A stretch of DNA of 64,000 bases from Stigmatella aurantiaca (GTDB lineage Bacteria > Myxococcota > Myxococcia > Myxococcales > Myxococcaceae), in NCBI RefSeq assembly GCF_900109545.1, contig NZ_FOAP01000003.1, positions 248,001-312,000 of the forward strand, given 5' to 3'. Within the stretch, counting starts at the first letter, position 1. Every line of letters begins with the position of its first letter. The notes below the pieces were generated by a model. The model ran no database searches. It was not told the origin of the DNA and saw only the letters and a program-made list of their open reading frames with translations. Below are positions 1-64,000 of this stretch, one piece after another. The position numbers were made by a program, and so were the translations under genes.

Positions 1-1226
1 TGAGCTAGCGCAATTGCACACAATCGCGTTTCCGCGTTCCTGCCAGAAGACCACGACACGGCTGCCGACGGAAATTCTTCGACACTCAACGGGGCGACTG
101 TGCTTAACAAACGCTCAACTGAGTCAAACTCATTTGAATCAATCTGCGACTGCAGGTGATGAACATTAGCATCACTGCTGAGTGTATGCACCCTTGAAAG
201 AGCGCCACGCCAGACCCAACGAACCAACAAGGCCCGGGTGCGGGGATTCGGCCGTGGATGAAGATGAAAGAACCGGGCTAGCACCACCAACGGCAGCCGG
301 TAAGGCAATAATTGGGAGTGGAAAATACCGGCGTCCTCGGAGAGAAAGCCAATGGCAAGCCGAAGCGCATGTTCCGTGTGCTCTACAGCCTCTGGATGCC
401 CGCTTCCTGCATCCCCCTCTCTTCGCGTGAAGGTCTGCCTCAGGTCAAGGCCCTCCACAACCTTCAAGCAACGCAGGAACCAGTCATGAGAGATTTTACC
501 GAACCCAGTTTCCGCCTGAAGCCGTCCACAGGCACTCTCGATTGGACGAGGCTCTCTGCCAGCAAAAAGGGCCTCGAAAACTTCGCTTTCCTGCATGGCA
601 ACGCCGGATGTATTCACGCGCTTGAAAATAAGACGGAGCACATCCTGCTCAGCTCCCTCTACGATGTATGCAGGAATTTGGTACTCGCGCAGAGCCTTGC
701 CGAGCGCTATGGCTCGCTGTACCAAATCGGGACGACTACTCCGGAAAGGCCATGCGTTGAGCCAGTTGAGCAAGACGAAGGAGTCACCGACGACGTTGAC
801 GGGAATCCAATGAGGAGGAGGCTCCGACACTTGCAAGCGCTCGAAGCGCTCTACTTCCAAATCAAACCAGATAGCATGAATGTCTCCACGCGGGCTTGAA
901 TCCGGATGCAACATGGCCCCCGCGAGTGCGGTAACACGCTGCTGACCGTCCACAACGAAGTAAGCATCGGCCATATGAGGAGCACCGATACGAAGTGGTC
1001 CGAAATGAATGGTGCTCGGCTCAGCAGGCCCTTTGAACAACAGCAGGTCACCTACAGGGAATCCTCGGTAGACACTGTCGAAAAGGTCCAGGACATGCGC
1101 CGAGCGCCATTTCAGCGGACGCTGAAAGTCCGGAACACGGATCTTCCCGTCCTTCACGTGCTCAAGGAGCGTTTCCACCATGAAGGCACGTGCTTCCGGA
1201 CGGCGCTCAAGCCGAGTTTTCTCCAT
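1..1226 (-). CDS. DUF262 (GmrSD N-terminal-like) protein, 3' end cut by the window edge
   Basis: Reading the minus strand from ATG at 1226 gives 408 codons without a stop down to base 1, so the gene is real but its end lies outside the window. Residues 31-41 read VPDFQRPLKWR and residues 91-101 VVDGQQRVTAL, the two hallmark motifs of DUF262. The second is the ParB/sulfiredoxin-like nucleotide-binding DGQQR motif. RGFPVGDLLLF (54-64) between them is also typical. In GmrSD type IV restriction enzymes and several phage-defence proteins this domain hydrolyses NTP and regulates a partner nuclease domain, usually C-terminal; here that part is not visible. The frame stays open upstream of 1226 but has no better start, and no clear ribosome-binding site is seen. 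Base composition is visibly lower in GC than the next genes, suggesting horizontal acquisition. Identity as a DUF262 protein is firm; a defence role is inferred. Confidence 0.86.
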   Translation of the reverse strand, partial: MEKTRLERRPEARAFMVETLLEHVKDGKIRVPDFQRPLKWRSAHVLDLFDSVYRGFPVGDLLLFKGPAEPSTIHFGPLRIGAPHMADAYFVVDGQQRVTALAGAMLHPDSSPRGDIHAIWFDLEVERFERLQVSEPPPHWIPVNVVGDSFVLLNWLNAWPFRSSRPDLVQRAIALGKALREYQIPAYIVEGAEQDVLRLIFKRVNTSGVAMQESEVFEALFAGREPRPIESACGRLQAETGFGKISHDWFLRCLKVVEGLDLRQTFTRREGDAGSGHPEAVEHTEHALRLAIGFLSEDAGIFHSQLLPYRLPLVVLARFFHLHPRPNPRTRALLVRWVWRGALSRVHTLSSDANVHHLQSQIDSNEFDSVERLLSTVAPLSVEEFPSAAVSWSSGRNAETRLCAIALA

Positions 1227-1622
1227 GACAACAGGTGCTAACGCATGCCGGCCCAGCCGCGCAAGGCACAGTACGCCCCCATTTGCTCGCCTTGGAACCT
1301 GTCCCGGTAGGTGGCCTTTTCAGTTCCTCGCTCGGGTAGCAACCTGCCGGGGATGGCAGTTACCGAAACTGGCTCTTGTTGGAATCCCTGAGACCGGGCC
1401 GCAGCTTCTTTCATCCCGCCGAATGACCCGCCAGGGTGTACCAATGACTGAAGCCCCACCTGCTACAGGGAACCCCGACGTGACCACGAGTAGATACCGG
1501 GACTCGAACGAAAAGGTTCAGTTCCGGAAGTCACTGGAACGCAACCGCCGCAGCCCAAGGAGGCAGAATGATGCCAGCCACGGAGCCACAAAGCGCGCCT
1601 TGATTGGCGGTAACGTGAAGCC
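1227..1622. other. Intergenic stretch without a recognisable gene
   Basis: This 396-bp stretch separates the divergent DUF262 and BNR-propeller genes. The longest minus-strand frame, about 73 codons, has no recognisable motif. A piece at 1487-1512 resembles the T-loop of a tRNA read on the minus strand (TTCGAGTCCC), but no stem or acceptor pairing can be built around it. It presumably holds the promoters of both flanking genes; I could not identify convincing boxes. Confidence 0.4.
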
Positions 1623-2693
1623 ATGAGCCCCTTCCCTGACATCTACGTGGGCGCCACCCGCGGCCTCTTCGTGGCCCGGCACGTGAGTGGCCGCTACGTT
1701 CCCACGCCCCTGGGCCGCCTTCCGGTGGAGGGCGCGGCCCGGCACACCGCTTCCGCCCTGCAGTCCATGTTCCGTGGCAGTTCCGTGGGCGTCACCGCGG
1801 ACATGCCCAAGGGGGGCCTCATCGTGGACTCCCGGCGCCCAGGCCGGCTGTACGTGGGCACCGAGGCCGCGGGTGTCTTCCGCAGCGAGGACGGCGGCGC
1901 CACCTGGGTTCCCGACAGCCAGGGGCTCGGCTCCTCGCGGATCTGGTCCCTGGTCCAGCACCCCGTCACCGGCGTGCTGTACGCGGGCACCGAGCCTGCG
2001 GCCATTTACCGCAAGCTCCCGGACGCCACCGCCTGGGAGCCCTGCGCGCCCTTGTCGGCCCTGCCCCGGTACGGCGAGTGGACCTCGCCCAACGCGCCGT
2101 ATGAGCCCCGCGTGCGAGGCATTGGACTGGATCCCGAGCGGCCCCAGGCCATCGCCGCCGCCATCGAGGTGGGCTGGCTCGTGCTCAGCCTGGATGGGGG
2201 GAAGAGCTGGACGAACCTCACCGAGGGCTCGGAGTTCGACTCGCACTCCGTCCTCTTCGCGCCGGGCCAGCCCCACGTCCTGCTCTCGACGAGCGGGTAC
2301 GGCTTCTTCCGGAGTGACGACGGCGGCGCGCACTTCTCCGCCTCGAAGGCAGGGCTCGACCGGAGCTATCTGTCTCCCCTCGTCCTTCATCCGGCTCGCC
2401 CCCAGACGCTCTATGTCTTCGGGGCCCGGAGCGCCCCACCGTCCTGGTTCCACCGGGGCGCCGGTGCGGACGGTGCCTTCTTCCGCAGCGATGACCTGGG
2501 CCAGCGCTGGCGCCGCGTAGGAGACACTCCCGTCATCCCCGGGGGCAGTTGGACGGCGTGTGGCGATCCGCAGGCGCCAGAAACGTTTTGCGTTGGATTG
2601 ACGGACGGCTCCGTCTGGCTGACACAGGATGGCGGCGAACACTTCGCGTGTGTGCTCGAAGGGCTAGGGCTCGTCAGCGTGGTGTCAATCTGA
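1623..2693 (+). CDS. BNR/Asp-box beta-propeller protein (sortilin/exo-sialidase-like fold)
   Basis: A 356-residue protein with at least five Asp-box motifs of the form S-x-D-x-G-x-x-W: SEDGGATW, SLDGGKSW, SDDGGAHF, SDDLGQRW and TQDGGEHF. These sit at blade turns in sialidase, sortilin/VPS10 and photosystem-stability-factor-like propellers. The N-terminal MSPFPDIYVGATRGLF has no signal peptide, so it may be cytoplasmic. No catalytic sialidase arginine triad can be assigned, so hydrolase activity is not claimed. The gene stands alone; the terpene synthase starts 92 bp downstream on the same strand. The start ATG lies directly after GTGAAGCC, with only a weak ribosome-binding site. Fold is confident, function unknown. 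Confidence 0.8.
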   Translation: MSPFPDIYVGATRGLFVARHVSGRYVPTPLGRLPVEGAARHTASALQSMFRGSSVGVTADMPKGGLIVDSRRPGRLYVGTEAAGVFRSEDGGATWVPDSQGLGSSRIWSLVQHPVTGVLYAGTEPAAIYRKLPDATAWEPCAPLSALPRYGEWTSPNAPYEPRVRGIGLDPERPQAIAAAIEVGWLVLSLDGGKSWTNLTEGSEFDSHSVLFAPGQPHVLLSTSGYGFFRSDDGGAHFSASKAGLDRSYLSPLVLHPARPQTLYVFGARSAPPSWFHRGAGADGAFFRSDDLGQRWRRVGDTPVIPGGSWTACGDPQAPETFCVGLTDGSVWLTQDGGEHFACVLEGLGLVSVVSI

Positions 2694-2785
2694 GACATCC
2701 GAGGGGAGAGAGCCACGCCGCCCCGGCTCACGACATCTGAGCCTTGCGCCGCTGTCCTCACCCCTTCCGGATTCAGGTCGCCCCC

Positions 2786-3841
2786 ATGTCCTCCCGTCCT
2801 GAGAACCTCCTGCGCAGCACGTTTCTCGACAGTCTCCCGGGCCCCGAGTGTGAGCACATCTTCGCCCTCACCCAGGAGCTGTCCGCGCCGCTGGCCGCCT
2901 GGTGCGCGAAGTACCCTTCCCTCCTTCGGCCCTCCCGTGTGCCGCAGATCAGCTTGACCCTGGCCGCCTCCGCCCCTTTCCTGAGCGCCCGCGAGCTGCT
3001 GCCCACCGGGAGGCTGCTCCTGTGGCTCTTCGCCGTGGATGACCTCTGCGACGAGCGTCCCCACGCGCAAGAGGCCGCCTTTCCCCTCACGCTCTGCGCC
3101 CGGTTCGAGCAGGCCCTGTCCGTGCTCGAGACCCCAGGGGCCCCCTCTGCCAGCGAGGAGCCACTCCACCAGGCCATGCGGGACATCCGGGAAGGGTTGG
3201 CCTCGCTTCCCCTCTTCTCCGCCCTGCACACGCCCCTGCTGAATGCGCTCCGGGACTTTCTGCGGGGCATGCAGCTCGAGGTGGCGTGGAGCCGCCTCTA
3301 CCGCCAATCACCGCCAGGCCCAGCCCCCTCGCTCCAGGAGTATCTGGAGAAGGCGGCCTGCTTCACCACCGGCACGCTGCCCATCTACCTGAGCGTGTTG
3401 ATGGCCACCCGCGATGAGGCGATCCTTCCGCGCCTGCCCCACTTCATGGGGCTGGGGCATGAGGCGGCCGTCAGCATCCGTCTGGCCAATGATCTCCGCA
3501 CCTACGAGAAGGAGCTGGCCGAGGGCAAGCTCAACTCCCTCATCCTCCTTCAGCGCGAGATGATGGAGCAGCACGGCCAGGTGCCCGCCGCCGCCTTGGA
3601 GCGGGGCCGCGCGGAGGTGAAGGCCCACCTCCTGGGGGCCATGGAGCGGTGCAGTCAGCTCGGTGGCGAGGAGGCCACGGCGGGCTGCCGGGCCACGCAA
3701 GCCATCGTGAATGCCGTGGCCTTCGCCTGTGGCTTCTACGCCCACCACGACTTCCACCATGCCCTCGTGCGCAAGGACGGCCATCGCTTCGGCGAAGCGA
3801 GGCCGCCCCGCGCGGCCGTCACTCCATCAGTGTCCACTTGA
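2786..3841 (+). CDS. Class I terpene synthase (bacterial sesqui-/diterpene cyclase type)
   Basis: A 351-residue protein with both metal-binding motifs of class I terpene cyclases: the aspartate-rich DDLCDE at residues 85-90 and an NSE-type motif NDLRTYEKE at 235-243 (N235, T239, E243). These bind the Mg2+ cluster that ionises a prenyl diphosphate. Length and motif spacing (about 150 residues) fit single-domain bacterial enzymes. I chose ATG 2786; an in-frame start at 2744 would add 14 residues unlike family N-termini. No prenyltransferase, P450 or methyltransferase is adjacent, so the product cannot be predicted and precursor must come from elsewhere. The 3' end overlaps the convergent oxidoreductase gene by 23 bp. 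Confidence 0.84.
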
Positions 3842-4985
3842 GCTTGCTGGCCGCCGACTCCACCGTCTTCTCGATGAAGCGCACCCCGCGCACGCCGTCC
3901 GCGAGCCGGGGGTAGTCGGCGGCGAGCGGATCCGCCGCCACCCCGGCGAGCCGGGCCCGGATGTCCGCCGCGACGCCCAGGTACACGTTGGCGAACGCCT
4001 CGATGAACGCCTCGGGGTGGCCCGAGGGCACCCGGCACGCCCGGCGCGAGGCCTCGCTCAGCCAGGGCGAGCCCCGCGTGAGGATGCGCTTGGGCCCATC
4101 GAGCGGCGCATGCACCAGCTCGTTCGGGTTCTCCTGCCGCCAATCGAGCGAGCCCGCCGAGCCGAACACGCGCAGCCGCAAGTCATTCTCCACCCCGGCG
4201 GCAATCTGCGAGGCCGTCAGCACCCCGCGCACCCCGCCCCGCCAGCGCAGGAGCAGGCTGGCGTCGTCGTCGAGCCGCCGCCCCGGCACCAGGGCCCCGA
4301 GGTCCGCGCAGATCGCCTCCAGCTCCAGGCCCGTGACGGTGGCGGCCAGGTTCTCCGCGTGCGAGCCGATGTCGCCGATGGCCCCGGCCGCCCCGCTCCG
4401 CTCCGGATCCGTTCGCCAGCCGGCCTGCTTGTTGCCCTGGCCCTCCACGTGCGTGGCGAGCCAGCCCTGGTTGTATTCGACCACCACCTTGCGCAGCTCC
4501 CCGAGCACGCCGCGCTTCACCAGCTCGCGCGCCTCGCGCACCATCGGATAGCCGGTGTAGTTGTAGGTGACGCCGAACACGACGCCGGACTGCTCCACCG
4601 TGCGCACCAGCTCGTCCGCCTGCGCGCGCGTGTGCACGAGCGGCTTGTCACACACCACGTGAATCCCCGCCGCGGCGAAGGCCTTCGCCACCGGGAAGTG
4701 CACGTGGTTGGGCGTGACGATGGAGACGAAGTCGATGCGCTCCTCCGCCGGGCGCGTCAGCTCGTCGGCCAGCAGATCCTCCCACCGGCCGTGGTTGCGC
4801 TCCGGGGCCAGGCCCAGATCCTTGCCCGAGGCCCGCGCCTTGTCCGGGTTGGACGAGAGCGCGCCCGCCACCAGCTCCATCTGCCCATCCAGGGCCATGG
4901 CCCGGCGGTGCACCGAGCCGATGAACGCGTCGCGCCCACCGCCCACCATCGCGTACCGCAGCTTGCGTTCGGGCTGGGTGCTCAT
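3819..4985 (-). CDS. Gfo/Idh/MocA-family NAD(P)-dependent oxidoreductase
   Basis: A 388-residue protein with an N-terminal Rossmann fold ([17 protein letters not shown] near residues 10-26), the family signature CDKPLVHT (EKP-like, lysine for hydride transfer) and a C-terminal alpha/beta dimerisation domain containing GDIGSHAEN. Such enzymes oxidise or reduce sugars, inositols and related polyols. It is the last gene of the operon starting at 10764. Its ATG at 4985 overlaps the stop of the isomerase gene (ATGA), indicating translational coupling. Pairing of a Gfo/Idh/MocA dehydrogenase with a TIM-barrel isomerase and a ribose-type ABC importer is common for inositol or rare-sugar catabolism. 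The substrate cannot be read from sequence. Confidence 0.9.
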
Positions 4986-6004
4986 CCGCCCGCCCGCGCT
5001 TGCTTGTCCTTGTCGAACACGGCGTCGAACGCGCCCGCCGCGGCGGGGAAGTCGAGCCGCTTGCAGAAGGCCGCGCTCTCGGTGGCCCCGTGCACCCGGT
5101 CCATCCGGCTGTCCTCCCACTCCACGCTCAGGGGCCCCGCGTACTGGATGTCATTGAGCGCGACGATGACGGACTCGAAGTCGATCATCCCCCGGCCCAG
5201 GCTGCGGAAGTCCCAGTTGCGGCGCGGATCTCCGAAGCTCGTGTGGCCGCCGAACACGCCCACGGTGCCATCGCCCCGGCCCCACCACACGTCCTTCATG
5301 TGGACGTTGAACACGCGGTCCGCGAACGTGCGGATGAACTTCACGTAGTCCACGCCCTGGTAGCCGAGGTGGCTCGGGTCGAAGTTGAAGCCGAAGCAGC
5401 GGTGCCCCTTCACCGCCTCGATGGCGCGCTGGGCCGAGGCGATGTCGAAGGCGATCTCCGTCGGGTGGACCTCCAGCGCGAAGCGCACGCCCTGCGCCTC
5501 GAACGTGTCCAGAATCGGCGTCCAGCGGCGGCCGAAGTCGGCGAAGCCCTTGTCCCAGAACGCCTGTGGGGTGGGCGGGAAGGCATAGGTGGCGTGCCAC
5601 ACCGACGAGCCGGTGAAGCCGGTGACGGTCTTCACCCCGAAGGCGGCGGCGGCCCGGGCCGTGTCCTTCATCTCCTGGGCCGCGCGCTGGCGCACGCCCT
5701 CCGGGTCCCCATCCCCCCACACGTGCGCGGGGACGATGGACTGGTGGCGCTCGTCGATGAGGTCGCACACGGCCTGCCCCACCAGGTGGTTGCCGATGGC
5801 GAAGCACTTCAGGCCGTGGGACTCCAGCAGGGCGTGCTTGTCCTTCGCGTACGTCTTGGAGGCGAGCGCCTCCTGGACGTTGAAATGGTCGCCCCAGCAG
5901 GCCAGCTCCAGGCCGTCGTAGCCCATGCGCCGGGCCAGCGGTGCGAGTTCGGAGAGGGGCAGGTCGGCCCATTGGCCGGTGAACAGCGTGACAGGTCTCG
6001 TCAT
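4982..6004 (-). CDS. Sugar phosphate isomerase/epimerase-like TIM-barrel protein
   Basis: A 340-residue xylose-isomerase-like/AP-endonuclease-2 fold protein. [12 protein letters not shown] opens the barrel, and metal-ligand positions are visible in [36 protein letters not shown] and [12 protein letters not shown] (Glu, Asp-His, His-x-Lys-Asp and Glu strands). Members interconvert ketoses or process inosose-type sugars. Encoded between the binding protein (31 bp upstream) and the dehydrogenase (4-bp overlap), it almost certainly acts on the oxidised or imported sugar of this operon. The start ATG at 6004 is followed by [14 protein letters not shown], a normal family N-terminus. Confidence 0.9.
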
Positions 6005-6035
6005 GGGGGTGTCCTGAAGGGGCGACAGGGGCGGC

Positions 6036-7004
6036 TTAGAAGGGCGAGTCCGGGAAGTAGAAGTCCTTCGCGTTCTCCTTGGTGATGAGCACCGAGGGCA
6101 CGATGGTGGTGGCCGGCAGCTTGTCTCCCTTGAGGCGCGCCTCGGCGGTCATCTTGATGGCGTCGTAGATGAACTTGGGCGAGTAGGAGACGTCCGCCTG
6201 GATGAGCGGGTTGCTGCCGTCGATGATGGTCTTCACCATGCCCTTGGCGCCCGCGCCGCCGAACACTTCCTTGATGTCCGTGCGCTTGGCCTGCGAGATG
6301 GCCTTGAGCACGCCCACCGCCATGTCGTCATCCGCGGCCCACACGGCGTCGATCTGCTTGAAGCGCGTCAGGTAGTCCTGCATCACCTTGAAGGCATCGT
6401 CCCGGTTCCAGTTGCCGTACTTCGCATCCAGCACCTTGATGTCCGGGTGGTTCTTCAGCACCGCGTTGAACGCGTCCATGCGCTCGTTGTCGATGGTAGT
6501 GGGGATGCCGCGCAGTACCACGATGTTGCCCTTGCCGTTGAGGCGCTTGGCCAGGTACTCCGCCGGCAGCTTGCCGAAGGCGGTGTTGTCGCCGGCCACG
6601 TAGGCATCCTGCGCGCTGGTGTCCGTCAGGCCGCGGTCCACCACGGTGACGTACACGCCCTTGCCCTTCACCTGCGCGACGGGCTTGGTGAGCGCCGCCG
6701 ACTCGAACGGGAAGATGACCAGCGTGTCGATCTTGTTGACGGTCAGCAGGTCCTGGAGCTGGTTGGCCTGCTCGGGCGCGTTGGCCGCCGTGCGCACGGT
6801 GACCTTCAGGCCCGGGTTGGCCTTCTCCAGCTCCTTCTTGGCCTGGTTGGCCCACCACACGATGCCGCCGGTGAAGCCGTGCGTGGCGGCGGGGATGGCC
6901 ACGCCGACGTGAACCTTCTTGTCCTGCGCGGCGGCGCCGGAGGACATGAGCAGCGCGGCCACGGCGGATGCACCCACTGCGAGTCTACGGAGGACGGATT
7001 TCAT
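6036..7004 (-). CDS. Periplasmic sugar-binding protein of a ribose-type ABC importer
   Basis: A 322-residue periplasmic binding protein of the type I sugar class (RbsB-like). Residues 1-26 form a Sec signal peptide: the basic start MKSVLRR, a hydrophobic core and AAAQ before the mature protein. Mature residues [17 protein letters not shown] and the hinge-region [14 protein letters not shown] match sugar-binding family positions. It delivers the ligand to the permease encoded 37 bp upstream in transcription order. Its place directly before the isomerase and dehydrogenase links uptake to catabolism. Whether the ligand is an inositol, a pentose or another polyol is unknown. Confidence 0.92.
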
Positions 7005-7041
7005 GCGTGCTGTCTCCTGCGGGTGAGGGAAAAGGGAACCG

Positions 7042-8097
7042 CTACTTGCGGCGGCGCTGCAGGAATGCCACGCCGATGATGACGAAGCCCTGCACCGCCG
7101 CGTTCAGGTACACACTGATGATGCTGGTGAGGTTGAGGATGTTGCTGATGACCGACAGCAGCACCGCGCCCACCACCGTGCCGGTGATGGTGCCCGAGCC
7201 GCCCTTGAGCGCGGTGCCGCCGACGATGACCGCCGCGATGGCCTCCAGCTCCCAGAGAATGCCGGTGGTCGGCGAGGCCGAGCCCAGGCGCGGCACGTAC
7301 AGCACCGTGGCGATGCCCACGCACAGGCCCAGCAGCATGTACGTGAGCACCTTGATGCGGTCCACGTTCACCGCCGCATAGCGCGCCACCTGCTCGTTGG
7401 AGCCCAGCGCCTGCACATAGCGGCCATAGGCGGTGCGGTTGAGCACCAGCCCGCCCACGAGCGCCACGACGAGGAAAATCCACACGGGGATCGGAATGCC
7501 CAGGAGGCTGGCGTAGTAGACGGGGCTGTAGGCGTCGGACAGGTCCGAGTCCAGCGTGAGCGCCCCGCCGTCCGCGAAGTAGGTGAGGTACGCGCGGAAG
7601 ATGCCCAGCGTGCCGAGCGTCACGATGAACGGCTCGATGCCGCCCTTGGCGATGAGCAGCCCGTGCGCCAGGCCGAACAGCGCGCCGAGCAGCAGCGCGA
7701 AGCCGATGCCCACGGCAATCACCGTCACGGGCGAGCCCAGCTCGGGCCCCAGCCGGTTCATCACGAGAATCATCGCGCCGGCGATGAGCGCCGCCATCGA
7801 GCCCACGGAGAGGTCGATGCCCCCCGAGATGATGACGAAGCACATGCCCACCGCGATGATGCCGATGAAGGCCGTGCGCGTGAGCACGTTCATCACGTTG
7901 TCGATCGCGGCGAATTCGCTGTTGAGCGCCGTGCCGATGATGCACAGCAGGACGAGCCCGAGGATGGGCCCGAAGCTGTGCAGCAGCGAGCGCGCGCGAT
8001 GGCTGGCGCGGGTGCTGGTCTCCGGGCGCACGGCGGCGCCTCCGGGGGCCGGGGCGCCTGCCTCCGGCTTCAGGGCCTCAATGGGTTCCGGTGGCAT
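7042..8097 (-). CDS. Ribose-type ABC transporter permease
   Basis: A 351-residue integral membrane protein with about ten hydrophobic segments. It carries the RbsC-family signature [13 protein letters not shown] and the conserved [20 protein letters not shown] loop that contacts the ATPase. The first 50 residues are Pro/Ala-rich and cytosolic, a little longer than in RbsC. Its 5' end overlaps the ATPase stop by 20 bp, so the two are translationally coupled. It presumably forms a homodimer channel for the operon's sugar. Confidence 0.93.
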
Positions 8098-9565
8098 GGG
8101 CGATGAGCTCCCCTTCGGTCAGTTGGTCCGCCTCGAGCGTGGCCTGCAGGTGCCCCCCGCGCATCACCGCCACGCGGTGGCACAGGCCAATCAGCTCCAT
8201 CAGCTCGGAGGAAATCACGATGACGGCGCGCCCCTCGCGGGCCAGCGCCTCGATGAGAAAGTAGATGTCCCGCTTGGCGCCCACGTCCACGCCGCGCGTG
8301 GGCTCGTCCAGCACCACCACCCGCGGGTCCGGGTGCAGCACCCGGGCGAGCGCGAGCTTCTGCTGGTTGCCGCCGGACAGGGATGACGCCGGCGCATCCA
8401 GCGTCCCCGTGCGGATGCCGAAGCGCTTCACGGCCTCTTCGAGCGCGCGCTGCTCCGCCTCGGGCTTCAGCCAGGGCTTCGCGTAGCGCGACAGCGTCAT
8501 CAGCGTCAGGTTCTCGCGCAGGCCGAAGTTCACGTGCAGCCCTTTGCCCTTGCGGTCCTCGCTCAGGTACGTGAGCCCCTGGTCGGCGGCATCGCGCGGG
8601 TTGCGCCAGCGCACCGGGCGGCCCTCCAGCTCCACGCGCTCCACCGTGCGCGGCCTCAGGCCCAGCAGCCCCTCGAACAGCTCGGTGCGGCCCGCGCCCA
8701 CCAGCCCCGCGAACCCCAGGATTTCGCCGGGGCGCACCTCGAAGCTCACCCCCTGCGCCCAGCCCGGCACGGTGAGCCCCTGCACCCGCAGCAGCGGCGG
8801 CACCCCGGCCGGCACGGGCGTCTTGGGCGGATACAGGTCCGCGGTCTCCCGGCCCACCATGAGGTTGGCCATCTGGTGGCGCGTCACCGCGCGCGTCTCC
8901 GAGCGGGTGACGAAGCGGCCATCGCGCATCACCACCACCTCGTCGGTGATGCGCTCCACCTCGTCGAGCTTGTGGGAGATGTAGAGCATCGTGACGCCAT
9001 CGGCCTTGAGCTGGGCGATGAGCGCGAACAGGCGCTCGGTCTCGCCCGGCGTCAGCGTGGCCGTGGGCTCGTCCATGATGAGCAGCCGCGCCTTGCGCGC
9101 CAGCGCCTTGGCGATCTCCACGAGCTGCTTCTCCGCCACGATGAGCTGGCGCACCGGCGTCTCCGGGCCCGCCCGCAGCCCCACCTGCTGGAGCACCTGG
9201 GCCGCCTCCGCGTTCATCGCCGCGTCGTCCAGCAAGAAGCCCCGCTTCTTCTCGTGCCCCAGGAAGATGTTCTGGGCGATCGTCAGGTCCTCGGCGAGGT
9301 TGAACTCCTGGTGGATGAGGACGATGCCCTCCCGCTCCGCCTCCCGCGAGCCCTTGAAGCGCACCGCGCGGCCGTTGACGAGCACCTCTCCGCCCGTGGC
9401 CTGCTCGTAGCCGGAGAGGATCTTCATCAGCGTGGACTTGCCCGCGCCGTTCTCCCCCAGCAGCCCCGTCACCTGGCCGGGTTGCAGCGCGAAGCTCACC
9501 CCGTGCAGCACCCGCACCGGGCCGAACGCCTTCACCACGTCCCGGAACTCGATGGCCACGCTCAT
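8078..9565 (-). CDS. Ribose-type sugar ABC transporter ATP-binding protein (two ABC domains)
   Basis: A 495-residue RbsA/MglA-like protein. The first nucleotide-binding domain has Walker [10 protein letters not shown], a Q-loop region and Walker [12 protein letters not shown]. The second has the degenerate Walker [10 protein letters not shown] typical of this family, signature SGGNQQK and Walker [16 protein letters not shown] 9565 overlaps the ROK gene stop (ATGA), fixing the start. It energises import through the permease encoded next. Nothing unusual in length or motifs. Confidence 0.94.
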
Positions 9566-10764
9566 CGTGCCGCTCCGTTCATGCGCAGGGTCTCCTGCAT
9601 GGCCAGCACCGAGGCGCCGATGAGCCCGGCCTGCTCCCCGAGCGGCGTCACCTGGATCTCCAGCTGGCGCGTGGAGAGCGCCAGCGAGCGCTGGTAGATG
9701 CTCTGCCGCAGCGAGGCGAGGAACAGCGGGCCGATGCGCATCATCGAGCCGCCGAAGAACACGTGCGACGGGTTGAAGAAGTTCACCACCGAGGCGAGCA
9801 TCTGCCCAATCAAGCTGCCCGCACGCTGCACGATGGCGTTGGCCGCCGTGTCCCCGGCGCGCACCGCCCGCGCCACGTCCTCGGGGAGGATGGTGCCCGT
9901 GGCGGCCAGCGTCTCCGCGAGCAGCACGCTCTGGCCTGCCTCCACCGCCTCGCGGGCCATGCGCGCGATGGCCGGGCCCGCCGCCATCACCTCCACGCAG
10001 CCCAGGTTGCCGCAGTGGCAGCGCGGCCCCGCCGGGTCCACGCAGATGTGGCCCACGTCCCCCGCCGAGCCCGTGGCGCCCCGGTACACCTGCCCCTGGC
10101 AGACGATGCCGCAGCCAATGCCCGTGCCGACCTTGATGACCAGGAAGTTCTGCAGCGTGCGCTGCATCCGCCACAGCTCGCCGAGCGCCATGATGTTGAC
10201 GTCGTTGTCCACGAACACGGGCGCCTCGAAGTCCGCCTTCATGTCCTCGCGGATGGAGTAGCTGTCCCACTCGGGCATCAGCGGCGGGTTGACGAGCTGG
10301 CCGCCCTCGAAGTTGACCGGGCCCGGCACGCCCATGCCGATGCCGATGACGTCCCGGGGCGTGAGGCCCGCCTCCGTCAGCAACTGGCGCATCAGGGCGC
10401 GCACGCGCGACAGGACGGACTCGGGCCCCTTGCGCACGTCCGCGGACTCCACGTGCCGCGCCAGCACCTGCAGGTCCGGCGTCAGCACGCCCACGCGCAG
10501 GCCGGTGGCGCCCAGGTCCGCCCCCAGCAGCACGCCCAGCCCCCGGTGCAGCCGCAGCGTCCCCGCCCTCCGGCCGCCCGAGGAGGCCTGGAGCCCCGCC
10601 TCTTCCAGCAGCTCCCGCTCCAGCAGTCCCGCCACGGCCGCGTTCGCGCGCGTCTTGGAGAAGGCCGACCGCTGGGCGAGCGCATCCCGCGACAGCCCCG
10701 TCGACCAGAACACCGTGTCCAGCAGCGCGAACTCTCCCGAGGAGAGGTCCTTCCAGCGGCTCAA
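9562..10764 (-). CDS. ROK-family protein with N-terminal helix-turn-helix, probable operon repressor
   Basis: A 400-residue ROK (repressor, ORF, kinase) protein. Residues about 10-60 form a winged helix-turn-helix (LSRDALAQRSAFSKTRANAA). The rest is the actin-like ATPase/sugar-binding domain with ADLGATGLRVGVL, GIGMGVPGPV, FVDNDVN and the ROK zinc signature CHCGNLGCVEVMAAG. The start is taken as TTG 10764 because GGCGGAG sits seven bases upstream and the HTH begins shortly after; no ATG or GTG fits. As the first gene of the sugar operon, with a dyad at 10853-10872 in front, it is likely an autoregulated, ligand-responsive repressor. The family also includes sugar kinases; kinase activity cannot be excluded. 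Confidence 0.9.
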   Translation of the reverse strand: MSRWKDLSSGEFALLDTVFWSTGLSRDALAQRSAFSKTRANAAVAGLLERELLEEAGLQASSGGRRAGTLRLHRGLGVLLGADLGATGLRVGVLTPDLQVLARHVESADVRKGPESVLSRVRALMRQLLTEAGLTPRDVIGIGMGVPGPVNFEGGQLVNPPLMPEWDSYSIREDMKADFEAPVFVDNDVNIMALGELWRMQRTLQNFLVIKVGTGIGCGIVCQGQVYRGATGSAGDVGHICVDPAGPRCHCGNLGCVEVMAAGPAIARMAREAVEAGQSVLLAETLAATGTILPEDVARAVRAGDTAANAIVQRAGSLIGQMLASVVNFFNPSHVFFGGSMMRIGPLFLASLRQSIYQRSLALSTRQLEIQVTPLGEQAGLIGASVLAMQETLRMNGAAR

Positions 10765-10852
10765 AGTCGATCTCCGCCACCGCTCCAACGGCGGCCAGGG
10801 AAGCTTGAAGCCGGAACTAATCAGGCGGACTTCTGACCGGAAAGCACAATCT

Positions 10853-10872
10853 TTGGTCCGTTTTGGACCGAA
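10853..10872. promoter_or_regulatory. Candidate ROK operator dyad
   Basis: The sequence TTGGTCCgttttGGACCGAA is an interrupted palindrome with GGTCC/GGACC arms around a 5-bp spacer. It lies about 90 bp before the TTG start of the ROK gene and fits the size and type of dyad bound by NagC/XylR-type ROK repressors. It lies inside the 446-bp gap 10765-11210 between divergent operons. The operator role is inferred. Confidence 0.5.
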
Positions 10873-10900
10873 GTAGCTACTGTTCTCCAGGAAACACGAA

Positions 10901-10938
10901 CGGGCCAGGAGGGGGCACCTGTCCCCGCTCCTGGCCCG
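10901..10938. repeat. Strong GC-rich inverted repeat in the ROK/HEAT intergenic gap
   Basis: Arms 10901-10911 (CGGGCCAGGAG) and 10928-10938 are perfectly complementary, and GGGG at 10912-10915 can pair with CCCC at 10923-10926, leaving a small loop and one bulged base. No U-run follows on either strand, so an intrinsic terminator is not supported. It may be a transcript hairpin or a protein-binding site. The rest of the gap 10939-11210 shows no gene. Confidence 0.55.
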
Positions 10939-11210
10939 CGCGCTTTCTCTGCCCAGAGGGCACTCACCGCCTCGCCGCGGACGAGCTCCCGTCTCGGCGT
11001 TCTCCTGGCGTGGGGGGACCCGTCGAGTCCCCCTGCACTGGACTTCGGGTGAGGCATTTAGCACCCGCCGTGCCAGCTTCCCGGAGGGCCTCGATGCGGC
11101 TGGAATCAGCGGGTTAGGCGCCCTCCCGGGACGGGCACTGACAATTCGCGCGCGGGGAGGTGACCAAACGCGCTGCGGCCCTCCCCGGAGGGCCGTGCTA
11201 AATCCCTCCC

Positions 11211-13955
11211 ATGGCCTCCAGCGACGCCCTGAGCGAAGCCGATCTCCAACGCCTGGCCCGTGCGGAAGCGCCCGACCTGGCCGGCTCCGTCCTCGCCTTC
11301 CTCGCACAGCCCGAGCCGGTCCCCTCCACGCCCCCGCCCCAGGGCGCGCTCGACTTCCAGGGCCTGAAGCACCTGCTGGCCCAGGCCCAGGCCCACCCCA
11401 GCGCCGAGGCCCGCAGCACCGGCGCACGCGAGGCCTGGCAGCGCTTCCTCGCCCAGCAGGATGTGCCCCTGCCCCCGCGCTTCGCCCTGGCGGAGCTGCT
11501 CGTGGGCCTCTACACGCGCAACTCGGACGCCAGCCGCGCGGTGCTCCTGGAGCTGGCCCGCACGGCGGACCTGCGCTTCGGGCTGTGGGGCGGCCTCAAG
11601 CGCATCTACAAGCTCGCCGAGCAGCGCCACGACGCGGAGCTGTTCGGCGTGCTCGCCTGGCGCTTCGACGTGGAGCGCCACGCCTCGCGCTCGCGCGAAG
11701 TCTCCCTGGGCACCCTCACCTACCTGCGCCGCCGCGCCTGGCGCTACCTGCGGCAGCTGGGCGCCGCCGTGCCGGAGCTCTTCCCCCAGTTCGCCGCCGA
11801 GGTGCTGCGCCACTACACCCCGGAGACTCCCTGGCAGGGCACGTGGGTGGCCATGCACCTGTGGGCCCACGGCTCCGGCAAGTACAACGGCGAGGGCTTC
11901 TCCATCGGCCCACCGTCAGACATGGTGAAGCACCGCGCCTTCCCGGACGCGTGGAAGCGCTCGCCGGATGCGCTCATGCGCCTGCTGGACACGTGCCTGT
12001 CGGACCCCGCCGCGCGCTTCGCCATCCAGGGCCTGCGCCAGGACTTCCCCGAGGTGCTGCGGGGCCAGGTGACGCCCACGTGGCTGGAGCGGCTCGCGCG
12101 AAGGCCCCTGGGCAGCGCCCACGAGTTCCTCGTGGAGACCCTCCAGGCCTCCCCCGAGTACCACCAGGGCAAGCTGCGCGCGCTCGGGCTCCACGAGGCG
12201 GTGCTCGCGCTCTTGGAGTCCCCCAGCGCCAAGGCCCGCACCTACGCCATCGAGTACGCCCGGGCCCACGCGCAGGACCTGACCGCCGAGCGGCTGGAGG
12301 GGCTCGTGGCCCGCGGGCCGCCGGACACCGCGGCCTTCGCCCTGGCCGTGCTGGAGAAGCGCGCCCCGCGCGAGCTGGGGCTCGACCTGCTCGGGAGGAT
12401 GCTGGGCTACAGCGCCACGCACACCTTCGCCGCCCGCACGCTGGAGCAGGCCTTCGACCGGGCCGAGCTGTCCCACCGCTTCCTCATCGACCTGTTCCTG
12501 GGGGGCCCCGAGCCGTTCAAGTGGGTGAAGGGCTACGTGGGCGCCCGGTACGCGCCGCAGGAGCTGCCCGCATCCTTATATAGGGACCTGCTCACGGATC
12601 CCCGGATGGAGCACCTGCGGCACGGGCACCGGAGCCCGGTGGAGCAGTTCGCCCTCAAGGCGCTGGGCGCCTACAAGCCCGAGGCCATCGGCCCGGCCTG
12701 GATGCTGGCGCACGCGCTGCACCCGCGCATCGGCCACGCGGTGACGCGGTGGCTCACCCTCGCCGAGGCCCTGCCCGGGCTGGACGTGGAACAGGTGAAG
12801 GGCATGGTGTTCCACGGCAAGTCCCGCGAGCTGGCGCTGGCCCTGCTGGGCAACCGCAACCTGTTCAGCCCCCGGCAGCTCACCGTGCCCTGGCTGCTGG
12901 CGCTGGCGCGGCGCGCGGACCCGTCGCTGCACGCCTTCGCCCACCGCTACCTGCTGGAGTCCCTGGCGCCCGCCGACTTCAGCGAGTCCGGGGACACGGC
13001 GGCCGGCCTGGAGCGCCTCTTCGAGCTGGCCCTGGGCGCCAAGCAGCCCGCGCCCGTGCGCCAGTTCGCCCAGACGTACCTGCGCTGCCACCACCCCGTG
13101 CTCGGCCCCGAGCAGCCGGAGTCCGCCTCCTACGGGCTCAAGCCCCGCGCCCCACGCAAGGCGTACACCGCCGCGCGGCTGTGGCCTGCCCTGACGGATT
13201 CGCGCGACGACGTGCGCCGCTTCGCCCTGGCGGTGGCGCGGGTGGAGCTGCGCGCGTGGGGGGTTCTCCCCCGGGTGTACGAGCTGGCCGAGGCGGAGGC
13301 CAAGGAGGTCCGCACGCTGGCCTACGAGGCGCTGCTCCACGCGGGCGAGGCCGGCGCCGACGAGCGCGTCACGCTCAAGCCCGAGGAGCTGGACGCGGTG
13401 AAGGTGTTCACCCTCACCGAGAGCACCCGGCAGAGCACGCGCGAGGTGGCCATGGAGCTCATCCGCCGGCACTACGCGCGCCTGGGCGGGGCCGAGCGCC
13501 TGGCGTGGCTCATGGAGAGCGCGGACCGCGAGGTGGGGCTGTTCGCCGCGCGGCTGCTCTGGGAGAAACACCGCCCCTCACACCTGCCGGAAGGGTGGAA
13601 GCCCGCGGGGGCCGCCGCCCCGCCCGTGGCCGCCGCGCCCGAGCGCTTCCCCCACGTGGAGGCCCTGCGCCAGTTCCTGCGCCGCATGCTCTTTGGCCTG
13701 CCCCCGGGGCGCTCCAAGGAGGGCCGCGAGGGGCTCGTGGCGCGTCGGCTGTCCGCGAGCACCGCCAAGCGCCGCCTCATCGAGCTGATGAGAGATTTGG
13801 GGCTGGAGGACGCGGCCTTCGCCCAGCTCGTGGCGCCCGTGCTGGGGGAGTTCACCGGCTCGCTGGCCAAGGGCGAGTGGCAGAGCTGCCTGGCGTCGCT
13901 GGTGCAACTGCGCGCGGCCCACCCCGGCCTTTCCTTGGGGGCCACTCCCGGCTAG
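11211..13955 (+). CDS. Large alpha-helical repeat protein (HEAT/ARM-like), function unknown
   Basis: A 914-residue protein made of alternating amphipathic helices, readable as degenerate HEAT/ARM-like repeats (for example VRRFALAVARVELRAWGVL and VRTLAYEALLHAGEAGA). An aromatic-rich conserved-looking segment lies near residues 160-230 (LTYLRRRAWRYLRQLGAAV, then WVAMHLWAHGSGKYNG). It has no signal peptide, no transmembrane segment and no recognisable catalytic motif. Its general style recalls the helical part of MolR/YehI-type proteins, but no WGR domain is present. The next gene begins 13 bp downstream on the same strand, so they are probably cotranscribed. Confidence 0.72.
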   Translation: MASSDALSEADLQRLARAEAPDLAGSVLAFLAQPEPVPSTPPPQGALDFQGLKHLLAQAQAHPSAEARSTGAREAWQRFLAQQDVPLPPRFALAELLVGLYTRNSDASRAVLLELARTADLRFGLWGGLKRIYKLAEQRHDAELFGVLAWRFDVERHASRSREVSLGTLTYLRRRAWRYLRQLGAAVPELFPQFAAEVLRHYTPETPWQGTWVAMHLWAHGSGKYNGEGFSIGPPSDMVKHRAFPDAWKRSPDALMRLLDTCLSDPAARFAIQGLRQDFPEVLRGQVTPTWLERLARRPLGSAHEFLVETLQASPEYHQGKLRALGLHEAVLALLESPSAKARTYAIEYARAHAQDLTAERLEGLVARGPPDTAAFALAVLEKRAPRELGLDLLGRMLGYSATHTFAARTLEQAFDRAELSHRFLIDLFLGGPEPFKWVKGYVGARYAPQELPASLYRDLLTDPRMEHLRHGHRSPVEQFALKALGAYKPEAIGPAWMLAHALHPRIGHAVTRWLTLAEALPGLDVEQVKGMVFHGKSRELALALLGNRNLFSPRQLTVPWLLALARRADPSLHAFAHRYLLESLAPADFSESGDTAAGLERLFELALGAKQPAPVRQFAQTYLRCHHPVLGPEQPESASYGLKPRAPRKAYTAARLWPALTDSRDDVRRFALAVARVELRAWGVLPRVYELAEAEAKEVRTLAYEALLHAGEAGADERVTLKPEELDAVKVFTLTESTRQSTREVAMELIRRHYARLGGAERLAWLMESADREVGLFAARLLWEKHRPSHLPEGWKPAGAAAPPVAAAPERFPHVEALRQFLRRMLFGLPPGRSKEGREGLVARRLSASTAKRRLIELMRDLGLEDAAFAQLVAPVLGEFTGSLAKGEWQSCLASLVQLRAAHPGLSLGATPG

Positions 13956-13968
13956 ACAGCCGCCCGGC

Positions 13969-14589
13969 ATGCGCGAGCGAATCCAGACCGTCCTCAAGCG
14001 GATCGCCTCCGAGCCCACGCTCGAGGCCCGCTGGCTCAACACCCTGTCCCTGCTGGAGTTCATCGGCGTGCGGAAGATCAGCCGCACCGTGGCGGACCGG
14101 CACCCCTCGCTGGAGGTGCTGGGCCACCTGGCGGACGAGACGCGGCACGCGCTGGCCTTCAAGCGCCTGGCGGCGGAGGTGGCCGGCGGCACCGAGCCCA
14201 CGGAGTACCTCTGCGCGCAGGAGGCGGCGGCCTGGTTCCAGACGCTGGACCGCGAGCTGGCCGCGTGGACGCAGCGGACGCTGAACCGGGAGGACGTGCG
14301 CCTGAACTACCTGCTCACCACCACGCTGGTGGAGCAGCGGGCCATGCTCCTCTACCCGCTGTACAAGGCCGCCACGCGCCACCCGGCGGTGCGCACCGAG
14401 CTGGGCAAGGTCGTCACCGAGGAGCAGTCCCACCGGCTCGACATCGAGGAGACGTGCCTGCGGCTCCTGGCCGAGGTGGGCGTGAAGGACTTCTCGGCGC
14501 TCAAGCCCATCGAGGAGCGGCTCTTCGAGGGGCTCCTGGCCGCGCTGGAGCAGCACACCGCGCCCGCGCCCGCCCTCCATGCGGGGTGA
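13969..14589 (+). CDS. Ferritin-like four-helix-bundle protein with a probable diiron site
   Basis: A 206-residue, mostly helical protein whose acidic residues fall in the canonical diiron-carboxylate order: E30, then E57-x-x-H60 (DETRH), E122, then E152-x-x-H155 (EEQSH). That E/ExxH/E/ExxH spacing defines ferritin-like oxidases, rubrerythrin relatives and MiaE-type hydroxylases. No signal peptide is seen. The substrate is unknown. It sits between a helical-repeat protein (13 bp upstream) and a GTG-started TGSR-repeat protein (27 bp downstream). Confidence 0.7.
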   Translation: MRERIQTVLKRIASEPTLEARWLNTLSLLEFIGVRKISRTVADRHPSLEVLGHLADETRHALAFKRLAAEVAGGTEPTEYLCAQEAAAWFQTLDRELAAWTQRTLNREDVRLNYLLTTTLVEQRAMLLYPLYKAATRHPAVRTELGKVVTEEQSHRLDIEETCLRLLAEVGVKDFSALKPIEERLFEGLLAALEQHTAPAPALHAG

Positions 14590-14616
14590 CTGGAAAACCG
14601 CTAGAATGGGGGCACC

Positions 14617-15579
14617 GTGATAAAGACCCCTCCGTCCTCCCAGCCCCGTCCGTCCACAGCCTCACGGGGGCAGCCCAAGCCGCAGGTGCAGCGGGTCCGC
14701 ACGAACCGCGCCCAGGCCAACAAGGGCGCCCAGAACGTCCAGGGGCACCACGAGGAGGACGAGCCGGACATGATGAAGGACCCGGGCTCGTCCCTGGGTC
14801 ACCACGGTGACCGGCACAAGGACGCGAGCGAAGAGACGCTGCGAATGCTGGAGGAGTCCCGCCACCGGGACCGCCAGGAGTTCCAGAAGCGCTCCCAGGA
14901 CGGGGATAAAGGCCACGGCCCCCCGCCCCCACCCGTGGCGCTGCCCAGCACCCACTCCACGGGCACCCACCTGTCCACCCCGCAGGCGGCACAGACGGGC
15001 TCCCGCCGCGCCCTCTTTGGCGGCCCTGCGGACAAGCGCCCGGGCGAGCCGCCCCCCGCTCCCGGGAGCCCCTCCGCCACGGGCTCGCGCCCCGCGCTTC
15101 CGTCCTCGGCGCCCCTCACGGGCTCGCGCCTGGCGTTGACCGCGCAGGCCGCCCCTCCGGGCTCGCGGCCGGAGCTGTCCCCCACGGGCTCGCGCCCGGC
15201 GCTTCCCCCGAAGATGGACGCCCGGCACCTGCTGAGCACCGGCAAGCCCGTGGGCACGTACCTGAAGCCGCATGCCCCTGCCTCCGCCGCAGGCGCCGCC
15301 CCCGCGCTCCAGGCCGCCGTGAAGGAGGCCCAGGCGCTGCTGGCGCAGGTGAAGGGAATCGAGCACATCGGCACGGGCGAGAATCAGGCAGGCCAGACGG
15401 TGCTCGTCGTGGCGGCCGGGCGGGGCTTCACCTACGACTCGCTGCTGGCGGTGCCGGAGAAGGTCCAGGGCCTGCCGGTGGTGGTCTCCATCTCCTTCCC
15501 GAACCTGTCGCTGCGGCGCACCGCCGCGCCGGCCGCGGGCTTGCCCCCGGCGGGGCCCGTGAACAAGTTGGGCCGTTGA
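14617..15579 (+). CDS. Low-complexity protein with TGSR(P/L)AL repeats and a small C-terminal domain
   Basis: A 320-residue protein starting with GTG at 14617. The first 120 residues are polar and charged, rich in Gln, His and Asp. The middle holds five copies of a TGSRPAL-like heptapeptide (TGSRRAL, TGSRPAL, TGSRLAL, PGSRPEL, TGSRPAL) separated by Pro/Ala/Ser linkers. The last 100 residues look folded (VKGIEHIGTGENQAGQTVLV and LPVVVSISFPNLSLRR). Such repeats often serve as linkers or peptide ligands. No family is recognised. It is the third gene of a tightly spaced plus-strand group. Confidence 0.6.
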   Translation: MIKTPPSSQPRPSTASRGQPKPQVQRVRTNRAQANKGAQNVQGHHEEDEPDMMKDPGSSLGHHGDRHKDASEETLRMLEESRHRDRQEFQKRSQDGDKGHGPPPPPVALPSTHSTGTHLSTPQAAQTGSRRALFGGPADKRPGEPPPAPGSPSATGSRPALPSSAPLTGSRLALTAQAAPPGSRPELSPTGSRPALPPKMDARHLLSTGKPVGTYLKPHAPASAAGAAPALQAAVKEAQALLAQVKGIEHIGTGENQAGQTVLVVAAGRGFTYDSLLAVPEKVQGLPVVVSISFPNLSLRRTAAPAAGLPPAGPVNKLGR

Positions 15580-15610
15580 CGGCACACCCGCCGTCCCCGG
15601 GGGATGGCCC

Positions 15611-16183
15611 ATGAGCCCGAAGCATCAGGCCCTGATTCCACAGTTGGAGGAGCGCTTCCGCCGCATCACCCAGGTGCTCTACGACACGCGCCAGCCGGCG
15701 CGCGTGCTGGACGCGAAAGTGCTGCCCTACCTCGCCGAGGACGTTGTCTTCACGGACCCGTGGCAGCGCGGCGCGGGCATCGAGGACTACCGCCTGGGCG
15801 CGGTGGGCTTCCACCTGATGTTCTCGTTCGACTTCGACGTGTTCCAGCTCAACGTCCAGTTGGAGGAGGGCGGGCAGAAGGGCCGCGCCCTCGTGGACGG
15901 CATCATGAACCTGAAGCAGTTCCGCTGGCTGTACACGTACCCCTTGCGGACCATCCTCGTGTACGACTTCACGCTGGCGCCGCCGGGCAAGGACGGCACG
16001 GTGCAGCCGCGCATCCACGCGCACGAGGAGATGTGGAGCTTCGGGGACATGATTGCCGCGGTGCCCGTGGCGGGGTGGTTCTATAAGAACGTCTTCCGCA
16101 AGGGATTCAGCCACGGCTTCCTGGCGGCCTCGGCGCTGAGCCGGAAGCTGGCCGAGGCGCGGCGTCACCCCAGCGTGACGTGA
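15611..16183 (+). CDS. NTF2/SnoaL-like domain protein
   Basis: A 190-residue protein with the layout of NTF2-like proteins: an N-terminal helix with VLPYLAEDVVFTDPWQRGAG (the typical loop where the pocket opens), then long strands FHLMFSFDFDVFQLNVQLEE, GIMNLKQFRWLYTYPLRTIL and IHAHEEMWSFGDM. A short amphipathic C-terminal tail follows. The pocket may bind a small ligand; no catalytic dyad can be assigned. It lies 31 bp after the TGSR protein and before an MFS transporter on the same strand. Confidence 0.65.
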   Translation: MSPKHQALIPQLEERFRRITQVLYDTRQPARVLDAKVLPYLAEDVVFTDPWQRGAGIEDYRLGAVGFHLMFSFDFDVFQLNVQLEEGGQKGRALVDGIMNLKQFRWLYTYPLRTILVYDFTLAPPGKDGTVQPRIHAHEEMWSFGDMIAAVPVAGWFYKNVFRKGFSHGFLAASALSRKLAEARRHPSVT

Positions 16184-16229
16184 TTCCGCCCTGCGGGGCC
16201 GGGGCGGCCGTGTTACGGCAAGGGCCAAA

Positions 16230-17393
16230 ATGGAACATGCCGCGCCGAGGAACCCGCTGTCCCGGAGTACCTACCGGGGGGTGGTGGGAGGCCTCTTCTT
16301 CTTGCAGGGGCTGTGCTTCGCCACGTGGGCCTCGCGCATCCCGAGCATCCAGCAGCAGCTGAGCCTCTCGGAGGCGGACCTGGGCTTCGCGCTGCTGGCG
16401 CTGCCCGCGGGGCTGATGGTGTCGCTGCCCTTCTCCGGGTGGCTGGTGGCGCGCCTGGGCAGTGCGCGGGTGGTGGTGGGCGCGCTGTTCCTGTACGGCC
16501 TGGTGCTGGCGGGGCTGGGCCAGGCGCGCTCGCTGGCGCAGCTGAGCGTGGGGCTGTTCGCGTTCGGGTTCGCGGGCAACCTGGTGAACATCTCGGTGAA
16601 CACGCAGGGCGTGGGGGTGGAGGGGCTCTACCAGCGCTCCATCATGGCGTCCTTCCACGGCATGTGGAGCCTGGCGGGCTTCACCGCCGCGGCGGTGGGC
16701 ACGGTGCTGATGGGGGCGGGGGTGGCGCCCGCGCTGCACTTCGTGGCGGTGATGCTGGGCGTGTGGGCCGTGACGGCGGTGAGCGCCCGGTTCACGCTGA
16801 AGGAGGACGCGGGCGCGAAGGCAGGGGGCCGGGTGTTCGCCGTGCCGGACAAGCCGCTGCTGGTGCTGGGGGTCATCGCCTTCTGCTGCATGATGTGTGA
16901 AGGGGCGATGTTCGACTGGAGCGGGGTGTACTTCCAGCAGGTGGTGAAGGCGGACAAGGCGTGGGTGGGCACGGGCTACGCCACGTTCATGGCCTCGATG
17001 GCGACGGGCCGGTTCATCGCGGACTGGCTCACGCGGAAGCTGGGGCTGCGGCGGGTGTTCCAGGTGAGCGGCGGGCTGATCTGCCTGGGGCTGATGCTGG
17101 CGGTGGGGCTGCCCTATCTGCCCACGGCACTGCTGGGCTTCCTGCTGGTGGGCTTCGGCGTCTCGTCGGTGGTGCCGCTGGTGTACGGGGCGGCGGGCCG
17201 GTCGAAGACGATGCCCGCGGGAGTGGCCCTGGCGGCGGTCTCCACCATCGGCTTTCTGGGCTTCCTGGTGGGCCCGCCGGTGATTGGGCTGCTGGCGAGC
17301 CTCTCCAGCCTGCGGCTGTCCTTCACGCTCATCGCGGCCATGGGGCTGTGCGTGGCGATCCTCGCCACGGCGAAGAAGGAAGAAGCCACCTGA
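16230..17393 (+). CDS. Major facilitator superfamily transporter (YbjJ/FucP-like)
   Basis: A 387-residue inner-membrane protein with about twelve hydrophobic segments. FATWASRIPSIQQQL in TM1-loop1 and the loop 2-3 motif GWLVARLGSARVVVG (variant of the MFS G-x-x-x-D/R-x-x-G-R motif) resemble the YbjJ branch. RFIADWLTRKLGLRRVF is the equivalent loop in the second half. Length is normal. The gene follows the NTF2-like gene by 46 bp; the substrate is unknown. Downstream to 17488 I see no gene. Confidence 0.85.
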   Translation: MEHAAPRNPLSRSTYRGVVGGLFFLQGLCFATWASRIPSIQQQLSLSEADLGFALLALPAGLMVSLPFSGWLVARLGSARVVVGALFLYGLVLAGLGQARSLAQLSVGLFAFGFAGNLVNISVNTQGVGVEGLYQRSIMASFHGMWSLAGFTAAAVGTVLMGAGVAPALHFVAVMLGVWAVTAVSARFTLKEDAGAKAGGRVFAVPDKPLLVLGVIAFCCMMCEGAMFDWSGVYFQQVVKADKAWVGTGYATFMASMATGRFIADWLTRKLGLRRVFQVSGGLICLGLMLAVGLPYLPTALLGFLLVGFGVSSVVPLVYGAAGRSKTMPAGVALAAVSTIGFLGFLVGPPVIGLLASLSSLRLSFTLIAAMGLCVAILATAKKEEAT

Positions 17394-17488
17394 GCCCGGC
17401 GCCCGCGTGAACTTCTAAGGAGCGGCCTTGATTCTATGCCCTCGCCTGCATGACTTGCGCTCGCATTGATATGTAAGCCCGCGCGCCG

Positions 17489-18142
17489 TCACCCGGCCGG
17501 AGGGGCGGCGTTGAAGACCGCCAGTTGCGCGGCGAACGCACGATTGTAGGCCGGGCGTGCTTCGGCGCGGGCAACATAGGCGGCGAGGTTCGGATACGCC
17601 TCAAGAATGCCCGACCCCTGCAGCCTGCGCAGGACCGTCACCATGAGAATGTCGGCCGCGCTGAAGGCGCCGTCGAGCCAGTCGGCGTCGCCAAGGCGCG
17701 CGGAGAGATCGTCCAACCGTTTCCGGATGGTGTCATCCAGCGTGCGCAGGCGATGCTCGTACCAGGGCTGCTCGCGCTCAAGAATCATCACCAGACTGCG
17801 GTCGAAGACCGGCGGCTCGACCGTGTTGAGCGCCGCGAACATCCACGCGATCGCGCGAGCGCGGCCATTCGAGTCTTCCGGCAGCAGGCCGGCATGGCGC
17901 TCCGCGATGTGGAAGACAATCGCGCCGGACTCGAACAGGGCGAGCTCGCCCTCCTCATAAGTCGGGATCTGACCGAACGGATGCAGCGCCTTGTGCGCGG
18001 GCTCCTTCATCGCCTCGAACGACAGCAGACGGACAGTGTAGGGCTGACCCACCTCTTCCAGCGCCCAGCGCACCCGCATGTCCCGCGCCAGCCCCCTGCC
18101 ACGATCGGGCGAGCGTTCAAAGGCGGTGATGGTGATGGTCAT
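17489..18142 (-). CDS. Glutathione S-transferase family protein
   Basis: A 217-residue protein with an N-terminal thioredoxin-like domain. The Q-I-P cis-proline loop (PFGQIPTYEEGELALFESGAI) binds the gamma-glutamyl part of glutathione, and an all-helical C-terminal domain contains the N-capping motif AFSAADILMVTVL. Conjugates or reduces electrophiles in the cytoplasm. ATG 18142 is preceded by GGAGGAG. It follows the DUF808 gene by 31 bp on the same strand and may be cotranscribed. The first residues are atypical (ERSPDRGRGLARD), so the catalytic Ser/Cys is not certain. Confidence 0.88.
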   Translation of the reverse strand: MTITITAFERSPDRGRGLARDMRVRWALEEVGQPYTVRLLSFEAMKEPAHKALHPFGQIPTYEEGELALFESGAIVFHIAERHAGLLPEDSNGRARAIAWMFAALNTVEPPVFDRSLVMILEREQPWYEHRLRTLDDTIRKRLDDLSARLGDADWLDGAFSAADILMVTVLRRLQGSGILEAYPNLAAYVARAEARPAYNRAFAAQLAVFNAAPPAG

Positions 18143-18173
18143 GTCCTGCTCCTCCGCATGAATGTCCGGGGGC

Positions 18174-19103
18174 TTAGCCCTTGCGCAGCACGCGCTTGAC
18201 GCCGAGCACCACGGCCAGCGTCACCGCGCCCGCCACGATGCCCACCACGGCATCGGCCACGGGCGGCGTGAGGGCATGCAGCAACCAACCGATACCGGGC
18301 ACGCCCCCGGCGCGCTCCGCCAGCCCTTCGATGCCATGGTGCACCACGGCGATGCCGTGGGTGAGGATGCCGCCGCCGACCAGGAACATGGCGGCGGTAC
18401 CCGCCACCGACAGGCCCTTCATGAGCCACGGGGCCCCCTTCAGGATGCCCCGGCCCAGGTTCTGCTGGAAGCTCCCCGGCCGCCGGCTCAGGTACAGCCC
18501 GGCGTCATCGAGCTTCACGATGCCGGCCACCAGCCCGTAGACGCCCACGGTCATCAGCAGGGCCACGCCCACCAGCACCAGCACCCGCGTCGTGAAGGGC
18601 TCGCTGGCCACGACGCCCAACGAGATCGCGATGATCTCCGCCGAGAGGATGAAGTCGGTGGTCACCGCGCCCTTGATCTTCTCCTTCTCCAGGGCGACGA
18701 GGTCCACCTGAGGGTCGGCCAGCGCCTGGGTGAGCTTGGCGTGATGGGCTTCGTCCTCCTCCGGGCTGTGCAGGAACTTGTGCGCCAGCTTCTCGACGCC
18801 CTCGAAGCACAGGAACAGGCCGCCCACCATCAACAGCGGCGTCACCAACCAGGGCACGAAGGCGCTGATGGCCAGCGCGGCGGGGACCAGGATGGCCTTG
18901 TTGACCATCGAGCCCTTGGCCACGGCCCAGACCACGGGCAGCTCGCGGTCGGCCTTGACGCCGGTGACTTGCTGGGCGTTGAGCGCCAGGTCGTCGCCCA
19001 GCACGCCCGCGGTCTTCTTCGCGGCCAGCTTGGTCATCACCGACACGTCGTCGAGGATGGTGGCGATGTCGTCGAGCAGCGCGAGCAGACTGGAACCAGC
19101 CAA
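18174..19103 (-). CDS. DUF808 (YedI-type) integral membrane protein
   Basis: A 309-residue membrane protein beginning [18 protein letters not shown], the characteristic DUF808 N-terminus. About seven hydrophobic segments follow, with the conserved cytosolic segment [17 protein letters not shown] placed the start at TTG 19103 because AAGGAG lies eight bases upstream and family members begin (M)AGSSLL; the upstream frame codes for an Arg/Pro-rich extension with no support. The function of YedI is unknown. It probably forms a unit with the GST gene. Confidence 0.88.
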
Positions 19104-19208
19104 GATGAGAACTCCTTGCGGGGCACGGCGTCCGGGACGCCCAAGCGGGCGCATCCTACCCGAGGAGGCCCGCGGCGCCTCGCAGTTCCTACGGCGAAAC
19201 GGCCCGGC

Positions 19209-20885
19209 TCACCTGCGGGCGGCCGAGGACCGGTCCCGGACGGCCTTGAACTCCGAGCCCGGCTTCCACTGGGGCCAGCGGTCCGAGGAAGCCAGCGAGC
19301 GCCCCATCTCGTAGAGCAGCTGCACATCCTGGGCGGCGCCCCGCAGGTCCCAGTCGGCGCGCCACGCATCGCAGGGCTGGTGGTAGCAGCGCGCGGTGTA
19401 GTCGGCGACCCAGCGGTCCCCGGCCTCCCGGCCTCCGTTCACGAGATCATGCCCGCCGCCCAGCCCCATGAGCAGCAGCACCGGCACGCCGCGCTTGGCC
19501 AGGGAGAAGTGGTCGGCGCGGTAGAACAGGCCGCGCTCGGGCTTCGCATCGGGCGTGATGGTGCGATTCTGCCGCGCGGCCGCCTCGGCCAGCGCATCCT
19601 CGAGCTCATTCTGCCCGTTGCCCACGAGCACCACGTCGCGCGAGGGCCCCGCGGTCTGAAGGATGTCCATGGTCATGTTGGCCACCATGGTCTCCAGGGG
19701 CTGGAGGGGATGGGCGCCGTAGTACTCCGAGCCGAGCAGGCCCGCCTCCTCGGCGGTCCAGGCGGCGAAGACAATGGAGCGCGCGGGCTTCGGCCCCTGC
19801 TGGAAGGCGCGGGCGATCTCGATCATCCCAGCCAGACCGATGGCGTCATCCACGGCGCCCCGGCGGATCTTGTCCCCTGAGGCATCCGCGGGCCCCAGCC
19901 CATAGGCGTCCCAGTGGGCGCCGTACATGATGGACTCGTTGGGGCGCTGCGCGCCGGGCAGGCGGCCGATGACGTTCTGGCTGTCGGCACGCGTGTGGGT
20001 GATGCGGTAGTCGGTGGAGAGGCTGACGCCCTTGAGGAGCACGGGCTCGAAGGTGGCCTTGCGCGCATCGGCCTTGAGCTTCGCGAGGGACACGCCGGAG
20101 CGGGCGAACAGCGCGGCGGCGGCCTCGCGCTGAATCCAGCCCTGCATCAGGACCTTCTCCTTGTCGGGCTGGGCCCGGACGATGTCGAAGGTCTGGCCGT
20201 TGCCCGCGATGACGGTGGACCAGCCGTACCCGGCACCGGGCGTCTCGTGGATGATCAACGCGCCGAGGGCCCCGCGCCGGGCGGCCTCCTCGAACTTGTA
20301 GGTCCACCGGGCGTAGTAGGTGGCGGCCTGACCGCCGAACTTCCCGCGAACCTCTTCGCTCGGCTGGGCCTCGAAATCGGGATCATTGATGAGGAAGACG
20401 GCGATCTTGCCCTTCAGATCGACACCCTTGAAGTCATCCCACCCGCGCTCGGCCGCCGAGATGCCGTAGCCGACGAACACCAGCGGGGCCTGGTCGATCT
20501 TCACGCGCTTCAGGGGGCGCTGGGTGTTGACCATCACCTCCTGGCCCTGGCGCCAGGAGGTAGTCTGGCCGCCCACGGCCACCTTGAGGACAACGGAGTC
20601 CTTCACCTGAAAGCGGACCAGAGGCACCTTCTGCGTCCAGCCGCCCTTCTCGCCGCCGGGCTCCAGACCCACGGCCCTGAACTGACTGATGAGGTAATCG
20701 AGGGTCTTCTTCTCGCCCGGTCCGCCCGGCGCGCGGCCCGCGAACTCATCGGAAGCAAGCACCTTGACGATCTGCGACAGCCGCGCCGGGTCAATGGGAC
20801 CCGAGTCCTGCGCGTGCCCCACGCCCGCGCCCAGCAGGACGGCGGCGGCCAGGGGAACCAGCCTTGAAGCGTTCCAGGAAATCAT
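19209..20885 (-). CDS. Secreted M28-family zinc aminopeptidase
   Basis: A 558-residue protein with a Sec signal peptide (MISWNASRLVPLAAAVLLG, cleaved near GHAQ). A PA-domain-like insert follows (about 130-290), then the M28 catalytic core with the zinc ligands in the usual order: GAHWDAYG (His, Asp), AVDDAIG (Asp bridging), AAWTAEEAGLLGS (catalytic and ligand Glu), MTMDILQ (Asp) and a final His near RADHFS. Releases N-terminal amino acids from peptides, fitting the predatory/proteolytic lifestyle of myxobacteria. Divergent from the DUF6310 gene with about 80 bp between the starts. Confidence 0.9.
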   Translation of the reverse strand: MISWNASRLVPLAAAVLLGAGVGHAQDSGPIDPARLSQIVKVLASDEFAGRAPGGPGEKKTLDYLISQFRAVGLEPGGEKGGWTQKVPLVRFQVKDSVVLKVAVGGQTTSWRQGQEVMVNTQRPLKRVKIDQAPLVFVGYGISAAERGWDDFKGVDLKGKIAVFLINDPDFEAQPSEEVRGKFGGQAATYYARWTYKFEEAARRGALGALIIHETPGAGYGWSTVIAGNGQTFDIVRAQPDKEKVLMQGWIQREAAAALFARSGVSLAKLKADARKATFEPVLLKGVSLSTDYRITHTRADSQNVIGRLPGAQRPNESIMYGAHWDAYGLGPADASGDKIRRGAVDDAIGLAGMIEIARAFQQGPKPARSIVFAAWTAEEAGLLGSEYYGAHPLQPLETMVANMTMDILQTAGPSRDVVLVGNGQNELEDALAEAAARQNRTITPDAKPERGLFYRADHFSLAKRGVPVLLLMGLGGGHDLVNGGREAGDRWVADYTARCYHQPCDAWRADWDLRGAAQDVQLLYEMGRSLASSDRWPQWKPGSEFKAVRDRSSAARR

Positions 20886-20967
20886 GGGCCGCGACCCTAA
20901 GATGGCCGGTGCCGTCTGGAAAGGCCACAAGCGCAGCAGGTCTTGTAAGGATAAAGTCCCTCGGGCC

Positions 20968-21597
20968 GTGCACGTGCACCTCTCCCTCAGCCTCCTGCTC
21001 CTGATCTCCGCGTGCGCGGCGACAGAACCACACCCTCGAAGCCAAGTGGCCGTTCCGTGGGTGGCCCCTCTGGCAGGCCCCAAGCCCGTCGCGATCCCAG
21101 CACCTGTGGGCCTATCCCCGCCCATGCCCGTCATGGTGGATCCAGTCCCGCCGAAGCAGCCAGTTCCGGAGACACAGTCAGGGAAGTCTGGATCCGATCG
21201 GACTCCACCTGCGCCAATGACTTCGCAACCGCGCCCTGAGTGCATCCCACGGATGGTGCGGCACCTGGGCGGAGACGCCCTGCATGACACGTGCGCCGAC
21301 AAGGTCCCGAACAACGGCTTCCCCGGCTTTGATGCGCTCGTCAACGGCAAGCATTTCGATGCAATCCAAATCCGGGCGGGCATGCTCTGGGAGATCAAAA
21401 CCGACAACTTCGACACCTACTCCCGTGCCCTTCAAGACATTGTGGTGGGAAAGCAGGTACCCGAACTGCGGCGCGAGCGCGAATTGGCGAGAGCTTGCGG
21501 ATTCAACTTCCGGGTGGGCGTGCGCAGCGCAACGCATATGGCTGCACTCGAAGAACTGGAGCCGACGCTCGACGTTGTCGTCATGGACTGGTGCTGA
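20968..21597 (+). CDS. DUF6310 lipoprotein with a PD-(D/E)XK-like nuclease motif
   Basis: A 209-residue protein starting at GTG 20968; an ATG at 20902 is possible but would leave only 16 bp to the divergent peptidase gene. A lipoprotein signal ends in ISAC, so C16 would be lipidated. A Pro-rich linker to about residue 90 follows. The C-terminal 120 residues match the myxobacterial DUF6310 pattern as I remember it: HLGGDALHDTCAD, then FDALVNGKHFDAI and MLWEIKTDNFDTYS. D131 and E142-x-K144 have the spacing of a restriction-endonuclease-like active site. The stop is one base from the ATG of the DUF5953 gene. A membrane-displayed toxin with its immunity protein is my inference. Confidence 0.75.
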   Translation: MHVHLSLSLLLLISACAATEPHPRSQVAVPWVAPLAGPKPVAIPAPVGLSPPMPVMVDPVPPKQPVPETQSGKSGSDRTPPAPMTSQPRPECIPRMVRHLGGDALHDTCADKVPNNGFPGFDALVNGKHFDAIQIRAGMLWEIKTDNFDTYSRALQDIVVGKQVPELRRERELARACGFNFRVGVRSATHMAALEELEPTLDVVVMDWC

Positions 21598-21598
21598 A

Positions 21599-22360
21599 AT
21601 GACAATCCCACAGGACTACCTTCTCCTGATCGCCTACACGGCCGCGCTGGAGGAAGACGACTACCGCCCACTCGCTGTAGCGCGTGCCATCGAACAAGCA
21701 CTCCCCGGCATGCGCCTGGAATGGACGATTTCGGATGAGGGACACCTCATCCCACTGCCACAGCGTGACGCATGGATTGCCAAGGCAGCGGCCCAGGGCA
21801 GATTCCCCATGCTCTGCAATGGCGACGAGAATTACCTCGTCACGGTTTCAGGCTCTGGGATACCCGCAGGGTTAGGCCCAGGTGGCAAGCCACTCTGCGA
21901 CATCCCTGCAAAACTGCCACTGGATGCAGCCATCATTGCAGCCGCAGGAGATGTGCTGGAGGGCGTGGCAGAAAGCGCGCGCGCTTTCTGGGGGCATGTG
22001 ACGCCGCACGGCACGGCGGTGGAGATCGCACGGCAAACGAGTCATCCCGTGCGCAAGCCGCGAGTTCCTCCACGAGGGCTACCAGCACTCAAGTTCCCAG
22101 AGGACATCCCATCGCCTGAGATTCCGCACCGACTGGGCTGGCTGAACTACTGGTCGGCCGCTACCGCACAGACCCTCGGGTTCCCAGATTCTTCTCGCGA
22201 CGCTGAATTGCTCATTCGGTCACGGCGCACGGCAACAGGGGGATGGGTAGTCCAACTCACGGAGACGCCCTTGAACCTTGGTAACACCTCCCACCTAGAA
22301 GCACTGCAGCATGCCTATGAACGCTTTCCGGAAATTGGTGGACGCAGCCCCCCTACCTGA
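21599..22360 (+). CDS. DUF5953 protein, possible immunity partner
   Basis: A 253-residue protein beginning MTIPQDYLLLIAYTAALEED. It has no signal peptide or membrane segment, is acidic in its N-terminal half, and contains PLPQRDAWIAKAAAQGRFPMLCNGDE. I recall such proteins only from myxobacteria, next to DUF6310 genes, as DUF5953. ATG 21599 begins one base after the DUF6310 stop, so translation is coupled. Tight coupling to a putative nuclease-fold lipoprotein suggests an immunity or chaperone role; direct functional evidence is lacking. Confidence 0.7.
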   Translation: MTIPQDYLLLIAYTAALEEDDYRPLAVARAIEQALPGMRLEWTISDEGHLIPLPQRDAWIAKAAAQGRFPMLCNGDENYLVTVSGSGIPAGLGPGGKPLCDIPAKLPLDAAIIAAAGDVLEGVAESARAFWGHVTPHGTAVEIARQTSHPVRKPRVPPRGLPALKFPEDIPSPEIPHRLGWLNYWSAATAQTLGFPDSSRDAELLIRSRRTATGGWVVQLTETPLNLGNTSHLEALQHAYERFPEIGGRSPPT

Positions 22361-22398
22361 TGCTCTTGCCTCCCTCATTCGCATCACAAAATGCGCTC

Positions 22399-22529
22399 TT
22401 AAGAGGGTGTTGAGCAGGAGCGGGTAGGCAAGCTGCTTTCCTGGGAGCAGCCTCCACATCTTGGGCTTACCTGGTTGCTGGGTAAGCCCTGCATGCAGTG
22501 GTCGCTCGCCTTGGCTCAACACCCTCTTA
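22399..22529. mobile_element. MITE-like element with 16-bp terminal inverted repeats
   Basis: TAAGAGGGTGTTGAGC at 22399-22414 is repeated exactly as its reverse complement at 22514-22529, bounding a 131-bp stretch with no gene. The GAGGGTGTTGA core resembles IS5-family termini. Flanks read TTAA on the left and TTAG on the right, so a clean target duplication is not evident. It lies in the 218-bp gap between the convergent DUF5953 and BMP genes. A non-autonomous IS derivative is the best reading; a long-stem transcript is the alternative. Confidence 0.6.
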
Positions 22530-22578
22530 GATATTGCAAGCCCCCAGGCTACGCACCCTTTACTACAAGCATTCAGGC

Positions 22579-23739
22579 TCAATTCCCCATCGCAGGCACC
22601 TGAATCTCCCCGGCGATGATCTTCGCCTTCAGCGCCTCCACCTTCTTCAGCGCCTCCTCCTTGCCCGGGAAGTCGAGCCGCACGGGCGCCAGGCCCACCC
22701 CGCCCTCCTTCAACCCCAGCGTCTGGCTGCCGCCCTGGAAGCGGCCCTGGAGCTGATCCCTCACCGCCTCGTACACGGCCAGGTCCACCCGCTTCAGCAC
22801 CGTGGTCAGCATCGCCTTGGGCGCCAGGTGGAACTGATCCGAGTCCACGCCCATCACGTACACCGGCTTCCCCGCGTCCCGGGCCTCCTTCACCGCCTGA
22901 ATCGCCCCCAGCCCGTCCACCCCCGCCGCCGCGAAGATGACTTCCATCCCCTTCGCCACCAGGTCCTGCCCCACCTGCTTGCCCAGGGCGAAGTTCGTGA
23001 AGCTCCCCGTGTAGCTCGACACCACCGTGGCCTTCGGGTTCACCGCCGCCACGCCCGCCCGGAACCCCGCCTCGAACTGCTTCACGAGCGGAATCTCCAT
23101 GCCCCCCACGAAGCCCACCTTTCCCTCCTTCGCGACGAGCCCCGCCAGCGCCCCCGCCAGGAAGCACCCCTCCTCGCTGCGGTACACCACCGTGCGCACG
23201 TTGGGCAGCGTGTACGCCTCGCCCTTCGCGTTGATCAACGGACTGTCCACGAGCAGAAAGTGCGTGCCGGGGCTCTTCGCGGCCACCGTCTCCACCGCGC
23301 CCTCCAGCATGAACCCCACCGCCATCGCCAGCGGCACGTCCTGCTCCACCAGCAGCCGTAGGTTGGGCTCGTAGTCCTCCGCCACCTGGCTCTGCACCAC
23401 CACGGGCTTGATTCCCAGCGGGGTGATGGGCGGCTGGCGCTGGGCCAGCTCCGGCCCCAGCGCCTCCTGGCGCTCCGCCGCCGAGGCCTCCTGATAGGAG
23501 GTGCCCACGGACTTCAGCCCCCCCGCCCACAGCTCCAGCCCCCGCAGCGCCGAGTCATTGAACGATTGATCCCCGCGCCCCCCCAGCCCCAGCACGAGGC
23601 CGATCCGGGGCTTCTCCGCCGCTGCGGGGGCAGACGCCGTCGTGTCCCCGACAGGGGGCTGCTCCTTGGGGCTCTTGCACGCCTGGAGCATCACCAGGAC
23701 AACACACACGGCAGGGAGGCTTCGCGAGACCATGGACAT
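22579..23739 (-). CDS. BMP-family (PnrA-like) substrate-binding lipoprotein
   Basis: A 386-residue lipoprotein: hydrophobic signal ending in MLQAC, a Ser/Ala/Pro-rich linker, then a basic-membrane-protein domain. Visible features are RIGLVLGLGGRGDQSFNDSA (ligand-contact DxSFN loop), FLLVDSP, the nucleoside-binding region GCFLAGALAGLVAKEGKVGFVGG and YVMGVDSDQ. Family members bind nucleosides or other small ligands for an ABC importer, but no permease or ATPase is adjacent. Start taken as ATG 23739; TTG 23745 is also possible. Divergent from serB with under 70 bp between. Confidence 0.88.
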   Translation of the reverse strand: MSMVSRSLPAVCVVLVMLQACKSPKEQPPVGDTTASAPAAAEKPRIGLVLGLGGRGDQSFNDSALRGLELWAGGLKSVGTSYQEASAAERQEALGPELAQRQPPITPLGIKPVVVQSQVAEDYEPNLRLLVEQDVPLAMAVGFMLEGAVETVAAKSPGTHFLLVDSPLINAKGEAYTLPNVRTVVYRSEEGCFLAGALAGLVAKEGKVGFVGGMEIPLVKQFEAGFRAGVAAVNPKATVVSSYTGSFTNFALGKQVGQDLVAKGMEVIFAAAGVDGLGAIQAVKEARDAGKPVYVMGVDSDQFHLAPKAMLTTVLKRVDLAVYEAVRDQLQGRFQGGSQTLGLKEGGVGLAPVRLDFPGKEEALKKVEALKAKIIAGEIQVPAMGN

Positions 23740-23807
23740 ACCCAACGTCTAACACGCCTGCCTTTTGACGAATCCCCGGAAGCCCGCCGGCCGTAAAGTC
23801 CCTCACC

Positions 23808-25046
23808 ATGCCTTCTCACCTCACCCCTCCAGAGCCCGTCCTCCTCACCGTCATCGGACGGGACCACCCCGGCATCGCCTCGCGGCTCACCGGCCAGCTC
23901 GCCGAGGCCGGGGCCGAGCTGCTCGACATCGAGCAAGTGGTGGTGCAAGACCGCCTCACCCTGTGCCTCCTGGTGCGCCTGCCCGAGAAGGGGGATGTGC
24001 TCAAGGAGCTGCTCTTCGCCGCCCATGAGCTGGGCGTGGTGCTGGAGTTCCAGACGGTGCCGGTGCCCGGCAGCAAGCCGGTGCCCTCGTCCAACCGCCA
24101 CGTCGTCACCGTGGTGGGCCGCAAGCTCGGCGCCCGCGAGGTGCACGCCGTCACCGAGTGTCTGGCCGGGCACCTGGCCAACATCGAGCGCATCCAGCGC
24201 CTGACGGAGACGGAGCTGGGCTCCGTGGAGTTCCACATCTCCCTGCCCGCGGGAAGAGACCCGGAGGAGCTCAAGCGCGCGCTGCTGGAGCTGTCCATGG
24301 CCTCCAACACCTTCGACGTGGCGCTCCAGCGCGAGAGCCTCTACCGGCGCAGCAAGCGGCTGGTGGTGATGGACATGGACTCCACGCTCATCCGCATCGA
24401 AGTCATCGACGAGCTGGCGCGCGTGCACGGCGTGGGCGAGCAGGTCTCCCGCATCACCGAGCGCGCCATGCAGGGGGAGATGGACTACGACGAGTCCCTG
24501 CGCCAGCGCGTGGCGCTGCTCAAGGGGCTGGACTCGCGGGTGCTCAGAGATCTCTCCTCCAACCTGCCACTCACGGAAGGGGCCGAGACGCTCATCCCCG
24601 TGCTCAAGCGGCTCGGCTACCGCACGGCCATCATCAGCGGGGGCTTCTCCGTGGCGGCCGAGGCGCTCAAGGACCGGCTGGGCATCGACTACGCCCACTC
24701 CAACATGCTGGAGGAGGCGGACGGCAAGCTCACCGGCCGCACGCTGGGGCCCATCGTCAACGCCAAGCGCAAGGCGGAGCTGCTGGAGAGCATCGCCCAG
24801 GCGGAGGGCATCCTCCTCGACCAGGTCATCGCCGTGGGCGACGGGGCCAATGACTTGCTGATGCTGGAGAAGGCGGGGCTGGGCATCGCCTTCCGGGCCA
24901 AGCGCAAGCTGCGCCAGGCGGCCGACACCTCCATCTCCTCCGGCGGCCTGGACACCATCCTCTACCTGCTGGGGCTCACCGGCCGGGAGCTGCTGGAGGC
25001 CCGCCCGCCCCCGGCGGGAACGCTCGACCGGCGCTCCAGCGGCTAG
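23808..25046 (+). CDS. serB: Phosphoserine phosphatase with N-terminal ACT domains
   Basis: A 412-residue enzyme catalysing the last step of serine biosynthesis. Residues about 10-90 and 95-175 are two ACT-type regulatory domains (VLLTVIGRDHPGIASRLT; HVVTVVGRKLGAREVHAV). The HAD phosphatase domain follows, with nucleophile motif VVMDMDSTLI, the cap segment ITERAMQGEMDYDESLRQRV, motif II IISGGF, the motif III lysine in NAKRKAELL and motif IV GDGANDLLML. ACT domains suggest feedback by serine. The C-terminal tail overlaps the convergent hydrolase gene by four bases. A typical housekeeping gene. Confidence 0.96.
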   Translation: MPSHLTPPEPVLLTVIGRDHPGIASRLTGQLAEAGAELLDIEQVVVQDRLTLCLLVRLPEKGDVLKELLFAAHELGVVLEFQTVPVPGSKPVPSSNRHVVTVVGRKLGAREVHAVTECLAGHLANIERIQRLTETELGSVEFHISLPAGRDPEELKRALLELSMASNTFDVALQRESLYRRSKRLVVMDMDSTLIRIEVIDELARVHGVGEQVSRITERAMQGEMDYDESLRQRVALLKGLDSRVLRDLSSNLPLTEGAETLIPVLKRLGYRTAIISGGFSVAAEALKDRLGIDYAHSNMLEEADGKLTGRTLGPIVNAKRKAELLESIAQAEGILLDQVIAVGDGANDLLMLEKAGLGIAFRAKRKLRQAADTSISSGGLDTILYLLGLTGRELLEARPPPAGTLDRRSSG

Positions 25047-25840
25047 CGCCCCGCGGCGAAGCGCAGCAGCCCCTCGAGGACCTCCGGCTCGGAGAGCACG
25101 TTGTTGTGGTGCTTTCCCTCGAGCAGCCGCACGGTGGCATGGGGAAACAGCGTCCCCAGGCGCTGCCCCATGTCCACGGGAACCACCTCGTCCCGCGTGC
25201 CATGGAGGATGAGCACCGGCACCGTCACCCCGGGGGCCTTCGCGGCGCTGTCGAACACATCCCTCATGAGCAGCCGCGCGGGCAGCCACGGAAAGAGCCG
25301 CGCCCCCACGTCCGCGAGCGAGGTGTAGGGGGTGATGAGCACCAGCCGCGTGCCGTACCCCCGCCGGGCCATCTCCACCGCCACGCCCGAGCCGAGCGAC
25401 TGTCCCTGAAGCACCACGCGCTCCCAGGGCACGCCCAGCTCCCGGTGCAGGTGCGCCAGCGCCGCCTCGGCGGCGGCATAGAGCCCCTCCTCCGAAGGCC
25501 CTTGCGCCTTCGCGAGCCCATAGCCCGGGTACTCCACCGCGTAGAAGCCCAGCCCCGCTTGCTGGAACTCCTGCGCCAGCCAGCCCGCGTCCGCGAGCTG
25601 CTCCCCGTTGCCATGGAAGTGCACCACCGTGGGGGCGCCTTCCGGCGCGGGCGCGTGCAGCGCAAAGACCGGACCGGGGAGCCGCAGCAGGGTGGCCCCG
25701 GGCACCGCCGGCTCACGCACACCGGGCGGCGCGGGAAACACGAGGTGCCGCTGCAGGGAGAACACCAGCAGGCAGAGCAGCGCATACAGCACGGCCACCA
25801 CACTCACCGCAGCCACCAGCATCCGTTTCATGCCTCGCAT
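25043..25840 (-). CDS. Membrane-anchored alpha/beta hydrolase (BEM46/YfhR-like)
   Basis: A 265-residue protein with one N-terminal membrane anchor (MLVAAVSVVAVLYALLCLLV), then an alpha/beta hydrolase fold. HFHGNGEQ forms the oxyanion loop, GQSLGSG the nucleophile elbow (Ser), ILHGTRDEVVP the acid loop (Asp) and EGKHHNNV the histidine. This catalytic set is complete. Family members are poorly characterised serine esterases or depalmitoylase-like enzymes. ATG 25840 is two bases from the stop of the upstream secreted protein, so both are likely in one operon. Confidence 0.88.
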   Translation of the reverse strand: MRGMKRMLVAAVSVVAVLYALLCLLVFSLQRHLVFPAPPGVREPAVPGATLLRLPGPVFALHAPAPEGAPTVVHFHGNGEQLADAGWLAQEFQQAGLGFYAVEYPGYGLAKAQGPSEEGLYAAAEAALAHLHRELGVPWERVVLQGQSLGSGVAVEMARRGYGTRLVLITPYTSLADVGARLFPWLPARLLMRDVFDSAAKAPGVTVPVLILHGTRDEVVPVDMGQRLGTLFPHATVRLLEGKHHNNVLSEPEVLEGLLRFAAGR

Positions 25841-25842
25841 TT

Positions 25843-26586
25843 CTAGCCCGCCCAGGGCAGGCCCTCGGTCTTGTCCAGCAGGTTCTTCTCCGGGGTCCAC
25901 CCCATCAGCCCCGTGGAGGACTTCACCAGGTACCAGCGGGGGGAGCCCTGGGGACCCGGCGCCCCGGAGGCGAGCACGAGAATCTTCGAGCCTGCGGCCA
26001 CGTTGGCCACCACCGCGCTGTCCGTGCGGCCACGGACCAGGGCGAAGGACTGCTTCACCGTGCCCTCGGCGCCCACGTAGTACAGCTCCTGGGGCACGGG
26101 GCTGAGCTTCCAGGCCTTGCGGTCCAGGACGTACTTCTCCCGGCGGTTCCAGAACCCCATCCAGGTGTCGGACAGGATGATGCCGTTGCCGGACGTCTCG
26201 GTCAGCGCGTGGACCCCGCCCAGCTCCTTCAGGCTCTTGCCATCGAAGCCATAGAGCACGCAGTGGGCATCGCCGTCCGTGAGCCCCATGTTCACGGCGA
26301 CCTCCTTCCACTTGTCCCCCCGGTCCAGGTCCACCACGGTCACCCCGTGGACCTCGGTGTCCTCCGCCTGCCCCTGGATGGCTTTTCCCGCCACCTTCAG
26401 GGTGAAGGTGCCCTCGCCCTCCTCCCACCGGAGGGAGATGGCCTCGGGCTTTCCATCCCCGTCCAGGTCGGCGGACGTGGAGGAGGTGGGCTCCGCGGCC
26501 AGGGCGAGCAGGGGACACAGCACCAGTCCCGCCAGGGCGGCCGGCCAGCAGGGGATGTTCAAGGGGCGAACCTCGCGAAGGGGCAT
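25843..26586 (-). CDS. Secreted protein with an FG-GAP-like repeat and a C-terminal SH3-like domain
   Basis: A 247-residue exported protein; I start at ATG 26586, which gives a signal peptide (CWPAALAGLVLCPLLALAAE). The mature part opens with SADLDGDGKPEAISLRW, a calcium-binding DxDxDG loop of the FG-GAP/VCBS type. A second, degenerate copy follows (VVDLDRGDKWKEVAVNMG). The last 70 residues (VVANVAAGSKILVLASG, then WYLVKSSTGLMGWTPEKNLL) look like a bacterial SH3 domain. It may bind cell-wall or matrix. It precedes the hydrolase gene in the same transcription unit and is divergent from the kinase. Confidence 0.75.
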   Translation of the reverse strand: MPLREVRPLNIPCWPAALAGLVLCPLLALAAEPTSSTSADLDGDGKPEAISLRWEEGEGTFTLKVAGKAIQGQAEDTEVHGVTVVDLDRGDKWKEVAVNMGLTDGDAHCVLYGFDGKSLKELGGVHALTETSGNGIILSDTWMGFWNRREKYVLDRKAWKLSPVPQELYYVGAEGTVKQSFALVRGRTDSAVVANVAAGSKILVLASGAPGPQGSPRWYLVKSSTGLMGWTPEKNLLDKTEGLPWAG

Positions 26587-26739
26587 CCGGGGACGGTAGC
26601 AGCTCCCCCGGCGGGCCCCAGGCCTCTTCCGCGTCCAGACAGCCCAGAAAATCCGCCGTAACCGGGCAGTCAGGCGGAGGGCTGCCCGGGGAGCAGACAG
26701 AGCAGCGTGGGCCACCGGACACTGTTATCAACGGAAATC

Positions 26740-27990
26740 ATGCCGGACACGCTCCCTCACGTCTCCTCCGCGCCCCTGGATGTCACCCTGCGCTCCCCCG
26801 CCTCCCGGAACGAAGCGGTGGGGGGAGGGCCCGCGCCGCTGTCCCAATCCCTCTCCACCACCCACCGCGCCACGGTGCTCCCCCGGGTCGAGTGGAAGGG
26901 GGAGCGCCCCCGCATGGTGCCCATCGAGCGCGAGCGCTTCGAGGAGCTGCAGGCGCTGGGGCGGGGCGGCATGGGCGAGGTCGTCCTGCTCCAGGACCAT
27001 GACATCGAGCGGCAAGTGGCCCTCAAGCGCCTGTCGGAGTCCCCCGGCGCCGACCACGTGCTGCGCTTCGTGGAGGAGATCCGCACGGTGGGGCAGCTCG
27101 ACCACCCGAACATCGTGCCCGTGCACGACGTGGGGGTGGATGCCCAGGGCCGGTACTACTTCGTGATGAAGCACCTGCAGGGCGAGACGCTCGAGTCCAT
27201 CATCGCCCGGCTCCGGCAGGGGGACCCCGCCGCGCACGCGCGCTTCCCGGTGCCCGTCCGGGCGCAGATTTTCCTCGGGGTGCTCAACGCCATGGCGTAC
27301 GCGCACCGCAAGGGCTTCATCCACCGGGACCTCAAGCCCGCCAACATCATGGTGGGCGCCTACGGCGAGGTGACGGTGATGGACTGGGGCCTGGCGCGGC
27401 GCGTTCACGGCCAGGACACCGTGGCGCACGTGGCCGAGCCGGAATCCCCCCGGGATGTGCGCAAGTCCTTCTTCATGAAGACGCAGGCGGGCACGCTGGT
27501 GGGCACCCCGCTCTACATGTCCCCCGAGCAGGCCCGGGGCCAGCACGAGTCCGTCGATGCCCGCAGCGACACCTACAGCCTGACGGTGCTCTTCGACGAG
27601 TTCCTCTTCCTGGGCCACTACCTGCAAGGGCGCGAGTCGCTGGCCGAGGTGCTCCAGGGCGTGGAGAGCGTCACCCCGCCCGTGATGCACCTCCGCAGCG
27701 AGCACCAGCGCTCGGTGCCCTCGGAGTACGCATGGTTCCTCCACAAGGGCTTCTCGAAGGACCCTTCGCAGCGCTACGCGTCCGCCAATGAGATGATGGC
27801 CGAGCTCCAGAGCATCATGGACGGCCACATCCAGGTGCGCTGCGAGCGGACGCTGCTCAAGCGCGGCCTCCACGAGACGCTGCGGCGCGTGGACCGCTAC
27901 CCCGGGCGCATCTTCGCCGCGGGCGCCGCGGCCACGGCGCTGGTGGCCGCCTCGCTGGGCCACCTCATGTGGACGCTCCTCGCCGGTTGA
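26740..27990 (+). CDS. Hanks-type serine/threonine protein kinase with C-terminal membrane anchor
   Basis: A 416-residue kinase started at ATG 26740. Residues about 65-350 form the kinase domain: glycine loop LGRGGMGEV, ATP-binding lysine in VALKRL, catalytic loop IHRDLKPAN and Mg-binding DWGLA, in which Trp replaces the Phe of DFG. GTPLYMSPEQ is the activation-segment APE region. A hydrophobic stretch near the end (FAAGAAATALVAASLGHLMW) would anchor the protein with the kinase domain in the cytoplasm. There is no extracellular sensor domain. The N-terminal 60 residues are Pro/Ser-rich. It is the only kinase of this type here and has no adjacent phosphatase. Confidence 0.92.
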   Translation: MPDTLPHVSSAPLDVTLRSPASRNEAVGGGPAPLSQSLSTTHRATVLPRVEWKGERPRMVPIERERFEELQALGRGGMGEVVLLQDHDIERQVALKRLSESPGADHVLRFVEEIRTVGQLDHPNIVPVHDVGVDAQGRYYFVMKHLQGETLESIIARLRQGDPAAHARFPVPVRAQIFLGVLNAMAYAHRKGFIHRDLKPANIMVGAYGEVTVMDWGLARRVHGQDTVAHVAEPESPRDVRKSFFMKTQAGTLVGTPLYMSPEQARGQHESVDARSDTYSLTVLFDEFLFLGHYLQGRESLAEVLQGVESVTPPVMHLRSEHQRSVPSEYAWFLHKGFSKDPSQRYASANEMMAELQSIMDGHIQVRCERTLLKRGLHETLRRVDRYPGRIFAAGAAATALVAASLGHLMWTLLAG

Positions 27991-28067
27991 TCCGGCGGAC
28001 CCCGCGCGCGCTCCCCCCCCCGAGTCAGCGCGCATGCGGGGCCGCGGATCCCCCGGCCCGGAAGCGG

Positions 28068-28325
28068 CTAGAGGCTGCCGATGAGCAGGGTGCCCAGGAG
28101 CCCGCCCAGCAGGTCTCCCAGGCAGTTCTCGCCCGGCTCCGAGCCCGGGGAACGGGGCTCTGACTTGGACACGAGGACAATCTCCTCCACGGGCACGGCC
28201 TGCGTGGAGGCCAGGGCCGAGAGGCCCGGGGTGTTGGCCAGGACCGAGCTGGCCCCCAGCAACGCCAGCACCCCCACCGCCTGCCGCACCCCCGCCCTGC
28301 CCGCCTTCTTCGTGTTCGTCGTCAT
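28068..28325 (-). CDS. Small exported peptide of unknown function
   Basis: An 85-residue product with a clear AGGAGAG ribosome-binding site seven bases before ATG 28325. A basic start (MTTNTKKAGRAG) and hydrophobic segment with VLAN or ALAS cleavage options form a signal peptide. The short mature part ends in the hydrophobic, glycine-rich tail CLGDLLGGLLGTLLIGSL. It contains a single cysteine. A 6-bp hairpin (28350-28355/28365-28370) lies in its leader. No family is recognised. It lies downstream of the mannanase-like gene on the same strand, 124 bp apart. Confidence 0.6.
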   Translation of the reverse strand: MTTNTKKAGRAGVRQAVGVLALLGASSVLANTPGLSALASTQAVPVEEIVLVSKSEPRSPGSEPGENCLGDLLGGLLGTLLIGSL

Positions 28326-28449
28326 GTGCTTCTCTCCTGTCTGCCCTTGAGGCGGTTGCACTATCCGCCTGAGCCCCGGCCGGCGATATGACCCTCCCGT
28401 GTTGGGGGCCTGTCGCCTTTCACTACTTTTGCGGGCTTTACAGGAGTGC

Positions 28450-29823
28450 TCAGTTCGCGGTGAAGGGGGTGTCGTTGCGGTAGTGCAGGGTCTGCGACCA
28501 GTCGGCGGAGTACACCAACGTGTCCACGCGGTAGGCGCCCGCGGGCAGCGAGGTGGGGATGACGAAGGACGTGGTGTAGGCGCGCGTCTGTCCCGCAGTG
28601 AAGGCCTGGGAGGCGTAGACCTTCTCGGTGACCAGCGCGCTCGTCGACGCGGAGCGGATTTCATACTTCACCACCAGCGTGGTGGCCGCGGGGGCCGTCA
28701 CGGAGGAGGCGACCTGGAAGGCCGCGCCGCGCGTCACCGTGGCGGCGCTCACCGTGGCCTTGGCCGCCGTGGGCGCGCCCGTGGAGGGGGGCGGATGGGT
28801 CAGCGCGGCGTGCTGGGTCTTGAAGACCGCGGCGGCGTTGGGGAACTCGGTCTGGAAGGAGTGGCCCCCGTTGTTGTCCACGTTCGAGAGCTGGTGGTGG
28901 CCGTCCCCTGCCTGGTAGTCGAAGTAGGAGTGGTAGCCCACGTTGTTGGCCGGGTCGTAGATGAAGGCCAGCATCTGCTTCACGAAGAAGGTGTTGTCCC
29001 CGCCGCCCGTGGTGCGCGCGTCGTTCACGCCCCACTCGGGCACCGACAGCGGCTTGTTGTGGGCCTGCGCGAAGGTGCGGAACTTGGACAGCGCCGGGGC
29101 GAACTGCACGTTCCAGTTGTTCTGCCAGCGCTCCAGTTGGCATGTGCCCGTGCAGCCGGAGGGCACCGGGTAGCGGCCATTCCAACCCTGGTCGTACAGG
29201 TCGAAGCCGATGTAGTCGACATAGGCATCCCCGGGGTAGGTGGCCGCCAGGTCCGCGGTGGAGATGTCGTAGTTGGGGTTCCAGTCGAACTTGAAGCCCG
29301 CGGAGGGCTGCGCGCCGCGCATGGCCGTCACGATGCGGCGGAAGCAGCCGGCGAAGCTCGCCTGCTTTCCATTGCCGGAGTACCAGGGCATCCAGTTGCC
29401 GCTGAACTCCCAGCCCAGGCGGATGATGCTGTTCTGCAGGCCGTTGGCCACCATGTTGTTGGCGAGCGCCCGGAAGCGGAAGTCATAGATGCCCGCCGCG
29501 CAGTCGGCCAGCGAGCCCTGGCCGGAGGGAAACATGGAGACGGAGTAGTTGAGCCTTCGGCCGGGCTGGGCGCGGACCCAGTTGCCCCAAGACTGGAGCT
29601 GCCAGGTGGGGTTCTCGATGTTGGCCCAGCTGTCCTTGGCCTGGTGGCCCTGGCCCAGGGTGACGTTGTGGCCGAGCCATTCGGAGTAGGCGTTGATGAG
29701 ATTGGGCTGCGAGTAGATCTCGCCCCGGTACACGCCCGTCACCGGCAGCGCCGATGCCGCCAGCGAGGACAGCATCGCCATGCAGGAGACCACGCCTGCC
29801 ACCGCACTTCTGAACCCCATCAT
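28450..29823 (-). CDS. Secreted GH26-like endo-beta-mannanase family glycoside hydrolase
   Basis: A 457-residue protein with a signal peptide (MAMLSSLAASALPV). A TIM-barrel catalytic domain spans about residues 30-340, and a C-terminal Ig/CBM-like beta domain about residues 350-457 begins after a Pro/Ser/Thr linker. The GH26 acid/base glutamate sits in RLGWEFSGNWMPW and the nucleophile glutamate in SVPEWGV. Probably degrades mannan or a related beta-glycan outside the cell. GAGGTAG precedes ATG 29823. Divergent from the MBL hydrolase gene. Specificity within the GH26 clan A barrels is inferred. Confidence 0.85.
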   Translation of the reverse strand: MMGFRSAVAGVVSCMAMLSSLAASALPVTGVYRGEIYSQPNLINAYSEWLGHNVTLGQGHQAKDSWANIENPTWQLQSWGNWVRAQPGRRLNYSVSMFPSGQGSLADCAAGIYDFRFRALANNMVANGLQNSIIRLGWEFSGNWMPWYSGNGKQASFAGCFRRIVTAMRGAQPSAGFKFDWNPNYDISTADLAATYPGDAYVDYIGFDLYDQGWNGRYPVPSGCTGTCQLERWQNNWNVQFAPALSKFRTFAQAHNKPLSVPEWGVNDARTTGGGDNTFFVKQMLAFIYDPANNVGYHSYFDYQAGDGHHQLSNVDNNGGHSFQTEFPNAAAVFKTQHAALTHPPPSTGAPTAAKATVSAATVTRGAAFQVASSVTAPAATTLVVKYEIRSASTSALVTEKVYASQAFTAGQTRAYTTSFVIPTSLPAGAYRVDTLVYSADWSQTLHYRNDTPFTAN

Positions 29824-29983
29824 CTCTACCTCGGGTAAATTGTGTTTTGCCGTTATTGCTGGTCTATCCAACTTACCTCTGGACCGCGAGGATGCGCCAG
29901 TGCTGAAACCCGTGGGCCCTTCGTGCCACTCCGTGAGACCGCCGGGGCTGTGTTTCCGCTCCGTTCCCTGTTGGAGCGACGCC

Positions 29984-30853
29984 ATGAAAACCATCCGCCT
30001 GTTCACGTGTCTCGCGCTCACCGCCTGTGCCAGCTCGCCCCGTGCAGGGCAGACGTCCACCGTCGGCGCGCGGGCGCCTGCCGTGAAGCTCTACGCGCTC
30101 GACTGCGGCCACGTGGAATTCTCCGACGCAGGCTCGCTGGCGGACGATGGCTCGATGAACGGCGTCGCACGCGCGTTCGTCGTTCCGTGCTACCTGGTCC
30201 GCCATCCGAAGGGCGACCTGCTTTGGGATACCGGCGTCCCCGAGAGCATCGCGGACATCCCGGGCGGCCTGCGCCCGAAGGGCTCGCCCTTGCACATCGA
30301 GGTACCGAAGAAGCTCACCGCCCAGCTCGGCGCACTCGGGCTGGCACCGGCCGGCATCAGCTTCCTGTCGGTCTCGCACATGCATTTCGACCACGCGGGC
30401 AACGCCAACCTGTTCGCCGGCGCGACGTGGATCGTGGATGCGGACGAACGCGCCGCGGCGTTCTCGGACGCAGCCCGCGCGCGCGGCGACTTCGCCGCCT
30501 ACAGCGCACTCGAACACGCGAAGACCGTGCTGATCGAGGGCGACGGCACACACGACGTCTTCGGCGACGGCACCGTGACGATCCACCAAGCCCCCGGACA
30601 CTCGCCCGGGCATACCGTGCTGCGGGTGAAGACGGCGAAGGCGGGCGCCGTCCTGCTGACCGGCGACCTGTGGCACCTGCGCGAGTCGCGCGAGCGGCAC
30701 CTGGTACCGTCGTTCAATACCAGCCGCGAACAGACGCTCGAGTCGATGCGCCGCGTGGAAGCGCTGGCGAAGGCATCCGGCGCCCGAGTGATCCGCCAGC
30801 ACGTGCCCGAGGATTTCGCCGCGTTGCCAGCGTTTCCAGCGCCGCTGGAGTAG
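29984..30853 (+). CDS. Metallo-beta-lactamase-fold hydrolase lipoprotein, AHL-lactonase-like
   Basis: A 289-residue protein with a lipoprotein signal ending in LTAC. The MBL core has SHMHFDHAGN (HxHxDH zinc motif), APGHSPGHTVL and a downstream Asp in LLTGDLWHL. The overall layout (NGVARAFVVPCYLVRHPKGD before the motif) matches the N-acyl-homoserine-lactonase/quorum-quenching subgroup. If so it would hydrolyse lactone rings at the cell surface, which fits a predator that meets Gram-negative prey. Activity on other esters is equally possible. Confidence 0.86.
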   Translation: MKTIRLFTCLALTACASSPRAGQTSTVGARAPAVKLYALDCGHVEFSDAGSLADDGSMNGVARAFVVPCYLVRHPKGDLLWDTGVPESIADIPGGLRPKGSPLHIEVPKKLTAQLGALGLAPAGISFLSVSHMHFDHAGNANLFAGATWIVDADERAAAFSDAARARGDFAAYSALEHAKTVLIEGDGTHDVFGDGTVTIHQAPGHSPGHTVLRVKTAKAGAVLLTGDLWHLRESRERHLVPSFNTSREQTLESMRRVEALAKASGARVIRQHVPEDFAALPAFPAPLE

Positions 30854-30946
30854 GGGCGGGTTGAGCGCGCTGGGCAAAAAACCTGGAATCCCAGTGGCCC
30901 GGCGCGCAGGGGAGGTGTTAGGTCCGTTCATCTCCAAGGAGCGACG

Positions 30947-31780
30947 ATGACGAGCCCGAGACCCCCGATGACTCCCGCCGATGTGGGCCGCTTCTACGAT
31001 CAGATGGGGCCGTTTCTCGCGGCCCTGCTGGGAGACAGCATCCACGTGGGCTACTGGTCCAGCCCCGAGGATCCGAGCTCCGGCACCGAAGCCCAGGAGC
31101 GGCTCACGGAGATGATGATCCAGCGGGCGCGGGTGGGCCCGGGGCAGCGGTTGCTCGACATTGGGTGCGGTACCGGGTGGCCGGCCATCCGGCTGGCGCA
31201 GGCCACGGGCTGCTCGGTCACGGGGATCAGCGTCAGCGCCCAGCAGGTCGAGCAAGCGAACGCGCGGGCGCACAAGCACGGCGTCTCCGGCCAGGTGCAT
31301 TTCCAGTGCGCCGACGCGATGGAGCTTCCCTTCGCGGATGCTTCCTTCGATGCCGTGTGGGCGTTCGAGTCGTTGCTCCACATGCCGGATCGAGCGCAGG
31401 TGCTCCGCCATGCCTTCCGGGTGCTGCGGCCCGGTGGCGCCCTGGCGCTGACCGATGTGACCGAGCCGCACCCCTTGGCCGACGATGAGCGGATGCTGGC
31501 GTACAGCGGGCTGATGATCGCCTCGCTGCTGCGGTTCCAGGACTACGCGCCGCTGGTTGAGTCCGTGGGGTTCACCGTCCAGGAGTCGCTCGACATCACC
31601 CCCAACACCCGCAAGTCGATGGTGGGAACCGACACGCTCATCGTCCAGCAGCAGGATCAGATCGGCGGGGCCTACGGGGCGCAGTTCCACGCGATGACGC
31701 TGGATCTCTGGCCGAAGATCGCCGCCATCTTCACGGACAAGCTGGGCTACCTGCTGCTCGCGGCCACCAAACCGGCGTAA
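30947..31780 (+). CDS. SAM-dependent methyltransferase (class I)
   Basis: A 277-residue class I methyltransferase: motif I LLDIGCGTGWPAIRLA, acidic loop QCADAMELPFADASFDAVWA and post-motif region VLRPGGALALTDV. The N-terminal VGRFYDQMGPFLAALLGDSIHVGYW and the overall shape resemble UbiE/sterol or polyketide O/C-methyltransferases acting on small lipophilic acceptors. AAGGAG lies seven bases before ATG 30947. It stands alone on the plus strand between the MBL gene and a convergent HD-domain gene; the acceptor is unknown. Confidence 0.88.
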   Translation: MTSPRPPMTPADVGRFYDQMGPFLAALLGDSIHVGYWSSPEDPSSGTEAQERLTEMMIQRARVGPGQRLLDIGCGTGWPAIRLAQATGCSVTGISVSAQQVEQANARAHKHGVSGQVHFQCADAMELPFADASFDAVWAFESLLHMPDRAQVLRHAFRVLRPGGALALTDVTEPHPLADDERMLAYSGLMIASLLRFQDYAPLVESVGFTVQESLDITPNTRKSMVGTDTLIVQQQDQIGGAYGAQFHAMTLDLWPKIAAIFTDKLGYLLLAATKPA

Positions 31781-31864
31781 CGGGGGCAGCCCGCGCAGAC
31801 GAAGAAGGGAAGCGATGTTCGCTTGGGTTCCGCCGTCAGCCTTGTGATGCGCGGATCCTGCCAC

Positions 31865-32488
31865 CTACTCCGTGAACGGCGCACTGTTCAGCATTGTTCG
31901 AGCATCCGGTATCGAGATCGGCGCCCGGTTCTGCTCGATGTGGGTGCAGATGTGGAAGAAGTGGGGGTACGGCTGCTTGCTGTCGAGCTCCTGCGTCAGC
32001 ACGTCATTGAAGGCGCGCTTGAAGTTCAACCTCGGATAGCGCCGGACGACCTCGGCAACGTCGGCCGGATCCAGCTTCGCATCCTGCAGACCCACCACAT
32101 CGTAAACCACGCCGAGCTCCATCAAGCGGCTGCAGTCGTCGCGATAGAGATTGATGTCCCACGTGTGCAGCGCGATGTTATCCCAGACGCTTTGTGCCCG
32201 CTCGCGTGATACTCCCTTTTGGACCAGGAATGTCCGCGCCGCGCCTGCTCCCTCGATCTCGAAACGATGGGGTCCCTTCGCGTGCCCGGTGAGGCCAAGG
32301 TCGTGCAGCACGGAGGAGAGAAACATGAGCTCGCTGTCGACCTTGACGCCTTCCAATTGCGCGAAAAGCTCACTGAACCAATAGCAGCGCATGACGTGGT
32401 TGAAGAGGACGTCACTGGAGACCGAGCGCGCCAGCTCTTCGGCCTGACGGACGATGCTGCTATTGGGCATTTTGATGTCTGCAATCAT
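31865..32488 (-). CDS. HD-domain phosphohydrolase-like protein
   Basis: A 207-residue helical protein with the HD-superfamily pattern: H31 in LFNHVMRCYWFSE, the metal-binding HD in SSVLHDLGLTGHAKGPHRFE and a further His in NIALHTWDIN. The layout resembles cyanamide-hydratase-like HD proteins. AGGAG lies six bases before ATG 32488. The 207-bp stretch upstream (32489-32695) shows no complete gene; one minus-strand frame there resembles the end of an AraC-type HTH, too weak to annotate. Substrate unknown. Confidence 0.8.
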   Translation of the reverse strand: MIADIKMPNSSIVRQAEELARSVSSDVLFNHVMRCYWFSELFAQLEGVKVDSELMFLSSVLHDLGLTGHAKGPHRFEIEGAGAARTFLVQKGVSRERAQSVWDNIALHTWDINLYRDDCSRLMELGVVYDVVGLQDAKLDPADVAEVVRRYPRLNFKRAFNDVLTQELDSKQPYPHFFHICTHIEQNRAPISIPDARTMLNSAPFTE

Positions 32489-32695
32489 GGGAAGCTCCTG
32501 AGCGCCGGTTCCCGGGGCGGGAAGGCGCTCGCCTGCGGTGCATGATCGGACTCTCCCAGACTGGGAACTTGTCCGAAACGACGTAAATCCCTCGATTTCC
32601 GTCATGGGCCCAACGGCCGGCACGGGGGCCGTCAGGCCAGCTCTGCCGAAGCCGGTCTCCCGGGCGATGCGCTCCAGGTGTTCCGCCTTTTGGGT

Positions 32696-34345
32696 TTAGG
32701 CGGCGGTGTCGCCGAACTTGCCGACTTTCTCTTCCACGGCCGCGCGCACCGCGCCGCTGGCCACACACTCGTGCGCGGCGGCGATGTCGTTGTGGTACCA
32801 GCGGTCGCCGTCCAGGCTGGCCGGGATGCGGCGGCGGATCTCGTCATACGCCGCCTGCGTGCCTGCGCCCAGCGTCAAGCCCGGCAGCAGGTGCTCGGTC
32901 ATCGTCAGCGCCTGCGCCGCCAGCAGCATTTCGACGCCGACGATATAGCGGGTGTTGGCGACCACGGTGGCGGCCTTGCGTGCGCACCAGGTCGAATTGG
33001 AGATGTGATCCTCGCTGTTGCCCTTGGCCGGAATGCTGTCGACGCTGGCCGGCATGCACAGCGTGCGGTTCTCCATGACCAGCGCGCTCATTGAGGAGCT
33101 GACCACCGTATAGCCGGTGTTCACCCCGGCGATCCCGGTCATCAGGTTGCGCGGCAGGCCCCACGACAGCGTGGGATCGATCAGCCGCGCCTGGCGGCGC
33201 TCGCAGATCGAGCCGAGGTCGGCCACCGCGATCGCCAGCAAGTCCATCGCCTGCGCGAGGTACTGGCCATGGAAATTGCCACCCGAGATGATCTCGAAGC
33301 CGCCGCCGTCCTTGCCGAAAATGAGCGGGTTGTCGGTGGCCGAATTGATCTCGGTGTGCAGGATGCCGTCGATGTAGTCGAGCGCGTCGAACACCGGGCC
33401 GTAGACCTGCGGCGCGCAGCGCAGCGAGTAGACGTCCTGGATGCGCGGCGTGTACTCGATGCCGGTGCTGCGCAGCTCGCCGGGAAACGGGACGGCGCGC
33501 GCGGCGTGCGTGGCGCGGGTGGAACCTGCCATCAGCTTGCGCACGATGGCGGCGGTCTTGAGCTGGCCCTTGTGCGGACGCGCCTTGTGGATGCGCTCAT
33601 CGAACGCCAGCATCTCGGCGCGCATCGCCTCCAGCGTCAGGCCCAGCGAGATGCAGGAGTCGAGCAGCAGCTTGCGTGCGTCATCGGCCGCCAGCAAGGC
33701 GACCGCCAGCGAGACCGTGCAGCCGTTGATCAGGGCCGAGCCGTCCTTGGCCTTCAGCTCGAATTGCACCGGACCGATGCCCGCCTGCCGGATCGCCTCC
33801 GGCGCGGACATGCGCCGGCCCTTGTACATGACCTCGGCCTCCTCGAAGCCGGCGAGCGCGCCGGAGAGATAGGCCAGCGGCGCCAGGTCGCCCGAGGCGC
33901 CCACGGAGCCTTTCTGCGGCATGAGCGGATGGATGCCGGCGTTGATGAAGGCAAGCAGTCGTTCGAGCACTTCCACGCGCGGCGCGGAGTAACTGCTGGC
34001 GAACGCATTGGCGCGCAGCAGCATGGTGGCACGCGAGACTTCTTCCGAAAACGGCTCGCCCATGCCGGCGGCATGGGCCCGGATCAGCTGCGCCTGGAAC
34101 AGCTCGATGTGCGCCACTTTGACGCGCGTGTCCTTCAGCAGGCCGACGCCGGTGTTGAAGCTGTACATCATCGGCGCGCCGTCGTGCATCCAGGTCGACT
34201 CGATGTAGTCGCGGCTTTCCTTGAGCGCGTCGCGCGAGGACGGGGCCAGGCCGACCTGGATGGCGCAATCGCGGTCACGCGCGCAGGCCAGCACCTGTCC
34301 GGCCGTCAGGTTGAAGCCGTCGATGATGAGCGTCTGCTGGGTCAT
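32696..34345 (-). CDS. Aromatic amino acid ammonia-lyase (HAL/PAL/TAL family, MIO enzyme)
   Basis: A 549-residue enzyme with the autocatalytic MIO tripeptide A150-S151-G152 in GSVGASGDLAPLAYL. It also has the catalytic Tyr61 in MMYSFNTGVGLL and the active-site segments NGCTVSLAV, DNPLIF, NFHGQ and NSTWCARK. It removes ammonia from histidine or an aromatic amino acid without a redox cofactor. The loop around Tyr61 (SFNTGVGLL rather than YGVNTGFG) departs from classic HutH, and no hutU, hutI or hutG is adjacent. A specialised lyase or aminomutase-like role is therefore possible, and I withhold a symbol. Confidence 0.88.
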   Translation of the reverse strand: MTQQTLIIDGFNLTAGQVLACARDRDCAIQVGLAPSSRDALKESRDYIESTWMHDGAPMMYSFNTGVGLLKDTRVKVAHIELFQAQLIRAHAAGMGEPFSEEVSRATMLLRANAFASSYSAPRVEVLERLLAFINAGIHPLMPQKGSVGASGDLAPLAYLSGALAGFEEAEVMYKGRRMSAPEAIRQAGIGPVQFELKAKDGSALINGCTVSLAVALLAADDARKLLLDSCISLGLTLEAMRAEMLAFDERIHKARPHKGQLKTAAIVRKLMAGSTRATHAARAVPFPGELRSTGIEYTPRIQDVYSLRCAPQVYGPVFDALDYIDGILHTEINSATDNPLIFGKDGGGFEIISGGNFHGQYLAQAMDLLAIAVADLGSICERRQARLIDPTLSWGLPRNLMTGIAGVNTGYTVVSSSMSALVMENRTLCMPASVDSIPAKGNSEDHISNSTWCARKAATVVANTRYIVGVEMLLAAQALTMTEHLLPGLTLGAGTQAAYDEIRRRIPASLDGDRWYHNDIAAAHECVASGAVRAAVEEKVGKFGDTAA

Positions 34346-34385
34346 GATGGGGTCCCGTGACTTGGCGCCGGTGGCGAATCAGGCG

Positions 34386-34874
34386 TCACGGGACTACGCC
34401 CGGGAGCGCGGCGGCCTGACGGATCCACAAGGCGAATTGCACCTCGTCGAATTTCCCCTCGTAGATGTCGTAGTAGCGGACGTCCTTCACCTTGGACGCG
34501 CCGGGGGGAAGCGGCTTCAGCGACGTGCCCCGGAAGAAGGTCACCTTGACGTACTTGTCGAAGCAGTGAAACGAGGTGAAGTAGCCCACCTCGCCGGCGC
34601 CAAAGAGCGGCGTGTTCCACTTCACCGCCTTCCGCACGCCCGGGACGGTGCGGACGATGATCTCGTCGATCCGGCGGCCAATGTCGCGCTTCCACCCGGG
34701 CATCGCTTCGATGAAGGCCTGCACCGGCGCGTCGCCCTCGCCCTTCGGAATCTGAGGGTTGCCGCCTGACAGGAGCTTCGGCTTCGCGGCGCGCGGAGCG
34801 CCGCCGCGGGCGGTTTGAGACCGTCCCGGCTTCATCGCGGTCTTCCGTGGCTTCGAGGGCGGCTTCGCAGGCAT
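34386..34874 (-). CDS. DUF1801-domain protein
   Basis: A 162-residue protein: a basic, Pro/Lys-rich tail of about 45 residues, then a DUF1801 domain (VQAFIEAMPGWKRDIGRRID, VRKAVKWNTPLFG, YFTSFHCFDKYVKVTFFRG). The fold is that of small YdhG/Yobd-like proteins sometimes fused to SRPBCC or ArsR partners, as here in operon form. It is last in the ArsR-SRPBCC-DoxX-DUF1801 unit, 14 bp after DoxX. The biochemical role is unknown. Confidence 0.85.
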   Translation of the reverse strand: MPAKPPSKPRKTAMKPGRSQTARGGAPRAAKPKLLSGGNPQIPKGEGDAPVQAFIEAMPGWKRDIGRRIDEIIVRTVPGVRKAVKWNTPLFGAGEVGYFTSFHCFDKYVKVTFFRGTSLKPLPPGASKVKDVRYYDIYEGKFDEVQFALWIRQAAALPGVVP

Positions 34875-34888
34875 CGTCCTTCACTCCT

Positions 34889-35275
34889 TCACGCGGTGGC
34901 TGACACCAGCGGCTTGAGTACGTAGCGGCCGTACGCCACGAAGGCGGCCAGAACCCCCATCACGAGCGCCCAGATCATCGGGTTCTCGGGCGTCATCTTC
35001 GTCGAATGACGCGCGTACAGCGCAGCGAGCGCAAACGTCTCGATCGTGAGCACTGCGGCCGCATGCGCGGTGAGGCTGGGCATCCACTTCAACGCCGCCG
35101 GAACGATCAGCAGCACGCCACCGGCCATCTCGAGGACGCCGAGCGCCCGCCATCCCCCGTGGGGGAGCTCGCTGAACTGGCTCGCGAGCTGCTGAAACGA
35201 GAACGCCTTGTATGAGCCGCCCGCGAGAAACAGCAGCGCGAGGACGGCCTGAAGACCCCAGAAGACGATGTTCAT
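34889..35275 (-). CDS. DoxX-family membrane protein
   Basis: A 128-residue protein with four hydrophobic helices (MNIVFWGLQAVLALLFLAGG onward) and the DoxX pattern GGWRALGVLEMAGGVLLI. DoxX-like proteins are small inner-membrane proteins linked to redox or quinone processes. ATG 35275 lies 17 bp after the SRPBCC stop, within the operon led by the ArsR regulator. Confidence 0.87.
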   Translation of the reverse strand: MNIVFWGLQAVLALLFLAGGSYKAFSFQQLASQFSELPHGGWRALGVLEMAGGVLLIVPAALKWMPSLTAHAAAVLTIETFALAALYARHSTKMTPENPMIWALVMGVLAAFVAYGRYVLKPLVSATA

Positions 35276-35292
35276 AGGTGGTGGCTCGGTGA

Positions 35293-35763
35293 TTAGGCCT
35301 TGAGGGCCGGGTTGTCGCTGACGGGAGGAGGCAGCTCGGCGCCGCCCGGCGCCTTCTTGAGCGTCTTGTCGAGCTTTCCGTGCATCATCTTCCAGCCGTA
35401 CTCGGCGCCGTGGAACGCCTGGTCCTCCTTGAAGCCGGTGTGCGCGAAGAGCACGCGCGTCCCATCGCCATCGGCCTCGAGGCGGTAGGTGACGCGCGTA
35501 TCCAGCCAGCCCTCGCCAACGACCCACGTGAACTCGAGCTCGGACGGAGGAACGCACCGGAGCACCTCGCAGTGCACGACGAGTCCGTCGAACTGGGCCC
35601 GAGGGTCCGGAGGCACGCGGAACGTGAAGCGATGCCCGACGCGCGGCTCGAAGTCGTTCGGGTACATCCAGTCGGCGAGCGCCTCGCGGGTCGCGAGCGC
35701 GCGCCATACAACGGCGGGCGGTTGGGTGAACTTCAGCTCCCGTCGAATCGTCTTCGTTGTCAT
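35293..35763 (-). CDS. SRPBCC (AHSA1-type) domain protein
   Basis: A 156-residue START/AHSA1-like protein: REL-KFTQPPAVVWRALATREALADWM at the N-terminus, VLRCVPPSELEFTWVV in the middle strands, and a C-terminal helix (HGAEYGWKMMHGKLDKTLKK). Such domains bind hydrophobic ligands and are very often paired with an ArsR regulator, as here. ATG 35763 overlaps the ArsR stop (ATGA). Confidence 0.9.
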   Translation of the reverse strand: MTTKTIRRELKFTQPPAVVWRALATREALADWMYPNDFEPRVGHRFTFRVPPDPRAQFDGLVVHCEVLRCVPPSELEFTWVVGEGWLDTRVTYRLEADGDGTRVLFAHTGFKEDQAFHGAEYGWKMMHGKLDKTLKKAPGGAELPPPVSDNPALKA

Positions 35764-36083
35764 GGCGCGTTGCCCTTCTCAAGGTGCCGCCGCAGGCGGG
35801 TGAAGTTGTCGTCCCAGAACCGCTCGTAGTGAGCGAGCCAGTCGCGCACCGGCCCCAGTTGCTCCGGCACGAGGCGGTACCGCCGCTCTCTGCCGTGCCG
35901 TTGCTCGGTGACGAGGCCCGCCTCAAGGAGCACGCGCAGGTGTTGAGACACCGCCGGGCGGCTCATCTCGAAGTTCTCGGCGATCGCATTCACCGGGCGG
36001 TCACCGTCGGCCAGCAGGTCGAGCATGCGGCGCCGCGCCGGATGGCTGATCGCTCCGAACACCCCGGGCTCCGTGTGCATCAT
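35760..36083 (-). CDS. ArsR-family transcriptional regulator, probably leaderless
   Basis: A 107-residue winged-helix regulator: ISHPARRRMLDLLADGDRPV, then the recognition helix region SRPAVSQHLRVLLEAGLV and the wing RHGRERRYRL. There is no cysteine metal site, so it belongs to the SRPBCC-linked group rather than metal sensors. Start set at ATG 36083 (36080 also possible). The -10 box ends about ten bases before it, so the mRNA would have almost no leader. It likely represses its own four-gene operon. Confidence 0.87.
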   Translation of the reverse strand: MMHTEPGVFGAISHPARRRMLDLLADGDRPVNAIAENFEMSRPAVSQHLRVLLEAGLVTEQRHGRERRYRLVPEQLGPVRDWLAHYERFWDDNFTRLRRHLEKGNAP

Positions 36084-36092
36084 CACCCATCG

Positions 36093-36122
36093 ATAATGCG
36101 TAAGGAGATGCTTACCTGTCAA
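36093..36122 (-). promoter_or_regulatory. Promoter and overlapping operator of the ArsR operon
   Basis: Read on the minus strand, a consensus -35 box TTGACA (36117-36122) and a -10 box CATTAT (36093-36098) are separated by 18 bases. The spacer contains the dyad GTAAG-N6-CTTAC (36100-36115), where a bound ArsR dimer would block polymerase. This is one of the few consensus sigma-70 promoters visible in the window. Confidence 0.6.
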
Positions 36123-36473
36123 GCGGCTGGAAGAAATCGGTGCGGCGCGATGGCTTGTCCGTTCAGTGCCTGCCGGCGGCGCCCGCAGGGTCTGTCGAAC
36201 TTTCCTGGAAATAACAGGAATCCATGCAACCTTCAGATGCGAGGGTCGTGCTCCTGCGCTGGGAGCGGTGCGGGCAGCAGCCCACGGCCAGGAGGCGTGC
36301 TCTCTGCCTCGAGCTGCTCGAAAGAAAAACGTGCGCCTGGGTGTTCAGACGCGGCGTCTCCAGGGCGGGCCAAGAGAGCCACCACCCACGGTCGGCCCTT
36401 GTATCTGCCTGGATACAAACTGGGGCCACCTTTCTGCTCGGCTTCCATCCAGGCCCGAGGCCCACCCGCCACC
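36123..36473. other. Intergenic region before the sensor kinase, with a short dyad
   Basis: This gap of about 350 bp between the divergent ArsR and histidine kinase genes has no convincing gene. TTCCTGgaaataaCAGGAA at 36202-36220 is a perfect 6-bp inverted repeat with a 7-bp spacer. It may be an operator or small hairpin, with no further support. Confidence 0.35.
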
Positions 36474-38699
36474 ATGCCGTCCTCCTCCTCCGTACGCCCC
36501 AGCGCCTCCCTTGCTCGCTCGACGCTCATCAGCATGGGCGTGCGCATCGCGGTCATCATCGCCCTCGCCACCTTCTTCAGCTACCTCCACATCTTCCACG
36601 CCATGCGCGCTCAAGCCCTCGCGCAGCTGGAGCGGCATGTGGTGGATCGCAGCCAGAGGGAGCAGGAGATCTTCCTGCTGGCCCAGGACAACCACGTGGC
36701 CCTCAAGCAGGCCCTGCGCGAGCGCATCGAGGCCTGGAGCCAGAAGGATCCCCAGCCCCAGTTCGACACCCTGTTCGCGCGGATGCCGGATGGGACCCTC
36801 CGCAATCAGTTCCAGGGCTTCGATGGCACGCGGATGCCGCAGGTCTTCGTTGCCAAGGGGGTGCCGGTGGATGACGGCTTCCGCCGCCGGCTCATCGCCG
36901 CGTACGAGGTCACCGCTCAGTACGGGCCTCCGTTGCATGCCCGCTTCACGGATACCTACGTCATGCTGCCCGAGGGCGCGCTGGTGATGTACTGGCCGAA
37001 GGCACCCACCTGGAGCCGGGACGCCGAGGCCACCTACTCGTTCCTGACGCTCGACTACTTCACGGACTCCCTCGTCCAGAACAACCCCCAGCGGAAGACG
37101 GGCTGGACGGGTATCTATGAGGATGAGCCCAGCAAGCTGTGGCTGTCCTCGTGCACCACGCCGCTGGACCTCGACGGCCGCCATGTCGCCTCCGTGGGCT
37201 CCGATGTGCTCCTGGAGGAGCTGATGGACCGGACCCTCAGCGACCACCTGCCTGGCGCCTACAACGTCCTCTTTCGCGATGATGGCCAGCTCGTCGCCCA
37301 CCCCTTCCTGAAGAACAAGGGCGGGGAGGCCCTCAACATCCTGAGCCCTCCCCCGGGGGAGGGAACCACCGGGCAGCACACGCACCTGCGTGACATCTTC
37401 GACCAGGTACGGGCCCGCGCACCGGGCCAGAGCGTGTTGGAACTGCCCAAGCACGGCGAGTACCTGGCCGTGGCGCGGCTGGAGGGCCCCGGCTGGAACC
37501 TGGTCACGATGATGCCCGAGGAGGTGGTGTCCTCGGCGGCCCTCGCGGCCTCGCGCTACGTGCTGGTGTTCGGCCTGGCCTCGCTGCTGCTGGAACTGGC
37601 CATCATGTACTGGGTGCTCAAGCAGCAGATAACGCGCCCCCTGGGGGCCTTCACCCAGGCCGCGGACCAGCTGGCCGCCGGCGGCTTCAACGTCACCCTG
37701 CCGTCCTCGCGCGATGACGAGCTGGGACGTCTGGGCGCCGCCTTCCAGCACATGGCCCAGAAGCTCCAGCAGCGCGAGGAAGCGTTGCGGCAGGCCAACG
37801 AGGGCCTGGAGCAGCGTGTCGAGGAGCGCACCCGCGAGCTGAAGGAGGTGCATCAGCAACTGGTGCAGAGCGCCCGGCAGGCAGGCATGGCGGAGATCGC
37901 CACCAACGTGCTGCACAACGTGGGCAACGTGCTCAACAGCGTCCAGACGGCCGCGGTGCTGGCCAGGGAGCGGGTGAGCGGGATGAAGCTCGAGCAGGTG
38001 GGGCGGGTGGCGAGCCTGCTGGAGCAGCACCGTGACAACCTGGGGCACTTCCTCACCCAGACCGAGCGGGGCCAGAAGGCGATGCCCTTCCTGAGCCAGC
38101 TGAGCCAGAACCTGGTGGATGAGCGCCAGGAGCTGCTGTCCTTGCTGGAGGACGTCAACCGCTACACCGAGCACATTGGCAGCGTCGTCAAGCTGCAGCA
38201 GGACTATGCCCGCCTGCCGCGGCTGCACGAGCCGGTGCTCCTGGAGGAGCTGGTGCGGGATGCGCTGCGCATCAACGCCGCGGGGCTGAGCCGCCATCAG
38301 GTGCAGGTGGAGCAGCACCTGAACGCGCTGCCCCCGGTGCACACCGACAGGAACAAGGTGTTGATGATCCTGGTCAACCTCATCAGCAACGCCAAGTACG
38401 CCCTGGATGCCTCGCCCCAGCAGGAGCGGCGCATCACGGTGCGGCTGGAGCCCCCCGCGGGCGGCCAGCTGCGGATAGAAGTGCACGACACCGGGGTGGG
38501 GCTCGCACCGGAGATGCTCACCCGCATCTTCCAGTACGGCTTCACCACCCGCCAGCAGGGGCACGGCTTCGGGCTGCACTCCAGCGCCCTGGCGGCGCAG
38601 GAGCTGGGCGGCTCGCTCACCGCCCACAGCGAGGGGTTGGGGCACGGGGCCACGTTCGTGCTGGAACTGCCCTATCATGGGCCTCAGGGGGCAGCATGA
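36474..38699 (+). CDS. Membrane sensor histidine kinase with periplasmic Cache-like domain
   Basis: A 741-residue kinase from ATG 36474. TM1 (about 23-43) is followed by a periplasmic region of roughly 320 residues with Cache-like features (YFTDSLVQNNPQRKTGWTG, VASVGSDVLLEELMDRTL). TM2 follows near residue 365 (VLVFGLASLLLELAIMYWVL), then HAMP (ITRPLGAFTQAADQLAAGGF) and a coiled coil. The phospho-acceptor box is IATNVLHNVGNVLNSV, and the HATPase domain has N (NLISNAKYAL), G1 (HDTGVGLAPE), F and G2 (GHGFGLHSSA) boxes. It autophosphorylates on the His and is coupled by ATGA to the next gene. The signal is unknown. Confidence 0.92.
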   Translation: MPSSSSVRPSASLARSTLISMGVRIAVIIALATFFSYLHIFHAMRAQALAQLERHVVDRSQREQEIFLLAQDNHVALKQALRERIEAWSQKDPQPQFDTLFARMPDGTLRNQFQGFDGTRMPQVFVAKGVPVDDGFRRRLIAAYEVTAQYGPPLHARFTDTYVMLPEGALVMYWPKAPTWSRDAEATYSFLTLDYFTDSLVQNNPQRKTGWTGIYEDEPSKLWLSSCTTPLDLDGRHVASVGSDVLLEELMDRTLSDHLPGAYNVLFRDDGQLVAHPFLKNKGGEALNILSPPPGEGTTGQHTHLRDIFDQVRARAPGQSVLELPKHGEYLAVARLEGPGWNLVTMMPEEVVSSAALAASRYVLVFGLASLLLELAIMYWVLKQQITRPLGAFTQAADQLAAGGFNVTLPSSRDDELGRLGAAFQHMAQKLQQREEALRQANEGLEQRVEERTRELKEVHQQLVQSARQAGMAEIATNVLHNVGNVLNSVQTAAVLARERVSGMKLEQVGRVASLLEQHRDNLGHFLTQTERGQKAMPFLSQLSQNLVDERQELLSLLEDVNRYTEHIGSVVKLQQDYARLPRLHEPVLLEELVRDALRINAAGLSRHQVQVEQHLNALPPVHTDRNKVLMILVNLISNAKYALDASPQQERRITVRLEPPAGGQLRIEVHDTGVGLAPEMLTRIFQYGFTTRQQGHGFGLHSSALAAQELGGSLTAHSEGLGHGATFVLELPYHGPQGAA

Positions 38700-39181
38700 G
38701 CGAGCGCGTGAGCAAGAGGCGGATACTGGTCATCGATGACTCAGAGGCCATCCATCAAGACTTTCGCCGGTTGCTGGCCCCGGACCATACCGAGGGCAGG
38801 AAGGCGCTGGATCTGATGGAGGAGGAACTCTTCGGAGTGGCTCCCCCCCTGGAGAGCTTCCCAGCGCTGGACCTGGAGGTGGACTCGGCGATGCAGGGAC
38901 AGGAGGGGCTCGAGAAGGTGCGGCAGGCCCAGGCGGAAGGCCAACCCTATGGCCTGGCCTTCCTGGACTACCGCATGCCCCCCGGCTGGAACGGTCTCGA
39001 GACGCTGCGGCACCTGCGCAAGGTGGCTCCCACGATCCCGGTGGTGCTCTGCTCGGCCTACTCCGACTACTCCTGGGAGAAGATCCGCGAGGAGTTTCCG
39101 GACAGCAGGCTGCTGATCGAGCTGAAGAAGCCTGTCCGCCGGGACCAGGTGCGCGAGCTGGTGAGCACCTTCCTCGGGTGA
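38696..39181 (+). CDS. Response regulator receiver protein with an enlarged first half
   Basis: A 161-residue stand-alone receiver domain: acidic pocket VIDDSEAIHQDF, phospho-acceptor Asp in FLDYRMPPGWNG, Ser in LCSAYSD and Lys in LKKPVRRDQV. Between alpha-1 and beta-2 there is an insertion of about 35 residues (EGRKALDLMEEELFGVAPPL onward) that ordinary receivers lack. It has no output domain. Start ATG 38696 overlaps the kinase stop, so it is the cognate partner and probably signals by protein contact. Confidence 0.9.
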   Translation: MSERVSKRRILVIDDSEAIHQDFRRLLAPDHTEGRKALDLMEEELFGVAPPLESFPALDLEVDSAMQGQEGLEKVRQAQAEGQPYGLAFLDYRMPPGWNGLETLRHLRKVAPTIPVVLCSAYSDYSWEKIREEFPDSRLLIELKKPVRRDQVRELVSTFLG

Positions 39182-39279
39182 GGGAGGGGTGAACTCCGTG
39201 GCGCAGCGGGTTGCTCCAGGCTACGGAGAGAGGATGTGAGCTTCGCCGCGGCTACTGGAATTAGAGACAGATTCAAGCA

Positions 39280-39651
39280 TCACCCAGGCTTGTACTCCCC
39301 AGCCTTCCATTGGCGCAGTGTCATTTCCGCAGTAAGCCCCACCAGGCTCCCCGGCACCTTTGCCAGTTCGGCAAGAACCTGCTCACCCTCTCGTGGCGCA
39401 AACTCAAGCACATCCGTAGCAGCCCAGCAGCGAGTGCCTGGCTCAGGATCATTCAGCAGCGTCAATAACTCCCGGTGTGCTTCGATTCCGCGTGCTCGGA
39501 GTTCCTTGTTGACTGCCACAATCACGTCGAAGTCTCGATTCGCAGCCTTGTGATTGCCCGCCTCGATTGCGCGCCCGTGCCTTGCAGATAGCTCCCGGTA
39601 CTTCTCCACGAGTTGGTCCGCAGTGAGCCCCTGCACCTGCGCTGCCTTCAT
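39280..39651 (-). CDS. DUF2019 protein, probable immunity or adaptor partner of a lost toxin
   Basis: A 123-residue helical protein (QGLTADQLVEKYRELSARHG, then RCWAATDVLEFAPREGEQVL), matching the DUF2019 HEAT-like fold as I remember it. I start at ATG 39651, as it aligns with the typical family start and overlaps (ATGA) the stop of a short degenerate upstream frame. DUF2019 genes are frequent in myxobacteria and often follow large polymorphic-toxin genes; that relation is recalled, not shown here. Lower GC than the surrounding genes. Confidence 0.72.
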   Translation of the reverse strand: MKAAQVQGLTADQLVEKYRELSARHGRAIEAGNHKAANRDFDVIVAVNKELRARGIEAHRELLTLLNDPEPGTRCWAATDVLEFAPREGEQVLAELAKVPGSLVGLTAEMTLRQWKAGEYKPG

Positions 39652-39776
39652 GGAATGACTCCGAATTGCCGCAGGGTCTTCAGTCCAAACTCTCTTTGCT
39701 CCGCATATGATTTCGTGCGCAGCCATTCTCGCACGGCCATGCCGCCCGTGAACTTCTGCTCTAAGCTTTGTGCGCT
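39648..39776 (-). pseudogene. C-terminal remnant of a gene formerly upstream of DUF2019
   Basis: In the minus-strand frame ending TGA at 39650-39648, 42 codons are open after a TAA. They encode a polar, basic tail with GGMAVREWLRTKSYAEQRE and FGLKTLRQFGVIP at the end. The stop overlaps the DUF2019 ATG, as in a translationally coupled toxin-immunity pair, but the frame is cut by a stop and then by the promoter of the VOC gene. I read it as the last part of a deleted toxin or Rhs-like gene. Confidence 0.45.
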
Positions 39777-39856
39777 TTACCGTGCCTGACGGCGCAAGCT
39801 GTCCTTTCAATCGATCGGTTGCGCTTCCCGTGTGCCCATACACTTCAGGAGGAATC

Positions 39857-40231
39857 ATGTTCGACCACGTCAAATTCGGCGTCAGCGACTACGCAGCAAG
39901 TAAAGCTTTCTTCATCAAGGCGCTCGAACCGCTTGGCGTAGCCGTCCTCGCGGAGGGCGTACCGACGTACGGTGTCGAACTTGGCGGGAAGGGCATCCCT
40001 TCCTTGTGCCTATTCCAGACCGAAGAAAAGCCGGCGCATCTCCACCTGGCGTTCATGGCCGAGAATCGCGAACAGGTCGATGCGTTCTATCGCGCAGCGC
40101 TGGAGGCGGGCGGCAAGGATAACGGTGCGCCCGGGCTGCGCCCGAAGTATCACGCGAACTACTATGCGGCTTTCGTCATTGCGCCGGACGGGCACAATAT
40201 TGAAGCGGTTTGCCACGAGCCGGAGGCCTGA
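39857..40231 (+). CDS. VOC-family (glyoxalase-like) protein
   Basis: A 124-residue protein with two beta-alpha-beta-beta-beta modules: MFDHVKFGVSDYAASKAFF and HLHLAFMAENREQVDAFYRA, ending APDGHNIEAVCH. The metal-ligand positions (His3 region, Glu in the final strand) fit dioxygenase/glyoxalase-type VOC proteins acting on small molecules or drugs. AGGAGG stands six bases before ATG 39857. No functional neighbours. The following 271 bp to 40502 shows no gene. Confidence 0.88.
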   Translation: MFDHVKFGVSDYAASKAFFIKALEPLGVAVLAEGVPTYGVELGGKGIPSLCLFQTEEKPAHLHLAFMAENREQVDAFYRAALEAGGKDNGAPGLRPKYHANYYAAFVIAPDGHNIEAVCHEPEA

Positions 40232-40502
40232 CCCCGGGACATGTTGCCGAAGTAGGATGCCGTACCGGGGCGTTGGAGTGAGCGCCGGTGTGGCGGCACA
40301 CCCCAGGAAAACGGCCATCACGACGAGTTGGTGGCAGTGCATCCGTGGGAAGCCGCTCCCAGCGGCGCCTCTTCTTGGCCCCCCGTTGCCTGGGCAGAAT
40401 GTGCTAGACCCGCAGCTCCATGGCTCGCCACCGACGCCATGGGCCACCCGGGGTGCTGCGTCCTGAGTGCCCCATGCCGGATTCGGAAGGTCTCAGAGAG
40501 AC

Positions 40503-43500
40503 ATGGCCCAGCTCGCCATCGGCAATATCGAGAAGGTACGGGCACTGGCGGCCAACGGCCGGGTGCTCCTCGCCGGGGGCGCGCGCGCGGCTTCCGCCAG
40601 CAAGCTCACCGCGTACGACACCACCGCCAACAAGGTGCTGTGGAGCGTGGAGCTGCCCTCGGCGGTGCTCGCCCTGGCGCTGGCCGGTGAGCGCTGGGCC
40701 GCCGCCGGCGCGGATGGCACCGTGCGCGTGGGCGCCCTGGGCGACGGCACCCTGGAGCGGGAGCTGCCCTCGGCTCACCCCGGTGGCTGCACGGCGCTCG
40801 CCTTCGGCCTCAACGGCCAGCGGCTCTACACCGTGGGCATGGATGGCGCCCTGCGCGCCTGGGCCCTGAGCTCCGGAGAGGCGCTCCAGTCGTGGCAGGC
40901 CTCTCCCCAGCCCCTGCGTGCCGTCGCCGTGGCCCCGGGCAACGCCACCGTCGCCTGCGCGGGCGATGACGCCGTCGTCCGCGCCTTCACCCTCGCCTCC
41001 CGCGCCCAGCGCGACATGCCCGGCCATGACGGCCCCGTGCGCGCCCTGGCCTTCACCCCGCGCGATGGGCGGCTCGTGTCCGCCGGGGACGATGGCCGCA
41101 TCCGCATCTGGTACCTCGCCGGCGCCGTGGAGTTCGAGGTGCGCGGCGACAAGGACTCCGGCCACGCCGGGCCCGTGCTCGCCCTCCTCTTCCCGCCCAC
41201 GCCCACGGCCGAGCCCGGCCAGGAGGCCAAGGACCGCTTCTGGACCGCCGGGGCCGATGGCCAGGTGAAGGTGTGGCGCCTGGACGAGCGCCGCAAACCC
41301 CGGACGCTCGACTTCGGGAGCAAGCCGCTGCACGCGCTTGCCTTCGCGCCCCCCGCCAACCCCCGCCAGGCCAAGACGGCCCTGGGCCACGTCTTCACCG
41401 GTGGGGACTGGCGCCACGTGGGCCGCGTCACCCTCGCCCCCGATGGCACGCCCTCGGAGGAGCAGCTCACCTACCAGAGCGGCTTCGAGGTGCTCTCCGA
41501 GGCCCTGAGCGAGGGCCGCCCCCGCCGCGAGGCCGCCGTCCGCGAGGCCGCCGCGCTGGAGGAGCCCGAGGCGCTGAGCTTCGCGCTCCAGGTGCTCACC
41601 TCGGACCGGGACGCCTCGGTGCGCGCCCTGGCCGCCTCCGAGCTCGCCGCGAAGGGCCGGACCGGCGCCCGCCCCAAGCTGCGCGAGCGGCTCGATGACG
41701 AGGCCCCCTCCGTGCGCGCCGCCGCGCTGGAGGCCCTCGCCACCCTGGAGGAGTCCCCCCTGGCCGCCCCCCGCGCGGCGCTCGGCTCGCGCCACGCGGA
41801 CACGCGCGTGGCGGGCCTGTGGCGGCTCTCCGCCCTGGCGGGCACCTCCCCCCTGGTGCCCGGCCTCATCGCCGGGAAGCTGGCGGACGCGGATGCCTCC
41901 GTGGGGCTCGCCGCGCTGGATGCGCTCACCGTGGCCTCCCCCGAGGGCAGCCCCGAGCCCCTGCGGATGGCCTTCGAGCGCGGCCCCCCGGCGCTCCGGA
42001 CGGAGGTGCTCCTGCGCGCCGCCTGGACCGGGCAGCTCGGCTCCGCCGCGCTCCAGCCCCTGGTGGCCCGCTCCCTGGACGACATGGATCCGGACGTGCG
42101 CCACAACGCCTTCCTGCTGCGGGTGATGGAGCGCCGCGCCCTGGCCCACGCGCTGGAGAAGCTGGATCCGGACTTCGTCCGCTCGGGGCTCGACCTGGGC
42201 CGCCGGCTGGCGCGCCTGCCCAAGACACCCTCGCCCCAGCCTCCGGACCCCAAGCCCGTCTCCAACGCCGAGGCCCAGGCGGCCCGGGCGCAGCTTCCCG
42301 GCGTGGGCAAGGCCGGCGCCACCCTCACCGAGGCGGACCTGGAGCCGCTGCTGGCCGCCATGGCCTGCCGCACCCCGGACACCGCCGCGCGCGGCGCGCA
42401 GGCCCTCGCCTACCTGGGCGACACGCGCGCCCTGGGGGCCCTGCTCCAGCTCTCCCGCGAGCCCCATGCCTCCATCCGCCGGTTCGCCGCCTTCGCGCTC
42501 CAGGTGCTGAAGGACCCCCGGGCCCGCGAGCGGCTCGTGTGGATGCTCGACGACGAGGACGCGGACGTGCGCGCCACCGCCTTCGAGTCCGTGGTGTCAC
42601 TGGACGTGGAGACGCCGCTGGCCAGCACGCAGGCCGCGCTGCGCTCCTCCTTCGAGGACGTGCGCGTGCGGGGCCTCGCGCGGCTGGTGGAGCTGGGCAC
42701 CGCCACGCGCGCCGGCGAGGCCGAGACGCTGCTGGGCAACGCGCTGGAGGACGAGTCCAGCAAGGTGCGGGACGAGGCCTTCCGCACCCTCTGGGCCTGG
42801 AACGAGCAGGCCCCGCAGAAGGCCCTGGACCGGGCCCTGGCCGGGCGCTTCCCGGACCTGCGCCGGCGCGCTGTGGAGGTGCTCTCGCAGCAGAGCGAGC
42901 AGGCCTGGGCGCTCGACCGGCTGAAGCAGGCGGTGAAGGACCGGGACGAGGGCGTGGCCACCGCCGCCTACGAGGCGTGGGTGAAGCGCGTGGGCAAGCC
43001 CCAGCCCGAGCCCCACCTCGCCGCGCTCGACACCGCCCACGTCTCCCTGCGTGCCCTCGCGGCGAAGGAGGCCGGGGAGGCCCCGGCCGCGCCCCTGCGC
43101 TCCCCGCTGCTCAAGCTCATCCAGGACGAGGCACCCGCCGTCCACCTCCAGGCCCTGGAGACGCTGAACACGCTCGTGAAGGAGGAGAACGGGCCGCTGC
43201 TCGCGGGGCTCCTCTCGGCCTCGCTGCCCTTGCAGGTCCGCGCCGCGGAGCTGCTCGCCGAGCGGCGCGCCGAGGACATCATCGAGCCCATGCGCTCGCT
43301 CATCACCAGCAAGGATCTGGAGCAACGCTACCCGCCGCCGTTCCTCTTCCCGCTGCGCGCCCGCGCCGCGAGCGCCCTGGCCACGCTGGGCTCGCGCCGG
43401 CTCCTCTCCTTCTATACGACGCTGCTCCAGCACGAGCAGAACGACGTGAAGGAGCAGGGCGCCCGGGGCCTCGCCACCGCCAGCCGACGGGGAGACGAAG

Positions 43501-46500
43501 GCGCGCTGCTGGATGCGCTGGGCCACGCGATGGTGGCGGTGCGCTCCTGGGCCGCCGATGGCCTCGCGCGCCTCGGGGACGTGCGCGCCCTGCCCGTGCT
43601 CACCGGCACGCTGCGCCATGAGCACCTGCCCGTGCGGCTGGGGGCGCTGCTCTCCTTCGCCGCGCTGGGCGCCTCGGGCGAGGGCGGCATGCTCCACGGC
43701 CTGGAGGACACCCACCGGGACGTGCAGGAGCGGGTGTTCGCCATCATCCTCGCCCGGGACTTGCGCGCCTCGCGCCGGGGCGAGCCGCCGGACCTGCTCA
43801 CCAGCGCCCTGTCCAGCACGCGGGCCGAGGTGCGCTATGCCGCCGCGCGCGCCCTGGAACTGCGCGCCGAGCCCGAGGCGTTCCTCGCCCACCTCGTGGA
43901 GGCCCTGATGCCGCCCCGGCCGGAGAAGGCCGGGGACATGAAGGAGTGGCCCGCCGAGGAGGAGCGCGCCCGGCGCATGGTGAAGCTCGCCGAGGCGCTC
44001 GCCAGCGACGTCTCCGAGCAGCGCTACGCGGCCGCCCAGGTGCTCAACCTCCGCCACAAGCCCGTGGAGTACTTCCGCGAGGCCCAGAAGGTGGCGCAGC
44101 TGCACTCGCTGGACGCGCCCTGGAAGCCGGAGACGGCGCCCCGCCCCGGGCCTGCCACGGACAAGCCCGCGAAGCACTGGCTGCGCCGCATCTTCTCCAC
44201 CGGCACGGACGCCGGCAAGGAGCCCTCGGCGCTCGCCTCCGCGGAGCGTCAGCACCTGCGGCGCCTGGCCTTCGGGGCCTACGTGGGCCTGCTGCGCCAG
44301 GTGTCCTCCGAGGGCGACGAGGGCCACCGCGTGCGGCGGGATGCCGTGGACCGCGTGGTGAAGCTCACCCTGGAGGGCGTCGCGGGCCAGCCCGCCGCCG
44401 TGGCCGCGCTCCTGCGCGCCCTGGAGGATCCGCACCAGCTCGTGCGCAAGGCGGCGCTCGCGGGGCTCCAGGAGCTGTACTCCGCGGGCTCCGAGGAGCC
44501 GCTGGCGCTCGCCCTGGCCTCGCTCTCCCAGGACGTGGCCCGGGCCGCGCTGGATGCCCTGGCCACGCGCGGGGAGACGGCCCGGCCGCGCATCACCGCC
44601 GCGCTCAACTCGCCGCTGCCCGAGGTGCGCCGGTACGCCTTCGAGCTGCTGGAGCGGCTGAGCCCCCCGGGCAGCCTGGAGCCCCTGCTGGCCGCGCTCT
44701 CCAGCGAGCACGCGGATCTGCGCGTGGGCGTCATCGAGCGGCTGGCCGGGGCCAACGATGCCCGCGTCACCGAGGCGCTGGGCCGCGCCATGGCCAGCGA
44801 GCACGAGGACCTGCGCATGCGGGCCGCCGAGCTGCTCGCGTGGCGCAAGGATGACCGGGCCGTGGAGGTGCTGAGCGCCTTCCTGCGCTCGGAGAACCGG
44901 GCCGCCGTCGCGCGGGCCCTGACCGCGCTCACGCGGCTGGCCACCCCCGCCGCCGTGGCCGCCCTCGCCGGCCGGCTCCGCGCCGCGCCAAGCCCGGACG
45001 AACGGAACGCGCTCGTGAAGTCCCTGGGGCACACCCTCCTGCCGGAGGCGGTGGAGGTGCTGGCCCAGCAGGTGCTGGACGACGAGGCCCCCAGCGTGCG
45101 GCTGGCCTGCCTCACCGCCGCCCTGGAGGTGGCGGACCGGAACGTGAAGCCTACTGCCCAGGGCACGCGCGACCTGAACCTGCGGGACATGGCGCTGGCG
45201 GTGCGCTTCCTGCGCGCCGCGGCCCGCTCGGCGGATGTGGCCGTGCGCCAGGCGGTTCCCCGAGAGCTGGTGCCGGGGGCCGACGTGGGCCAGGACACCC
45301 TGCTCCTGAGCCTCTTCCCGGACCGGGACGTGACGGTGCGCCGCGAGGCGGTGGCGCACTACTCCTCGCGCGTCGTGCACCAGGGCGCGAAGGTGGAGCC
45401 CATCGAGGAGGTGCTGCGCGCCGGGGCCCGCGAGCTGATGCTGCCTGCGGCCGAGGCCGTCGCCGCCAAGGGCCTGCCCAGCGCGCTGCGCCCGTTGCTG
45501 CTGTATGCGCGGGCCGGCGAGCCGGGGGATCGCGAGCGCGCCCTGCTGGCGCTCGGCAGCCTGGGGGATGCGCGCGCCCTGGCCGAGCTGGAGACGGTGG
45601 CCGGCGGCGGCACCCCGGAGGCCCCTGCCGAGCCCTCCATGGTGGTGGCCGCCGTGGAGGGCCTGGGCCGGCTCGCCGCGAAGCTGCCCGAAGGGGAGGA
45701 CCGCAAGCGCATCGAGGAGAAGGTGGAAGCCGCCGCGCTGGAGGCGGGCAGCCTCGAGCAGCAGCAGGCGGGTGTGCGGGGCCTGCGCTTCATCGGGGGC
45801 GAGCGCTCGCGGGCGAAGCTGGAGGCCCTGCTCACCGATGACACCACGGGGCTGGTGGTGCGCCTCACCGCCGCCACCGAGCTGGGCAAGCTGGGGGCGC
45901 CCGAGGCCGAGCCCACCCTGGCCCAGGTGCTCGACGACCCTGAAGCCCCGCTGCGGCAGGAGGCCCGCAAGGCGCTCGACGCCCTCTTCCCGAAGGACCG
46001 GGTGCGGGTGGAGTTCCTCGCGGTGACGAGCCGCTTTCCGGACATCTCCCAGCCCGCCGCCACGTACCTGGCGGACGAGGCGGAGCCCGCCCAGCTCGTG
46101 CCCCACCTGGCCACGCTGAAGAACGAGGCGCTGCGGCAGCGCATCCGCCGGGGCATCGCCCGGCGCGGTGGCCTGCCCGTGCCGGAGCTGGCCGCGCTGC
46201 TCGCCCACGACGAGCCCCATGCCCGCGAGGAGGCCGCCCAGGTCATCGGCACGTGGACCGGCGAGCCCCGCGCCCCGCTGTCCCCTGCCCACGCGGCCAC
46301 CCTGCACGGCGCGCTGGCCTCGGCCGAGCGGCGCACCGCCGCCGAGTGGGCCGCAGCCCCCAGCACGAAACGCCCCCCCCTCGCCAGCGCGTGGCAGCGG
46401 CTGATCTGGGCGAGCGCCCGGCTGGGCACCGCGCCGCTGGCCACCGGGGCCCACGCCATCCTCCGGGGAGGTGAGGCTGTCGCCCCGGCAGCGGTGCGCC

Positions 46501-47039
46501 AGGAGGCCGCACGCGCCCTGGCCCGGCTGGGCTCGGCGGAGGGAAACACCCCGCCGGTGCTGGCCTCCGCGAAGGAGCGCGCCTCGGCCGCCGAGGTCCT
46601 GCGCACCGCGCTGACGGATGCCGACGCGCGGGTGCGCTCCGCCGCGGCGGCCTCCCTCGCCCGGCTCGCCCCGGAGCGCACGGACTGGGCGCTGGCGGTG
46701 AAGCCGTTCGATCCGGTGGCCGTCGGGCCCCTGGCCGCGGGACTGCGCGCGCCCGAGCCCCTGGCGACCTCCGAAGGACGGCGGGCCGCCCTGCCCGCGC
46801 TGCTGGCGGCCCACCAGTGGGAGCCGCTGCGTGCGCTGGCCACCGGCGGCACCGCGCAGGCGAAGCAAGATGCCCTGGCCGCACTCGGCCGCATGGGCGA
46901 TGAAGCCGCGGCGGAGCTGCTCAAGGGCCTCGCCTTCGACAAGGCGCAGCCGGAAGCCCTCCGCAAGGCGGCCTGGCGTGCCCACCAACGGGCCCGCCGG
47001 GCCCTGGCCCGTACCCGTAAGGAAGGAGCCCCCTCATGA
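40503..47039 (+). CDS. Giant WD40 plus HEAT-repeat scaffold protein upstream of the retron
   Basis: A 2178-residue soluble protein. Residues 1-320 are a WD40-like propeller (GADGTVRVGALGDGTLERE, GDDAVVRAFTL, GDDGRIRIWYL, GADGQVKVWRL). From about residue 330 to the end run several dozen HEAT/PBS-lyase-type helix pairs such as DASVRALAASELAAKG, EAPSVRAAALEALATL and DPHQLVRKAALAGLQEL. No enzymatic motif, signal peptide or membrane segment is seen. Such proteins are docking scaffolds. It overlaps the SWIM gene by ATGA (47036-47039). I prefer ATG 40503 over an in-frame start at 40467. It is one of the largest genes in the window and unusually rich in Ala/Leu/Arg. Function unknown; a link to the retron is inferred from position only. 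Confidence 0.85.
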   Translation: MAQLAIGNIEKVRALAANGRVLLAGGARAASASKLTAYDTTANKVLWSVELPSAVLALALAGERWAAAGADGTVRVGALGDGTLERELPSAHPGGCTALAFGLNGQRLYTVGMDGALRAWALSSGEALQSWQASPQPLRAVAVAPGNATVACAGDDAVVRAFTLASRAQRDMPGHDGPVRALAFTPRDGRLVSAGDDGRIRIWYLAGAVEFEVRGDKDSGHAGPVLALLFPPTPTAEPGQEAKDRFWTAGADGQVKVWRLDERRKPRTLDFGSKPLHALAFAPPANPRQAKTALGHVFTGGDWRHVGRVTLAPDGTPSEEQLTYQSGFEVLSEALSEGRPRREAAVREAAALEEPEALSFALQVLTSDRDASVRALAASELAAKGRTGARPKLRERLDDEAPSVRAAALEALATLEESPLAAPRAALGSRHADTRVAGLWRLSALAGTSPLVPGLIAGKLADADASVGLAALDALTVASPEGSPEPLRMAFERGPPALRTEVLLRAAWTGQLGSAALQPLVARSLDDMDPDVRHNAFLLRVMERRALAHALEKLDPDFVRSGLDLGRRLARLPKTPSPQPPDPKPVSNAEAQAARAQLPGVGKAGATLTEADLEPLLAAMACRTPDTAARGAQALAYLGDTRALGALLQLSREPHASIRRFAAFALQVLKDPRARERLVWMLDDEDADVRATAFESVVSLDVETPLASTQAALRSSFEDVRVRGLARLVELGTATRAGEAETLLGNALEDESSKVRDEAFRTLWAWNEQAPQKALDRALAGRFPDLRRRAVEVLSQQSEQAWALDRLKQAVKDRDEGVATAAYEAWVKRVGKPQPEPHLAALDTAHVSLRALAAKEAGEAPAAPLRSPLLKLIQDEAPAVHLQALETLNTLVKEENGPLLAGLLSASLPLQVRAAELLAERRAEDIIEPMRSLITSKDLEQRYPPPFLFPLRARAASALATLGSRRLLSFYTTLLQHEQNDVKEQGARGLATASRRGDEGALLDALGHAMVAVRSWAADGLARLGDVRALPVLTGTLRHEHLPVRLGALLSFAALGASGEGGMLHGLEDTHRDVQERVFAIILARDLRASRRGEPPDLLTSALSSTRAEVRYAAARALELRAEPEAFLAHLVEALMPPRPEKAGDMKEWPAEEERARRMVKLAEALASDVSEQRYAAAQVLNLRHKPVEYFREAQKVAQLHSLDAPWKPETAPRPGPATDKPAKHWLRRIFSTGTDAGKEPSALASAERQHLRRLAFGAYVGLLRQVSSEGDEGHRVRRDAVDRVVKLTLEGVAGQPAAVAALLRALEDPHQLVRKAALAGLQELYSAGSEEPLALALASLSQDVARAALDALATRGETARPRITAALNSPLPEVRRYAFELLERLSPPGSLEPLLAALSSEHADLRVGVIERLAGANDARVTEALGRAMASEHEDLRMRAAELLAWRKDDRAVEVLSAFLRSENRAAVARALTALTRLATPAAVAALAGRLRAAPSPDERNALVKSLGHTLLPEAVEVLAQQVLDDEAPSVRLACLTAALEVADRNVKPTAQGTRDLNLRDMALAVRFLRAAARSADVAVRQAVPRELVPGADVGQDTLLLSLFPDRDVTVRREAVAHYSSRVVHQGAKVEPIEEVLRAGARELMLPAAEAVAAKGLPSALRPLLLYARAGEPGDRERALLALGSLGDARALAELETVAGGGTPEAPAEPSMVVAAVEGLGRLAAKLPEGEDRKRIEEKVEAAALEAGSLEQQQAGVRGLRFIGGERSRAKLEALLTDDTTGLVVRLTAATELGKLGAPEAEPTLAQVLDDPEAPLRQEARKALDALFPKDRVRVEFLAVTSRFPDISQPAATYLADEAEPAQLVPHLATLKNEALRQRIRRGIARRGGLPVPELAALLAHDEPHAREEAAQVIGTWTGEPRAPLSPAHAATLHGALASAERRTAAEWAAAPSTKRPPLASAWQRLIWASARLGTAPLATGAHAILRGGEAVAPAAVRQEAARALARLGSAEGNTPPVLASAKERASAAEVLRTALTDADARVRSAAAASLARLAPERTDWALAVKPFDPVAVGPLAAGLRAPEPLATSEGRRAALPALLAAHQWEPLRALATGGTAQAKQDALAALGRMGDEAAAELLKGLAFDKAQPEALRKAAWRAHQRARRALARTRKEGAPS

Positions 47040-48877
47040 CGCCCGCCACCACCCGCCACCCCGTCGAGCTGCGCTACGCCACCACGAGTGACGTGGACAC
47101 CCGCCCGGAGGCCTCGCGCGTGCTGCTGGCCCTGGAGGGCTCGCGCGGCACCGTGGGCGTGCGCGGCAAGGTCCGCGAGCCCGCCCTCTTCCGGGACGCG
47201 CTGGCCGCCACGCTCGGCATCCTCGCCAGCGACCTGCGCTACCAGGGACGGGACCGCACAGCCTACCTGGCCTACCTGATGAAGCAGGGCAAGCGCGCCA
47301 CCGCGCAGATCTGGGAGGCGCAGAAGGCCTTCCTGGACGCCTCGCTCCAGACCGAGGAGCAGAAGGACACGGTGTTGGATCCCGTCCTCACCGTGGATCC
47401 GGACCAGGTGTCCCTGGAAGTCTTCTCCCGCGACGAGAGCGCCTACGCGCGCCTGGCCTTCGACAGCGCCCTGTTCGAGGGCCGCGAGGCCGCGCACGGC
47501 TCCACCTTCCTGGACGTGCCCAAGGACCTGATGGCCAAGGTGGACCGGCTGCGCACCTACGTGCCGCTCTCCCTGGAGGCGCACGTGGCCCTGCCCGCCC
47601 AGGAGGCCCGGGCGCCCCGGAACGTGGAAGTCCCCCACGCGTGGCTGCGCGGCTTCCTCCAGGTGCAGTCGGCCGCCACGCTCCCGGCGAGCACCTGCAC
47701 GCTGGCGCCCATCGACCTGTACAACCTGCTGTTCGCCCTGCGCACCCGGAAGGCCAAGACGGCCCCCCGCGCGCTGCGCTTCGAGCTCATCCCCGGCGCC
47801 GTGCCCCGGCTCATCATCGAGCCGTGGGAGCTGGTGCTGGAGTGCCACGCCTCGGTGTACACGGGCACGGTGCCCGCGGTGGTGCGCACCTTCGGCCGGC
47901 AGCGGCTGGCGGCCCTCGCCCGGCTGCTGCCCCACGCGCAGAACATCCGGGTGCGGCTCCTGGGCCCGGGGCTGCCGGTGTTCTGGGCGGTGGACCTCGG
48001 GCAGGCCACGCTGACGCTGGCCCTCACCGGGTGGACGGAGAGCGGCTGGTCCAGCGCCGCCGCCTTCGACGTGCTGATGCCCCGCGCGGTGCCGGACGGA
48101 CTGCCCGAGCGGCTGCGCCAGCGGCTGCGCACCGAGGGCCCCCTGTCCTTCGAGGCGCTCGCGGCGCAGGCCGGGGCCCCGAAGGACGCGGTGCGCGCGG
48201 CGTTGCAGCTCGAATGCCTCCGGGGGCGCCTCCTCTATGACATCGCCCAGGAGACGTACCGGCCGCGCGAGCTGATGCCCACGCCGGTGGACGAGGCCAC
48301 CCTGCGCTATGGCAACGAGCGCGAGGCCCGGGCGCACCGGCTGCTCGGCGACGGCGGGCCGGGCGCGGGCGAGGTGAAGGTGACGAAGGTCCACGAGGTG
48401 GTGGGCGAGGGCACCCGCATTCAGGGCGAGGTGGTGGACCGGGAAGCCGTCCGCAGCTTCTTCCCCTCCTTCACCCTGGACCTGGAGGGGCGCGTGAAGG
48501 AGGCGAGCTGCGGCTGCCCCCACTTCCGGCGCTCGGCGCTGCGCGAGGGCCCGTGCGAGCACATGCTGGCGCTGCGGCTGGCCCAGACGCGGCAGCGCGC
48601 GGAGCAGGAAGCGCTGCGTCAGACGCCCGAGGGCCGCCAGCGCATCACCGCGGAGACGCGCGCCTACGTGCGGCGCGAGCCCTCCGGCCAGGAGCAGGTG
48701 TACCGCGTCTCACTGGATGGGAAAGTGGTGGCGGTGGAGTGGGGCCCCCGCCAGGGCGCCTCGCGCCAGCAGAAGCTCTGGTTCGACACGGACGCGGAGG
48801 CCCGCACCGCGTATTTCTCGCGCCTGGAGTCCCTGGCCGCCGAGGGATATATCGATGCGGCCGCTTCAATGATGTAG
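47036..48877 (+). CDS. SWIM zinc-finger protein
   Basis: A 613-residue protein with a SWIM zinc finger near the C-terminus: C492-x-C494 (SCGCPHF) and C507-x-H509 (GPCEHMLALRLAQ), the CxCx(n)CxH pattern used for DNA or protein binding. The N-terminal 480 residues are mixed alpha/beta without recognised motifs and include a possible winged-helix segment near 360-400 (SFEALAAQAGAPKDAVRAAL). SWIM proteins of this size occur with MoxR ATPase and vWA genes in bacteria; those partners are absent here. Its ATG overlaps the HEAT gene stop, and its stop lies 71 bp before the retron a1 repeat. Confidence 0.88.
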   Translation: MTPATTRHPVELRYATTSDVDTRPEASRVLLALEGSRGTVGVRGKVREPALFRDALAATLGILASDLRYQGRDRTAYLAYLMKQGKRATAQIWEAQKAFLDASLQTEEQKDTVLDPVLTVDPDQVSLEVFSRDESAYARLAFDSALFEGREAAHGSTFLDVPKDLMAKVDRLRTYVPLSLEAHVALPAQEARAPRNVEVPHAWLRGFLQVQSAATLPASTCTLAPIDLYNLLFALRTRKAKTAPRALRFELIPGAVPRLIIEPWELVLECHASVYTGTVPAVVRTFGRQRLAALARLLPHAQNIRVRLLGPGLPVFWAVDLGQATLTLALTGWTESGWSSAAAFDVLMPRAVPDGLPERLRQRLRTEGPLSFEALAAQAGAPKDAVRAALQLECLRGRLLYDIAQETYRPRELMPTPVDEATLRYGNEREARAHRLLGDGGPGAGEVKVTKVHEVVGEGTRIQGEVVDREAVRSFFPSFTLDLEGRVKEASCGCPHFRRSALREGPCEHMLALRLAQTRQRAEQEALRQTPEGRQRITAETRAYVRREPSGQEQVYRVSLDGKVVAVEWGPRQGASRQQKLWFDTDAEARTAYFSRLESLAAEGYIDAAASMM

Positions 48878-48948
48878 AACACGGAAACGGAAGCACACGG
48901 ACGCTGCGGGAGCGCGGCAGGAAGGCAGGTGCGGCGGAATCAGTCAGA

Positions 48949-48983
48949 CGCGAGCAGCCGAGAGAGGTCCCAAGCCATCAGCC
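48949..48983 (+). repeat. Retron inverted repeat a1
   Basis: Left half of the long inverted repeat that encloses msr-msd. It begins CGCGAGC and continues with GAGAGAGGTCCCAAGCC, which pairs with the reverse of GGCCTCCCTCGACC in a2. About 34 positions long with mismatches, as expected for myxobacterial retrons. In the transcript it brings the branch guanosine next to the priming site. Confidence 0.85.
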
Positions 48984-49062
48984 TCAGCGCCTCGAGCGCG
49001 GGAGCGGCGTTGCGCCGCTCTGGTTGAAAAGCAGGACACTCTCCGCAAGGTAGCCTGTTCTT

Positions 49063-49164
49063 GGCTCTCTTCCCTCCGGTACTGCCCTCCCGGGCCGGGG
49101 AGCTGAGCCAACGACGCGACCGCCGTTCCCCCGGCCCGGGAGGGCAGTACCGGAGGGGAGAGCC
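49063..49164 (+). repeat. msd long hairpin
   Basis: Arms 49063-49100 and 49129-49164 form a stem of 36 pairs. The only interruption is a two-base bulge (TT) in the left arm after GGCTCTC, and a 28-base loop closes the stem. An outer 7-bp stem (GGTAGCC at 49049-49055 with GGCTACC at 49170-49176) extends it beyond an asymmetric internal loop. On the complementary strand this is the double-stranded stem of the msDNA. Confidence 0.9.
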
Positions 49165-49192
49165 GGTGAGGCTACCGTGCCCCAGGTGAGAA

Positions 49193-49226
49193 GGTGGTGC
49201 CTTTGGGCCTCCCTCGACCGCTCGCG
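49193..49226 (+). repeat. Retron inverted repeat a2
   Basis: Right half of the a1/a2 repeat, beginning GGTGGTGCC and ending GCTCGCG. It lies between the msd and the reverse transcriptase gene. Template copying is expected to start just before it, near 49192. Confidence 0.82.
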
Positions 49227-49270
49227 CTTCCGCCGCCCTGCCCCACGCCCCCCTGACGCCAGGAGCCGTC

Positions 49271-50698
49271 ATGACCGCCAAGCTGGAGCCGCACGTCCCC
49301 GCCGCGCCGCCGGTCCCCGGCGAAGCGCCCGCGCCCACCCGTCCGGACCCGGCGAAGCAGGAGGCGCGCCGCGCCCACCACGAGGCCCTGCGCCTGCGGT
49401 GGAAGGCCATCGAGGAGGCGGGCGGCACGGACGCCTGGGTGCGCCAGCAGCTCGTGGCCAAGGGGGTGGCGGCGGACGAGGTGGACTTCGAGTCGCTCAC
49501 CGACAAGCAGAAGGCGGCCTGGAAGGAGAAGAAGAAGGCGGAGGCCACCGAGCGGCGCGCGCAGAAGCGCCTGGCGTGGGAGGCCTGGAAGGCCACGCAC
49601 ATCCACCACCTGGGCGTGGGGGTGCACTGGGACGAGGCGGGCGGGCCGGACACGTTCGACGTGGAGAACCGCGAGGAGCGGGCAAAGGCCAACGGCCTGC
49701 CGGAGACGCTGGACTCGGCCGAGGCGCTGGCCAAGGCGCTGGGCATCTCCCTGTCGCGGCTGCGCTGGTTCTCCTTCCACCGCGAGGTGGACACCGGCAC
49801 GCACTACCAGACGTGGGAGATTCCCAAGCGGGACGGGGGCAAGCGCACGCTCACCTCGCCCAAGCGCGAGCTGAAGGCGGTGCAGCGCTGGGTGCTGGCG
49901 AACGTGGTGGAGCGGCTGCCGGTACACGGGGCGGCGCACGGCTTCGTCGCGGGGCGCTCCATCCTCACCAACGCGCTGGCGCACCGGGGCGCGGACGTGG
50001 TGGTGAAGGTGGACATGAAGGACTTCTTCCCCTCCGTGACGTGGCGCCGGGTGAAGGGGCTCTTGCGCAAGGGCGGCCTGACGGAGAACCTGGCCACGCT
50101 GCTGTCGCTGCTCGCCACCGAGGCCCCGCGCGAGGTGGTGCGCTTCCGGGGACAGACGCTCTACGTGGCCCAGGGCCCCCGGGCGCTGCCCCAGGGCGCG
50201 CCCACCTCCCCGGCGCTGACGAACGCGCTGTGCCTGCGGCTGGACAAGCGCGTCTCGGCGCTCTCGAAGCGGCTGGGCTTCACCTACACGCGCTACGCGG
50301 ATGACCTGACGTTCTCCTGGCGGCGGACGAAGGCGCCCGGACAGGCCGACGCGCCGGTGGCGCTGCTGCTCGCGCGGGTGAAGGGCGTGCTGGAGGCCGA
50401 GGGCTTCACCCTGCACCCGGACAAGACGCGCGTGCAGCGCAAGGGCAGCCGGCAGCGCGTGACGGGCCTCGTGGTGAACGAGGCCCCCGAGGGCGCGCCC
50501 GGCGCCCGGGTGCCCCGGGACGTGGTGCGGAAGCTGCGCGCGGCGATCCACAACCGGGAGCAGGGCAAGCCCGGCCCCGAGGGCGAGACGCTGGAGCAGC
50601 TCAAGGGGCTGGCGGCCTTCGTCCACATGACGGACGCGGAGAAGGGCCGGGCCTTCCTGCGGCGGCTGGAGGCCCTCGAGCAGCGTCAGGCCCGCTGA
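49271..50698 (+). CDS. Retron reverse transcriptase, Mx162/Sa163-like, with N-terminal extension
   Basis: A 475-residue RT, close to the 485 residues known for Mx162. Residues 1-165 are a charged, Lys/Glu/Ala-rich extension seen in myxobacterial retron RTs. The polymerase follows: KRDGGKRTLTSPKREL (186-201), GFVAGRSI (224-231), NALAH (234-238, the retron region X signature), catalytic KVDMKDFFPS (D248), QGAPTSP (308-314), RYADDLTFS (341-349, both Asp present) and VTG (397-399, region Y). AGGAG lies seven bases before ATG 49271. It copies the msd part of the adjacent RNA, primed from the 2'-OH of the branch guanosine, giving RNA-linked msDNA. No effector gene follows; the next gene is on the other strand. 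Confidence 0.95.
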   Translation: MTAKLEPHVPAAPPVPGEAPAPTRPDPAKQEARRAHHEALRLRWKAIEEAGGTDAWVRQQLVAKGVAADEVDFESLTDKQKAAWKEKKKAEATERRAQKRLAWEAWKATHIHHLGVGVHWDEAGGPDTFDVENREERAKANGLPETLDSAEALAKALGISLSRLRWFSFHREVDTGTHYQTWEIPKRDGGKRTLTSPKRELKAVQRWVLANVVERLPVHGAAHGFVAGRSILTNALAHRGADVVVKVDMKDFFPSVTWRRVKGLLRKGGLTENLATLLSLLATEAPREVVRFRGQTLYVAQGPRALPQGAPTSPALTNALCLRLDKRVSALSKRLGFTYTRYADDLTFSWRRTKAPGQADAPVALLLARVKGVLEAEGFTLHPDKTRVQRKGSRQRVTGLVVNEAPEGAPGARVPRDVVRKLRAAIHNREQGKPGPEGETLEQLKGLAAFVHMTDAEKGRAFLRRLEALEQRQAR

Positions 50699-50710
50699 AG
50701 CAAGGCCCCC

Positions 50711-52198
50711 TCACTCCTCCGGCGAGTCGCACGAGGCCCCGGCGCGGATCTTCACGCCCCAGAGCTCCGTGCCATGGGCGGGCTCGGTGGCGGTGAAGAA
50801 GACCTCCCAGCCCAGGCGCACGAAGCCCTCCGGGTTGGACGCCTCGCCGCCCGGGGCGATGTCCCCCAGGGCGAAGGTGCCCCCCTCCAGGCCACTGCTC
50901 ACCCAGGGCTCCCGGCCGCGCCCGGCGGTGGCCGCCGAGAAGAAGAGCAGCCCGGCGGTGGCCGTCAGGTTCTCGGGGGTGGAGCCCTCGGCGCCCGGCG
51001 CCAGGTCCTTTAGCAGGGTGGTGCCCTTGGCCAGGCCATCGCTCACCCACAGCTCCCGCCCGTGCTCCGCGTTGGCCGCGGCGAAGTAGAGCCTCCCATT
51101 CATCGCCTGGATGAAGCTGGGCGCCGAGCTGTCCACGCCCGGCCAGATGTCCTTCACCCGGACGGTGCCCGGGGAGGTGCCATCGCTCACCCACAGCTCC
51201 TCGCCCTCGGGCTCTCCCCAGAACTGGGGCTCGCCGCCCCCGGCGCTGAAGTAGAGCTTGCCCCCCAGCGCCGTGAGGTCATGCGGGTAGAGGCCCGGGA
51301 AGAAGCGCAGCGGCTCGGCATAGGCGCCATCGGTCCACCACAGGCTCGCCTCGCCCTCGTCATTGTCGTGCAGGAAGAACAGCCGCGAGTCCGCCGCGGT
51401 GAAGGCGGACAGGAAGTTGTCCTCGGGGCCGGAGAAGACGGAGGTGGTGGCGGACACGCCCAGGCTGCGCCAGATGAACACCTCGGCCTCGACGTTGGCC
51501 ACGAAGAAGAGCGAGTCGCCCATCCGGGTGAGCCGGCGGGGGCTGGAGCTGCCCGGCACCCCAGGCGAATAGACGTCATCCCCGGGATAGAGGTCGCTCA
51601 CCAGGAAGGTGCCCGCCTCCGTGCCATCGCTGCGCCACAGCTCGATGCCGTGCTGCCCATCGTTCGCGGCGAAGTAGAGCACCGGGCCAAAGGCGAGCAG
51701 CTGGTCGGGAGACGCGCCATAGGTGCCCGGCCAGATGTCCTTCACCATCCGGGTGCCCCCCGAGGTGCCATCGCTGACCCACAGCTCCCGCCCATGCACC
51801 CCATCGTCCGCGGTGAAGAACAGCTGGTGGCCCACGACGGTGAGGCGGCGGGGATTGGAGGTGGCGGTGCCGGGCCGCAGATCCTTCACCAGCAAGGCGG
51901 CGGGGCCGCTCGCGTTGCCGAAGCCCTGGCTCCTCCACAGCTCCCGCCCATGCACCCCATCGTCCGCGGTGAAGAAGAGGCTGCCGTTGCCAGCCACCAG
52001 CTCACGAGGCAACGAACCCTTGGCCCCCGGGAGCAGGTCCACCAGCAGCGCGGGGGTGCTAACGCAGGGTTTCCCACCGGTGGGGGGCAAGACGGTCTCC
52101 CACGCTGGGAACGCCTCCTTCCCAAGCGCCTCGGCTTGGCTCGACAGACAGGATGCGGCGCAGAGCAACAGCAACAGGGGAAAGCGTGGCATCACCAT
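50711..52198 (-). CDS. Secreted ELWxxDGTxxGT-repeat beta-propeller protein
   Basis: A 495-residue exported protein with a signal peptide (MVMPRFPLLLLLCAAS). About eight copies of a roughly 45-residue repeat follow, with the core HGRELWVSDGTSGGTRMVKD followed by I/L-x-PG. This ELWxxDGT repeat is known from myxobacterial and other secreted proteins and probably folds as a propeller. Start ATG 52198 has AGGAG nine bases upstream. It converges on the retron RT, 12 bp from its stop. Role unknown; surface adhesion is a guess. Confidence 0.85.
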   Translation of the reverse strand: MVMPRFPLLLLLCAASCLSSQAEALGKEAFPAWETVLPPTGGKPCVSTPALLVDLLPGAKGSLPRELVAGNGSLFFTADDGVHGRELWRSQGFGNASGPAALLVKDLRPGTATSNPRRLTVVGHQLFFTADDGVHGRELWVSDGTSGGTRMVKDIWPGTYGASPDQLLAFGPVLYFAANDGQHGIELWRSDGTEAGTFLVSDLYPGDDVYSPGVPGSSSPRRLTRMGDSLFFVANVEAEVFIWRSLGVSATTSVFSGPEDNFLSAFTAADSRLFFLHDNDEGEASLWWTDGAYAEPLRFFPGLYPHDLTALGGKLYFSAGGGEPQFWGEPEGEELWVSDGTSPGTVRVKDIWPGVDSSAPSFIQAMNGRLYFAAANAEHGRELWVSDGLAKGTTLLKDLAPGAEGSTPENLTATAGLLFFSAATAGRGREPWVSSGLEGGTFALGDIAPGGEASNPEGFVRLGWEVFFTATEPAHGTELWGVKIRAGASCDSPEE

Positions 52199-52389
52199 GG
52201 GCATGCTCTCCTGGGCTAGGGAGGAAGCCCTAATGGAGGTGTCACTGGGGGGCACCGTGCGGGAGCAGCCCTGAGGGGGCGATGCCCGGAAACTGGCCGC
52301 CATGAAACAGAGCCCCCGGGTGCTGCCGTGCCAGATGTAAAGTCTTCGTCCATGCGCTTGGCCGCCTCTCCCTCCCTGCGTGTCCGTCC

Positions 52390-53676
52390 GTGAACCCGAG
52401 GCAGAGCCTCCGCGCCCTGACGCAATGGGTGGTGCTGGGAACGCTCGTGGGGGCGGTGTGCGGGGTGGCCTCCGCGCTCTTCCTCTTCCTGCTGGAGGAG
52501 GCCACCGCCTGGCGTGAGCACCACACCTGGGTCGTCTACGCGCTGCCGGGCGCGGGGCTCGCGGTGGGGGCACTCTACGCGCGGTGGGGCGCCTCCGTCC
52601 GGGGGGGAAACAATCTCATCCTGGACATCGTGCACGAGGGGGACCGGCAGGTGCCGCTGCGCATGGCGCCGCTGGTGCTGCTGGGCACGGTCCTCACGCA
52701 CCTGTTTGGCGGCAGCGCGGGGCGGGAGGGCACCGCGGTGCAGATGGGCGGCAGCCTGGCGGACGCCATCGCGCACCGCTTCCGCGTATCCCCGGACACC
52801 CGGCGCGAGCTGCTCGCCGCGGGCATCGCGGGGGGCTTTGGCTCGGTGTTCGGCACCCCCATCGCGGGCGCGGTGTTTGGCCTGGAGGTGCTCGTGGTGG
52901 GCCGCCTGGGCTACGAGGCCCTGCTGCCAGCCCTCGTCGCCTCGGTGGTGGGAGACCTGACCACGCGGGGGCTGGGCATCGTGCACACCGCTTACCCGGC
53001 GCCGGGCGCCCTGCCGCTGACGGGCGGGGTGTTGGCCAAATGGCTGGTGTTCGCGGTGGCGGTGGCGGCGGTGGCCGTCCTCTTCGTGGAGGGAACCCAC
53101 CGGCTGAAGAAGGCGCTGGAAGGCCGCATCCCCGCCCTGCCCTGGCGCATGGCGGCCGGCGGGCTCGCGGTGGTGGGGCTGTGGCAGCTGGCGGGGACGG
53201 ACATGTACCTGGGGCTGGGGGTGCCCACGCTGGTGCGCGCCTTCGTGGACCCCTCGCTTCCGGTGTCCGCGTTCGCGTGGAAGCTCGTCTTCACGGCGGT
53301 GACGCTGGGGGCGGGCTTCCTGGGCGGCGAGGTGACGCCGCTGTTCTTCATCGGCGCGGCGCTCGGCAACGTGCTGGCGCGGCTGCTGGGGCTGCCCTTG
53401 GACTTGGGGGCGGCGGTGGGCATGGCGGCCCTCTTCGCCGCCGCGGCCAACACGCCCCTGGCGCTGACCATCATGGCGGTGGAGCTGGTGGGCGCCGGCG
53501 TGCTGCCCCACGTGGCCATCGTGGCCACGGTGGCGTACCTGCTCACGGGCCACCGGGGCATCTACCCCGCGCAGCGCATCGCCCGGCTCAAGTACGGAGG
53601 CCCGCTGCTCATCCGGCCCACCGCCCTCCGGGAGCTGCCAGCCCCGGACGCGCCCACGTCGCGGGATCGCCCTTAA
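52390..53676 (+). CDS. CLC-family anion/proton antiporter, fluoride-type (EriC-F-like)
   Basis: A 428-residue membrane protein of the CLC fold starting at GTG 52390. The gating glutamate E113 is in GSAGREGTAVQMGG, and GIAGGFGSVFGTPIAGAVFGLE is the conserved helix F-G region. At the anion-coordinating loop where chloride transporters have GSGIP, this protein has GGNN (72-75). With GREGT in place of GREGP, that is the pattern I associate with CLC-F fluoride exporters. A stretch at 52278-52320 has a GGCGATG and later CGCCATGAAAC reminiscent of a fluoride riboswitch, but the rest of the motif is missing. The 3' end overlaps the convergent capA-like gene by four bases. Confidence 0.86.
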   Translation: MNPRQSLRALTQWVVLGTLVGAVCGVASALFLFLLEEATAWREHHTWVVYALPGAGLAVGALYARWGASVRGGNNLILDIVHEGDRQVPLRMAPLVLLGTVLTHLFGGSAGREGTAVQMGGSLADAIAHRFRVSPDTRRELLAAGIAGGFGSVFGTPIAGAVFGLEVLVVGRLGYEALLPALVASVVGDLTTRGLGIVHTAYPAPGALPLTGGVLAKWLVFAVAVAAVAVLFVEGTHRLKKALEGRIPALPWRMAAGGLAVVGLWQLAGTDMYLGLGVPTLVRAFVDPSLPVSAFAWKLVFTAVTLGAGFLGGEVTPLFFIGAALGNVLARLLGLPLDLGAAVGMAALFAAAANTPLALTIMAVELVGAGVLPHVAIVATVAYLLTGHRGIYPAQRIARLKYGGPLLIRPTALRELPAPDAPTSRDRP

Positions 53677-55007
53677 GGCGACTGCACGGCCACGGTCCCC
53701 GCCGCCAGCTCCCTCCGGAGGCGAAGCTGCGGTGAGGCCACGGCGAAGCCTTCGGGCAGCATCTTCAGGATGCGCTCGCGCCGGTACTTCATGAGCGCCA
53801 GCCGCTGCTCCAGCCCCCTCGCCTCCTTCGCCTGGAGCGGTTGCAAGGCCAGCGCCGCGAGCCGCTCCTCCAGCACCGCCACCTCGCGATCGATGAGCAC
53901 GGGCTGAATGAACCGGCGCTGCTTGCGCTTGCGCGTGCGCGCGTTGTTCTCGATCCACACCGGCAGCGCGGCCACCTCGTCGAGCAGCACGGGCCCACCC
54001 GGCGCCTGCCGGCGCCAGGAGACGCGCAACAGCATGGAGTCCCGGGTGTCCCCCGCCTTGCCGGAGCTGCGCGGGGTATGGGCATAGAACCGGCCCTGGT
54101 TCGCCACCAGGTTGCCCAGGGAGTAGGCGATGAGCCCCCGCCGGCCGCCCTTCGTGGTGTACGCCTCCAGCGGCTGCAACACGTGCGGATGGTGGCCAAT
54201 CACCGCCCCAGCGCCCGCGTCGATGAGAGCATGCGCCAGCGATTCATCCTCGGGAAGGGGCTTCACCGTGTACTCCGCCCCCCAGTGCACCAGCACGATG
54301 AGCACATCGCACTGCGTGGCCGCCGTGCGCACCCGCTCCAGGAGCTGCTCGATCCCCGGAGGGCGCCCGGTCCTGGGGTAAGGCACGAGCGCGACATGGG
54401 GCTGCGTGGCCGCCACGGGGTTGTTGAAGCCATTGAGCAGGCGGGAGAAGGACAGAAACCCCAGCCGCACGCCCTGCGCCTCCATCACCACGGGCGCCCA
54501 GGCCTCCGCCCGCGAGGCGCCCGTGCCCACGTGCCGGACGCCCGCGGCCTCCAGGTGCTGGAGCGTCTCCACCATGCCCGTCAGGTGTTGATCCCGGGCG
54601 TGGTTGTTGCCCGTGGAGACGAGCCGCACCCCGGCCGCCGCGAGCGACTGAGCCAGGGCGGGCGGCGCATTAAAAAGCAGCTCCTTCGTCACCGCCTTCG
54701 GGTTGGCGGTGATGGGCGTCTCCAGGTTCACCACCGCCACGTCCGCGGTGCGCAGCACGTCGGCGATGGGCCCGAAGAGCTGATCCCACCCCTCGTGGTT
54801 GAGCGAAGGCGTGGGCGAGCCCTTCACCGGGGGCCCGGCTTTGCGGAAGTGCTCCGCCGCCGTGCGCCGCACATCCCCGTGGGAAATCACATCCCCACCG
54901 AAGACGAGCTCGACCCGCGCGGGAGGCGGCGGCGGCGCGGCGAACAGCAGGGGGGCCACCAGGAGAACGGACAGGAACACGCCGCGCAGCGTAGCAGTCC
55001 TCCCCAT
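53673..55007 (-). CDS. CapA-family (PGA_cap) metallophosphatase-like protein, secreted
   Basis: A 444-residue protein with a signal peptide (TLRGVFLSVLLVAPLLFAAP). The CapA domain shows ELVFGGDVISHGDV, VVNLETPI, STGNNHARDQH, VLVHWGAEYTVKP and GAVIGHHPHVLQPLE, the metallophosphatase-like motifs. CapA proteins act in poly-gamma-glutamate or capsule export in Bacillus, but most homologues are uncharacterised. The last 110 residues are a basic, coiled extension. Start ATG 55007 gives a proper signal peptide. Confidence 0.88.
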   Translation of the reverse strand: MGRTATLRGVFLSVLLVAPLLFAAPPPPPARVELVFGGDVISHGDVRRTAAEHFRKAGPPVKGSPTPSLNHEGWDQLFGPIADVLRTADVAVVNLETPITANPKAVTKELLFNAPPALAQSLAAAGVRLVSTGNNHARDQHLTGMVETLQHLEAAGVRHVGTGASRAEAWAPVVMEAQGVRLGFLSFSRLLNGFNNPVAATQPHVALVPYPRTGRPPGIEQLLERVRTAATQCDVLIVLVHWGAEYTVKPLPEDESLAHALIDAGAGAVIGHHPHVLQPLEAYTTKGGRRGLIAYSLGNLVANQGRFYAHTPRSSGKAGDTRDSMLLRVSWRRQAPGGPVLLDEVAALPVWIENNARTRKRKQRRFIQPVLIDREVAVLEERLAALALQPLQAKEARGLEQRLALMKYRRERILKMLPEGFAVASPQLRLRRELAAGTVAVQSP

Positions 55008-55035
55008 CCAGGGGGATGGCCCCCGCCCCGGGCCC

Positions 55036-56478
55036 TCAGCCCCCGAGCAGCTGAACCTCATAGAGGATGGGCGTGTACCAGTTGTTGGGATTGTTCCACA
55101 GCACCGCCTTGACGAGCACGATGCGGACATACCGGGCGGTGAAGTTCACGGCATCGGTCGTGAAGCCATACGTCTTGTTCGCGGTCCGGTCGAGGGACAC
55201 CCAGTTCGCGCCGTCGGTGCTGTACTCGATGCGGTACTGGTAATAGGCCTCCGAGCCGTTGTGGAGGAACCACGAGATGTCCACCTCGCGGATGTTCTTG
55301 GCCGAGCCGAGATCCACCTGCCACCAGGACGGCCAGGTGACGCCGGTGGCCTTCCACTCGGCCTGGTAGTTGCCGTCGTTGGCCCGGCCCGCGGCGAAGC
55401 CGGATGCCGCGGAGCTGGCCGTCGCGGGCTTGCCCAGCGCATGGTTGACGAGCGCCGGATACGACACGGTCCCGGTGGTGGCATCGAGGTTCCAGGTGCT
55501 GTGCCACTCCAGGGAGGCGGTCCCACTGGAGCCATTCAAGGTGAGGGGCAGCCAGATGTAGCGGGAGTCCCCGAGCAGGCTCGGGTTCCAGCGGTTGCCC
55601 ATGTAGACGTACGCCGTGCCCGACGTGCCCTGAACGGGCAGGATGAAGTTGGACTGCGAGTAGAACGTCGAGGTGTTGCCGAGGTTCTGCGGGGCCGACC
55701 ACGGCCCGCTCATCGACGTGGCCGTCATGTACTTGGCCTGATTCGGGTACCAGCCGGAGGCGCCCGAGGTGATCAGAAAATACCGCCCGCCCTGCTTGGC
55801 GACCGCGGGGGCCTCGCGGTGCCCATTCTCGGCCACCCAGCCAAGGAACGTGGAGACGTTGAGGTAATCCGCCGTGAGCTTGAAGGACGCGAGGGAGCCG
55901 TTGGTGCCAGTACCGGAGTTCGAGGCGGACAGCAGATAGGCACTGCCGTCATCGTCCTTGAAGACGGTCATGTCCCGGGACTCGTAGCCGAGCGGGCGGA
56001 AGCTGCCGTGGTACGTGTAGCTGCCACACACCGAGCTGCTGGAGGCCACGGCGACGCGGGCCAGCGAGTAGTCAGCGGCGTTCTCGTAGTGCATCCACAT
56101 GACGTACTTGCCGGTCGCCGCGTTGTAGATGACCTTGGGCCGTTCGATCTTGCTGCTGGCCAGCTCGGCATGGGACGAGGGCTTCAGCGGATAGCCAACC
56201 CACTTCCAGTTCTTCAGATCTGGCGAGGAGTAACAGACGACGTTCCGGAACGTGGCCGAGTTGTGAAGCTTGTCCTCGCCAATCCAGTAGAAGGTGGAGC
56301 CCACCTTGATGACGGCCCCACCGTGGGCCTGGAGGGTTCCCCCGGTCGTGTCGTACCAGACCGGCCCGTTGGTGATGGCCACGCTCGCGGCCTCCACACG
56401 AGCGTTCTGAACGGACGCCGTGGCGGCCCAGGACAACAGACACATCGCAAACAGCATCATTCGCTTCATCAAGCCCAT
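55036..56478 (-). CDS. Secreted GH43-like glycoside hydrolase with F5/8-type C (discoidin) domain
   Basis: A 480-residue protein with a signal peptide (KRMMLFAMCLLSWAATA). Residues about 30-330 form a five-bladed GH43-type propeller with QAHGGAVIKVGSTFYWIGED, RPKVIYNAATGKYVMWMH, SRDMTVFKDDDGSAYLLSAS and HREAPAVAKQGGRYFLITSG; Asp/Glu residues in these strands are the catalytic set. Residues about 345-480 form an F5/8C carbohydrate-binding domain (ALGKPATASSAASGFAAGRA, WWQVDLGSAKNIREVDI, ARYVRIVLV). The layout resembles exo-beta-1,3-galactanase-type GH43_24. GGGAGGG precedes ATG 56478. Confidence 0.85.
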   Translation of the reverse strand: MGLMKRMMLFAMCLLSWAATASVQNARVEAASVAITNGPVWYDTTGGTLQAHGGAVIKVGSTFYWIGEDKLHNSATFRNVVCYSSPDLKNWKWVGYPLKPSSHAELASSKIERPKVIYNAATGKYVMWMHYENAADYSLARVAVASSSSVCGSYTYHGSFRPLGYESRDMTVFKDDDGSAYLLSASNSGTGTNGSLASFKLTADYLNVSTFLGWVAENGHREAPAVAKQGGRYFLITSGASGWYPNQAKYMTATSMSGPWSAPQNLGNTSTFYSQSNFILPVQGTSGTAYVYMGNRWNPSLLGDSRYIWLPLTLNGSSGTASLEWHSTWNLDATTGTVSYPALVNHALGKPATASSAASGFAAGRANDGNYQAEWKATGVTWPSWWQVDLGSAKNIREVDISWFLHNGSEAYYQYRIEYSTDGANWVSLDRTANKTYGFTTDAVNFTARYVRIVLVKAVLWNNPNNWYTPILYEVQLLGG

Positions 56479-56599
56479 GCGAAACCCTCCCAGATTCGGG
56501 CAGACTGGCACGTGAGGGCATCCATTGAAACCTTCGAACAGCTCCCATTTCCTGTCAGGCGGGTACCTCATTGCGTGCCCCGCACCGCGTGCGCCATCC

Positions 56600-57259
56600 A
56601 TGGACGCGAGCCTCATTCCGGCCACGTTCCGGACGGCATCTGGCTGCCTGGCCCCCATCATCCCGGATACCTGGGCCCTCGATTGGGCCGGAGGTACCGA
56701 GGCCGAGTGGCTTCCGGTCACCGCACGCTTCGGGATTGCCCCGGACCGTCTGGACGCCCTCATCCAGTGGGTGAGCCACCGGTTCGATAAGGATTTTCTC
56801 TGGCCGAACGTCTTCCTGACGCTGGAAGCTGCCCAGGAGTTCTGTGCCACCTTCATCCCGTCTGGAGGGGATGCCTTCATTCTCGGATTGGGGCTCGCCA
56901 GCGCGGATGCCGATAATCTCTTGAATCAGACGGCGCCCCTGCCAGGACAGACGGCCATCGGACTCCATCAAATCCTTTCACGGCGCCTCCTGCCATCCGA
57001 AGGCGGCGTGCCGCTGGGCTCGGAAGTCCTCGGGGTGGAGTTGGGCGGTAGCCTGCACTCCTCCCTGTGCAACAGCCTCGAACGTGCTTTCGCTCAGCAT
57101 TTGGGCGCCCGGCCCAACGGGCACGGCCTCCTCGATGACCATGCCCTGGCCCAACGCTGCGCCGTGTACGCCGGCAGCGAGGCCGCTCAGGCCGAGCCCA
57201 TTCCCTGGCAGGCCTGGGTCCTCACGGAGTTCCCACGGGCTGTCGGACGCCCGCCGTAG
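56600..57259 (+). CDS. Hypothetical protein paired with the Rpn-like gene
   Basis: A 219-residue protein of normal composition, started at ATG 56600; the longer frame to 56525 is less likely. It contains LGLGLASADADNLLNQTAP and LLGSEVLGVELGG-like stretches, has no signal peptide and no motif I recognise. Its stop is nine bases before the ATG of the PD-(D/E)XK gene, so the two are probably cotranscribed. It has a slightly less biased codon use than its neighbours. Confidence 0.6.
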   Translation: MDASLIPATFRTASGCLAPIIPDTWALDWAGGTEAEWLPVTARFGIAPDRLDALIQWVSHRFDKDFLWPNVFLTLEAAQEFCATFIPSGGDAFILGLGLASADADNLLNQTAPLPGQTAIGLHQILSRRLLPSEGGVPLGSEVLGVELGGSLHSSLCNSLERAFAQHLGARPNGHGLLDDHALAQRCAVYAGSEAAQAEPIPWQAWVLTEFPRAVGRPP

Positions 57260-57268
57260 GCTTCCGCC

Positions 57269-58231
57269 ATGGCCTCGATGCAGCATGAAGGGCTCTTGCT
57301 GCTGTTCCGTCATCGCCCCACGCTGGCGCCGGAGTTGCTGCGCGATGCGCTGGGCCTCGGCTTGCCGGCCTGGTCCGAGGCACGCGTCGAGTCCGCGGAG
57401 CTGACCGAGGTCGTTCCCACAGAGTACCGCGCGGATCTCGTGGTTCTCCTGCTGGAGGGCAAGCCCGTCTTCGCCATCGTCGTGGAAGTGCAATTGTCCC
57501 GCGACGAGGACAAGCGCAAGACCTGGCCCCTCTACCTCACCAGCCTTCGCTCACGGGTAAGCTGTCCTACCGCACTCCTGGTCATAGCGCCGGAGGCTTC
57601 CGTGGCCCGCTGGTGCGCACAGCCCATCGAACTGGGCCATCCAGGCTTCGTACTCCGCCCCTTGGTCGCAGGGCCCGACGCCATCCCCGTGCTCACCGAC
57701 GAGCAGGCAGCCCGCCGGGATCCGGAGCTGGCGGTATTGTCCGCCATGGCGCATGGGCACGCGGAGGTAGGCCCGGCCATCGCCCAGACCGTCCTGGCCG
57801 CCGTGGTGGGGCTTGATGCCGAGCGCGTCCGCCTCTACGTTGACCTGACCCTGTCCTCCCTCAACGAGGCGGCCCGTCACGCCTTGGAGGCGCTCATGCA
57901 GAGTGGCCACTACGAGTACCAGAGCGAGTTCGCACGCAAGTACCTCTCCCAGGGGCGAGAGGAAGGGCGCGAGGAGGGGCTTCAGGAGGGGGAGCGGGCT
58001 GCCCTGTTCGAAGTCCTGGATGCCAGGGGCTTCGCCGTGGACGCGGAGGCCCGGCAGCACATCCTGGCATGCACGGACCCGGCACAGCTCAAGCACTGGC
58101 TGCGCAAGGCCGTCACGGTGTCCTCCGTTCAGGCCCTTTTCGAGCCTGACCCTCCGCCCAAGCCTCCGGTGCGCAAGGCAGGCAAGGCTGGAAAGCGCAA
58201 GAAGGTCCCCAAGACTCGCCCCTCGCGGTAA
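57269..58231 (+). CDS. Rpn/COG5464-like PD-(D/E)XK nuclease-fold protein
   Basis: A 320-residue protein. The N-terminal half has the Rpn/transposase_31 core: D56 in YRADLVVLLLEGKPVFAIV and E73-x-Q75 in VVEVQLSRDEDKRK, matching D...ExQ nuclease sites. Near residues 230-246 it has the Gly/Glu-rich tail GREEGREEGLQEGERAAL typical of this family. A basic C-terminus (KAGKAGKRKKVPKTRPSR) could bind nucleic acid. Rpn proteins are Ca2+-stimulated DNA endonucleases that promote recombination. The activity here is unproven. Confidence 0.75.
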   Translation: MASMQHEGLLLLFRHRPTLAPELLRDALGLGLPAWSEARVESAELTEVVPTEYRADLVVLLLEGKPVFAIVVEVQLSRDEDKRKTWPLYLTSLRSRVSCPTALLVIAPEASVARWCAQPIELGHPGFVLRPLVAGPDAIPVLTDEQAARRDPELAVLSAMAHGHAEVGPAIAQTVLAAVVGLDAERVRLYVDLTLSSLNEAARHALEALMQSGHYEYQSEFARKYLSQGREEGREEGLQEGERAALFEVLDARGFAVDAEARQHILACTDPAQLKHWLRKAVTVSSVQALFEPDPPPKPPVRKAGKAGKRKKVPKTRPSR

Positions 58232-58232
58232 A

Positions 58233-59768
58233 TCAGGGCCCCGCGGGAACGGACGTCACCAGGCGCAGCCCAGAGACTTGTCCCGGGGAGGCACGGCTTA
58301 TGCCCGTCCCATCGCCCAGTTCACCCGTTTGGTTTCTGCCCCAAGCCCAAACGGTGCCATCACGCTGCACCGCCAGCGAGTGCCGCTCGCCTGCGGCAAT
58401 CGCTATCGCACCGCTGATCCCGGATACCGGCACAGGGGAGGAGCGATGATAGAATGTCCCATCTCCGAGAGCACCGCTGCCATTGAATCCCCAGGCCCAG
58501 ACGGTGCCATCGCTGCGAAGCGCCAAGGAGTGGTCCCGGTTTCCGTCAAGCGCAATGATGTTGTTGAGGCTCGATGCAGACGCAGGCGCGAGACGGTTCT
58601 CTGTTGTCCCATCTCCGAGCTTGCCATACTCGTTCTCGCCCCAACTCCAAAGACGGCCACCATCACGAGCTGCCAGTGAGTGGCTCCCACCTGACGCAAT
58701 CACAGAGGCCTGGGTGAATCCGGGCAAAGACGCGGGTAAAGACCGCTCGCGGAGCGTTCCATCGCCCAGCTGGCCAGCGCCGTTCGCTCCCCAGCTCCAG
58801 ACGGAGCCATCATTCCGAAGTGCCAGTGAATGGAAGAAGCCTGCGGTCAAGGCGGTCACGCCGCTGATCCCGGACAACGGCACAGGAGAATGACGCTCCA
58901 CGAGAGTCCCATCCCCTAATCGTCCCCCTGCGTTGTGCCCCCAAGCCCATACGAAACCGTCGCTGCTGAGTGCCAACGAATGGGCACCTCCGGCGGAAAC
59001 AGCAATGATGCGGGTCAACCCAGGAACTTGAACAGGCGCGAGGCGATTGACTGTCGTTCCATCGCCGAGCATCCCCATGTTGTTCATCCCCCAAGCCCAA
59101 ACAGTGCCATCACTCCGGACAGCCAACGAATGGTAGATGCCTGCGGAGATCGCGATGACACTGTGCAGTCCAGTCACCTGTACCGGAACCAGGCGATGGG
59201 TGACGGTTCCATCTCCGAGCTGCCCTCTCTCATTCTCGCCCCAAGCCCAGACGGTGCCATCGTCGCGAAGGGCCAACGAATGGGCATACCCAGCATCGAG
59301 GGCTGGCGCGGGGCAGGGGTTCGCAGCCACGGTGAAGGCATGGGTGGCGGTCAACTCCCCAGCACCGCGGACCGTGGCCGTGACCGTGACGGCAGTGCCC
59401 GCGGGCATACACGCGGGCGCCGTCCACAGGACCTCGCTGGTGGTCTCCGCGCTCGACGGCTCCCCGAGGGCCCCAGCGCTGGCCGTCCACGAGAACCCCA
59501 GCACCGGGGTCTCTTCGTCCCGCGCCACCACCTGAAACCGGACCACGTCCTGCGCCATCACGCTGCTGGCTGACTGCGAGTGATCGATGATGGCGGGCGG
59601 CGTCGTGTCCGGGGAGGGCTCCGGCCCCGCGGGGCCCACGCCACACTGGTCCGGGTTGCGCTGGCAGAAGGCCGCCCGTTCCGCGTCGAAGTCCGTGCAC
59701 CCCACCCCACTGCCCAGCACCACCGTGGCCAGCAGCGCCCAGCGTCCGGGCTTCCTCCGGAGCTTCAT
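58233..59768 (-). CDS. RCC1-repeat lipoprotein
   Basis: A 511-residue lipoprotein with signal ending GSGVGC. Residues 50-150 form an Ig-like domain (VRFQVVARDEETPVLGFSWT). Seven RCC1 repeats follow, with cores like AGYAHSLALRDDGTVWAWGE and NERGQLGDGT. These make a seven-bladed propeller at the cell surface. Myxobacteria have many such proteins; the ligand is unknown. ATG 59768 overlaps the stop of the upstream gene by four bases, so it is second in that operon. Confidence 0.88.
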   Translation of the reverse strand: MKLRRKPGRWALLATVVLGSGVGCTDFDAERAAFCQRNPDQCGVGPAGPEPSPDTTPPAIIDHSQSASSVMAQDVVRFQVVARDEETPVLGFSWTASAGALGEPSSAETTSEVLWTAPACMPAGTAVTVTATVRGAGELTATHAFTVAANPCPAPALDAGYAHSLALRDDGTVWAWGENERGQLGDGTVTHRLVPVQVTGLHSVIAISAGIYHSLAVRSDGTVWAWGMNNMGMLGDGTTVNRLAPVQVPGLTRIIAVSAGGAHSLALSSDGFVWAWGHNAGGRLGDGTLVERHSPVPLSGISGVTALTAGFFHSLALRNDGSVWSWGANGAGQLGDGTLRERSLPASLPGFTQASVIASGGSHSLAARDGGRLWSWGENEYGKLGDGTTENRLAPASASSLNNIIALDGNRDHSLALRSDGTVWAWGFNGSGALGDGTFYHRSSPVPVSGISGAIAIAAGERHSLAVQRDGTVWAWGRNQTGELGDGTGISRASPGQVSGLRLVTSVPAGP

Positions 59769-60607
59769 GGCCACCGCCCATGAATCATCGCGGAGGTCCC
59801 ATCCGTGCTCACCCCGAGCGACACGGGCCGCTCCGGCCCTCCCAGGAAGTACATCCCGGCCGCGGTGGCCACCCCCGCCGCCCCCACGCCCAGCAGGCTG
59901 AAGCCCACCGTCTGCCACGTGCGGCCTCGCGAGACGCTCCGGTCCACATCCTCCCGCGTCGCGAGCGAGGGGTCATCGTCCCGCAGCCGTCCCCGCTCCC
60001 CGCGAGAGATGGCCCAGGAGACGCCTCCCGCCACCAGCAAGCCTCCCCCCACGGCGGCCGGCACCAGCGCATACCTCCTCAGGTCTCTTCCCGGGGCCCT
60101 CTGGCTCACGCCCTCGGCACCTGGAACGGGCGCGGCGGGCGCCGGCACCGGAGGGGCCAGGGAAGGCGAACGCGCCGGAGGCTCCACCTGCTGCTGCGAG
60201 AGGAGCGGCGCCATCTCGCGCTTCACCTGCTGACGCACGGACTCGAAGAGCTTGCTGATCTTCGGCGCGACCGGCACGGGCAGCTGGGCCTCGGGCTTCA
60301 GCAGAAGCGCGGCCTTGAAGGCGGCGGTCCCCTGCTCCACCCGGCCCATCTCGGCCAGGAGGATGCCCTCGTAGAGGGAGAGGGTGACTTCGTCTTCCGT
60401 GCTGCGTGCCTTCTGTTGCTGGGCCAGCTGGATCTGGTTCAGCGCACGCTCGTATTCCAGATTCTCGTACAGGCGGCGAATCGAGATGAGGTAGCGCTGA
60501 ACCTCTTGGTTGGCCGCGGCGTGACTGGCGGGAGACACCCCCACCAGCACGGCCAACGTCAGCGCGGACCTGAGAGAACGGCTGCCGGACAAACCTGTCT
60601 GAGGCAT
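59765..60607 (-). CDS. Exported TPR-like envelope protein
   Basis: A 280-residue protein with a signal peptide (cleaved near SHAAANQE). A TPR-like helical part follows (YLISIRRLYENLEYERALNQ, LYEGILLAEMGRVEQGTAAF). A Pro/Ala-rich linker leads to two hydrophobic segments near 185-200 and 245-262 with Arg/Asp-rich sequence between. Such layouts occur in myxobacterial surface-protein operons. It is upstream of, and coupled to, the RCC1 lipoprotein; a role in its display is possible but inferred. Confidence 0.7.
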   Translation of the reverse strand: MPQTGLSGSRSLRSALTLAVLVGVSPASHAAANQEVQRYLISIRRLYENLEYERALNQIQLAQQQKARSTEDEVTLSLYEGILLAEMGRVEQGTAAFKAALLLKPEAQLPVPVAPKISKLFESVRQQVKREMAPLLSQQQVEPPARSPSLAPPVPAPAAPVPGAEGVSQRAPGRDLRRYALVPAAVGGGLLVAGGVSWAISRGERGRLRDDDPSLATREDVDRSVSRGRTWQTVGFSLLGVGAAGVATAAGMYFLGGPERPVSLGVSTDGTSAMIHGRWP

Positions 60608-60669
60608 AGGGCCCTTGGGAAGGGAAAGGCCCCATTTTTATCACGGAAGCCCCCTCGGCAGCCCCCTTC

Positions 60670-61953
60670 TCAGTTTCGCGGCGCCCCGTGCCGCTGGAGC
60701 GTCGCGGCCAGGGCATTCACGAGCCGCTCGGCCTCCGGGCTCTCGGCGCTGCGGGGAACCGGGTACCGCTCGCGGCCGGCCTGGAGCGTGCGCGGTTCCT
60801 CCCCTTCGTTCTTCCCTGGCAGTTCCGGCGGGGGCTGCACGCCCGCGGCCTTCAGCGCCCGGCGCACCCCGGGGGCCAGCTCCGCGAAGAGCGCGCGGGA
60901 GTCCCCATCGAACGCCGAGGGACGTGCCTCCATCCACTCCGGGTTGAAGTGGAACCATTGGAAATACGGCCCCGTGTGTTGGTAGCCCACCTGCTTGATG
61001 AAATCCACGAGGTGTCCCCCCGGGCTCGGAGGCACTGTGATGAAGCCGTCGTTGTACTTCACCCGCCCCATCAGCGGCGGCGCCAGCGCCTGCACCTGGG
61101 TGTAATCCGCGTTCCGCGTGGTGTGCTCCGCCCGCTCCACGAGCGCCCGGATGGACTCCGTTCCCGGAATGATGGGGCTGTAGAGCGTGGCGGCCTTCGC
61201 CAGCGAGGCCGCGCTCCACGCTTGTGTCACCAGGTCCAGATCATTGGCGAAGCGCACCATCGTGAGGCCCGGCTTGCGGTCCGCGTACGCGGCGAAGGCA
61301 CCATTGCCCGCGCTGGGGCCCGCGAAAGACAGACAGGTGAGCTGGGCATTGCTCTGGGAATCCCAGTGCCCCTTCGTGTCCGCCAGCCACAGCGCCACCG
61401 TCGAGGCCAGCGTGCCGCCCAGGCCGAACCCGGTGACAGTCACCTTCACCTTCGCGCCCGTGAGCGTCTTCAGGAAGTGGGCCAGGGAGGTGCCCGCCCC
61501 CGGGCGTGGGCCCGACGGCGTCATCTCCTGAAGCACCGAGAGGCCGCTGGCGATGCCCAGGGAAATCTTGGCGTCCGCCGCCTCGGTCCCCGTCCCCCAG
61601 GGCACCTGCAACGCGACGAGCGACTCCTCCGCCATCCACTCGAACACCGAGGCGGTGCCCGCCCCCGAAATCGAGACGACATACTGCGCGGGGTCCAGCG
61701 TGGACTGCGCGACATACATCGTGTGGACCGGGAACGCGCTCGCGGGGTCCACGTGGACACCCGGCCCCCACACGACGCTCCACCCGCCAATGAAGGGCTG
61801 GGCCTTCGCGAGCGCCTTATGGAGCGCCTCCTGGGTCCGCGCCTCGATGTCCTGGCCCGCGCCGGTATCCTGGCGCAGCCCCTCGGACAGATTCGCGAAC
61901 ACCGCGAGAGCGAAGACATCCTCCTGCAGCTTGCTGATATCGGGCTGAAACAT
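60670..61953 (-). CDS. Class 3 lipase-like alpha/beta protein lacking the nucleophile serine
   Basis: A 427-residue protein of the lipase class 3 fold. AQYVVSISGAGTASVFEW is the oxyanion region, VKVTVTGFGLGGTLASTVA the nucleophile elbow, and LTCLSFAGPSAGNGAFAAYA with RFANDLDLV the acid strand. At the elbow the family reads G-H-S-x-G; here residues 175-180 are GFGLGG, so the catalytic Ser is Gly177. It is therefore probably not a lipase of the usual mechanism, though the fold is retained. No signal peptide. Possibly a binding or regulatory protein. Confidence 0.75.
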   Translation of the reverse strand: MFQPDISKLQEDVFALAVFANLSEGLRQDTGAGQDIEARTQEALHKALAKAQPFIGGWSVVWGPGVHVDPASAFPVHTMYVAQSTLDPAQYVVSISGAGTASVFEWMAEESLVALQVPWGTGTEAADAKISLGIASGLSVLQEMTPSGPRPGAGTSLAHFLKTLTGAKVKVTVTGFGLGGTLASTVALWLADTKGHWDSQSNAQLTCLSFAGPSAGNGAFAAYADRKPGLTMVRFANDLDLVTQAWSAASLAKAATLYSPIIPGTESIRALVERAEHTTRNADYTQVQALAPPLMGRVKYNDGFITVPPSPGGHLVDFIKQVGYQHTGPYFQWFHFNPEWMEARPSAFDGDSRALFAELAPGVRRALKAAGVQPPPELPGKNEGEEPRTLQAGRERYPVPRSAESPEAERLVNALAATLQRHGAPRN

Positions 61954-62055
61954 GATGCTTTCCTCGGCTGGTGAACAACCGGGAGGGAAAGCATCGGGGG
62001 TCTGTTTTCAAAGTCCGGTCCGACTTCCGGACAGGACGGCGTTCATTGTTGGCCG

Positions 62056-62697
62056 CTACTTCGTGCCGAAGAGCCGGTCACCCGCGTCGCCCAGGCCCGG
62101 AAGGATATAGCCGTGCTCGTTGAGCCGCTCGTCGATGGCCGCCGTGTACACGTGCACGTCCGGGTGGTGCTCGCGCAGGTTCGCCAGCCCCTCCGGGCAG
62201 GCCAGCAGGCACACGAAGCGCAAGCTCCCGGGCTTGCTCGCCTTGATGCGGCTGAGCGCGGCGACGGCCGAGTTGCCCGTGGCCAGCATGGGGTCGCAGA
62301 CGATGACGTCGCGGTCCGTCAGCTGTCCCGGCACCTTGTAGTAGTACTCCACCGCCATCAGCGTCTCGGGGTCGCGGTACATGCCGATGTGCCCGATGCG
62401 CGCGGACGGGACGAGCTGCAGCATGCCGTCCAGGATGCCCTGGCCCGCCCGGAGGATGGCCACCAGCACCAGCTTCTTGCCCTCCAGCACCGGCGCCTGC
62501 ATCGTCGCCAGCGGCGTCTGGATGGTCTCCTCGCGCAGCTTCAGGTCGCGCATGGCCTCGTACGCCAGGAGCTGGGAGATCTCCTGCAACAGGGCGCGGA
62601 AGCTCGCCGTGCTCGTCTCCACGCGCCGCATCAGCGTGAGCTTGTGCTTCACCAGCGGGTGATCCACCACGGTACAGTTCGGGAAGTCCTGACTCAC
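62056..62697 (-). CDS. upp: Uracil phosphoribosyltransferase
   Basis: A 213-residue enzyme converting uracil and PRPP to UMP. It starts with GTG 62697 after GGGAGAGG. Visible motifs: [17 protein letters not shown], the PRPP-binding loop [18 protein letters not shown] and the uracil-binding C-terminal [20 protein letters not shown]. Length and motifs are normal. It lies 58 bp downstream of the URC4 gene on the same strand, which places pyrimidine salvage and uracil catabolism together. Confidence 0.96.
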
Positions 62698-62755
62698 GTG
62701 CCCTCTCCCTTCGGCTAACGAGGCCCAGGCGCCTTCATAGCGCCCCGGGCATGAC

Positions 62756-63946
62756 TTAGAAGACCGTTCCGTCGCTTTCGATGCGAATGGGCGGCGTGCC
62801 CCCCGCGCGCTTCTCCGCGGCGATGCGCCGGCCCGCGCTCCACGTGCCGCCCTGGAGCACCTTGGCCAGCGGCAGCTGCGCGGGCGTGCGCCCCAGCGTC
62901 TCGCGCACCCGGTTTCCCACCTCGTCCAGCAGCGCCACGGTGAGCGCCCGCCACTCGACGATGGGCTCGGAGCCCGGCAGGAAGGCCTCCTCCAGGAGCC
63001 GCCCGTCCCGGGGCACCAGCAGCCCCAGGTCCACCAGCAGCCCGCCGTTGCGGTACTCGGGCAGCCCGGTCAGCTCATCCAGGTGCGTCACCTCGAGGCC
63101 GCCCTCAGCCAGCGGCTCCAGCAGCGAGTACGTCAGCCACTGGGACAACTTGTGGAAAGGCACCAGCCCGTCCGCGCTCTCCGGCGGCCCCAGGCTGGAG
63201 TGCGGCCACACATCGCCCAGGTTCACCCCGTCCAGGGTGATGCGGCCCGGCCAGATGGGGCCCAGCCGATCCAGCACCAGGCCCAGCACCTCGGAGGCCC
63301 GCACCGTGCCCCCGCGGGGCGCGAGCGCGTCATACAGCGCCCCGGGCCGGGGCAGCACCCGCCCCAGGCCGTGCAAGAGCGACAGCCGCCCGTCCAGCCC
63401 CTCCAGGGGGTTGGCCTCGGTGACTTGAAACCCGCGCGCCAGCGCCTCGCGCGTGAGGCCGGTGAGCCCCGCGGCGTCCGCGCGCAGCGGCTGGTGCGGA
63501 TCCGACGAGAACGCACCCGCGAGGAACATCCGGAAGCTGGCCACCGCCAGCCCCTCCGAGCGCGCGTACAGCCCGCCCCCGGCCTCGTGGTACTTCCAGC
63601 GCGGCCCGCTGCCGGCATCCAGGAGGACGCTGGTGATGACCAGATCCAACTTCGCCCGCGCCCGCTCCTCGCGGGGCAGCGAGGCCAGGCGCGCATCCAG
63701 CTCCGCGTTGCGCGCCACGCCGCCCACGTCGAAGTGGCCCCAACGGCTGTGCACGGGGATGTCCAGCGTGGGGTACGCCTCGCGCGTCACCTTCAACACG
63801 TAGCCGGCCACCGCGGGCAGCTGCTCCATGCGCACGCGGAAGTGGGGCAGCCGGTCCGCGCGGCCCAGCTCCAGCAGCCGGTGGCAGCGCTCGCGCACGG
63901 CGCGCGGGCTCCTCAAATACGCGACGGCCGGAGAGACCTCAGGCAT
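62756..63946 (-). CDS. URC4/urg3-type uracil catabolism protein (DUF1688)
   Basis: A 396-residue protein matching URC4/Urg3: [38 protein letters not shown]-like stretch, [30 protein letters not shown] and [16 protein letters not shown]. In yeast and some bacteria the gene belongs to the URC pathway that degrades uracil, along with URC1 (a GTP cyclohydrolase II relative) and Upp. Its exact reaction is not established. ATG 63946 overlaps the stop of the gene upstream. Confidence 0.9.
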
Positions 63947-64000
63947 CCAGGTCCCGTCCCTTCACCTGCTGCAGCTCCTGGGTGTTGGCCACCTTGCCCG
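63939..64000 (-). CDS. 3' end of an upstream gene, possibly URC1 (GTP cyclohydrolase II-like)
   Basis: Only the last 20 codons are in the window, ending [18 protein letters not shown] before TGA at 63941-63939. The stop overlaps the URC4 start, so they are translationally coupled. In URC clusters this position is usually URC1, but the visible fragment is too short to identify. Confidence 0.5.
   Translation of the reverse strand, partial: GKVANTQELQQVKGRDLDA

Follow-up and report, generated by a model that had tools for sequence, protein, structure and literature searches.

The gene cut by the left edge of the stretch of Stigmatella aurantiaca DNA analysed here (the window; 64,000 nucleotides, G000:C3:248001-312000) is the first gene of a two-gene locus, in which a DUF262 protein is encoded ahead of a HipA-type kinase. 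DUF262 and hipA together are a mobile two-gene cassette, and the locus has the appearance of a hitherto undescribed bacterial module for defence or of the toxin-antitoxin type. In this module a DUF262 protein, related to restriction enzymes but lacking the nuclease residues, probably controls a kinase that stops growth. Its interpretation should shift from a type IV restriction gene to a DUF262-HipA cassette, a toxin-antitoxin or defence module built on a Hip kinase. The features of the two genes are given below; L005 is the stretch surrounding the window, and its positions equal window positions plus 15000.

L005:14613-16226, minus strand: whole DUF262/GmrSD_N gene, 537 aa; window 1..1226 holds its 5' 408 codons
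window 564..1175, minus strand: GmrSD_N domain (Pfam), residues 18-221
window 1116..1127, minus strand: FQRP motif, residues 34-37
window 936..950, minus strand: DGQQR NTPase motif, residues 93-97
L005:13414-14616, minus strand: hipA-type gene, 400 aa, GTG start, wholly outside the window, overlapping the DUF262 stop by 4 bp

The ORF listing gives a minus-strand frame of 408 codons (window 3..1226) with its ATG at 1226, which is open at the window edge. As the initial annotation had stated, this frame has no stop inside the window; it is the 5' part of an intact 537-aa gene, with no frameshift or stop just outside the window. The frame reads through in L005, and the gene ends 387 bases before window base 0 (stop codon L005:14613-14615). 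Both motifs from which a DUF262/GmrSD-like protein had been proposed, FQRP and DGQQR, are present, and Pfam GmrSD_N (DUF262) is matched with E = 7.6e-21 by the 408-codon fragment and E = 1.5e-20 by the full 537 aa. The value for the fragment places the DUF262 identity beyond chance. This gene is the only GmrSD_N match in the G000 genome, which has three HipA_C matches. The lower GC content noted earlier was confirmed, with values of 0.556 for the DUF262 gene and 0.55 for hipA against 0.696 for the window, and GC3 values of 0.58 and 0.53, respectively, against 0.92 and 0.86 in two flanking genes. This foreign composition, together with slot contents that differ between sister genomes, bears out the suggestion that the gene was acquired. 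A role in defence is likely. Against it speaks that the genes annotated around the pair in G000 have metabolic or unrelated functions and do not form a dense defence island.

The HNH/DUF1524 domain that had been expected beyond base 1 is absent. The full 537-aa protein has no Pfam match to DUF1524 or HNH, GmrSD_N being its sole domain, and HHxxP is found in none of the 53 HipA-linked DUF262 rows (51 distinct), compared to 15 of 25 full-length relatives without HipA; these aligned columns leave out the duplicates L037 and L039, the truncated L038, L041 and L068, and the short L109. A loose pattern match in the HipA-linked row L060 (QHLLS at residue 375) was rejected, as it is not HHxxP and is located before the HNH region. 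All 53 HipA-linked rows, from 51 distinct loci, retain the NTPase motif DG[QR][QH]R. An Asn of the former HNH region persists in 36 of the 51, as would be expected of a relic. With neither HNH/DUF1524 nor HHxxP found, the data lend no support to a restriction endonuclease of the GmrSD type. The earlier reading of an acquired, DUF262/GmrSD-like gene thus stands, but not as an HNH nuclease; the lack of HNH or of a partner gene had been named as speaking against it, and HNH is indeed lacking, but a consistently linked partner, HipA, is encoded just outside the window.

A structure model was calculated for the Corallococcus sicarius DUF262 protein, which is 68% identical to that of the window, from a 17-row alignment (pLDDT 77.4, pTM 0.57). 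This model resembles BrxU along its length (Foldseek 1.8e-11). In the VIA comparison with BrxU (PDB code 7p9m; Z = 15.7, 439 residues aligned, r.m.s.d. = 21.1), an r.m.s.d. of about 21 over about 440 residues means that the domain orientation of the superposition is not settled. A profile match to BrxU extends over positions 11-533; the underlying alignment includes HNH-bearing viral relatives, so this match is not independent proof for the HipA-linked proteins. The HipA model was poor (pLDDT 55.3) and was set aside.

The HipA protein carries the Pfam domains Couple_hipA (3.5e-15) at its N-terminus and HipA_C (4.3e-44). All 22 aligned HipA proteins have the same residues at ten positions: Ser132, Gly135, Gln137, Lys139, Lys164, Asp285, His287, Lys289, Asn290 and Asp308. 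Alignment with the solved HipA_C-domain chain 7ab4, which we take to be HipT, pairs the stretches around these residues. The names of the four kinase motifs are those used in the available text of PMC8262856. The 22 HipA rows (set A2) are a chosen subset, as are the 24 DUF262 rows of set A1 used below. No HTH gene of the HipB type lies beside the pair, the flanking ORFs being, by Pfam, GFO/MocA, a 148-aa ORF without match, and BNR. PADLOC returned partial PDC-M03A matches in up to 19 of the 22 HipA proteins and mad2 matches in two of them, neither of which was counted as membership. HipA is considerably longer (659-666 aa) in 15 loci of the C. sicarius genus:

L053:7663-9657 and L054:4205-6184, with 13 more loci of the C. 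sicarius genus: long HipA; in L053, a C-terminal methyltransferase domain in the same frame

The extension was scanned in L053 among these 15 loci and matches Methyltransf_25 (3.7e-14); L054 aligns with L053.

The two genes are linked reciprocally. A search of 96 genomes from the family listed 68 DUF262 matches at E <= 1e-10 and 47 HipA matches at E <= 1e-20. Among the 47 strongest DUF262 matches (E <= 1.4e-55), 46 have HipA on the same strand within 1.5 kb; the odd one, from Myxococcus vastator, reaches a contig end. The weaker DUF262 matches have HipA beside them in none of 21 cases. Conversely, DUF262 adjoins 46 of the 47 HipA matches. The exception, G094:C269, covers HipA residues 132-397; residues 6-164 are encoded where contig G094:C562 ends, so that G094:C269 most likely carries the second half of the same gene. 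In the phylum's other families, HipA accompanies four of five DUF262 matches. The 14-kb stretch retrieved around a truncated DUF262 gene in G152 contains no HipA, and the HipA of G106 is split over two ORFs. The junction between the two genes ranges from -4 to +19 bp in 47 non-plasmid pairs, with start codons picked by script.

A maximum-likelihood tree of 77 DUF262 rows placed the 52 HipA-linked rows, among them the cut M. vastator row with its partner unseen, on one side of a branch with 100/100 support. The tree omits the duplicates L037 and L039, the truncated L038 and L068, and the short L109 (430 aa), and 17 of its rows have long end branches. As it is unrooted, calling the HipA-linked rows one clade requires that the root be on the other side. 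DUF262 and HipA distances correlate with r = 0.93 over 49 pairs (L037, L039, L069 and L074 omitted), and equally over a thinned set of 22 (0 of 2000 permutations in either case), a correlation also expected from joint vertical descent. The pair is present in 16 of 16 genomes of the C. sicarius genus, and HipA in 13 of 27 of the Myxococcus genus, a distribution that would fit a housekeeping role as well. Of the DUF262 relatives found, those of C. sicarius (68%) and M. vastator (85% over 323 residues) are the closest; the DUF262 matches in G036, G037 and G040, from the window's own genus, are only 35-36% identical. Divergent DUF262 loci on the HipA-linked side of the tree occur together in G074 (three, one cut by a contig end), G002 (two) and G024 (two).

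Beyond the Myxococcota, with other phyla little searched, the pair was seen only on two Azospirillum plasmids, one of which is typed conjugative. A DUF262 match is present in 59 plasmid records; for five of them the surroundings were viewed, with HipA present in the two from Azospirillum and without a match in the stretches retrieved from the other three. Further plasmid DUF262 matches, among the matches listed, are 23-27% identical. A phage-borne origin was considered and rejected, five phage records holding only partial, distant DUF262 matches. HipA was found near the distant DUF262 matches of viral contigs in none of 25 fetched stretches (E 1e-4). Three viral contigs hold HipA; in the one that was read, L190, a 97-aa ORF upstream appears HTH-like from its letters.

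The mobility of the cassette is evident from comparison of insertion sites. In C. sicarius it occupies 2,973 bp, compared to 13 bp at the same place in G026, a cleanly empty site, and 73, 292 and 665 bp in three further genomes. It consists of HipA and DUF262 only, which leave about 75 and 85 bp free at its two ends. In G000 the pair lies in a slot between the GFO/MocA gene and the BNR gene, for which the following features were identified:

window 1623..2693, plus strand: BNR/sortilin-type gene, one border of the variable slot
window 1447..1548, plus strand: small-ORF remnant, 102 nt, 77% to the ORF after the G038 deaminase
window 1291..1377, no strand assigned: dispersed repeat, about 87 bp, upstream of DUF262, with copies elsewhere
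L150:2849-4351 (G038) and L151:10295-11779 (G036): deaminase in the slot of sister genomes
L152:16286-16573 (G037): remnant in the slot of a sister genome

The G038 slot, with flanks 97 and 93% identical, measures 1.9 kb and contains a 500-aa deaminase (PADLOC dCTPase, 3.7e-156) and a 60-aa ORF. The same kind of deaminase (PADLOC dCTPase, 4.2e-160) is present in the 9.4-kb slot of G036, and the 14.3-kb slot of G037 holds a 95-aa ORF that resembles a fused remnant of the deaminase and the small ORF; in G039 and G041 the GFO side alone was matched. As a 102-nt piece of the small ORF is left in the G000 slot and the sisters carry the deaminase, the DUF262-hipA pair appears to have replaced an earlier dCTPase-type gene. 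Deaminases of dCTP of this type act against phage, as the PADLOC label also implies. The stretch at window 1227-1622, first described as gene-poor, contains this remnant and the dispersed repeat. Copies of the repeat are found on G000 contigs C35, C7 and C6 and in G036-G038, and are 74-82% identical to each other. L005 has no Rfam match at gathering score.

For the function of the pair, analogy with the HipA-DUF3037 pair PDC-M66 and with DUF262 proteins that act in defence without DUF1524 suggests that DUF262 may restrain HipA and sense infection, a proposal that we hold with about equal belief and doubt. According to the available text of the respective papers, removal of HipA from PDC-M66 abolishes defence and removal of DUF3037 is toxic (PMC12548924), homologues of HipA act as kinase toxins that a partner keeps in check (PMC8262856), and DUF262 proteins without DUF1524 are required for protection in Menshen and Dazbog (PMC10952713) and have been proposed for defence in ptuXYZ (PMC11980606). 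By sequence, DUF262 is a BrxU/GmrSD-like NTPase whose C-terminal HNH nuclease is devoid of catalytic residues, and HipA a predicted Ser/Thr kinase with all catalytic motifs and an N-terminal lid domain, and no HipB adjoining. In the uninfected cell, DUF262 would keep HipA inactive, standing in for the HTH antitoxin HipB. Its NTPase/DNA-binding module might detect infection, upon which DUF262 would let HipA go; as with BrxU and SspE, the trigger could be DNA that is modified or foreign. The freed kinase could phosphorylate a host target, an aminoacyl-tRNA synthetase in the case of known HipA and HipT; growth would then stop, leaving the phage unable to multiply. However, the known DUF262 trigger, modified DNA, may not carry over. 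The wider scenario is one in which a type-IV-restriction DUF262 protein lost its nuclease and became a sensor or gate for HipA, translating invading and perhaps modified DNA into kinase-driven growth arrest, and in which the Corallococcus kinase gained a methyltransferase domain; we consider it plausible, if slightly more open to doubt than to belief.

The roles of the two proteins might also be reversed, with DUF262 as the effector, depleting nucleotides or blocking DNA, and HipA as its regulator, the NTPase or DNA binding of DUF262 being turned on or off by phosphorylation. The retention of DG..R in 53 of 53 rows, the BrxU-like model along its length and the hydrolysis or use of NTPs by SspE and BrxU, as given in the available text of PMC10952713, would fit such an arrangement. 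However, because the HNH residues are lost, no known destructive activity is left in DUF262, the kinase motifs of HipA are invariant in 22 of 22 proteins, and several HipA homologues are toxins (PMC8262856, available text), so that we regard a DUF262 effector as unlikely. It is rather improbable, too, that the pair serves addiction alone, stabilising DNA as a toxin-antitoxin module without acting against phage. The two-gene cassette, its occurrence on the two Azospirillum plasmids, one typed conjugative, the candidate antitoxin gene in first place in the operon and the toxin family of HipA all agree with addiction, but a BrxU-like protein of 537 aa would be a costly antitoxin, the G000 slot appears to have been exchanged with a dCTPase-type gene, and the C. 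sicarius genus retains copies in 16 of 16 genomes. A type IV restriction endonuclease that cleaves modified DNA in the manner of GmrSD, suggested by the GmrSD_N domain and the BrxU fold of the model, is disfavoured on sequence grounds and very improbable, as the full protein has no DUF1524 match and HHxxP is missing from 53 of 53 HipA-linked rows.

Control of HipA by a nuclease-less DUF262 protein would add an organization to those known for Hip kinase modules, and the pair is common in myxobacteria. To our knowledge, the phage defences of these bacteria have been little studied. Such control of HipA would also suggest a way in which a sensor of the restriction type, once its nuclease is lost, can come to act through a kinase toxin, and make testable a role of DUF262 domains without nuclease; that role, in PD-T4-2, Menshen and Dazbog, is left to future work in the available text of PMC10952713. 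No description of a DUF262-HipA pair was found in the literature searched, in which preprints were absent and subscription papers few, so that it could have been published elsewhere; the one paper found to contain both names has HipA only among its references. None of the ten Hip organizations in the defining survey (Gerdes 2021, PMC8262856), whose antitoxins are HTH, HipS, HipS-HIRAN, Stl-like, resolvase-like or none, accommodates DUF262, a term with no occurrence in the survey's available text. The survey may have passed over the pair, because according to that text it kept kinases with an adjacent putative antitoxin, in general DNA-binding.

The pair matches no complete PADLOC system among those tested. 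With the GmrSD/BrxU type IV restriction systems (DUF262 plus DUF1524) it shares the DUF262 domain, DGQQR and the fold of the C. sicarius model, but the HipA-linked rows lack the HNH catalytic residues and have a linked kinase gene. As in HipBA, HipA has Couple_hipA, HipA_C and intact motifs, and the toxin gene comes second in the operon; here, however, a 537-aa DUF262 protein takes the place of the HTH protein HipB. For two related HipA genes on plasmids, an HTH gene is annotated upstream. PDC-M66/DS-6 is likewise described, in the available text of PMC12548924, as a stand-alone two-gene defence system with a HipA kinase and a non-HipB partner, but the partner here is DUF262 (Pfam GmrSD_N only) and not DUF3037, and the PDC-M66 models returned no match at E 0.001 against the 22 HipA proteins. 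In Menshen, PD-T4-2 and Dazbog, DUF262 proteins without DUF1524 also belong to defence systems (PMC10952713, available text), but with other partners; no OLD-type nuclease gene was found beside the window's DUF262 gene, whose product has a weak NsnA match (5.5e-11). The putative ptuXYZ module (Gerdes 2025; PMC11980606, available text) also combines a DUF262 protein lacking DUF1524 with a toxin gene, but has three genes, including an ATPase and a BECR-fold RNase toxin.

PADLOC PDC-M55 comprises A, B and the DUF262 protein C, and the window's DUF262 protein matches PDC-M55C over residues 1-509 (9e-56), as do 24 of 24 rows of A1 at E 0.001. All three components occur together on the Paracoccus plasmid pYEE5, and the Paracoccus PDC-M55C protein (L104) likewise lacks HHxxP. 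A complete PDC-M55 was rejected for the window's locus, where the neighbours are by Pfam HipA, GFO/MocA and BNR, without A or B (PADLOC run: HipA and DUF262). Among relatives without HipA, L075:3614-7547 (G056) lines up an ATPase-like ORF, another ORF and DUF262 in a manner reminiscent of PDC-M55, the first two being judged by order, size and letters. On a Klebsiella pneumoniae plasmid (L103:2991-5584), DUF262 (PDC-M55C, 5e-82) follows a 338-aa protein with weak AbiP and AbiC matches, possibly another two-gene DUF262 pair.
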